A stretch of DNA of 30,936 nucleotides from a virus. The DNA lies in IMG/VR virus record IMGVR_UViG_3300042898_000245, positions 1 through 30,936 of that record. One strand, 5' to 3'. Each line of letters opens with the position of its first letter. The stretch's first letter is position 1. Shown here piece by piece: positions 1 to 30,936 of this stretch. The position numbers and the translations under genes were made by a program. Below the pieces are notes generated by a model. The model was not told where the DNA came from. It saw nothing but the letters and a program-made list of their open reading frames with translations, and ran no database searches.

Positions 1-127
1 ATTTTCAAGTTGGTGAACGTATTGATTATTACCTATTCTTAATACATGACCATCAACTTTAATTAGAAAATAATTAAAAAATCCTAACTCAACACCAAAA
101 TCACCTTTCATAAATACTCTATCAGTA
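1..127. repeat. Terminal direct repeat, left copy (assembly overlap)
   Basis: These 127 bases are repeated exactly at 30810-30936. A 127-nt exact end overlap is what a de Bruijn assembler leaves on a circular contig with k=127, so the natural molecule is most likely a 30,809 bp circle, or a circularly permuted linear genome. The copy lies inside a coding region that becomes whole when the ends are joined, which argues against a true long terminal repeat. Confidence 0.9.
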
Positions 128-315
128 ACTTGTTTGAAACCTAATTTTAATAATACATTCTCATCAAGCTCAAGAGCCTGATAAAAGTCATCAATCTCAT
201 CATCTAATAAATTCTCAATATCCTCTAAGTTTATAAGTCCTATCTTATAAGTGCCATCACCTAACTCAATCTTATATGAGTTACCTAATCTAATTTCATG
301 TGAGTCTAATGTCAT
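1..315 (-). CDS. Hypothetical phage protein, N-terminal part of a gene split by the contig ends
   Basis: The frame opens with ATG at 313-315 and runs off the left edge. On the circle it continues at 30809 and stops at 30765-30767, giving 119 aa. The C-terminus reads YVHQLENMYFALTGEELT and matches the end of the product of 5637-5999 (YVHQLQNLYFALTGKEIT). Both also share a GFK/GFV block in the middle, so they are paralogues. The YVHQLQNLYFALTG signature is common in small hypothetical proteins of Bacteroidetes phages and has no assigned function. The gene is the last of the replication block and starts 3 nt after the stop of the 33-aa ORF. No catalytic motif is visible. Confidence 0.85.
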   Translation of the reverse strand, partial: MTLDSHEIRLGNSYKIELGDGTYKIGLINLEDIENLLDDEIDDFYQALELDENVLLKLGFKQVTDRVFMKGDFGVELGFFNYFLIKVDGHVLRIGNNQYVHQLEN

Positions 316-318
316 AAT

Positions 319-420
319 TTAATCTATTTCGTTATTAATCCCCTTTACAGGGTGTTTATATTTCTTCCTAAGATGTTTCAATTTTACTTTGAACTTAGGC
401 ATTTTTAGTTTGATTCTCAT
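319..420 (-). CDS. Small basic 33-aa protein
   Basis: ATG at 418-420 overlaps the TGA of the VRR-NUC gene as ATGA, and the stop at 319-321 lies 3 nt before the next start. The peptide begins MRIKLKMPKF and is rich in Lys/Arg, so it is strongly basic. The perfect fit between coupled genes is the main evidence that it is real. No family is recognised. A small nucleic-acid-binding role is possible from the charge alone, but this is inference. Confidence 0.55.
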   Translation of the reverse strand: MRIKLKMPKFKVKLKHLRKKYKHPVKGINNEID

Positions 421-896
421 ATCCCTAATGTAAATTGTTCATACCACTCAACAAAACTATCAAAGTCTCTCACAATAATATACACACCGCCTGCCCTTTC
501 AATGGAGGCTTGATATTCCTTTTGAACATCTGACTGTCTGTCCTTACCATACTTAATCTCAATCTTAACTGACCGCCCTCTGATTGTTGCAGAAATATCT
601 GCAGTTCCTTTGGTTGACTGTCCTGGTGTCCATTTGCCAGGCAACTGTTTTGTGTGTGCCATGATGCCAGATCCAACCTGTATCTTTGCTCCTTCCCTGT
701 ACTGACCTTGAGAGCTTATTCTCTCAGCTTGACCCCCCATGAACTGTATCCATGCAATGACACATTTTGTCAAGGCATTAGCAGAGTTATCTGTCCAATC
801 AGTCTTTGGTATGTATGCCTCTGGCATGTTAGGATACTTCTGTTTCAACTGCTCCATCATAAGAGCATTGAGTTTGTCTTTGTTTATTCGTTTCAT
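417..896 (-). CDS. VRR-NUC-like nuclease (PD-(D/E)XK fold)
   Basis: A 159-aa protein whose C-terminal half fits the phage VRR-NUC pattern: GTADISATIRG (Asp100), then KIEIKYGKDRQSDVQKEYQ (Glu113, Lys115), then an AGGVYIIVRD strand. These are the expected Asp, Glu-x-Lys and downstream Gln positions of the nuclease core. Stand-alone VRR-NUC proteins in phages are thought to cut structured DNA such as junctions and replication intermediates. The start is set at 894-896 because it overlaps the previous gene's TGA as ATGA; the same frame is open 20 codons further upstream, which would give a longer overlap. The gene sits in the replication block after the primase-helicase and the CoiA-like protein. 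Confidence 0.75.
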   Translation of the reverse strand: MKRINKDKLNALMMEQLKQKYPNMPEAYIPKTDWTDNSANALTKCVIAWIQFMGGQAERISSQGQYREGAKIQVGSGIMAHTKQLPGKWTPGQSTKGTADISATIRGRSVKIEIKYGKDRQSDVQKEYQASIERAGGVYIIVRDFDSFVEWYEQFTLGI

Positions 897-1924
897 GATA
901 TTAGATATAAAATTTGATCTATTTTTGATACTCCTTTTGGCATGTATCCAAACCATTCAGGGTTGCAATTTTCAATAATCTTGAGTGTCTCCTTTTCCAA
1001 ATCTCTAAGTCTATTAATTTCCTCCTCGTATCCTTTAATGATATTAATATAGGATTCATTGAGGGATCTCTGTAACTCAATCTCAATTCGTAATTTTTCA
1101 TTACATTCTGATATTCTGTTTTCAAATAGTTCAATTTCTGTTTGGTCAATATCATCATTTGTAATCTCTTCTCTTTTATCTGATTCAAGTTCTGCAATTC
1201 TATCTGTAATTTCTTTAAGTTTTGCTCCTGCATTTTGCAATTCTCTTGTATAGATATCTGTTTGTTCTCGTAATTTATTTTCTCTCTGTCCTCTCTCTCT
1301 TGATATTTGATCCCTAATTTCTGCAAGTTTTCCCTCTCCTTGTTGTATTCGCTTTGTAAGTTCACTAATTTCTGTAACTCCAATGATATCATCTCTTTTA
1401 GTGATTTGATTTCCGTTCTCATCAATGTAAATTTTGAATGTTAATATTTGATTTTGTTCTATAAAGTCCTGTTTTTTTTGACTTATATCACTTGTTTTTA
1501 TTATCTCAATGACACATGGAGTGCCACATGGAAGGTTAGCCAGGACATCTGCTCTGAATTTACTATCTACAATTCTGATTTCTTCCTTTGGATTTATTAA
1601 AAATACCTTATAATCTTTGATATTTATATACTGTTTTTCAAGTATATTGAATTTAAATTGCTTATGCTCAAATGATTCTGAGTCTTTGTCATGTGAATAG
1701 TCATAATAAATACCATTGATGATGATTCTTTGATTTGATAATGTCCTCCAATGGTCAATCTGTTTTGGCAAATTGCATAACAAATTTAATTCAATCTGTA
1801 ATCCTGGATCTAAATACCATTTTCTATTGTCAAGTTTTACAGCCTCCTCAATTGAAACAATATTACCAAACTCATCATAAGCATAAGGATATTTGTTTGA
1901 CTTATTAGAATGGAAGGTCCTCAT
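893..1924 (-). CDS. CoiA-like nuclease domain fused to a C-terminal coiled coil
   Basis: A 343-aa protein. Residues about 80-170 resemble the CoiA-like nuclease core: an EHKQFK segment (His87, Lys88), then DSKFRADVL (Arg124, Asp126), then CVIEIIKTSDIS (Glu140, Ser145), then an ILTFKIYID strand. This is a PD-(D/E)XK-type arrangement. Residues about 188-320 are highly charged with heptad spacing, as expected of a long coiled coil. The chosen ATG at 1922-1924 overlaps the primase-helicase stop by 20 nt; a start at 2014 in the same frame would overlap far more. CoiA was named for competence in Firmicutes, and phage relatives are functionally unknown. A role in DNA processing is inferred from its neighbours. 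Confidence 0.55.
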   Translation of the reverse strand: MRTFHSNKSNKYPYAYDEFGNIVSIEEAVKLDNRKWYLDPGLQIELNLLCNLPKQIDHWRTLSNQRIIINGIYYDYSHDKDSESFEHKQFKFNILEKQYINIKDYKVFLINPKEEIRIVDSKFRADVLANLPCGTPCVIEIIKTSDISQKKQDFIEQNQILTFKIYIDENGNQITKRDDIIGVTEISELTKRIQQGEGKLAEIRDQISRERGQRENKLREQTDIYTRELQNAGAKLKEITDRIAELESDKREEITNDDIDQTEIELFENRISECNEKLRIEIELQRSLNESYINIIKGYEEEINRLRDLEKETLKIIENCNPEWFGYMPKGVSKIDQILYLIS

Positions 1925-4271
1925 CTTTTTTAGTGTTTGGGTTATCAGATTTGATTTCGTAATATCTTTGACCATTACTTGAAACATTATCAATCTCAAT
2001 TTTCTTAAATTCAAAGTAAGATCTAAGCCATGAATTAAAATTTCTGTTTGTCAACCATTTTTTGAAATCCTCATACTCATTGACAAATGTTTCATACCAT
2101 TGCTTATAGTTTATCTGTTGACCAGGAGTGAATTTTTTATCATCCATCCAATCAATAAACTCCTTTGATGTTTGATTGATAAGTTTTCTAATCTTTAAAT
2201 TCTTATGTTCATAAGATACAAGGCCATGCTCAAGATAAAAATGTAAACAGTTAATCATGAAATGGTCAAACCTTGCCCACTCATCCTGATCCCAATCATC
2301 AAACAACATACAATTGAACTCATCCAATGGTGATTTATGAGCTCCAAAGTAACTTGATAACTCAACTTCAAACATTCTCCTTGTAAATGATCCGCCCTCT
2401 GCTCTGATTGTATAATTAGTAGATATCAATACTTTTGGTGAGTCTTTTACCGGTAACTTTACAGCATCTTTGCCCTTGTATTCTATTGTAATACCCTCTG
2501 TGATAATGCTAAATAACTTCTCAAAATCAAAATTCTTTTTAACATCATCAAATGCTAACACCTGGCAGTCAGTTGATACTGTCTGATAAGGGAATGATTT
2601 ATTAAAATCAAATGTTTTACCATCAATTGTGGATACTTTTTTCATTTGACTTATTGCATTTGTCAATAATCCCTTACCACTTCCACCATTAGGATTTTCA
2701 GATATTACCTCATCATTCAAAATTATTGCTTTGTTGTTAGCGTTTGTCTTATGTGAGTGCAGTAAATATCCTATGACTGACTTCATGCTGTTATATCTCT
2801 CTGTTTCTTCACCTGAAATCAACCAGATAAAAGTTCTGAACATGCTCTCATGGTGATCTGCAGTCATGAAATCTCTATTGATAACTTGATCCTTCCAAAT
2901 ATAAAAGTCAAGCTCATCATAATCGTATATCTCATACTTATCCTTATAAACTTTGACCGCATTATTTTGATAATATATCATAGCAAACTCCTTCTCATCC
3001 TTTAAAAAGTCAACATGTGCAGTATCAATCATTGATAAGTATGGTGTTGTAAAGAGTTTTGTTCTATTTGCACACAGGTTGAATACATCAATTTCATTTG
3101 CAGCCTCTAAATTTCTAATGACATGGTCCTTTATTTTGTATTCATTGACCTCCTCAAGGAAGTTCTCTGCCTTAGAAATAAATACAAAAGTTTTATCATT
3201 ACCAACAGGATAGTATTTGTAATAATTCAATGACTGCAGATACAATTTCATTTTGAATGAGTTGATTTGTAGCTTGCCATCTGAACTGTACTCCCAAAAC
3301 TCATTTATTTTTGTAGTTTCTTTGATGATGTTTATCTCATTGTTCAGCTTTTCAATATCAATATCAGAGAATTGCTGTTGTATATCCTTCTCTTTTTTGC
3401 CACTCATGACCATGACCATGAGTTTCTTTTTACGTGGCTTATCCTCAAAGAATTTACTATTGAATTGAGCAGTATGTTTATAAGCTGAATTAACAATGTT
3501 TGTTATTTCAGAAACCGGAAAGCCATTCTCTGCATATCTTGAGCAGTAAGTCATGGCAGTTTGTTTGTTTACTCCAAAATCATTGAATGATGCTGCCAAT
3601 TTAAAGACTGAATTGTTCCGGTTGTTTCTGTCATAATGTTTTTGAAACCAAATCACCAACTTATTTGCAATAACATCCTGGTCATTGATAGGGATATTTG
3701 TCACATCACCTATCTCAATGGGCTCAAGTTCTGTTATCTGTATCTCAGGTGTATATATTTCAGCATCAACGTTGACATATATCAATGGATCATAAGATTC
3801 AAAACAAGCTCTTGAAACATCTTTGCCGGATTGGTCCACATTAGGAAATTTCTCTTGAATTGTTTTGTAGATACTTTTGAACTCAGTATCATTGGCAACA
3901 GGTTGGATTCTGTAAAGTATTTTTACTCCATTGCGAGGTGAAATCCATGCAGAAAAAACATACTTATCTGACTTGATATTCTTTTTGAACTCTTTTGCCT
4001 CATCCAATGTATTGAAATCATCAAAATCTAACACCATCAAACCGGATGATTTTTTCAATCCACTCTTTGACCTGGTTGTGAATACCCCATTGAAACAAAC
4101 AATAGGTAATTGAGCTTTTAAAAACTTCTGCTCATCCTCATCCTCTGTAATTCTAATCTTTTCGACTAAATCTTTTGATGCACCATCTTTTATACGGTCC
4201 AAAAAATATCCCACATCCTTATTCAATTTTGGTGCAGTGTCAGTTACTTTTTTAAAAAATGATACTTTCAT
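1905..4271 (-). CDS. Primase-helicase (BT4734/VirE-N primase domain plus SF3-like helicase domain)
   Basis: A 788-aa replication protein. The N-terminal 170 residues match the BT4734-like/VirE-N family: LMVLDFDDF (Asp82, Asp84, likely metal ligands as in archaeo-eukaryotic primases), then VFSAWISPRNGVKILYRI and DVSRACFESYDP. The C-terminal part carries a P-loop ATPase: Walker A NGGSGKG at about 528-534, Walker B QVLAFDD at 570-576, a sensor Asn in LISTNY (619) and paired arginines at 631-632. This suggests a helicase of SF3/D5 type. The protein ends in KKDEDLPF, an acidic tip like that of SSB proteins. It begins about 100 nt downstream of a candidate promoter. The upstream leader is open in frame to about 4373 but has no ATG, so the ATG at 4269-4271 is preferred. 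Confidence 0.85.
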   Translation of the reverse strand: MKVSFFKKVTDTAPKLNKDVGYFLDRIKDGASKDLVEKIRITEDEDEQKFLKAQLPIVCFNGVFTTRSKSGLKKSSGLMVLDFDDFNTLDEAKEFKKNIKSDKYVFSAWISPRNGVKILYRIQPVANDTEFKSIYKTIQEKFPNVDQSGKDVSRACFESYDPLIYVNVDAEIYTPEIQITELEPIEIGDVTNIPINDQDVIANKLVIWFQKHYDRNNRNNSVFKLAASFNDFGVNKQTAMTYCSRYAENGFPVSEITNIVNSAYKHTAQFNSKFFEDKPRKKKLMVMVMSGKKEKDIQQQFSDIDIEKLNNEINIIKETTKINEFWEYSSDGKLQINSFKMKLYLQSLNYYKYYPVGNDKTFVFISKAENFLEEVNEYKIKDHVIRNLEAANEIDVFNLCANRTKLFTTPYLSMIDTAHVDFLKDEKEFAMIYYQNNAVKVYKDKYEIYDYDELDFYIWKDQVINRDFMTADHHESMFRTFIWLISGEETERYNSMKSVIGYLLHSHKTNANNKAIILNDEVISENPNGGSGKGLLTNAISQMKKVSTIDGKTFDFNKSFPYQTVSTDCQVLAFDDVKKNFDFEKLFSIITEGITIEYKGKDAVKLPVKDSPKVLISTNYTIRAEGGSFTRRMFEVELSSYFGAHKSPLDEFNCMLFDDWDQDEWARFDHFMINCLHFYLEHGLVSYEHKNLKIRKLINQTSKEFIDWMDDKKFTPGQQINYKQWYETFVNEYEDFKKWLTNRNFNSWLRSYFEFKKIEIDNVSSNGQRYYEIKSDNPNTKKDEDLPF

Positions 4272-4284
4272 ATATTGACAAAAA

Positions 4285-4366
4285 AAACCTCCTAAATCCT
4301 TTGGGGTCTGACTTCCAAATTCATTAAGAGGTTTAATAACTTCTTTAGGTTCTATTTTGTCAGACC
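4285..4366 (-). promoter_or_regulatory. Structured leader before the primase-helicase gene (possible attenuator)
   Basis: Two inverted repeats interleave. GGTCTGAC at 4305-4312 pairs with GTCAGACC at 4359-4366, and AAACCTC at 4285-4291 pairs with GAGGTTT at 4328-4334. Because the arms alternate, the transcript can form one stem or the other, or a pseudoknot. In the leftward RNA the second stem is followed by a run of eight U ending about 10 nt before the start codon, which resembles a terminator/antiterminator choice. A third pair, CCTAAA (4291-4296) with TTTAGG (4344-4349), overlaps both. The stems are long-range, so chance remains possible. Confidence 0.4.
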
Positions 4367-4376
4367 GAACCGTTCA

Positions 4377-4410
4377 CAAATATACTAATTATTTTAATAT
4401 GTACTCCAAA
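4377..4410 (-). promoter_or_regulatory. Candidate leftward promoter for the replication block
   Basis: The leftward strand has TATATTTG (4377-4384), a perfect TAnnTTTG -7 box for Bacteroidetes, with TTTG at 4407-4410 as a possible -33 box. The 22-nt spacer is longer than the usual 19-20, so the -33 match is weak. Transcription would start near 4370 and give a leader of about 100 nt. Confidence 0.5.
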
Positions 4411-4667
4411 TGTTCTAAAATATTTTTATTTGTACTGAGTTTGTACTGATTAAATTCTTTATTATCAATTACTTAAATTAAAATAGCACAAAAAAACAAA
4501 AAAATTTAGCTTTAAAAAATCACATAAAAATAAAAAAGTAAAAAAATACATACAGTGATAAAAAAAAATAATATAAAAATATATACTATATGTAATAGGG
4601 TTTCAATTGTACTTTTGTACTAATGTTAAATGCTTGATTGTCAGTATTAATTAAAAATAGGCAGCAC
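4385..4667. other. AT-rich non-coding region, candidate replication origin
   Basis: No gene is visible between the primase-helicase and DnaA-like genes. The stretch is extremely AT-rich, with long A runs around 4490-4600 that could melt easily. It holds two tandem pairs of TTGTACT. The neighbours are a DnaA domain IV-like protein on one side and the primase-helicase on the other. An origin is inferred from composition, repeats and neighbours; no classical DnaA box was found. Confidence 0.35.
4430..4621 (+). repeat. Four TTGTACT repeats in two tandem pairs
   Basis: Copies start at 4430 and 4441 (11 nt apart, extended as TTGTACTGA) and at 4607 and 4615 (8 nt apart). They flank the A-rich core of the non-coding region. 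Each contains the palindrome GTAC. They could be binding sites for an initiator or for the phage's small HTH protein. The seven-base unit is short, so in such AT-rich DNA the pairing and spacing carry most of the weight. Confidence 0.4.
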
Positions 4668-4698
4668 AAAAAAACCCTTCCAGCAGTGCCAGAAGGGT
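4668..4698 (-). terminator. Rho-independent terminator after the DnaA-like gene
   Basis: ACCCTTC (4674-4680) and GAAGGGT (4692-4698) form a 7-bp stem with an 11-nt loop. Read leftward, the stem is followed by seven T. It lies 30 nt after the DnaA-like stop and closes the early block that starts at 8267. Confidence 0.85.
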
Positions 4699-4728
4699 CA
4701 AACAAATAATTAATCAAAACAGTATGGA

Positions 4729-5097
4729 CTACAAATTTAATTCTTTGTAGAGATTATTCTTAATTCTAAATTTAATTTTTCGTAATTGTTTTAAACAAAA
4801 ACAGTTCATGACATCATCAACAAGGTTATGATCTTCATTGTAATTCTCAAAGATTAACATTAGCTCCTCAATATAATCAAGATATATTTTATCCTTAATT
4901 GAGATTAGATCATGATGAGTCTTAAGTCCATGTATCACACTTGCATGATCTCTGTTAAACATTGCCGCTATCTCATACAGTGTAAGTCCTTCCTCTCTAA
5001 GTAGGTTGTAAAGATAGAAACGTTTGTAAGTGTAGTGTCTATATCTGTGGCGCGCTTTGAGGTCATTATCCTCAATGTATTGTATTATGTCAGTCAT
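4729..5097 (-). CDS. Stand-alone DnaA domain IV-like DNA-binding protein
   Basis: A 122-aa protein. Residues about 25-60 resemble the DNA-binding domain IV of DnaA: a helix with FYLYNLLREEG, then LTLYEIAAMF, then the signature NRDHASVIHGLK, which corresponds to GRDHTTVLHA in DnaA. There is no room for the AAA+ ATPase, so it can bind DNA but cannot be a full initiator. In phages such proteins may mark the phage origin or compete for host DnaA sites (inference). The ATG at 5095-5097 overlaps the TGA of the 31-aa membrane ORF as ATGA. It is the last gene before a strong terminator and sits next to the candidate origin. Confidence 0.7.
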   Translation of the reverse strand: MTDIIQYIEDNDLKARHRYRHYTYKRFYLYNLLREEGLTLYEIAAMFNRDHASVIHGLKTHHDLISIKDKIYLDYIEELMLIFENYNEDHNLVDDVMNCFCLKQLRKIKFRIKNNLYKELNL

Positions 5098-5189
5098 TTT
5101 TCGTTAAAGTAATTATAAATTAATCCTATTCCAATTATTAAAAATCCCATTGCAAAAGTAAATATTGCCATTTTTGCCTCCTCAGCCAT
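5094..5189 (-). CDS. 31-aa single-span membrane microprotein
   Basis: The ORF begins MAEEAKMAIF and consists of a charged N-terminus, one hydrophobic span of about 18 residues (IFTFAMGFLIIGIGLIY) and the tail NYFNEK. Its start overlaps the end of the upstream gene by 8 nt and its stop overlaps the next start as ATGA. This exact fit between two genes supports translation. No family is recognised. An early phage membrane microprotein could act on host envelope or defence functions, but nothing in the sequence shows it. Confidence 0.6.
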   Translation of the reverse strand: MAEEAKMAIFTFAMGFLIIGIGLIYNYFNEK

Positions 5190-5562
5190 TGTTCACCTCC
5201 TCTACTTTATAACCCCATTGCAGGAATTGTTCTAATGAGTCACGCTCTTCATTAGGATACTTAGGATCAAATAGACATCCATTAGCATCCAGCCAGCAGT
5301 ACCACCATGTGCCACCTTCCTCTTCAACTGTATCCTCAAGCCATATCTTGTATTGTTTCATATTAATTAAACCTATATCCTTCAAATACTGCTCATGTTT
5401 CTCTGGAGTGTCTAATCCCTCTGGCATTCCATACTGATCCATTCCTATTGCTATGCGAATAGCTCCTCTAATGACTGAGTCTGGGTGTATTGAGTTACCA
5501 TTTTGCAGCATTACCTCTATGCTTTCAAGTAGCTGTAGCATTTCTAAGTTTTGTTTTTTCAT
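5182..5562 (-). CDS. Hypothetical acidic protein (126 aa)
   Basis: Not recognised. The protein is acidic with an N-terminal helix (LEMLQLLESIEVML), a middle ending in GMDQYGMPEG, and a C-terminal half rich in Trp/Tyr/Glu (EEEGGTWWYCWLDANG). No catalytic motif, signal peptide or membrane span is visible. It begins 1 nt after the TGA of the 23-aa ORF, and its end overlaps the start of the 31-aa membrane ORF, so it belongs to the same early operon. Confidence 0.75.
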   Translation of the reverse strand: MKKQNLEMLQLLESIEVMLQNGNSIHPDSVIRGAIRIAIGMDQYGMPEGLDTPEKHEQYLKDIGLINMKQYKIWLEDTVEEEGGTWWYCWLDANGCLFDPKYPNEERDSLEQFLQWGYKVEEVNNG

Positions 5563-5563
5563 A

Positions 5564-5635
5564 TCAATTAAATTTTAATGTGTAAGCCATAGCTTTCCAT
5601 GCTAAGACTAAACGGGTTGGGTTTGTTATTTGCAT
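5564..5635 (-). CDS. 23-aa micro-ORF in the early operon
   Basis: The ATG at 5633-5635 follows the TAG of the 120-aa gene by one base, exactly as the real starts do at the other copies of the junction repeat. It ends in TGA one base before the ATG of the 126-aa gene. The peptide MQITNPTRLVLAWKAMAYTL is followed by KFN and has an amphipathic look. It may be a real microprotein, or the remnant of a larger cassette whose body was lost while its start junction stayed. Confidence 0.45.
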   Translation of the reverse strand: MQITNPTRLVLAWKAMAYTLKFN

Positions 5636-5636
5636 T

Positions 5637-5999
5637 CTATTCTGATTTAAAGGTTATTTCTTTTCCTGTTAATGCAAAGTACAGATTTTGTAGTTGGTGG
5701 ACATATTTAATAGATTCCTCTAAAATAGCCCAAGAATTAAAATAAACTCTACCTTTTTTATGGTACTCTAATTCATTTGCTATTTGTATTGTTAATTTTT
5801 CTTTGTCAAATTGACTACTTACTTTTGATTTTACAAATCCAAACTTTAACAACCATTCTTCAGTTAGTGGTATTGGTTCAAATCCAATTCCTCTATCTAC
5901 ATTTACAAGGCATTTAAATAAATCATAATTTGTAGATAACAAAACAACTTGCCCATCTTCTAAAACATAATTATTTAATCTTAATTCTTTTGCTTTCAT
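5637..5999 (-). CDS. Hypothetical phage protein with YVHQLQNLYFALTG signature (120 aa)
   Basis: The start at 5997-5999 is fixed by the junction repeat: the previous gene's TAG, one base, then ATG. The frame is open further upstream, but that would run into the neighbouring gene. The protein begins MKAKELRLNNYV and ends YVHQLQNLYFALTGKEITFKSE in two segments joined at the signature. It is a paralogue of the 119-aa protein split across the contig ends. This family is widespread in Bacteroidetes phages and prophages without a known role. Its FKSE tail is supplied by the junction repeat rather than by the family. Confidence 0.8.
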   Translation of the reverse strand: MKAKELRLNNYVLEDGQVVLLSTNYDLFKCLVNVDRGIGFEPIPLTEEWLLKFGFVKSKVSSQFDKEKLTIQIANELEYHKKGRVYFNSWAILEESIKYVHQLQNLYFALTGKEITFKSE

Positions 6000-6000
6000 T

Positions 6001-6204
6001 CTATTCTGATTTAAAGGTTTCGTTGTAGTATTGTTCTGGTTGATAACATTGAGAACCATAATCATTGCTCCCTTGATTATAAGCATCCATTATCTGCTCT
6101 TCAAACATTTTATTGGCTTGTTCAATTATTGGTTCATCCATTTGAATTGTTAATCCAGTTAGTTTATTTATTTCTTTAACCAACCATTCTACTGATGTTT
6201 TCAT
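6001..6204 (-). CDS. Small cassette protein ending QYYNETFKSE (67 aa)
   Basis: Starts at the ATG (6202-6204) of a junction repeat and ends in the next copy. The N-terminus MKTSVEWLVKEINKLTG and the C-terminus EQYYNETFKSE are typical of small Bacteroidetes phage proteins of unknown function. The middle (IIEQANKMFEEQIMDAYNQG) is a predicted helix. Its tail is identical to that of the product of 6510-6755, while the body differs. Confidence 0.75.
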   Translation of the reverse strand: MKTSVEWLVKEINKLTGLTIQMDEPIIEQANKMFEEQIMDAYNQGSNDYGSQCYQPEQYYNETFKSE

Positions 6205-6205
6205 T

Positions 6206-6508
6206 CTATTCTGATTTAAAGGTTTGTTTAAAGTAAGCATCCATTAATTCTTGAAATGTTTTACCACTCTTTTCAATTGGATTACAAATTATTAGTTTAG
6301 CTAAACCAACTGAATTTTTTATTATCTGCTCTTTCTCCATTTCTAATAGTTCTGTATCAATTCTATTGAGTATGTTATCAATAGTAAGGTTAACTACTGC
6401 TTGACAAGCCTCTCTTGTCCTTAAATCTTTAATTTCTTCAAGTGCTTCATTACAAGTACTTACTGCAATTAATAAATCACTTTTTAATTCTTGCACTGCT
6501 GTTTTCAT
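6206..6508 (-). CDS. Small cassette protein ending QTFKSE (100 aa)
   Basis: The start at 6506-6508 follows the junction repeat. The predicted protein is largely helical (MKTAVQELKSDLLIAVSTC, then RTREACQAVVNLTIDNIL) and carries the block LEMEKEQIIKNSVGLAKLI, which resembles the REQIIEFANNFAES block of the product of 6510-6755. It ends AYFKQTFKSE. No enzyme motif is visible. It belongs to the same small-protein group as its neighbours and is coupled to them by 1-nt spacers. Confidence 0.75.
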   Translation of the reverse strand: MKTAVQELKSDLLIAVSTCNEALEEIKDLRTREACQAVVNLTIDNILNRIDTELLEMEKEQIIKNSVGLAKLIICNPIEKSGKTFQELMDAYFKQTFKSE

Positions 6509-6509
6509 T

Positions 6510-6755
6510 CTATTCTGATTTAAAGGTTTCGTTGTAGTATTGTTCTGCATCTTTAATTATAGCACATTCACCACTACAATATATTGCATCACTCTCTGCA
6601 AAATTATTTGCAAATTCAATTATCTGCTCCCTCTCCACCTCTAAAAATTTACTAAACTCATTGACAAATGTTCTGCCCTTCTCAGTGTGTATGTCAAACA
6701 GTGATGGATGTAACTCCTCTAATCTTGCAAATGCTTGCTGTAATGCTGTTTTCAT
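6510..6755 (-). CDS. Small cassette protein ending QYYNETFKSE (81 aa)
   Basis: First gene of the junction-linked group. Its ATG (6753-6755) overlaps the stop of the upstream gene as ATGA, so its start is not made by the repeat, although it also begins MKTA. Body: LEELHPSLFDIHTEKGRTF, then EVEREQIIEFANNFAESDA, then CSGECAIIKDAEQYYNETF. Function unknown. The repeat at its 3' end supplies the tail and the start of the next gene. Confidence 0.75.
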   Translation of the reverse strand: MKTALQQAFARLEELHPSLFDIHTEKGRTFVNEFSKFLEVEREQIIEFANNFAESDAIYCSGECAIIKDAEQYYNETFKSE

Positions 6756-6997
6756 GATAATCTCTTTTGTTCGTTAATACCTTTGAATAGCTCAGAGCTT
6801 GACTCAATCATGCCGGTGGCCTTGAGATAATCAATCTCAATCTTTGCACTCTGAATGATAACAGAGCCTATCTGAGCCACTGCCTGTGCCTTTTCAATTT
6901 CTTTATTAAGTTCCTCTGTTGTGAGCTCATCATTATCCAATCTCTCTAATGCTGAGAATAAGTGATCTCTAAGATCATTGATTTTGTTTCGTGCCAT
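6752..6997 (-). CDS. Small helical phage protein (81 aa)
   Basis: The protein MARNKINDLRDHLFSALERL is followed by a charged segment and by AQIGSVIIQSAKIEIDYLKA. This NDLRDHLF...ERL...A..I..V.Q..I..AK.E..YLKA pattern is a familiar small family in phages and prophages of Bacteroidetes and other bacteria, often near replication genes, with no known activity. The start overlaps the end of the HNH gene by 23 nt, and the stop overlaps the next start as ATGA. Confidence 0.75.
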   Translation of the reverse strand: MARNKINDLRDHLFSALERLDNDELTTEELNKEIEKAQAVAQIGSVIIQSAKIEIDYLKATGMIESSSELFKGINEQKRLS

Positions 6998-7592
6998 TGA
7001 TTTTCTTTTTAAGTTTACTATTTAATTTAATTACTTCCTGTATCTCAACAGGAAATCTTTGTATGGTATTCCTATCCATGTTATTACGCATGTCAATCAT
7101 TTCAAGGTTATTAATATCCCAATGCATTGTGTTGCCATCTTTAAACCTCACAACATGACCAGGAGGGATTGACCCATTATGTTGCTCCCATACCACTCTA
7201 TGCATCAACCTCCAATCACTATCTTTTATCTTAACATAAGCATAAGTCCTGCCCTCTTTGTCAGTTCTAAAATTGATAGTTCCAACCGGTTGTGTGTTAT
7301 GTGGCTTGCTACCTTTTTTAAACATGGTAGGTTTAACTCTATCATATATATGTTCCGGCATCTTGGCTCCTTTGTTGTGAGGTTTATTACCTTTTGTAAA
7401 TCTATGCTTTTTTCCAGCCTCAATTAGATTATGTCTGCCAGATGTTTCAGATGCAAGATATTCTTTTGACTTATGCAATCCCATTCTATGAGCTTTATTT
7501 GCCACAGTGCAGTACTTAAGTCCAAGCTCATTAGCCAGGTCAATGGTTCTCATGTGAGGGAATTTTTCTTTTATAATATCATCTAAGTTCAT
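6975..7592 (-). CDS. HNH endonuclease with N-terminal HTH
   Basis: A 205-aa protein. Residues 1-40 look like a helix-turn-helix of the kind that reads DNA (MRTIDLANELGLKYCTVANK). Residues about 125-175 form an HNH_3-type core: WRLMHRVVWEQHNG (His131), PPGHVVRFKDGN (His146), then DINNLEMIDMRNN (Asn161/162). Such free-standing HNH enzymes in phages are often homing-type nickases. Here the gene sits inside the early operon with no split host gene nearby. The lysine-rich middle has HNKG/KKGSKPHN repeats typical of the family. It starts 12 nt after the upstream stop. Confidence 0.85.
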   Translation of the reverse strand: MNLDDIIKEKFPHMRTIDLANELGLKYCTVANKAHRMGLHKSKEYLASETSGRHNLIEAGKKHRFTKGNKPHNKGAKMPEHIYDRVKPTMFKKGSKPHNTQPVGTINFRTDKEGRTYAYVKIKDSDWRLMHRVVWEQHNGSIPPGHVVRFKDGNTMHWDINNLEMIDMRNNMDRNTIQRFPVEIQEVIKLNSKLKKKINGTKQNQ

Positions 7593-7604
7593 ACTCTCTC
7601 AATT

Positions 7605-7820
7605 TTAATTATTAGTTTCTCCCAAAGGTTGCTCATCCTTCGAGCCTCCCATTCTGAGTCTGCTTGCACAGTCTTTTTTAATATCCTCCAAGCTCCTCCC
7701 ATGTATCCTCGATAGTGTATTGTCCACATTTTTTAATACTCTTAAATATTTATAATATCTGATTTCATCAAAGCTATCCCAATAGCTTATAATTGCTAAG
7801 TTGATTTTAGGCTCTCTCAT
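7605..7820 (-). CDS. Hypothetical protein (71 aa)
   Basis: Not recognised. The sequence MREPKINLAIISYWDSFDEI leads into a basic helix (RYYKYLRVLKNVDNTLSRIHGR) and a polar tail. No membrane span or metal site is visible. The ATG at 7818-7820 begins 1 nt after the TAG of the 32-aa membrane ORF, and the gene ends 12 nt before the HNH start, so it is part of the early operon. Confidence 0.7.
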   Translation of the reverse strand: MREPKINLAIISYWDSFDEIRYYKYLRVLKNVDNTLSRIHGRSLEDIKKDCASRLRMGGSKDEQPLGETNN

Positions 7821-7821
7821 G

Positions 7822-7920
7822 CTATCCTACTACTCCGATATACATCAACACAAAAGTGATAGCTAATAATGCAGCAGAGAACACTAAAACGTCTCTCACA
7901 GCCTTTTGATCTTCTGTCAT
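7822..7920 (-). CDS. 32-aa single-span membrane microprotein
   Basis: ATG at 7918-7920 is 2 nt after the TAA of the zinc protein gene, and the TAG at 7822-7824 is 1 nt before the next ATG. The peptide begins MTEDQKAVRDV, followed by a hydrophobic span (LVFSAALLAITFVLMYIGVV) to the end. This is the layout of a small inner-membrane protein with its charged end on one side. Function unknown. It resembles the 31-aa protein at 5094-5189 in design but not in sequence. Confidence 0.65.
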   Translation of the reverse strand: MTEDQKAVRDVLVFSAALLAITFVLMYIGVVG

Positions 7921-7922
7921 GA

Positions 7923-8267
7923 TTAATAAGTTTTAAGGTTTGACAAATAAAGTTCTAATCTTGCAAGAGCTCTTGACTGAATATTAAGTCTATGCTTATA
8001 CTTAGGAAGTAACTCATAGAACATACCTCTGCTCAAATCTTTTAAAGTATCAGATGTCAATCTAATTCGAGTCAACATGCCCTCAATCATCCACTCAACA
8101 TCCTCAACACGCTCAGTTAATAGTTCATAGTCAAGGTATTTACCCTCACCTCTACACTCATTGCAAATATCAGACTCACTATGAGATGGATGCTCATAAG
8201 CACTGCTAATTAATACTGATCCTGACCCCCAACAAGTGTCGCATTCTTTGATAAATTCTGTTTTCAT
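7923..8267 (-). CDS. Zinc-finger protein with two CxxCxGxG motifs (114 aa)
   Basis: Residues 9-42 carry CDTCWGSGSV and CNECRGEGKY, two DnaJ-type CxxCxGxG half-sites that together bind one zinc. The C-terminal two thirds are helical (RVEDVEWMIEGML, then LARLELYLSNL). DnaJ-like zinc pairs in small phage proteins are thought to serve protein or nucleic-acid contacts. There is no J domain. It is the first gene after the best promoter of the window, 27 nt downstream of the -7 box, so it is likely made at once after infection. Confidence 0.75.
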   Translation of the reverse strand: MKTEFIKECDTCWGSGSVLISSAYEHPSHSESDICNECRGEGKYLDYELLTERVEDVEWMIEGMLTRIRLTSDTLKDLSRGMFYELLPKYKHRLNIQSRALARLELYLSNLKTY

Positions 8268-8293
8268 ACTGTTTTTGTTTATTATTTATAGAA

Positions 8294-8324
8294 CAAAGTT
8301 AGTAAGTTTTTTTATATATGCAAA
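8294..8324 (-). promoter_or_regulatory. Leftward early promoter (Bacteroidetes consensus)
   Basis: The -33 box TTTG (8321-8324) and -7 box TAACTTTG (8294-8301) are separated by exactly 19 nt, a full match to TTTG-N19-TAnnTTTG. The promoter before the ERF gene has the same -7 box, the same spacer length and a similar leader (AAAAACAGTATG at the start codon). Confidence 0.85.
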
Positions 8325-8371
8325 TAATTAGCGTAATTTATAATGATTCTAAATAAGATTATCAGGTCTGG

Positions 8372-8390
8372 ACGGGATAAAACGGGATAA
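8372..8390 (+). repeat. Tandem pair of ACGGGATAA
   Basis: Two exact 9-nt copies (8372-8380 and 8382-8390) 10 nt apart. They lie between the early promoter and the 11-bp iterons. One helical-turn spacing suggests protein binding on one face of DNA. This stretch is otherwise free of genes. Confidence 0.5.
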
Positions 8391-8432
8391 TATATGTCTA
8401 TTTAATAAACATTACATCTATCTATGTCGATT

Positions 8433-8475
8433 TTTAGACATACTTTAGACATACTTTAGACATTATTTAGACATA
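8433..8475 (+). repeat. Four 11-bp iterons, TTTAGACATAC
   Basis: Units start at 8433, 8444, 8455 and 8466 with a strict 11-nt period. The first two are exact, and the third and fourth vary only at their ends. An inverted half-unit TATGTCTA lies at 8393-8400. The array lies in the gap between the terminator of the lysis/virion block and the early promoter. It could be an operator or a replication iteron array. Confidence 0.75.
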
Positions 8476-8530
8476 AAAAACCCGCTAAGTGTGGGCGACC
8501 GTGTTTCACAATCCATTAACCATAGCGGGT
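8475..8530 (-). terminator. Terminator at the end of the virion/lysis block
   Basis: ACCCGCTA (8480-8487) and TAGCGGGT (8523-8530) form a perfect 8-bp stem around a 35-nt loop. Read leftward, the stem runs into six T. Read rightward, a T run occurs only 8 nt later, so leftward termination is the better match. The large loop may fold further (GTG/CAC arms) or hold a small element not recognised here. Confidence 0.75.
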
Positions 8531-8621
8531 GTATTCTTTTTTTATAGTCCACCTACTCAGCTTGTGAGTAAAGGGACTTGATAATGATCCGGTAACTGTT
8601 CTAATGGTAAGTATCCGGATA
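8531..8621. other. Non-coding stretch with small hairpin and a 14-bp palindrome
   Basis: The gene-free interval 8268-8621 holds the early promoter, two repeat sets and the terminator listed separately. This right part has a hairpin TACTCA/TGAGTA (8554-8559 and 8565-8570) and a perfect palindrome AGTATCCGGATACT at 8610-8623 that includes the first two bases of the stop codon of the 88-aa gene. A second ATCCGG lies near 8586. No small gene was found. Confidence 0.5.
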
Positions 8622-8888
8622 CTATTTTTTAAATCGCTTTACAACAAACTTAGATGCTAATGTTGCAACAGCTTTAAGGAATTTATTTTCTGACTCTACA
8701 GTTACCTTAGTTCCTGTCTCATCTTTTTTGATGTTGACATCTACTTTCTTACCATCATAGTCAAGCTCATGATTAGTGCCATCTTTGTGGTATTCTATCT
8801 CTGCCTTATTTGTTTGGATGATAACATCTGTCTTATCACCTTCAATGTTAACCTGTACTTTCTTAGGTCTGCCTACTTTCTTTGCCAT
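8622..8888 (-). CDS. Small protein with AT-hook-like N-terminus (88 aa)
   Basis: The first residues, MAKKVGRPKK, contain a GRP core flanked by lysines, as in AT-hook minor-groove binders. The rest is a series of short charged beta-prone segments (VDVNIKKDETGTKVTVE) and a basic helix at the end (KFVVKRFKK). Function unknown; DNA binding is inferred from the N-terminus. It is the last gene before the block terminator and follows the lysin gene by 1 nt. Confidence 0.65.
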   Translation of the reverse strand: MAKKVGRPKKVQVNIEGDKTDVIIQTNKAEIEYHKDGTNHELDYDGKKVDVNIKKDETGTKVTVESENKFLKAVATLASKFVVKRFKK

Positions 8889-8889
8889 T

Positions 8890-9438
8890 TTAAAATTCGT
8901 TTATTAATACTATTGATACTTTCGCTTGGTCTTTTGCCATGCGAACCATTCTCTCATAATCAGGATTATTGTTAAGCACTAAGCATCCCTCTGACCATCC
9001 TCCAATCTGAGTTGCTACCTGTTGACTACCTTTGTTATAGGTTGCTCCATGAACATTCATAAAGATAATGTTATCCATAATGTTAGTGGTGGGGTTTGTT
9101 TTACCATCTGCTGTGTAATCTCTTCTGTAAGGTACTTTGGCAACCTGTCTAAGTGCCTCCATTTTACCTCTGTGAAGTCCATAAGCATAACAATCATAGT
9201 TCCATCTGTCAGCTTCCATTACTGCAGTTCCTTTGTTGCCTTTATTGGTAGTGCAAGAGGTTACATATTGGAAGGCTGAGCCCTTGAATATATATACTTT
9301 ATCATCAAAGATGTTGTTGCCGTCCTCATTTGACCTAACAAACAACAGCCACATATCAGATGGTATGTTCTTATAAGTAGATAATGACTTGACTCTATCT
9401 AAGAGTTGTTTATCAGTGTAGTTCTTAACGTTGCTCAT
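8890..9438 (-). CDS. Putative lysin, L,D-transpeptidase-like (YkuD-type motif)
   Basis: A 182-aa protein with FMNVHGATYN (His130) and GGWSEGCLVL (Ser149, Cys152). This is the His...SxGC layout of YkuD-type catalytic sites, in which Cys is the nucleophile. Related proteins occur in the lysis position of many Bacteroidetes phages, where they probably act on peptidoglycan cross-links. No signal peptide is seen, so release would depend on the holin just upstream, which overlaps it by 14 nt. Which bond it cuts cannot be read from the sequence, and it may act as a peptidase rather than as a transpeptidase. Confidence 0.7.
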   Translation of the reverse strand: MSNVKNYTDKQLLDRVKSLSTYKNIPSDMWLLFVRSNEDGNNIFDDKVYIFKGSAFQYVTSCTTNKGNKGTAVMEADRWNYDCYAYGLHRGKMEALRQVAKVPYRRDYTADGKTNPTTNIMDNIIFMNVHGATYNKGSQQVATQIGGWSEGCLVLNNNPDYERMVRMAKDQAKVSIVLINEF

Positions 9439-9640
9439 TGCTTTCTACAGTTAATTGTGATAGTGTTGCTGCTACTGTTCCTGCTGTTGCCACATATCCT
9501 GCCACAGTTATGACCGCTGCAGGTAGTGTGATAGGTGCAGCAAGGATAACTCCTGCTATTGCACCCACTGTAATGGCTGCCTGTTGTACTCTCTTCCAGA
9601 ATTTTGGAGTGGGAGCGTTCCATCTTTGTGTTAATGTCAT
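9425..9640 (-). CDS. Putative holin (71 aa, two membrane spans)
   Basis: A short charged N-terminus (TQRWNAPTPKFWKRVQQ) is followed by two hydrophobic spans (AAITVGAIAGVILAAPI and LPAAVITVAGYVATAGTVAA) and a polar tail. The RWNAPTPKFWK motif before paired spans is a recurrent pattern in small proteins next to lysins in Bacteroidetes phages. Size, topology and position before the lysin all fit a class II holin that makes pores in the inner membrane. Its start overlaps the end of the coiled-coil membrane gene. Confidence 0.75.
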   Translation of the reverse strand: MTLTQRWNAPTPKFWKRVQQAAITVGAIAGVILAAPITLPAAVITVAGYVATAGTVAATLSQLTVESNEQR

Positions 9641-9924
9641 CTTAAATTTATTTCTATTAGTTTCTTAACTGATTGAGTGAGCTCACTTATCTGCTCAGCA
9701 AGATGCTTGATTTCAAGTTGTGTCATTTTCTCAATGGCTTCATATTTAAACCTTGCCTCATTATCAACAAGTTCAATCTTGCCTTTGAGCCTTCCTTGAG
9801 TCTCAATGATATCCTTTTGTTCTTTCATAACACTTTTCAAATCACTATGTAAACTCTTTAAAAAATACCCTATGCCGGATATGAGTATTGTTATCACTGT
9901 AAATGCTATCTCATTAAATCCCAT
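9637..9924 (-). CDS. Membrane-anchored coiled-coil protein, possible lysis accessory (95 aa)
   Basis: Residues 4-22 form one hydrophobic span (FNEIAFTVITILISGIGYF). Residues about 25-92 are charged with heptad spacing (LKSLHSDLKSVMKEQKDII, then LAEQISELTQSVKKLIEIN), a likely coiled coil. This layout is like i-spanins or holin-associated proteins. The ATG at 9922-9924 shares one base with the upstream TGA; a GTG one codon earlier is the alternative. It lies between the connector gene and the holin gene. Confidence 0.65.
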   Translation of the reverse strand: MGFNEIAFTVITILISGIGYFLKSLHSDLKSVMKEQKDIIETQGRLKGKIELVDNEARFKYEAIEKMTQLEIKHLAEQISELTQSVKKLIEINLR

Positions 9925-10490
9925 CACAAAATCAATATGCTGTTATTATATCCGTTCTCTCTCATTCCTCCACATGGACAACCACTATGGCACTGCCCTA
10001 CACAATTACAATTACATGCATCAATCATAGGTCTTAGGTCAGTATCTCTGTTCACCTCTGCTGTGAACTCAGGATATAAGTCCTTATTAGCTATCAAGTA
10101 TCTTGTTAACCTGGTCTCAAAGAATGAAGCCTTTTGTGCGTAGTGCTCCATCCCAAAGGCAACCTCTGATCGAGTTACTGAACTTGAGAAATCCCCAAAC
10201 TGAGTCTGCAGTCCTTTGTTTTTAAGTTGATATGTCAAGCCAAATACAGCATCCTCTGCACTTCTCCAAGCTATGACAGGTTGAATATATGCCACAAGTG
10301 CCTCCTCATCATTAGTCAATGTCTGAGCATTGTACTTAGTGAGTAGATAGTTGTAGAACGTAGTGCCTAAGATAGGCATAACTCTGAGCTGGGCCTGTGT
10401 TGCTATGTATGGAGTAACATCTGTTACATCAACATTGGCTGTGATAGGTGTGTTAGTCTTTAAATAGGTCTCTGTTATAAAGTATATCAT
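9924..10490 (-). CDS. Head-tail connector-like protein (DUF6712-like) with Cys-rich tail
   Basis: A 188-aa protein. The first 145 residues (MIYFITETYLKTNTPITANV, then AYIQPVIAWRSAEDAV, then GLTYQLKNKGLQTQ) match the pattern of a Bacteroidetes phage family found beside portal genes, thought to serve as a neck or head-completion protein. Residues 159-173 add six cysteines in a short CNCNCVGQCHSGCPC string, which is not expected in a connector and may bind metal or form disulfides. Its start overlaps the portal stop as ATGA. Confidence 0.65.
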   Translation of the reverse strand: MIYFITETYLKTNTPITANVDVTDVTPYIATQAQLRVMPILGTTFYNYLLTKYNAQTLTNDEEALVAYIQPVIAWRSAEDAVFGLTYQLKNKGLQTQFGDFSSSVTRSEVAFGMEHYAQKASFFETRLTRYLIANKDLYPEFTAEVNRDTDLRPMIDACNCNCVGQCHSGCPCGGMRENGYNNSILIL

Positions 10491-11800
10491 GGTGCTGCAG
10501 GTGTTTCAGTTTGTATAACATCACCTCCCTCAATTGGAGGTAGTGAAGCAAGAGCTCTTATCTCATTAGGTGTCATTTTCTCAAGTACCTTAGTAGCTAC
10601 CAATGGACTCAATGAGTTCAAAGCATCTGATGTCTTAGAGGTATCACCTTCAAGCTCAATTATGGTCTCATTAATTATCTGGAAGTTGTTAATTGAGAAC
10701 TTGCCCGGTATCTTAGCAATGGTCATTATCTCATTAACTATCTCCTCAACTTGTCTCCTCAATGGCATGACTACATTTTTCTCAAATACAACATAAGCCT
10801 GCTTGATATCACTGCCTGATCCAAGAGATCCTTGAGTTCTTACTCCCATAAGGATGGGATCTATTGTGTGAGCAAAGCATATCTGCTCAGTGTTAAGGCT
10901 TGATGCCTCTTGAAACAACTTATCATTGCTGTTAGTTGGTAGGCTTTCAATCTTAGGTAACTGATCTTGATTATTAGCAAAGAATGCAACAGCCTTACCG
11001 GCATTAGCGGCACCTTTCAACCTATCAATGGTCTGCTTAATCATGTGTTTCTCCTCCTCTGACTGTGGTCTCTTAGGGAACATCATAGCAAAGGATGGGA
11101 ATATTGAGTTTTGAATGTTACTCTTAGCGAAGTATGATAGCTCGCCACTCAAAAATGCAAAATTAAGTGCCGAACTGTACTGCGGTAATGGATACCACTC
11201 CTGGCCCAAGGTCATTAACTCATAGCAATATAGTTGCTCAAGGTCAGTGTTAGCAGGATGATACTTTTTTATCTCTCTCACATCAATGCGAGCTGTCCAA
11301 TCCTCACAAATAAAATATGTTTCCTTATCTCTTGAAATCCTAACTCTCTCAGGTGAAATGTTCTCAACTTTATATATCTCTCCTTTCTTATTATAACACA
11401 ACTTGAAGTAAACTCTATGGTGAACTATCAACTGTTGAGCTATGGCTCTGATAGTTTTACCTAACTTGAGCTTTCTCTCAAAGGTATATAACTTGAGTTT
11501 ATCCTCTTGAGACATTTTCTCAGTATCAATAGTGTATCCTCCACCTGTTGCTGAGTTAGTCTTAAAGTCAACGATAGCACCATGTAAAGGTGAGCTGTAG
11601 TATAGTTGATTAAGTAGCTCAGGATAGAGGTTATCCTGCCCAAATGGAATGTATCCTGCTATCTGATAGCGGCCATTAACATAAGGGAGTGATAGGTTGG
11701 CTCCGCCTACCTTTTGAAATGGAGTAGAGAAGGACTGATATCCCTCAACTATTTCTGCTGTTTGTGGCTTGTTGCCTATAAATCTGTTATACCATGCCAT
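10487..11800 (-). CDS. Portal protein
   Basis: A 437-aa protein. The sequence has the portal-type order: an N-terminal extended region, YPELLNQLYYSSPLHGAIVD followed by TNSATGG, a wing domain with VHHRVYFKLCYNKKGEIYKV and NISPERVRISRD, and a C-terminal part with LMGVRTQGSLGSGSDIKQAY, which resembles the helix and loop region that contacts DNA in dodecameric portals. The size is typical. It forms the vertex ring through which the terminase pumps DNA. It starts 1 nt into the upstream stop (TAATG) and is followed by the connector gene. Confidence 0.85.
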   Translation of the reverse strand: MAWYNRFIGNKPQTAEIVEGYQSFSTPFQKVGGANLSLPYVNGRYQIAGYIPFGQDNLYPELLNQLYYSSPLHGAIVDFKTNSATGGGYTIDTEKMSQEDKLKLYTFERKLKLGKTIRAIAQQLIVHHRVYFKLCYNKKGEIYKVENISPERVRISRDKETYFICEDWTARIDVREIKKYHPANTDLEQLYCYELMTLGQEWYPLPQYSSALNFAFLSGELSYFAKSNIQNSIFPSFAMMFPKRPQSEEEKHMIKQTIDRLKGAANAGKAVAFFANNQDQLPKIESLPTNSNDKLFQEASSLNTEQICFAHTIDPILMGVRTQGSLGSGSDIKQAYVVFEKNVVMPLRRQVEEIVNEIMTIAKIPGKFSINNFQIINETIIELEGDTSKTSDALNSLSPLVATKVLEKMTPNEIRALASLPPIEGGDVIQTETPAAP

Positions 11801-12135
11801 TAGTCATAGATTGAATTAGTTTGTATCCCTGCCACTACCATGCGACCTTCCTCTATCATAGTCAATCCTGTAGGGTCAACTGTTGGAGTAGGACTTTCAT
11901 AAACTTTATATCTGTATTGTCCCTTAATAAAGTCTATATCAGTGGGTTCATCGATAGTAAATAGGTTATATCTTGAAGGCCATGAGGATGTATCAACTCC
12001 CTGCCAATAGATAGGGTTAGCTGTAGTGTCAAACTCATCCTCAAATTCAAATAAATAGTAAGGATTGGAGATTGTTGTAACCTCTGTAAGTGTCAACACA
12101 AAGGTGTTAACAGTATCCTTCTCAAGATATATCAT
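11800..12135 (-). CDS. Hypothetical virion-region protein (111 aa)
   Basis: The start is set at 12133-12135, directly after the element TACAATATAGGT; the frame is open six codons further upstream, but those codons would consist of the element itself. The protein (MIYLEKDTVNTFVLTLTEV, then NPYYLFEFEDEF, then FIKGQYRYKVYES) is beta-rich and acidic. This type is common beside portal genes in Bacteroidetes phages, and its place in the virion is unknown. It is the first gene after a UUCG terminator, so it probably starts a new transcript. Confidence 0.7.
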   Translation of the reverse strand: MIYLEKDTVNTFVLTLTEVTTISNPYYLFEFEDEFDTTANPIYWQGVDTSSWPSRYNLFTIDEPTDIDFIKGQYRYKVYESPTPTVDPTGLTMIEEGRMVVAGIQTNSIYD

Positions 12136-12147
12136 ACCTATATTGTA
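12136..12147 (-). promoter_or_regulatory. Start-abutting element TACAATATAGGT, copy 1
   Basis: The 12-nt element touches the ATG of the 111-aa gene. Four other genes carry the same element in the same position (14727, 18535, 25850, 27920). This copy lies about 20 nt after a terminator, so a promoter or translation-start role is needed here. Confidence 0.7.
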
Positions 12148-12166
12148 TCTCAAAGAAATAATTATT

Positions 12167-12191
12167 AAAAAAGCCCCACCGAAGTGAGGCT
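12167..12191 (-). terminator. Terminator with UUCG tetraloop after the tail tube gene
   Basis: AGCCCCAC (12172-12179) and GTGAGGCT (12184-12191) form an 8-bp stem with one G-U pair. The leftward RNA has a UUCG loop and a run of six U after the stem. It lies 24 nt downstream of the tail tube stop. Confidence 0.85.
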
Positions 12192-12215
12192 CTTAGTTTA
12201 TAATCTATGGCAAGA

Positions 12216-12743
12216 TTAAAGGAGTCCGGCAATAATAGCAGGGTCAACCTCATATGCCAAAGTAGGGTTCTCCGCTACCAAAGTAACGCTGTACTTACTA
12301 CCATCTGCACGAGCTGTCCCAGATCCTTCACCTGTTGCAGATAACTGCAAGTAAGGGAAGTACCAATATTTTCCGTTAGCATCCTGTACAATACCTGCTA
12401 AGTATTGTTGTCCTGCTCCTAATATGTTAATAGCTTTTGACTTATCCTGGTCTCTTCTGTGGAACATCAAGTTTATTGTTGCAGTCACATAAGTAGATCC
12501 ATTAATTAAGTCAATAGCTGAGTCCTCAGTGTATGAGGATACGTTTCTTCTGAACTCCAATTCAATGAATGTATCACCTCCACCTATTAAAGGTAAAGAG
12601 TCAATAGTCCAATCATTTGGTGCAGCATCTAATGTGATATTAGCCTCATCAACTTGATCTTGTCTATTAACTAAAAATCGGTAGATACCTCCAGAGTTGT
12701 TGTCGCAGCTTTTTAAAATTGTTTCTAAAGTTACACAGCTCAT
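12216..12743 (-). CDS. Probable tail tube (major tail) protein
   Basis: A 175-aa protein with the N-terminal pattern ILKSCDNNSGGIYRFLV and the C-terminal pattern IVQDANGKYWYFPYLQLSAT followed by a YSVTLVAENPTLAYEV strand. In this family of siphophage proteins from Bacteroidetes, these blocks mark the tail tube subunit, whose stacked rings form the tail interior. Size and beta-rich make-up fit. Placement right after the capsid gene and between two terminators suggests strong separate expression, as expected for a major virion protein. Confidence 0.65.
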   Translation of the reverse strand: MSCVTLETILKSCDNNSGGIYRFLVNRQDQVDEANITLDAAPNDWTIDSLPLIGGGDTFIELEFRRNVSSYTEDSAIDLINGSTYVTATINLMFHRRDQDKSKAINILGAGQQYLAGIVQDANGKYWYFPYLQLSATGEGSGTARADGSKYSVTLVAENPTLAYEVDPAIIAGLL

Positions 12744-12764
12744 TTTAGTTTTTTTTTAGTGTTT

Positions 12765-12790
12765 AAAAATAGGGGGCATTTCTACCCCCG
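12765..12790 (-). terminator. Terminator after the major capsid gene
   Basis: GGGGG (12772-12776) and CCCCC (12785-12789) form a GC stem that a G-U pair can extend. In the leftward RNA it is followed by UAUUUUU. It separates the capsid and tail tube genes. Confidence 0.7.
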
Positions 12791-12808
12791 TTATATATAA
12801 GGGAGAGA

Positions 12809-13741
12809 TTAGTCGAAACAAACGTTATACAAAACAATCTCTGCAGGGTTAACATAATGGAAACCTACTTTCATGTTAGCACGAGTTCTCAAATAAGGCT
12901 CAGCTACAGTGTCAGATAAGTTAACAGCTTTCAATGCTTTGTCATCACCCTCTGCATCAAATGCATAGATAAGGTTATTTCTCAAAGTCAACAAGATAGT
13001 GTTATCTGGCATCCCTTCACACACAACTACATTGATTCCTAAGAATGTTAAACCTAATGGAGTAGTAACATAAGTCAAAGTGTTACCTTGTGCAGCAGCA
13101 AGCTCATAAGCATTAGCTACATTAGTAGATACATAAAATCTTAACTCAGTTTTTCTTCTGCTAATAGTTGAAGGAGCAGCAGCAAGTACAGCACTCAATT
13201 GGTCAAGTACATTTGATGTATCAATAGCACCTGCATACAATCCATTCACTGCCACATCTCCACAAAGTCCTTTCAAGTATCCATTACACAAAGACAATAA
13301 ATCATCCTCAGACTCTGTATCACCTTGCCATCTCAACAACTCGATATCTTGACCGATAGTCAATGCCATTTCATTCCAGTAGTATGACATAAAAGATGCA
13401 ACAGTGAAATCACCATTAGATCCTTTTGCCATTTGTAAAGCTAAGAATGATTGCTCTAAGTCAAACTGACATAACTGAGCCATAGCTGACAAAGGACATA
13501 CATCAATATCCACTGCATCTAATGAATCATTAGGAGCGGAGAAGTTACAAGTTGATGCTTGTAAGATGTTACCAAAAGTTACATTGGCTAACTTAGTTTT
13601 AGACTTGATGCCCGGCAAAGAGCGAAAGTTAGATGCAATATCCTCTGATTGAAGATATGCTTTTGAGTAGAACTCCTCAGGGTTGGCACACAATAATGCG
13701 TTAGTCTCAACCTCTAAATTAAATTTTAAATTACGGTTCAT
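12809..13741 (-). CDS. Major capsid protein
   Basis: A 310-aa protein directly after the protease/scaffold gene and before a strong terminator. It begins MNRNLKFNLEVETNALLCAN, has a central stretch of long helices (QSFLALQMAKGSNGDFTVAS) and ends with short strands (RANMKVGFHYVNPAEIVLY), a layout that fits an HK97-type capsid subunit. Several cysteines are unusual for a capsid protein (for example LCNGYLKGLCGD) and might stabilise the shell. The call rests mainly on position, size and general pattern, since HK97 folds share little sequence. Confidence 0.75.
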   Translation of the reverse strand: MNRNLKFNLEVETNALLCANPEEFYSKAYLQSEDIASNFRSLPGIKSKTKLANVTFGNILQASTCNFSAPNDSLDAVDIDVCPLSAMAQLCQFDLEQSFLALQMAKGSNGDFTVASFMSYYWNEMALTIGQDIELLRWQGDTESEDDLLSLCNGYLKGLCGDVAVNGLYAGAIDTSNVLDQLSAVLAAAPSTISRRKTELRFYVSTNVANAYELAAAQGNTLTYVTTPLGLTFLGINVVVCEGMPDNTILLTLRNNLIYAFDAEGDDKALKAVNLSDTVAEPYLRTRANMKVGFHYVNPAEIVLYNVCFD

Positions 13742-13742
13742 T

Positions 13743-14726
13743 TTATTTGGTTTTTGAAAATTTTACAAATTCTTTAAATAGCTCTCTTGAGCTCATCTTT
13801 TGGTTCTTAGCCTCAACCTCAATCTCCTCATCTCTTGGAGCTAAGTACTCCTCCATTTGGTTCTTAAGGTCAGCTATGATAGCAAGTAGTTGATTAACTT
13901 GCTCCTCAATCACAGGTGATACTATTGCAAGTACAGCCTCAGCATCAGTAGTTGGGTCAACTGCCATCTCAACATCCTCAGCGGCAGCATCTGCCTCCTC
14001 CTCTTGCACATCCTCAGCAGCTTCATCAACTGTAGTCTCAGCCTCTTGCTCAGCCTCTTCTGTGGCAGGTTCTTCTGCTGCCAGTTCTTCTTTGTCTTTG
14101 ATCTCGATAACCTCTCCGTCTTTTACAACATAGATTTTATCCTCAATCAAGTGTTCTCCATCAGGTAACTTCATTGTATTTAGTTTTAATAATTCCGATA
14201 GTTTAAGTCCTAAGAATCCCTCAATAGAGTAACCTACTTGACCTGACTCAACAAGGCTATCATAGTACTCCTTATCAGTTACTTGACTTGTTAGCATTAG
14301 AGTTCCCTTAGGTACTTCAATACCATAGGTAGTGAATGCTTTGTCCTTTTTAGGGTTCTCAACTATCCAAGCCTCAAGGATGTAAGCAGGAACTTTCTCC
14401 TCTGCCTCATGCTCTAAGTTAAAGATATCTTTGTTCTGTAGGTTCTGCATGAACTTAGCATGAATAGACTCAATGACCTCCTCTGTGAATAGCACATCAT
14501 ACTCAGTGCCATCCTCATCTCTACGATAGATTGACATTGGTATCATAGCTGGTGCCACAATACGCATCTTAATGTCATCCTTAAAGGTCATTGGAGTAGC
14601 TTGATTGAATGCCATACCCTTTACCTTAATAGCAGGCTTAGATGTGAAGGCAATCATTTCAATCCCTAAGTCCTCTCCATCAGAGTACTCAGGGTCAATA
14701 GTTATCTTATAGACAGGTCTATCCAT
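13743..14726 (-). CDS. XkdF-like prohead protease fused to an acidic scaffold-like region
   Basis: A 327-aa protein. Residues 1-175 fit the XkdF/prohead protease pattern: DRPVYKITID, GIEMIAFTSKPAIKVKGMAF, a His in NLEHEAEE (His106), the VPAYILEAWIVENP strand, PKGTLM, and a Ser in VGYSIEGFLG (Ser167). His and Ser are candidate catalytic residues. Residues about 210-262 are almost all Glu, Ala and Asp, and 263-295 look like a coiled coil, as in internal scaffolds that the protease removes. The start directly follows the element TACAATATAGGC. The gene is divergent from the plus-strand chaperone genes and 1 nt upstream of the capsid gene. Confidence 0.8.
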   Translation of the reverse strand: MDRPVYKITIDPEYSDGEDLGIEMIAFTSKPAIKVKGMAFNQATPMTFKDDIKMRIVAPAMIPMSIYRRDEDGTEYDVLFTEEVIESIHAKFMQNLQNKDIFNLEHEAEEKVPAYILEAWIVENPKKDKAFTTYGIEVPKGTLMLTSQVTDKEYYDSLVESGQVGYSIEGFLGLKLSELLKLNTMKLPDGEHLIEDKIYVVKDGEVIEIKDKEELAAEEPATEEAEQEAETTVDEAAEDVQEEEADAAAEDVEMAVDPTTDAEAVLAIVSPVIEEQVNQLLAIIADLKNQMEEYLAPRDEEIEVEAKNQKMSSRELFKEFVKFSKTK

Positions 14727-14738
14727 GCCTATATTGTA
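14727..14738 (-). promoter_or_regulatory. Start-abutting element TACAATATAGGC, copy 2
   Basis: Touches the ATG of the protease/scaffold gene. It differs from the other copies only in its last base (C for T). This gene has no leftward gene upstream, since the neighbour at 14771 runs the other way, so this copy is the best place to test the element as a promoter. Confidence 0.7.
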
Positions 14739-14746
14739 AATAGTGT

Positions 14747-14754
14747 TATATTTG
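14747..14754 (+). promoter_or_regulatory. Possible rightward -7 box for the chaperone genes
   Basis: TATATTTG fits TAnnTTTG and lies 16 nt before the ATG of the first plus-strand gene. No TTTG is found 19-20 nt upstream, so only half of the promoter consensus is present. Confidence 0.35.
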
Positions 14755-14770
14755 TTAAAAATTAAAATCT

Positions 14771-15319
14771 ATGGTAAAAATTTTAGACAAAGAAATTCCT
14801 AATCAATTGAAGGAGTTAACAGTGCAACAGTTTGAGGATATCACATCTATCCATGCACAACAGGACTTAGATGCTATTGAGAAACATCTTAAAGTATTTG
14901 AGTTGTTTGGTATCACTGAGAATGACTTTGAGGACACCACCATTGAACAGTTCAAAACTTATGTCAAGGAGTTTAACAACATCAAAGGTAAGCCAGAACT
15001 ACAGTCAACCATTGAGCTTGATGGTTATAACTACACTGCCTTTGAAGGTGAGGAGTTTAAGCTATCAGTGAGAGACACTAAGCATATTGAGAAGGTCATG
15101 AACTCTAAGCATAAAGGATACATCTCTGAGATGTTAGCTATCTTATTCAAGAGAGATGACCTAAGCAAAGCAGAACATTATGACACTACTCATATCAAGC
15201 ATAAGGCAAAAATGATAAGAGAACTCAAGTCAGAGTTAGCAGTTCCTTACTTAGTAGAAATTGGACAAAAACTGTCCAAAGAAATCAAGAAAAATGAAGC
15301 TCCCGAAATCGTGGAGTGA
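14771..15319 (+). CDS. Tail assembly chaperone-like protein 1 (182 aa)
   Basis: The protein opens MVKILDKEIPNQLKELTVQQ, with the block LTVQQFEDI that recurs as IDVLQFKEI in the next gene. It is predicted to be helical and acidic, as tail chaperones that coat the tape measure usually are. The first gene of a two-ORF pair that overlap by 26 nt is the classic G/GT layout. It is one of only two plus-strand genes in the genome. The call depends on the pair layout and family pattern; no enzyme motif is present. Confidence 0.55.
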   Translation: MVKILDKEIPNQLKELTVQQFEDITSIHAQQDLDAIEKHLKVFELFGITENDFEDTTIEQFKTYVKEFNNIKGKPELQSTIELDGYNYTAFEGEEFKLSVRDTKHIEKVMNSKHKGYISEMLAILFKRDDLSKAEHYDTTHIKHKAKMIRELKSELAVPYLVEIGQKLSKEIKKNEAPEIVE

Positions 15320-16025
15320 GATTGATGTCCTGCAGTTTAAAGAGATAAGAGAGTTATATTCTATTGAGGAGGTATTTGCCAGAGAGATAGAGATACTCTC
15401 AGCTCTTGCAGGAGTGAGCTCAGATGAACTTGAGGACTTAGATGTAAGTGAGGTAAGTGCCATGCTCAATGATATTACATTCATTAACTCTGAGCCATCT
15501 AAGAACTACAAGAGAGACATTGAGCAATGGAAGGTCAAGCCACTATCTAAGCTGACCTGTGGTGAGTTCATTGACTTAGAGTATTTCTTTGCCAATGACT
15601 ATATTAAGCATATTTGTCATATAGCATCTATCCTATACCGGCAACATACTACTAATGAGTGGGGTCAGTTGAGCTTTGAGCCTTATGAGTTCAATCCATT
15701 TGACCGGCATGAACTATTTGATGAGTACTGTATCAATGATATCTATGGTATCATACCTGAGTACCTATCATTTAGACAGGATTTTATGGATAAGTATCAC
15801 TTACTTTTTAATGAAGAGGATGGAGATGAGGAGGATGAAAATAAACCAATGACATCCGATGAGTCTAAGGCACAAGCTGAGCAAAAGTCTGCTGTGAAAT
15901 GGGGATGGGAGAGACTACTCTACTCACTTTGTAATGAGGATTTGACTAAGTTTAAGCAAGTAACTGACCTGCCTCTTATCCTTACCTTTAATATGCTGTC
16001 AATGAAAAAAGAGCTTAATCTGTAA
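15294..16025 (+). CDS. Tail assembly chaperone-like protein 2 (243 aa)
   Basis: Starts at the ATG 15294-15296 with MKLPKSWSEIDVLQFKEIRE. The frame is open from 15261 (TTG), so it could also be reached by frameshift from the previous ORF; the shift would have to be +1 or -2, and CCC-G near 15300 would allow +1. Blocks SALAGVSSDELEDLDVSEV and LTCGEFIDLEYFFANDYIKH resemble those of Bacteroidetes phage tail chaperones. A very acidic stretch (EEDGDEEDENK) precedes the C-terminus. Its stop overlaps the stop of the convergent gp10-like gene by 11 bp. Confidence 0.55.
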   Translation: MKLPKSWSEIDVLQFKEIRELYSIEEVFAREIEILSALAGVSSDELEDLDVSEVSAMLNDITFINSEPSKNYKRDIEQWKVKPLSKLTCGEFIDLEYFFANDYIKHICHIASILYRQHTTNEWGQLSFEPYEFNPFDRHELFDEYCINDIYGIIPEYLSFRQDFMDKYHLLFNEEDGDEEDENKPMTSDESKAQAEQKSAVKWGWERLLYSLCNEDLTKFKQVTDLPLILTFNMLSMKKELNL

Positions 16026-16461
16026 AATCTAATTTTCCAATAAAGTCTCCTCCAATAGGTTCAAATGTGTAGATAATAGATTTCTTTTCACCAAGTATCT
16101 GAGCCACTTGCAAAATAGGATAACGCTGTGTCATCCACTCAGTATATTGAGAATAGATTTCTGTAGTAATACCCTCTGCATCTAACCTATCACTAAGCTG
16201 AGCACAGAACTCATAAGGGGGTATCACTCCACCATTCCATAGATTTGCACCATTATTCAAAAATCCAAAGTAATACATCGCAATAATTTGTATTTCAAGC
16301 TCACCTAATGCAGGTATTTTTGCATTGATACGCACTGAGTCATATAATGCACCTGTATCAATAGCTCCTGCCTGAGAGATTAACTGCTGCAGAATGCGTT
16401 GTATCTTCCTCCTTGTAGGATACTTGACATTGAATATACCATTATTTGCGTAGCGTGCCAT
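16015..16461 (-). CDS. HK97 gp10-like neck/tail completion protein (148 aa)
   Basis: Residues about 10-85 fit the HK97 gp10 family: a basic N-terminal helix (RRKIQRILQQLISQAG), then IDTGALYDSVRI, then a strand and the MYYFGFLNNGANLW turn, which corresponds to the YAxxxExGT motif. These proteins join the head-tail interface or help finish the tail. It is the last leftward gene before the plus-strand pair, whose 3' end it meets tail to tail. Its start shares one base with the upstream stop. Confidence 0.7.
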   Translation of the reverse strand: MARYANNGIFNVKYPTRRKIQRILQQLISQAGAIDTGALYDSVRINAKIPALGELEIQIIAMYYFGFLNNGANLWNGGVIPPYEFCAQLSDRLDAEGITTEIYSQYTEWMTQRYPILQVAQILGEKKSIIYTFEPIGGDFIGKLDFTD

Positions 16462-16685
16462 TATTCAATTGGTGGGGATGGTGAAGGCTTAGGCTCGAAC
16501 GGACTCAAAGGAATATCTAATAAATATGCATATTCAGTTGGTGCAATATCTGCCTCATCTGATTCACTTAAGAATAAAAAATATACATCATTAATATCTT
16601 GAACAAAGTTAAAAAATGTATCTGCATCAAAGAATACTCCTTGTAATTCTTGAGCTTGTTCTGTTGTTACTATTCTTCCTTCCAT
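16461..16685 (-). CDS. Small acidic hypothetical protein (74 aa)
   Basis: Not recognised. It has an acidic body (FFDADTFFNFVQDINDVYFL, then ESDEADIAPTEYAYLL) and a proline-rich end (PFEPKPSPSPP). It overlaps both neighbours by one base (fibre-like gene before, gp10-like gene after). Small acidic proteins just after a fibre gene can act as fibre chaperones, but this is only a guess from position. Confidence 0.6.
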   Translation of the reverse strand: MEGRIVTTEQAQELQGVFFDADTFFNFVQDINDVYFLFLSESDEADIAPTEYAYLLDIPLSPFEPKPSPSPPIE

Positions 16686-17509
16686 TATACTTGTCTTCCT
16701 AAAGTTGTTTGATATGCTTGAACTGCTGTGTAAAAATTAGCTGCATCCGTATCTGTTAAACCGTCACCAATTGAGGCAAAGGCTAATTGTCTTGTTGAAT
16801 AAAATATTCTGCTTCCAGCTGTACTTCTTGCCATTAATGATATATCAAATGAAATTGTATCTCCAACTGTATTAGTATCAGTACCAACGACAGAGCCATT
16901 TTTTAAAGCTTTAAACAATGATGATGATTGACGCGAGTTAATCCAAAACCCTCTTGAATCTGTATTAGAAAAGGCTATACTACTATTGTTAATTTGATTG
17001 CCAAAATATGCCGTATTAGAATATCTTGTTCCTATTGATATCACTGATACATTTAATGCAGTGGCTGCCCCCATTTCATTAGCTAACTCATCAATATTAG
17101 AACGAACATAAGCTGAGATATGATTAGAATTTTTATAAGTAGTTCCTAAACTAAAAAATGTATCAGCGTAACCACTTGAACCATTGCCAGCCATTCCAGT
17201 ACTTGAATGCGTTACACCAGTTGCATAAGTTAATCTAAATGCAGCATCTAAATCTCTTGGGTCTTTTAAATTCCATTTGTGAGTTGCAGCTGTACCTCCA
17301 ACTATTGGATAAATTGCTTTGAACTTAGTCCATATTGAATAACCTTTCAATGCAAGTACCAAAGTATTAATAGCACCTTGTTGAGTAGGGTTAGTGATAC
17401 CTGCTGCTGTTATGAATGCCTGAGCATCTGGGTCAACTCCACCTCCTGATGCAGCCCTTGCTAATATTCCATGTGTTGCTAAAAACATACTATTCCCGTA
17501 GCCTATCAT
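16685..17509 (-). CDS. Fibre-like or adhesin-like virion protein (274 aa)
   Basis: A Gly/Ser/Thr/Asn-rich protein with the opening block DPDAQAFITAAGITNPTQQG, then IWTKFKAIYPIVGGTAATHK and WNLKDPRDLDAAFRL, followed by a beta-rich region. This block order is familiar from tail fibre or surface proteins of Bacteroidetes phages and may form a LamG/concanavalin-like lobe. It is likely exposed on the virion and a candidate for receptor binding. The start overlaps the previous stop as ATGA. No enzymatic motif was seen. Confidence 0.6.
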   Translation of the reverse strand: MIGYGNSMFLATHGILARAASGGGVDPDAQAFITAAGITNPTQQGAINTLVLALKGYSIWTKFKAIYPIVGGTAATHKWNLKDPRDLDAAFRLTYATGVTHSSTGMAGNGSSGYADTFFSLGTTYKNSNHISAYVRSNIDELANEMGAATALNVSVISIGTRYSNTAYFGNQINNSSIAFSNTDSRGFWINSRQSSSLFKALKNGSVVGTDTNTVGDTISFDISLMARSTAGSRIFYSTRQLAFASIGDGLTDTDAANFYTAVQAYQTTLGRQV

Positions 17510-17772
17510 AATACAATAGTAACTGATCCACTTGTTAACTTAACACCACTAAACTTCTGAGCCTTAGTAGGTCTTATGATAGCACCTGCCTTAACTGCTG
17601 TTCCTGTAGCTGCTATGTATGTTGACTTAACATCAACTGCTGCTATCTTAATAGAGTTAAACACTGTATCCTCAAGGACTACAATAGCATCAAAGTTACC
17701 TGTGAACTCAGTTGTATTATTCAAGATATAAGTACCTTGACCTGCTATTAAAATTTCGTTATCTGTTGCCAT
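17506..17772 (-). CDS. Small beta-rich virion-region protein (88 aa)
   Basis: The sequence MATDNEILIAGQGTYILNNT followed by FDAIVVLEDTVFNSIKI and a C-terminal KFSGVKLTSGSVTIVL strand forms short beta segments with no charge clusters. It resembles small head- or fibre-decorating proteins of Bacteroidetes phages, but the exact place is unknown. It lies between two fibre-like genes and begins 12 nt after the upstream stop. Confidence 0.6.
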   Translation of the reverse strand: MATDNEILIAGQGTYILNNTTEFTGNFDAIVVLEDTVFNSIKIAAVDVKSTYIAATGTAVKAGAIIRPTKAQKFSGVKLTSGSVTIVL

Positions 17773-17784
17773 TTTATTTATTTA

Positions 17785-18534
17785 TTATGTTGTTAAATCT
17801 CCTGCTAATACCCACTCATTAGTATCTATCTTTATCAAAGTTGCCATACCATATTGTGCGGCTATCTTAGTTTTACCACCGCTTGATCGTAGTGTTACTC
17901 CAGCTGTTCCTGCAATAGTTGTTTGACCTGTGCCATATTGAACTATTATAATTTGACTTCCTATAGGAAAGGCAACTCCTGTGTTAGTAGGGATGCGCAA
18001 ATCATTTGCACTTGAATTATTAGTCTTAATCAACTTATATAAGTCGCTTAATACTATGTTGTTAAGTGTAGATGTTTTCTCAACTATAGTAACCTCCCTT
18101 GGTGCAAGTGTACAATCTTGATCAGGATAAGTGTAAACTCTATTAGCTGTGTTGCTTGAAGTCTTTAAAGTAGTGTAATAATCATTGTCATTCTTATACT
18201 TTAAATCCCCGTTGCTATCAGCATATAAAGCTGTGCTCTGACCTGTTGCCGTTGCATCTGCATTCTGATGCTTAAGATGTAAGTGACCATCCCCATTAGT
18301 GCCTTCAATATAAATTGATTTTGCACTTATCTTATTGTCATCTAAGTCAACATCCTGTATAGCTCCTGTGTAAGGAACATATATACCACTCACACCACCA
18401 AAGACCTCTTGACCTGTGATAGAACGTGTCTCATATCCTGAGCCCGTATCAACACTTACTTCAAGTAAGTCAGTCGCATCAAGGTCTGACCCCTTGGGAG
18501 TCATCTGAGATATTTTCTGTCTATTGATAGCCAT
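17785..18534 (-). CDS. Tail fibre-like protein with YVPYTGA motif (249 aa)
   Basis: Residues 1-75 (MAINRQKISQMTPKGSDLDA, then ISGQEV-like segment and GIYVPYTGAIQDVDLDDNKI) match a recurrent Bacteroidetes phage fibre module with a YVPYTGA turn. Residues about 160-249 form a beta-rich C-terminal lobe (NDLRIPTNTGVAFPIGSQII, then GTAGVTLRSSGG) seen at the ends of phage fibres. It is probably a trimeric fibre or baseplate attachment. The start directly follows the element TACAATATAGGT, which marks it as the head of a sub-block of fibre genes. Confidence 0.65.
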   Translation of the reverse strand: MAINRQKISQMTPKGSDLDATDLLEVSVDTGSGYETRSITGQEVFGGVSGIYVPYTGAIQDVDLDDNKISAKSIYIEGTNGDGHLHLKHQNADATATGQSTALYADSNGDLKYKNDNDYYTTLKTSSNTANRVYTYPDQDCTLAPREVTIVEKTSTLNNIVLSDLYKLIKTNNSSANDLRIPTNTGVAFPIGSQIIIVQYGTGQTTIAGTAGVTLRSSGGKTKIAAQYGMATLIKIDTNEWVLAGDLTT

Positions 18535-18546
18535 ACCTATATTGTA
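18535..18546 (-). promoter_or_regulatory. Start-abutting element TACAATATAGGT, copy 3
   Basis: Lies in the 18-nt gap between the stop of the tail terminator-like gene and the ATG of the fibre-like gene, touching the ATG. The gap contains almost nothing else, so the element is the only signal available for this start. Confidence 0.7.
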
Positions 18547-18552
18547 ATTAAC

Positions 18553-18999
18553 TTATGATTCTGTTATAATAGGAACTTGGCAATCTGTCCAATTACTCAT
18601 GTCAACATCTAATGTCATGACCCACCCTGCTGCATAGTCTAACACTTGATTATTCAATGGCACTATGGCAGGTTGTCCTAATACATCAAAGCTATAGTCA
18701 TCACTGAAAGTAAAATAGTTCACTAAGTCAACTAATATCTGATGACAGTCTGAGAGTATCACAGTGATATTAGCTCTATCCTTTTGTATGATGTCCAGGC
18801 AGGTTATCTCTAAGCTCATTGTATTAGTGTTCTCAGTTGCTATAGCTGTGATAGGTGCTATAAACACAAGAGGATATTTCTCATCCTTTGTCGCAAAGTT
18901 AGGTAACTGCTCCACGAAGTCACTACCTACTTTTTTTACCTGTAAATGTGAGTTATAGAATGCCTCTATCTTGTTGATTAATGCTTGATAACTTGTCAT
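18553..18999 (-). CDS. Tail terminator-like or neck protein (148 aa)
   Basis: The protein begins MTSYQALINKIEAFYNSHLQ and has alternating strands and helices (PLVFIAPITAIATENT, then SLEITCLDIIQKDRANITVI, then SDCHQILVDLVNYFTF). This fits small alpha/beta tail terminator or completion proteins that cap the tail tube. It follows the tape measure gene with an ATGA overlap. Pattern and position are the only evidence, and a baseplate role cannot be excluded. Confidence 0.5.
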   Translation of the reverse strand: MTSYQALINKIEAFYNSHLQVKKVGSDFVEQLPNFATKDEKYPLVFIAPITAIATENTNTMSLEITCLDIIQKDRANITVILSDCHQILVDLVNYFTFSDDYSFDVLGQPAIVPLNNQVLDYAAGWVMTLDVDMSNWTDCQVPIITES

Positions 19000-21563
19000 A
19001 GTTCTGCGTTCTTTTGTATCTTATTAATTTTGTTCTGTGTATCAGTCATCTCAGTCTCACTCACTATAGCATTGACTGTGATAGTCTGACCTTGCTGTGC
19101 TCCCTCTCCACCTACATTATTGAGTTGATTGCCTTGACCAAACAAGCTAACTGATGGTGTTGCCATGCCTCCTGTTGTGCTACCTCCACCTGTGAAACTG
19201 TTGGCATCTGTTGTTGGTGCTGTTCCTCCTCCTTCAAAGGATGTACTTGCAATAGTAGCTAAACTTGTAGCTGTTGATATTACTGAGCCAGCTATTGCAG
19301 CTGCCATAGCAAAACCTCCATCAAACTTAGGATACTGAGCAAGGATTGAAACAATGGCTTGAGCACCGTTGATAACAGCCATTGCTAACTGCATTTTTTT
19401 CTGTTGCTCAAATTGTTGCTTAAGTATTTTCTCCTCTTCCTTACTTCCTTGTTGTACTCCTTTAAGTTTCTTTTTTGTGTTAATATCTTGTATTGATGCA
19501 ATGGCCCCTGCTGCTGTTGTAGCAAGTTGGAAGCCAGCCTCAATATTTGCATTAAGTTTCTCTCTTGCCTTCTCATCTATCTCAACCAACTTAGCGGCTG
19601 TTGCCTCCTCTGCTGTTATCTTAGCCTGGTTGTATTTCTCCTCAATAGCTGCCTTCTCTTCTAATGATAAATTAAGTGCTGCCAGCTCAGTTTCTTTTTG
19701 AGTCTTTAATGTATCTAATGTAGTTTTAAGAAATGCCTCATTTGCTGCAATCTCTTCCTCCTTAGTACCTTTAAATCTTTCAAGTTCAAAGGCTTCCTTA
19801 GATAATTTAGTCTCTGCTGTAAGTTGTGCAGCTGCTAAAATCTTTTGTTGATTCTCAATCTTTTTAGCTGTGATTTGGTCATCAATTTCTTTTAACTTTT
19901 TAGCAGTCTCATCCTCAAGCAATCCTCTCTCCTCTGAGCCTACCTCAAGTGAGTCCATCTTTATCTTTGCCTCTGCTGCAAGCAGTTCCTTTTGTGCCTC
20001 AAATTTAGCAATATCATCTGCTGCATTAAGTTCTTTTCTTTTTAGCCTTGCAATTAACTCCTCATTCTCTGCCTTCTCTATATCCGCTGCATTCTTATCT
20101 CTTGCTTTCTTAAGGTCATTGTCAATCTTTGCGAGTGCTGCCTTTTGATCAACTTCCTTTTTATAGATTTTAGCAAGGTTATCAAACAAATATTTTCTCT
20201 CAGCTTCAAGTTGTGTTATGCGTAATTCTCTAAGCTCTTGCTCTGACTTACCTGCATTCTCTGCCTCTTGCAAAGCTACCTCATTCTTTTTACGTAGGTC
20301 AGCAAGAGCCTCAGAATATTTATTTTTTACCTCTTTATTAGTGTTGCCCACACTTGTTACGTTAGCTTTAGATACTGCTGCATTCCCTTTGTTAGTTATC
20401 TCTAACTCCTGTCTTTTAAAGTCCTGGATAATCAAGTTCTTTAACTGCTGAGCTTTAGCAAGTGCAGTGCTATCACCTAATTGCTGAGCCTCTTTAATCT
20501 GTTGCTCTACCTTAGCAAGTGCCTCCTTTTGTTGAATGTCAAGCATTGCCTTAGCACGCTCAGACTCTCCCTTGATTTGCTTGGCCTGTAGTAACTCAAT
20601 CTGCTTATCTAAGCTGACATTGAGATTCCTTATAGCGTTAATCTTGTTTATCTCATTCTGCACTTGTTGATTAGCGAGGTCTGCTTGAGTTTTAGTCAAG
20701 TCAGCTAATCTCTTCTTATCCTCTTCTGTAAGTTCCTTCTTTAAGTTTAATGAGTCAATCTCAGCTTGATTAATAGCCATGTCTCCCTCTATCTGTTCCC
20801 TCTTAAGGTCAAATATACTTTGACTTGTGTCTATCTGGATCCCTAACTTTTCCTCAATAGCAGCTATCTCCTCATCACTTAAGTCCTTAGTAAGGTTATA
20901 TAGTTCCTGCCTTGCTTGACTTTCTGCCTTGAGGCTTTCTCTATTTTTCTCACTTGCCTCTTTAACTGCCTCAGCATTTTCCTCTGCTGCATTATCTGTT
21001 AAACCCATCCAATCAGTCAAGTCCTTAAAGCCTTGTATCACTGCATTGATAGGGATCATTATTGCCTCTAAGATGGCATCAAGTACACCAATCTTTTTTA
21101 AGAATATACCAATGGCTACAACAATAGCAGTGATTACCGCCACTAATAAAAAGATAGGATTCATTAAGATGGTTGCTCCAAGTTTTACAAATGCTCCACC
21201 CACTGTAGATAGAGTACCCATGAACCCTTTGAAGCCCTTTGCTAAGTCTCCAGGATTGAGCTTGCCCATTACATTACTAAACACTTGAGCCTTCTGTTGA
21301 GCCTCCTCAAAATCTAAGCTCATCAATGAGTCTTTGATACCTCCGATAGAATTACTCACCTGCTCAAATTTAGAGCCTGATGCAAATACATTGACCGCAT
21401 CATTAGCATCTGCAAGTTGATCTTTCAACTCCCCAGCCTTTGCTGAGAGTTGTGCTATTTGTTCGGGATCGGTTGCATCTGCAATAGCTCCTTTTAGTTC
21501 TCTTAATTCAGCTTTGATTGCACCAATGCCGGTTATCTTTAATGGTATTTCAACTTCATTCAT
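18996..21563 (-). CDS. Tape measure protein (855 aa)
   Basis: A long, mostly helical protein. The first 120 residues are charged helix, 129-155 form a hydrophobic segment (MNPIFLLVAVITAIVVAIGI), 200-700 are a very long Lys/Glu/Ala/Gln-rich coiled coil, and about 735-770 form a second hydrophobic Ala-rich segment, followed by a Gly/Thr-rich end. This is the standard tape measure layout, and its length sets the tail length. At about 0.15 nm per residue a tail near 130 nm would follow (inference). It identifies the phage as a siphovirus and lies next to the tail-tip genes. Confidence 0.85.
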   Translation of the reverse strand: MNEVEIPLKITGIGAIKAELRELKGAIADATDPEQIAQLSAKAGELKDQLADANDAVNVFASGSKFEQVSNSIGGIKDSLMSLDFEEAQQKAQVFSNVMGKLNPGDLAKGFKGFMGTLSTVGGAFVKLGATILMNPIFLLVAVITAIVVAIGIFLKKIGVLDAILEAIMIPINAVIQGFKDLTDWMGLTDNAAEENAEAVKEASEKNRESLKAESQARQELYNLTKDLSDEEIAAIEEKLGIQIDTSQSIFDLKREQIEGDMAINQAEIDSLNLKKELTEEDKKRLADLTKTQADLANQQVQNEINKINAIRNLNVSLDKQIELLQAKQIKGESERAKAMLDIQQKEALAKVEQQIKEAQQLGDSTALAKAQQLKNLIIQDFKRQELEITNKGNAAVSKANVTSVGNTNKEVKNKYSEALADLRKKNEVALQEAENAGKSEQELRELRITQLEAERKYLFDNLAKIYKKEVDQKAALAKIDNDLKKARDKNAADIEKAENEELIARLKRKELNAADDIAKFEAQKELLAAEAKIKMDSLEVGSEERGLLEDETAKKLKEIDDQITAKKIENQQKILAAAQLTAETKLSKEAFELERFKGTKEEEIAANEAFLKTTLDTLKTQKETELAALNLSLEEKAAIEEKYNQAKITAEEATAAKLVEIDEKAREKLNANIEAGFQLATTAAGAIASIQDINTKKKLKGVQQGSKEEEKILKQQFEQQKKMQLAMAVINGAQAIVSILAQYPKFDGGFAMAAAIAGSVISTATSLATIASTSFEGGGTAPTTDANSFTGGGSTTGGMATPSVSLFGQGNQLNNVGGEGAQQGQTITVNAIVSETEMTDTQNKINKIQKNAEL

Positions 21564-21564
21564 A

Positions 21565-24357
21565 TTAGTAAACTCTTATTTCTATTGCTGTATTAACAAG
21601 CATGTTATTTGATATTGAAAAATTATCGTATGTGTATAATCTAATGGAATCATCATCATACCTTTTAATGTCTAATGTCGCAAAATCACCACCTCCTGCA
21701 TTATTATCTGCTGACCCTCCTATTACCCAAGTCTTATTAGCTAAGAATGCACCCGTTAATAATATCTCATATGTGCCTACTCCAATATAGTTAAAGGTAA
21801 TATCTCCTATGGTATTCTCAAATACAGTTGCTGTAGGTGCGGATACACCTGTCTGACTAATCAAAGCTATGTATCTCTTATACCCTACAACAGGAGCTCC
21901 ATTAATACTATCTGTTACTGTCAAGTTAGACACTACCATTCCATCCTGCTCAAGTATCTGACCATCACCTATCACTACTCCCTTAACACCTGGACTCACA
22001 GCATTACCCTTACCAAAGATTAGAACATCTGATCCGGGCACCACTACATTGTTAACTTGAGCACTCTTCTTGAATACCTCCGCATTACCAACTGCCACAA
22101 TAGTATCTCCAATAGGCTTGCCGCCTGCAGTCTTATAAGGTGCTAAGTCAATCTCAGTATCAATACTTATCAACTCTACCTTTGTGAGGCTGTTGTTGTT
22201 AGCATTGTAATCTTGAATCTTGTTTATATTCCACCATGAGTTATCAATGTAAATCTTATCATTGAGCTTTAAAGATTGTATATCAACCTCATTCAAGTCA
22301 AAGTAACCTATCAACATTTTACCTACATTGATTTGATTAACAGTCCTTCTCCAATATAAGTTATACAGGTTGTTAGCTGTCAGAGTTGCTACCTCATAAA
22401 AGTAGTAATCATTCGTGCCAAAATTAATATCAAATGTAGGATACAATGGATTATTGAAATGACCAATCATAGGATAGTCAGTCAAGCCTATCTCTCCTGT
22501 TGTGCCAAAGTCTATGATGTCAAAAGGTTGGCATGTACCTAATCCTCCATCATACAATATGCGGATGTTAGTGTTAGGTGCAGCTCCATTTATCGAAGGA
22601 ACATAAGCTCCAAATAATGTTTTTTCCACAGGAGTAGGTGAGAATAATAACTCCTTAGTATCTACATCCTTAACATATTCATTGTCAAAGGTGTATTCTA
22701 TCTGACCATAAATCTCTCCTGTTGCCTGAGTGTATAACACATTAGGTGTATCCTCATCAGGTGCATAGGTGAGTTTTAATTTTTTCTTAGTTACATCTGG
22801 AAGGAACATCAAGTCTTGAGCCTTATCCTTAGCTAACTTCTGACTCCAATCCTTCTCAGCTCCTGAGTCGTAATACTCATCTCGATGTCTTAGGATAAGG
22901 TTGTATGGATTGTCAATATCTTGCTCAACATATAAGTTGTACATCTGAAATATTGACTTAACAAAATCAGACTGCTTAATCTCTACAGGCACATAAGAGT
23001 TCATGATTAGAGTACCTCCTGTAGTCTGCACATTTTGACTTGGCAATATCACCATGTTGATAGATGCTAAGTTCAAAACAACATTGACATCAACAGGAGT
23101 GAAACCGCCACCTGCTGCAATCCAAATATTAGCTCCATTACTGTTAGCACTACCATAGGTCTGAGTTACCTCAACTCCTATAGATAATATCTGTATGTCA
23201 TTAGGGTCTATTGCTAAGTTGAAAGGGTCATTTGTTAATGCAGGAATGCTAAGAGATTCAGCAAAGGTCAACACAGTAGTGTTGCCTGTTGGTAATGGTG
23301 ATGCTGCAGGATAGTAAGCTACTCCACTTGTTGTGCCATAAACTTTCAAGTTGCCAAGCCCTGCCACATATACCTGAGCAAATACCCTATATTTATTTTT
23401 AACTATGTATCCACCTACGATATACTCAAGTACAGCATTACCTCCACTATTATTGTCAAGGATGATACTGCCTCCAATCTGTAGCTCATATGTATAGTTC
23501 TCACCTGCAAGAGCATTAGTGCTAAATGGTGAACTGTACTCCCCTGTTAAAGGGTCATATAAATTCTGAGTGTCAATCACCTCTGTCCATCCTGAGTCAA
23601 TATCCTCTTGGAAGGTATAGTTCACTCCTGTGCCCTGTACATAACTTGTTGTCCAAGTGTTTGTTGCCTCAACTCTATAGTCATTGTAATCAAAGTTATT
23701 AACATCCCCATTGTAAGGTATTAACAACTTATCAAAGTGAGCATCTGTTAATCCTGCCCAAGTGTATGTAAATCCTGCCACAGCGAATATCCTATCAAAG
23801 TAAGTCTGAGCATAGATAGCAGGTTTGAACTCATTAGCTTGATAGACATTAGTACCTGTGCAATATGGCATTACGTACTTATATCCATCTGTTACAGTGT
23901 TGCTGAATGTAGCTGCTATATCAGTTGATGAGAATGTATGATCTAAGTCTGAGAAATCTAAGTCATCAAGATTAGCATTAGTGATAGCACTAAAAAACTC
24001 AGCTCTGCTATCCTTAATCAATACAGTATAGTTAACCTCCTCCTCATAAGCATTAGTGTACTGAGACTTATTAACACTTACCAACTGCAATAATGCGTCA
24101 TCTAAGATAGGCACTCCATTCTGTATCACTTGACATCGAGTCAACGTGTTGATGTTAAATGTTCCTGCTTGAATATTTACATCATAGTAGTTGCCAAGCA
24201 ACTCATGATTGTTCTTAGTTCCCTCAAGGACAATGGTTTTGGAGAAAGTTCCTTTGCGAGATGTTAAATCTCTAATATCACCAATGTTAAATGTTATCGG
24301 AAAATTAGTCTTCTCAGATACATCTAAGACTCCTGTCTCAAGTATTATCTTAACCAT
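21565..24357 (-). CDS. Large tail-tip / baseplate hub protein (930 aa)
   Basis: The N-terminus (KTNFPITFNIGDIRDLTSRK, then GTFSKTIVLEGTKNNHELLG) fits a large tail protein family of Bacteroidetes siphophages, with further blocks KSIFQMYNLYVEQDIDNPYN and LMIGYFDLNEVDIQSLKL. It comes directly before the tape measure in transcription order, as distal tail or hub proteins do. The C-terminal 200 residues are Gly/Val/Asn-rich (GDTIVAVGNAEVFKKSAQV) and fibre-like. A hub with a built-in receptor-contact end is likely. The start overlaps the previous stop by 8 nt. Confidence 0.7.
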   Translation of the reverse strand: MVKIILETGVLDVSEKTNFPITFNIGDIRDLTSRKGTFSKTIVLEGTKNNHELLGNYYDVNIQAGTFNINTLTRCQVIQNGVPILDDALLQLVSVNKSQYTNAYEEEVNYTVLIKDSRAEFFSAITNANLDDLDFSDLDHTFSSTDIAATFSNTVTDGYKYVMPYCTGTNVYQANEFKPAIYAQTYFDRIFAVAGFTYTWAGLTDAHFDKLLIPYNGDVNNFDYNDYRVEATNTWTTSYVQGTGVNYTFQEDIDSGWTEVIDTQNLYDPLTGEYSSPFSTNALAGENYTYELQIGGSIILDNNSGGNAVLEYIVGGYIVKNKYRVFAQVYVAGLGNLKVYGTTSGVAYYPAASPLPTGNTTVLTFAESLSIPALTNDPFNLAIDPNDIQILSIGVEVTQTYGSANSNGANIWIAAGGGFTPVDVNVVLNLASINMVILPSQNVQTTGGTLIMNSYVPVEIKQSDFVKSIFQMYNLYVEQDIDNPYNLILRHRDEYYDSGAEKDWSQKLAKDKAQDLMFLPDVTKKKLKLTYAPDEDTPNVLYTQATGEIYGQIEYTFDNEYVKDVDTKELLFSPTPVEKTLFGAYVPSINGAAPNTNIRILYDGGLGTCQPFDIIDFGTTGEIGLTDYPMIGHFNNPLYPTFDINFGTNDYYFYEVATLTANNLYNLYWRRTVNQINVGKMLIGYFDLNEVDIQSLKLNDKIYIDNSWWNINKIQDYNANNNSLTKVELISIDTEIDLAPYKTAGGKPIGDTIVAVGNAEVFKKSAQVNNVVVPGSDVLIFGKGNAVSPGVKGVVIGDGQILEQDGMVVSNLTVTDSINGAPVVGYKRYIALISQTGVSAPTATVFENTIGDITFNYIGVGTYEILLTGAFLANKTWVIGGSADNNAGGGDFATLDIKRYDDDSIRLYTYDNFSISNNMLVNTAIEIRVY

Positions 24358-25849
24358 TGATTATGTCGTTATTAGATAACCTTACTTGGATTGACTGCTT
24401 GATTAGGTTGTTGTTGCGTTGCTTATATACCTCAAAGTTTGTGTTAAGTACATTACAGCTCACATACTCAGTTGACTCAGGGATATGTATGATACATCCA
24501 CTCTCATCATAAAGATTATCCAAGTCCTCTGTAATACGATACACTACGTTTTTAACATAGGTTTGTGGAGAAGTTAACAACTGCTGAAAGTATGTACCCT
24601 CTGCCTCACTCATCCAGTTAGTGTTGAGGTCGTATGTCTTAACTACTTGAGTGTTGAAATTAACTTGACCTTGTTCATAAGTTTTATACTTCCATTGAGA
24701 TGAGGTGACATATCCCGGGACATCCTTATTGTAGGTATCCCTCTTGATAGTTCCTTTCTCATAGCTCTTAAGTTGGAAGGCAAAGCTACCCCATGAGCCC
24801 ATCCTATCTAAGAATAAGATATGACTCTCAGAGATTAATGTCCTTGTATCTATGTTCACCTTGTAACTCACTGATTTAGGGTCAATGAATCCTGGAGAGC
24901 CATCTCGATAAGTTACTGTGTACCACTTAGTATCTTGTTTTACAAGTGGAGCAGTGCCACTCACTAAGGTAAGTGAGCCATAGTTATTAGGACCAACTGC
25001 CACGCCTTTAATATAGTCAAGTCCACTCACTGACTTGTAGAACACATCCCCGTCATCATTAATAAAGTACACCCTCTTGTTAGATGCTATGCCCACATCC
25101 TTGAAGTTGAGCCATAAGTCCTGACCAAGTGTACATGTAAAGTTCAAAGGTTGGTCAGTGAGCCACAGTCCAGAGGTGTTATTAAGTGCGTAGTCAGTCT
25201 GATCATAGAATGGCATATCTATCCAAGGAATAGCTCCATTAAATACATACTTATCTAAGGTGCTAATCTCATTGAGGTTGATGTCCTTCCTGTTGTCAGC
25301 ATACTTGATACTTCCATTGATGGTTGCATCTGTTACCTCTGACCATAGCGCATTGATAGTGAAGTTAGTTGTGCCTGTGATTGAAATCACTGTGTGCAAT
25401 CCTTCCACTCCTGGATTAGTTACACCTCCATCTGCCTGTGTTATGTTTATCTGATCACCAACTTGAAAGGCATGCGTTGCTGTGATACGAACATTGCCTC
25501 CATTGTTCACCAATGAAGCTGTGTAAGATAATGTGTAGATATACTCCTCACCTATCTTAACATCAAAATTGTAATATGAGTTAGCCGCATCATAAAAGGT
25601 TGTGATTGTAGGATTGAAGTCATAGCTTACCATGTTGCTCAAGAGCTTGCTCAAGTCCTGCTCCCCATATCCTGTGCCATAGGTTGGTAATGCTTTATAG
25701 TATCCTATCCTGTTTAATGTGCCTGACTCAAATATCTCAAAGATATATCGGAAGCCATCATTGTTGACATTAGTTGAGTTAACTATGAACTTGCACTCAT
25801 TGTAAGCAGGAGTGAAATCTTGAGGTTCTGCTATGATTGTCATTGCCAT
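24350..25849 (-). CDS. Tail-tip protein (499 aa, distal-tail-like position)
   Basis: A beta-rich protein (MAMTIIAEPQDFTPAYNECK, then DGFRYIFEIFESGTLNRIGY, then LFLDRMGSWGSFAFQLKSYE). The opening PxxxxPAYNxxxF block and the later DRMGSW block are typical of a minor tail protein family in Bacteroidetes phages. It is the first tail gene after the large terminase. Its start directly follows the element TACAATATAGGT, so it may head the tail transcript. A precise role (distal tail protein or adhesin support) cannot be read from the sequence. Confidence 0.65.
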   Translation of the reverse strand: MAMTIIAEPQDFTPAYNECKFIVNSTNVNNDGFRYIFEIFESGTLNRIGYYKALPTYGTGYGEQDLSKLLSNMVSYDFNPTITTFYDAANSYYNFDVKIGEEYIYTLSYTASLVNNGGNVRITATHAFQVGDQINITQADGGVTNPGVEGLHTVISITGTTNFTINALWSEVTDATINGSIKYADNRKDINLNEISTLDKYVFNGAIPWIDMPFYDQTDYALNNTSGLWLTDQPLNFTCTLGQDLWLNFKDVGIASNKRVYFINDDGDVFYKSVSGLDYIKGVAVGPNNYGSLTLVSGTAPLVKQDTKWYTVTYRDGSPGFIDPKSVSYKVNIDTRTLISESHILFLDRMGSWGSFAFQLKSYEKGTIKRDTYNKDVPGYVTSSQWKYKTYEQGQVNFNTQVVKTYDLNTNWMSEAEGTYFQQLLTSPQTYVKNVVYRITEDLDNLYDESGCIIHIPESTEYVSCNVLNTNFEVYKQRNNNLIKQSIQVRLSNNDIING

Positions 25850-25861
25850 ACCTATATTGTA
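25850..25861 (-). promoter_or_regulatory. Start-abutting element TACAATATAGGT, copy 4
   Basis: Lies within the 29-nt gap after the large terminase stop and touches the ATG of the first tail gene. This is a logical point for a late expression switch from packaging to tail genes. Confidence 0.7.
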
Positions 25862-25878
25862 TTTCAGTTGGCATCCTG

Positions 25879-27027
25879 TTAGAAGGACATATATGAGTCA
25901 TCTGTAAAGTATTCCTCCTTGATATGAGTGGCAGCATATCGGATGGCATCCATTGCATCATCCCATAACTTGACCGGCTCATCTGTAATTGTATCACCTA
26001 TTTTTTTCCACTTGTAATTCTCATACTCCTTCTTAAGTTGAGGATGATCTTCACAGAATATACCAAAGGACTTGATGTTGTTAATACCTTGCTTGACTAC
26101 CTTATTAGCATTTTCAATATAGTAACCTGCTCTATCTATCTCAGCAATAATCTCTGGCCTTGAATAGTCAGCAAGGATGTTGATACTCTTCTCTATACCT
26201 AATTGTTCCATACGTGCAATGAGATCAGTGGTAGTCAAATAGCTCTCATAGATTACAGGCTCAATGTATAGATCCTTATCCCTCCAATATACCCTAACCA
26301 ATGCAGTGGGGTGATTGTATCCAAAGTCAAGACCATAGACAAAGGATGTAAACTTAGCAGGTCTATGCTTGACAAATGTCCAATTGGAGTAGATGTTACT
26401 CTTGGAGATAGCCTTCTCCCCTAATGCATAGATTTGATACTGTGCCTCATCGGTTCTCTTCAAGTCCTCAATCTGTTTCTTAATAGACTCAGGCAGAAAT
26501 GGGTTGTCCTTGTACGTTGACTTGATTAGTATGCTCTCATCTGCAGGTAACTCATACAGCCATGAGTTGCTCTCACTTGGATTGTAATCAAAGATTAGTT
26601 TGCCCTCTGTTCTCATGTTCAACTGAGTGAAGTCATCATAGTATAACTCATTAGCCTCATTGCACCATGCCAGGTCTCTTTTCCTACCTCTTATCTTTTG
26701 CTCATCATCCACTGAAAAGAACTCAACTATAGATCCATTGTCAAAGGAATAGATATGCTCACTCTTGTTATGCTTGTTAACATCGTATATCTCAAGGCTC
26801 TTCATGATCTCAAGGAAGTCTCTCATCACTGTGGCTCTGAGTGCAGGGAAGGTCTTACGTATGATACTCACCACCTTGTTTCTGTTCTGTAGGCAGTAAA
26901 CTATGACCAACTGGCAAAGGCTGTAAGTCTTAGATGAACGTGAGCCGCCCTCATTGATTATAAACCTTTGCTCTGAGTTGAGAGCATTGAAGTTCTTTTC
27001 AAATATGACTGTGCTATTAATCTCCAT
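25879..27027 (-). CDS. terL: Terminase large subunit
   Basis: A 382-aa packaging motor of Terminase_3 type. The ATPase part has Walker A GGSRSSKT (27-34) and a Walker B-like strand LAWCNEANE (119-127). The nuclease part has an RNase H-like set of acids: Asp234 in VYGLDFGYNHP, Asp287 in INILADYSRPE, and Asp356-357/Asp360 in LWDDAMDAIRYA. It cuts concatemers and pumps DNA into the prohead through the portal. It follows the small subunit with a 71-nt gap that contains no gene. Confidence 0.92.
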   Translation of the reverse strand: MEINSTVIFEKNFNALNSEQRFIINEGGSRSSKTYSLCQLVIVYCLQNRNKVVSIIRKTFPALRATVMRDFLEIMKSLEIYDVNKHNKSEHIYSFDNGSIVEFFSVDDEQKIRGRKRDLAWCNEANELYYDDFTQLNMRTEGKLIFDYNPSESNSWLYELPADESILIKSTYKDNPFLPESIKKQIEDLKRTDEAQYQIYALGEKAISKSNIYSNWTFVKHRPAKFTSFVYGLDFGYNHPTALVRVYWRDKDLYIEPVIYESYLTTTDLIARMEQLGIEKSINILADYSRPEIIAEIDRAGYYIENANKVVKQGINNIKSFGIFCEDHPQLKKEYENYKWKKIGDTITDEPVKLWDDAMDAIRYAATHIKEEYFTDDSYMSF

Positions 27028-27098
27028 TTTTAGGCAATAGTTAAGCTATAACACTATATTTAGTATTATGACAATTAACCTATCTTACTATATATATA

Positions 27099-27518
27099 TT
27101 AAGTAGGCTTTATAATATTAACCTTAACCTCATTGATAGCTTGACCTTGAGTGGTCGTATCTACCCTTTCAGTTAGGTTGTTTAATCTCTGAGTGATGGA
27201 AGGGTTGTACTGCCCTGCCATGCCGCCTGTAATCTGATCCTCTCTGATAACTCTCTTTATACGCGAACAGATGGCAACATATTCAGAATATCTCCTATCT
27301 CTATTTTCAAAATACTGATCTATACATCCTATCTTATCATAGCAATAATTATAGAACCCTTCAAAAATAAGTGGTCTTTCCAATGGGATAGCAGTAGCCT
27401 CCCCTGTTTTAGTAGAAAGTGAGTATTGATATCTTGGATTAGCTTTGCACCAATCTCTGTAAGATTCAAATAGCTCCCACATTTTCTCAGGAGTCTCTAT
27501 GTATTTATGCTTGCCCAT
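27099..27518 (-). CDS. terS: Terminase small subunit
   Basis: A 139-aa protein directly before terL. It has PEKMWELFESYRDWCKANP, then RPLIFEGFYNYCYDKIGC, then a helical RIKRVIREDQITGGMAGQYN and the C-terminal NPSITQRLNNLTERVD. The order of a helical N-terminal DNA-binding part, the GGMAGQYNP turn and a short C-terminal tail is typical of small terminases in Bacteroidetes phages, which recognise the packaging site. The start overlaps the previous gene by 14 nt. Confidence 0.8.
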   Translation of the reverse strand: MGKHKYIETPEKMWELFESYRDWCKANPRYQYSLSTKTGEATAIPLERPLIFEGFYNYCYDKIGCIDQYFENRDRRYSEYVAICSRIKRVIREDQITGGMAGQYNPSITQRLNNLTERVDTTTQGQAINEVKVNIIKPT

Positions 27519-27771
27519 CTTGAGCAGGTTTTTTCTTACGTTTCTTTTTAGGTGCTACCTCTACTGACTCAGCTGGGATAGGTGGCTCAACTGCCTCATA
27601 TTTGATAACTGTAGGCACTTCCTCGAATAGGTAAGATAGTCCAATAGATTGGTAGTACTTCACCTTGCTCATATCAATCTTAGCCACTACGATAGAACGT
27701 TGTCCTAAGATGCGATCATATACTCTGACAGTTTTGTCAATGTATTCTGTTTTAATTTTAAAATTGCTCAT
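27505..27771 (-). CDS. Small protein upstream of the terminase genes (88 aa)
   Basis: Not recognised by function. Its N-terminal half is beta-rich (TEYIDKTVRVYDRILGQRSI, then VAKIDMSKVKYYQSIGL), followed by an acidic/proline linker and a strongly basic end (PKKKRKKKPAQDG). The layout of a small fold plus a Lys-rich tail suggests nucleic-acid contact (inference). It lies between the 53-aa membrane gene, whose end it overlaps by 14 nt, and the small terminase gene. Confidence 0.65.
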   Translation of the reverse strand: MSNFKIKTEYIDKTVRVYDRILGQRSIVVAKIDMSKVKYYQSIGLSYLFEEVPTVIKYEAVEPPIPAESVEVAPKKKRKKKPAQDGQA

Positions 27772-27919
27772 ATTCTTTAACTATTATAAATACTAAATAT
27801 AGTGCTAAGGTAATGCTTGAGAACTTAAATAGCAAATATGTGTTTTCATTCCACAGTGCCATTACTACTCCAAAGGCCATTATGTAAGTCATTAAGCCTA
27901 AAAAATTAGCATTCCTCAT
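27758..27919 (-). CDS. 53-aa two-span membrane protein
   Basis: ATG at 27917-27919 directly follows the element TACAATATAGGT, and the stop at 27758-27760 overlaps the next gene. Two hydrophobic spans (LGLMTYIMAFGVVMALW and ITLALYLVFIIV) are joined by a short polar loop, and the end is charged (KEYEQF). The start overlaps the end of the sigma-like gene by 14 nt. Unrelated in sequence to the holin. It may be a membrane accessory protein for lysis or superinfection control, but no evidence decides. Confidence 0.7.
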   Translation of the reverse strand: MRNANFLGLMTYIMAFGVVMALWNENTYLLFKFSSITLALYLVFIIVKEYEQF

Positions 27920-28448
27920 ACCTATATTGTATTTGATTAATATTTTCTTTAATTTCTTTTATCAGGAAGTAGGCAGATGTACTGTTAATGTTAAAATACT
28001 TAGCGAGTGCAGTCTGAGTTGAGTGCCCTTTGTCATAATATGCCTCAAATACTATCTTTTTTATCCTGTCTTTTTGTTCTGTTCTATATATTTCAACAAG
28101 AGCCTTTTTAAAGTTGTACCTATCTTCTATCTCAATCTTGTGCTCAAGGTCAGTAGGGTCATCAATGACATCCATTGTGTACTCTTGAGACCTGTATAAA
28201 TCCTGTTTCTTAGTCTTAGAGCCTTGAGTCCAGATAAGATCACACTTAATAGTGTTGAGTAGATAGCTCTTAGCCTTGTCCTCTGTCATATCTTGAGCAT
28301 TGAGTCCTGCACAGTGTAGGTAAGCATTGTTAATAACTGCATCTGCATCTATTGAGGTGGGTATATTGAGCACATCTAAGAAATGGCGAGTGTACTTGAG
28401 CACCTCAAGGTAGTTGTGAGTAAGATATCTATCCAAGTGCTCCTTCAT
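27906..28448 (-). CDS. Sigma factor-like transcription regulator (180 aa)
   Basis: The layout resembles a compact sigma-70/ECF-type protein. Residues about 10-75 look like region 2 (LKYTRHFLDVLN, then DADAVINNAYLHC, then AKSYLLNTIKCDLIW). Residues about 125-170 look like the region 4 HTH (RIKKIVFEAYYDKGHSTQTA, then LAKYFNINSTSAYFLIKEI). The middle is acidic. The start at 28448 gives a 20-nt overlap with the upstream gene; the same frame is open 16 codons further. It lies just before the packaging genes, where a late switch would be useful. Divergent members are hard to tell from other HTH proteins, so the call is moderate. Confidence 0.55.
   Translation of the reverse strand: MKEHLDRYLTHNYLEVLKYTRHFLDVLNIPTSIDADAVINNAYLHCAGLNAQDMTEDKAKSYLLNTIKCDLIWTQGSKTKKQDLYRSQEYTMDVIDDPTDLEHKIEIEDRYNFKKALVEIYRTEQKDRIKKIVFEAYYDKGHSTQTALAKYFNINSTSAYFLIKEIKENINQIQYRYEEC
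27920..27931 (-). promoter_or_regulatory. Start-abutting element TACAATATAGGT, copy 5
   Basis: Touches the ATG of the 53-aa membrane gene, but here it lies inside the 3' end of the sigma-like gene and encodes part of IQYRYEEC. Conservation of the element despite this coding constraint supports a function for it. Confidence 0.65.
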
Positions 28449-28635
28449 ACCATTGAGTGAAGTCTTTGAGCCATACCTTCCTGCGTACTGATGCACAGAA
28501 ACACTCCTTATCTCTTTGTCCTGTAACTCTGTTCTTAACTTGTTGTAGTTGTATAAGGCTTCTCTTAGTGAGCACCTTCTCCTCTGGCTGATTGAGGATA
28601 TTATCTATGAGTTGTATATCAGTTTGTTCAAGCAT
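28429..28635 (-). CDS. Small Cys-containing phage protein (68 aa)
   Basis: The ATG at 28633-28635 is preferred; the open frame extends further up but would overlap most of the previous membrane gene. The C-terminal block GQRDKECFCASVRRKVWLKD followed by FTQWYEG is a recurrent signature (C-x-C-S, RRK, F..WYE) in small Bacteroidetes phage proteins. The paired cysteines may bind a metal. Function unknown. It lies between a membrane protein gene and the sigma-like gene and overlaps both. Confidence 0.7.
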   Translation of the reverse strand: MLEQTDIQLIDNILNQPEEKVLTKRSLIQLQQVKNRVTGQRDKECFCASVRRKVWLKDFTQWYEGALG

Positions 28636-28835
28636 ACAGCTGTGAGTGATGTGGCACAAGCCACAGTGAATGATTGTGAGTAGGCCCAAGTCCCCCAGAA
28701 GCTGAGACACTTCCAGCAGCCAAGTGAAGTATGTAGCCAATCTGGGAGGTTGAGCTTGTTATCTATATAGTTCTGTAATGGTTCAAAGTGAGTGAACCAC
28801 CAGGAGATTACTAATGGACTTAAATATCCTATCAT
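28605..28835 (-). CDS. Small membrane protein with GCWKC motif (76 aa)
   Basis: A hydrophobic N-terminal segment (MIGYLSPLVISWWFTHFEPL) is followed by an amphipathic linker, the motif LGCWKCLSFWGTWAYSQ and a second hydrophobic segment (TVACATSLTAVCL). The CWKCLSFW pattern resembles that of DUF1360-like membrane proteins of phages and their hosts. Likely in the inner membrane, with a possible holin-like or metal-binding role. Its 3' end overlaps the next gene by 31 nt. Confidence 0.65.
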   Translation of the reverse strand: MIGYLSPLVISWWFTHFEPLQNYIDNKLNLPDWLHTSLGCWKCLSFWGTWAYSQSFTVACATSLTAVCLNKLIYNS

Positions 28836-28867
28836 GGTGCTAAGATAATAAAAGTTATTAACATGAC

Positions 28868-28890
28868 AAAGGGGAGCTGTTATACTCCCC
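28868..28890 (-). terminator. Weak terminator-like hairpin between recombination and regulatory genes
   Basis: GGGGAG (28871-28876) and CTCCCC (28885-28890) form a 6-bp GC-rich stem with an 8-nt loop. Only three U follow in the leftward RNA, so it would be a partial terminator or an RNA-stability element. The interval 28836-28906 holds no convincing gene; the 10-codon ORF there is too short to support. Confidence 0.45.
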
Positions 28891-28906
28891 TGTTGGCTGC
28901 CGAGCC

Positions 28907-28990
28907 TCAGTTGTTAATCTTATCAAGTATTGATTGAGGGGGGTGGTACTGCCCTTCAATGTAGATCATTATTCTTACTAAGTAGTTCAT
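28907..28990 (-). CDS. 27-aa micro-ORF after the HTH gene
   Basis: The ATG at 28988-28990 overlaps the TGA of the HTH gene as ATGA, the same coupling used by confirmed neighbours. The peptide MNYLVRIMIYIEGQYHPPQS continues to ILDKINN. It may be a real microprotein or a chance frame; only the junction supports it. Confidence 0.4.
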   Translation of the reverse strand: MNYLVRIMIYIEGQYHPPQSILDKINN

Positions 28991-29202
28991 TTCATCAAGT
29001 ATTTAAACACCTTATCATAAAACTTACCTGTTACCTCATTGCCATGCATGAAGCGGTACATTTGAAACTTATCCACTCCAACATCCTCTGCAAGGTGAAC
29101 AACTTTATACCTCCTTGATAGCTTATCAAATAGCTCAGCTCTTATTGAGTCAGTGAGTGTTTCACCATCTTTGATGTACACAGTCTTAGAACGGGAGGTC
29201 AT
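28987..29202 (-). CDS. Small HTH DNA-binding protein (71 aa)
   Basis: Residues about 35-57 (VVHLAEDVGVDKFQMYRFMH) form a helix-turn-helix of the Cro/excisionase scale, and the N-terminal 25 residues form a short lead-in. It could repress or activate the early promoters, since it is the only small Cro-like protein in the genome. No phage integrase is present, so a lysogeny switch is unlikely. The start overlaps the ssDNA-binding gene by 17 nt; the overlap encodes its DDLPF end in one frame and MTSRS in the other. Confidence 0.65.
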   Translation of the reverse strand: MTSRSKTVYIKDGETLTDSIRAELFDKLSRRYKVVHLAEDVGVDKFQMYRFMHGNEVTGKFYDKVFKYLMK

Positions 29203-29530
29203 CGTCTAATTCTATTGGTTGTGTACTTGGCTGTGATGGGTTAGATCCTGTTACCTCAATTTTCCATGCATCAAGAGTATTGTAATACTTCACAGGTTTA
29301 CCCGGTGCAGCATACTCCCTGCCTCTCACATTGTATGATACTTCCACTTGCTGACCTACACCCAATGACTCTAATACAGCCATCTTATCGTTGACTGTTT
29401 GGAATAGTATATCCTGTGGATACTTTTCATCTGGGGTTGTTACCACAAACTCTCTCACTGAGAATTTATCACTGATTACTTTGATCGGATTGATGAGCTT
29501 GATAGCTCCTTTGATTGTTGAATCTGACAT
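29186..29530 (-). CDS. ssDNA-binding protein (DUF3127, OB-fold) with acidic tip
   Basis: A 114-aa protein. Residues 5-92 fit the DUF3127 family of SSB-like proteins in Bacteroidetes: KVISDKFSVREFVVTTPDEK, then YPQDILFQTVNDKMAVLESL, then GQQVEVSYNVRGREY and a DAWKIEV strand. The C-terminus IELDDDLPF is the standard SSB acidic tip used to recruit DNA-processing proteins. It sits between the exonuclease and HTH genes and shares one base with the upstream stop. Confidence 0.85.
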   Translation of the reverse strand: MSDSTIKGAIKLINPIKVISDKFSVREFVVTTPDEKYPQDILFQTVNDKMAVLESLGVGQQVEVSYNVRGREYAAPGKPVKYYNTLDAWKIEVTGSNPSQPSTQPIELDDDLPF

Positions 29531-30153
29531 TATTTATTATTTAATTCATTTACATATTGAGCATAATATTCAGAGCATGCTATTAATCTCTCTTTTATCT
29601 GTTCTTCAATGGCTAAGTCTCTCTCATATCTTAACACAGTTACCCTATGGTGTGCAGGTATGTGTTTGACCTTATGAATTGATTTGTTATCCCAATCAGT
29701 GAGCAGAGTATCATCTGTATCATACATGGTGTACACTAACTCAAATGATGGCCTATCATACAGCCACATGTATGCTCTACCCTGCCACTCATAATCTGAG
29801 TTCTCACCTTCTGATGGTGTTGCCGGGAAGGTTTCTAATGACCAGGAGCTCTTAATGTCAATGATTACCTCATCAAGTAAGATATCACAACACCCTGACA
29901 TGAGGTCATTAGTTACTCTGATTGTGTTCTTAGTGTACTTTTTAGTGAAACGAACATCATTGAGTAAGTCAATACCATCCTGCTCCCAATCAGTTCCTTT
30001 GATCATTGGCTTAGTCTTAATGTCTGAGCTATATCCAAAGAAATCCTGTTTTGCAATTTTTCTAATCTCAGACTTAGCAGTCTCAGATAAGAGCTCAGAC
30101 TTACTCCTGGAGTTAGTCATGAGCTTACCTAATTGTGATGGCCTCCATTTCAT
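29530..30153 (-). CDS. PD-(D/E)XK exonuclease (YqaJ/lambda exonuclease-like)
   Basis: A 207-aa protein with the alkaline-exonuclease core: MIKGTDWEQDGIDLLND (Glu57), then SGCCDILLDEVIIDIKSSWS (Asp90, Asp99, Lys101), then YEWQGRAYMWLYD (the QxxxY motif, Gln124 and Tyr128). Such enzymes resect 5' ends of double-stranded DNA so that the annealing protein can load. The pairing with ERF on one side and the ssDNA-binding gene on the other makes a complete phage recombination set. Its start overlaps the ERF stop as ATGA. Confidence 0.8.
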   Translation of the reverse strand: MKWRPSQLGKLMTNSRSKSELLSETAKSEIRKIAKQDFFGYSSDIKTKPMIKGTDWEQDGIDLLNDVRFTKKYTKNTIRVTNDLMSGCCDILLDEVIIDIKSSWSLETFPATPSEGENSDYEWQGRAYMWLYDRPSFELVYTMYDTDDTLLTDWDNKSIHKVKHIPAHHRVTVLRYERDLAIEEQIKERLIACSEYYAQYVNELNNK

Positions 30154-30704
30154 AGTTGTGCCTCCTGTTCTTTGGTTAGATAGAACTTAGCTTTTAATTC
30201 CTCAACTGTGAACTCATTAGCTTTAATCTTAGCAAGAGCATTATTGAAACGTTCAGTTGACAATGACTCTTTTTTAGTCTCAGTTGGTGTCTCCTTAGAT
30301 GCCTGTTGACCATCATCATCCACTGCCTGCAATGAGAGAGCACTTTGAAGGGTGTAACGTCTGTAGTAAGTGATTGCACTACCCATTTGTTGTGGTGTGA
30401 TACCTTGAGGTAAGTCCATACATGACTCGAGCATTACACCTGAGTCAATATCTACTATTTGAGTGCATACACTATTACCTTGAATAGGTTGGATAAGTAG
30501 CAAGCCATTCTCTAATAGTACAGGCTCAACAGTGCTAAGGATAGCATTAAGGTCAGCATATTTTGAGTGATGACTTTGTGCGTTCTTAGTAACCTTGCCA
30601 ATGGCTAACTTTGCCCTGTGTAGTTTTTGATGTAGAGTAAGTGTGTTACTCAACTCATTTAGCTCCTTGATTTTCTCAGTAGCTGTTTTGATTTCTTTTT
30701 CCAT
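30150..30704 (-). CDS. erf: ERF-family single-strand annealing protein
   Basis: A 184-aa protein. Residues 25-145 fit the ERF family: HRAKLAIGKVTKNAQSHHSK, then YADLNAILSTVEPVLLENG, then LLLIQPIQG, and MGSAITYYRRYTLQSALSL with DDDGQQ. The last block is the ERF signature. It anneals complementary strands during phage recombination. The start at 30704 is chosen because the longer frame to 30746 would translate the promoter. The leader AAAAACAGTATG is shared with the first gene of the other early operon. Confidence 0.85.
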   Translation of the reverse strand: MEKEIKTATEKIKELNELSNTLTLHQKLHRAKLAIGKVTKNAQSHHSKYADLNAILSTVEPVLLENGLLLIQPIQGNSVCTQIVDIDSGVMLESCMDLPQGITPQQMGSAITYYRRYTLQSALSLQAVDDDGQQASKETPTETKKESLSTERFNNALAKIKANEFTVEELKAKFYLTKEQEAQL

Positions 30705-30724
30705 ACTGTTTTTATTTATTGCAT

Positions 30725-30755
30725 CAAAGTTAATAAAAGATTGCATAAGTACAAA
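30725..30755 (-). promoter_or_regulatory. Leftward early promoter for the recombination block
   Basis: The -33 box TTTG (30752-30755) and -7 box TAACTTTG (30725-30732) are spaced by exactly 19 nt. This equals the promoter at 8294-8324 in -7 box and spacing. It lies between the stop of the split 119-aa gene and the ERF start and rules out the longer ERF frame. Confidence 0.85.
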
Positions 30756-30764
30756 ATAAAGTTA

Positions 30765-30936
30765 TTAACATTTGTATGTTAGTTCCTCTCCAGTCAGTGC
30801 AAAGTACATATTTTCAAGTTGGTGAACGTATTGATTATTACCTATTCTTAATACATGACCATCAACTTTAATTAGAAAATAATTAAAAAATCCTAACTCA
30901 ACACCAAAATCACCTTTCATAAATACTCTATCAGTA
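30765..30936 (-). CDS. C-terminal part of the split 119-aa hypothetical protein
   Basis: This is the 3' end of the gene that begins at 315. Only 30765-30809 adds new sequence, because the rest is the terminal overlap. The reading frame stays open across the join and ends in TAA at 30765-30767. The stop lies just upstream of the leftward ERF promoter (30725-30755), so the replication block ends where the recombination block begins. No obvious terminator hairpin separates them. Confidence 0.85.
   Translation of the reverse strand, partial: TDRVFMKGDFGVELGFFNYFLIKVDGHVLRIGNNQYVHQLENMYFALTGEELTYKC
30810..30936. repeat. Terminal direct repeat, right copy (assembly overlap)
   Basis: Exact copy of the first 127 bases. 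Trimming one copy restores the circle. No recombination gene, attachment site or inverted end marks this boundary. Confidence 0.9.

Follow-up and report, generated by a model that had tools for sequence, protein, structure and literature searches.

OmpR/PhoB-type operators are built of direct half-sites that repeat with an 11-bp period upstream of a promoter. Short direct repeats also form a type I restriction-modification operator, in which three copies of TTTAGCTAA are bound modularly by RptR; these 9-bp repeats contain a TAGCTA palindrome and lie in the promoter (PMC12255303). In phage lambda, the iterons of the origin, which are bound cooperatively, lie within the initiator gene next to an AT-rich tract and are essential (PMC7466680).

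In this study, two families of short repeats, termed R and Q, were analysed in a control region of a phage genome (IMG/VR record IMGVR_UViG_3300042898_000245, positions 1 to 30,936; this whole stretch of 30,936 nucleotides is called the window). Similar to the OmpR/PhoB-type operators, R consists of direct half-sites at an 11-bp period upstream of a promoter, but it was linked to no response regulator. The R unit and the RptR motif both start with TTTAG, and the defence-locus setting of RptR recalls the bacterial R arrays described below, while R is TTTAGACAT at period 11 and lacks the TAGCTA core. Like ori-lambda, R and Q are tandem short sites in a phage early region, although they are optional, are located apart from the window's replication genes and show no association with an initiator. 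A literature search with the motif strings gave, among the matches listed, unrelated work only.

Results

The window is a virus record whose ends share a direct repeat of 127 bp; it is probably a complete circular map and represents a small, Bacteroidetes-type phage with genes mostly on the minus strand. On one side of the gap that holds R and Q is a late gene of 88 aa (8622-8888), on the other an early gene of 114 aa (start 8267). Along the minus strand the gap contains, in this order, a conserved hairpin, the late-block terminator, the R array, a variant and an inverted R half-site, the Q pair, to which an inverted third half-site belongs, the dyad S and the early promoter (Table 1). An initial annotation had placed the repeats 50-180 bp behind an early promoter, which holds, the promoter being of exact Bacteroidetes type; it had also called this the only large gap, which is wrong for the early region, since the gap at 4272-4728 is larger (~457 bp vs. 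354 bp). The protein-binding-site architecture with helical-turn spacing that it proposed is supported, as read from the sequence, by repeated half-sites with helical spacing near a promoter.

Table 1. Features of the R/Q gap and of the origin candidate in the window
Feature	Position	Strand	Remark
Conserved stem-loop	8587-8620	-	Directly past the stop codon of the 88-aa gene; loop near-invariant (ATACTTACCATTAGAACAGTTA)
Late-block terminator hairpin, long loop	8475-8529	-	R array begins at its U-tract
R array, four TTTAGACAT units, period 11	8433-8476	+	Minus (coding) strand reads ATGTCTAAA
Variant R half-site ATCGACAT	8424-8431	-	Same form seen again in relatives
Inverted R half-site TAGACAT	8394-8400	-	
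Q pair, two ACGGGATAA units, period 10	8372-8390	+	Minus strand reads TTATCCCGT TTTATCCCGT
Inverted third Q half-site TTATCAGGTC	8359-8368		Part of the repeat set
Near-dyad TTATCCCGTC-CA-GACCTGATAA	8359-8380	-	One Q unit plus the inverted third half-site
Promoter-proximal dyad S, ATTTAGAATCATTATAAAT	8336-8354	-	11 bp upstream of the -33 box
Early promoter TTTG-N19-TAACTTTG	8294-8324	-	Exact Bacteroidetes -33/-7 consensus
Better origin candidate, outside the R/Q element	4272-4728	-	AT-rich gap, DnaA-domain-IV-like gene to primase-helicase gene

The coordinates and motifs first given for both repeat families proved right, including the inverted half-unit, and all motifs were present. The unit of R had been written as TTTAGACATAC, which in full fits only two of the four copies; what all four share exactly is the 9-mer TTTAGACAT (starts 8433, 8444, 8455 and 8466), and the two bases 3′ of it differ (AC, AC, TA and AA). 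The two Q units, at 8372-8380 and 8382-8390, are likewise exact copies, and neither 9-mer occurs anywhere else in the window. The R array is non-random, far beyond chance: it ranked first among the tandem repeats of the window with a score of 72 (runner-up 49), and the longest 9-mer run at periods 8-13 was 4 in the real gap vs. 2 in its 500 dinucleotide shuffles, a run of 2 being reached in three of them. Runs in whole-window shuffles (n = 12) likewise did not exceed 2.

Two other structures of the gap were also analysed. The late-block terminator has a predicted folding energy of -24.1 kcal/mol (z -3.2), and its stem bases covary among relatives (CCCGCTA/TAGCGGG, CCTGCTA/TAGCAGG, CCTCCTA/TAGGAGG). 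The stem-loop behind the 88-aa gene showed compensatory changes in five of six stem pairs among 13 distinct sequences, and its 93.6% of paired cells was equalled in 0 of 500 shuffles. No Rfam match was found for 8200-8950, which includes R/Q and this stem-loop, at E up to 1.

Relatives with the same locus (group A) were collected with the neighbouring lysis gene as the scan query, which gave 75 loci with a homologous gap and 53 distinct scorable gap sequences. R spacing was exactly 11 in all 39 neighbouring unit pairs and Q spacing exactly 10 in all 13 distinct relatives. R and Q occurred together in 19 gaps and R without Q in 10, some by one unit only, while 24 had neither. Thus, of the conservation expected earlier, unit sequence and spacing are kept in relatives, but both families are absent from these 24 gaps. 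The number of R units ranged from 1 to 5, and the array is inverted in some phages. Near-identical phages differed by whole units (four in the window, five in L003, three in G035), and some closely related ones by a missing middle segment. Whichever terminator a phage has, its R array starts at or near the U-tract. Against named phages and plasmids, the R/Q DNA (8350-8480) gave short, weak matches only, at chance level. In some relatives, a terminator comes after the promoter-like TCTAACTTTG at a distance of up to ~50-60 nt, just ahead of the R array (L055, L120, L164 and L174 in group A, L203 in group B, described below), a pair that is possibly a tiny RNA gene.

Most relatives carry, ~10-11 bp upstream of the -33 box, either S (ATTTAGAATCATTATAAAT) or P (TTAACA-N6-TGTTAA and variants), with no case of both among the 53 scored gaps. 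In most complete relatives the second early promoter, too, is preceded by P or a variant of it; in the window, a P variant (30766-30781) stands before this promoter (30725-30755). In several relatives P was seen ahead of each of the two early promoters. This recurrence makes S/P the more general operator candidate, and R/Q would be an optional extra further upstream. A 71-aa protein was rejected as reader of the promoter-proximal dyad, as the G011 protein is 100% identical while the dyad there is different.

Pattern scans further detected the same module in distant phages with a different genome plan (group B). Its place there is downstream of a gene for a DnaB-like helicase, and its orientation to transcription is opposite to that of group A, which argues for DNA-level recognition. 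Q was present at 10 and absent at 70 of the 80 group-B loci with this helicase, the usual empty site being a gap of ~28 bp. In group B the half-sites of the near-dyad are kept around a 10-bp spacer, compared with 2 bp in group A. No promoter is evident beside the group-B module, so an operator role at the early promoter leaves this location unexplained. The absences in groups A and B speak against R/Q as an essential operator. Across viral contigs, R was found in 66 stretches vs. 11 for a reversed-pattern control and the Q pair in 55, Q-positive records having a single Q pair each. R occurrences in other viral families were partly tied to ATGTCTAAA start codons, with no gene in common.

An additional element, T (CCAATTTCCCGAAGTGGGGAATATGG...), can occupy the same group-B insertion point. 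In both phage groups, T (CCAATTTCCC...GGGGAATATGG plus TGGCGATTTCGCCA) shares its insertion points with Q (L011, L322, L393, L397); it lies next to Q in the group-A phage L011, and a near-identical T sequence is shared between groups A and B. By their sequences, these pieces thus behave as exchangeable DNA cassettes. A rival reading is a passive recombination linker, in which short sequences are conserved by phage exchange alone with no protein bound. The gap is indeed a patchwork of swappable terminators, R, Q, T and S/P pieces, T moves between the groups as well, and the short-motif identity between divergent phages could reflect recent exchange instead of selection on function. However, the exact 11- and 10-bp spacing survives unit gain and loss, flips and new flanks, which is unexpected for neutral DNA, and we regard the linker as rather unlikely.

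A protein partner was then sought among phage genes. In 21 whole records, some of them themselves fragments, no gene cluster was present in all Q-positive and in no Q-negative phages, and the best-scoring clusters were mere markers of group B. Since the element is tracked by none of the phage genes, a conserved phage protein is improbable as its reader. Two candidates had been named in the initial annotation. The DnaA-domain-IV-like protein (4729-5097) had a Pfam match at E = 1.8e-6, short of the curated cut-off, and in a profile comparison matched domain IV of E. coli DnaA (structure 1J1V) at E = 0.004. It is 95-100% identical between phages with and without Q, which speaks against an obligate binding partner, and Q-bearing group-B records gave no clear match to it. 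The 71-aa protein is near-identical in phages with differing control regions and fared no better.

The repeats had also been proposed as a replication origin. An iteron-type origin at R/Q, with the DnaA-domain-IV-like protein, the primase-helicase or another phage initiator as its binding protein, would fit the AT-rich setting (31% GC) of repeats at helical-turn spacing, the group-B module immediately 3′ of a DnaB-like helicase gene, and a window that encodes a DnaA-domain-IV-like protein; in addition, TTATCCCGT agrees with the DnaA box TTATCCACA in its first six bases, and only in those. However, no TTATCCACA occurs anywhere in the window, and the DnaA-like protein is the same when Q is missing. 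GC skew in the window tracks gene strand and is uninformative on an origin. The absence of R/Q from the 24 group-A gaps and 70 group-B loci speaks against an essential origin; the Q pair (≤2 mismatches) was absent from 32 of 50 records, many of which are fragments. Nor did R/Q covary with an initiator, as primase identity to the window was 92-98% in G034 and G032, which lack R/Q, and 48% in G020, which has Q. An origin at R/Q is consequently judged quite improbable.

A better candidate is the gap at 4272-4728, which is much more AT-rich than the R/Q gap and lowest in GC (minimum 14.5% over 200 bp from 4386) and has AGTACA units at 4400, 4431, 4442, 4608 and 4616. A gap at this position was found in every relative checked, and in nearly all of them it had its own repeats matching the replication-protein type. 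AGTACA units go with the window-type primase, with a modest enrichment of AGTACAA (four in the gap, five elsewhere). In G009 and G011, which have a 743-aa replication protein, TGTAAAC occurs 10 and 11 times in the gap vs. 2 and 3 elsewhere; the corresponding counts were 8 vs. 1 for CCCTTGC in G014, 4 vs. 2 for GGGGCA in G020 and 3 vs. 0 for CCGAAATATTT in G008, and the G024 gap repeat is GGTACAC. Since constant presence and co-variation are thus seen for this gap and not for R/Q, the replication origin likely lies at 4272-4728, not at R/Q.

Arrays of the R type were also searched for in bacteria. Among 84,980 species genomes of bacteria and archaea, the exact R pair was found in 48 stretches, 16 of which contain a Schlafen AlbA_2 plus HATPase_c_4 homologue, with the array ≤~50 bp from its 3′ end in 15 of these. 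Such 11-bp arrays at the 3′ end of the gene were seen in L278, L282, L250, L246, L259, L272, L288, L291 and others. Gene order was read for two loci: in L278 it is hsdM, hsdS, the AlbA_2/HATPase gene, the R array and hsdR, and in L282, read by eye, the AlbA_2/HATPase gene has an hsdS-like gene before it and an hsdR homologue after it. Nine R-bearing genomes searched whole had one R locus apiece. Among Flavobacteriaceae, the R tandem was present in 1 of 399 genomes, the search centre itself; this rarity led to the rejection of R as the site of a regulator that acts globally in the host.

Phage R has the same 9-bp unit TTTAGACAT and 11-bp period as the bacterial arrays and the same mixture of units, one inverted and several direct, but the phage arrays do not lie next to an AlbA_2/HATPase_c_4 gene and are often joined to Q. 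The R array might be a copy or mimic of a host type I restriction operator, which would capture or titrate the defence-linked AlbA_2/HATPase regulator or bring it to the early promoter. The position of the bacterial arrays, the hsd genes around L278 and L282, the single R locus per genome and its rarity in Flavobacteriaceae, and the excess of viral R over the reversed-pattern control all favour such a copy. On the other side, binding of AlbA_2/HATPase to the array is only putative, and the homologues in L304 and L305 (~55% identity) carry other repeats at the same place. The R-positive phages encode no AlbA_2 protein: no PF04326 match was found in the window or in 14 R-/Q-bearing relatives, and a custom profile search of phage ORFs was negative too. 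Furthermore, Q was found in 0 of 99 Bacteroidia genomes searched. We consider the copied operator improbable.

Discussion

The repeats of this locus have fixed spacing, are conserved, gain and lose units, flip, are absent from many close relatives and are reused at a second, unrelated intergenic site. The explanation judged best, with about an even chance of being right, is that 8359-8476 is an optional, exchangeable cassette of putative protein-binding sites, which would form an accessory, operator-like array ahead of the early promoter. Placed between this promoter and the late-operon terminator, such a cassette would comprise R as an 11-bp-period half-site array and Q as a 10-bp-period pair plus dyad. 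A DNA-binding protein probably occupies several adjacent units along one helix face and, once bound, may act from about -70 to -190 to modulate the early promoter or the local structure of the DNA.

From the repeat architecture we infer protein binding, cooperativity and an effect on transcription at R/Q, and an operator reading of these repeats is plausible. The cassette probably spreads through phage-phage recombination; the window phage presumably encodes an Erf-type annealing protein and a YqaJ-type exonuclease. Phages thrive without the R/Q cassette.

An obvious 'iteron-like' block in a phage control region can thus be an optional, horizontally exchanged cassette and not an origin, and the case of R/Q directs attention to a better origin candidate with Rep-specific repeats. 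There is a slight chance that the phage R array is read by an AlbA_2/HATPase-type regulator. The broader proposal, that phage R is a type I restriction-locus operator array which titrates or uses this regulator of host restriction, with Q and T as similar captured operators of other defence or mobile-element regulators, is of low probability; if restriction-locus regulators do recognise R, phage early control and host defence would be connected through DNA alone.
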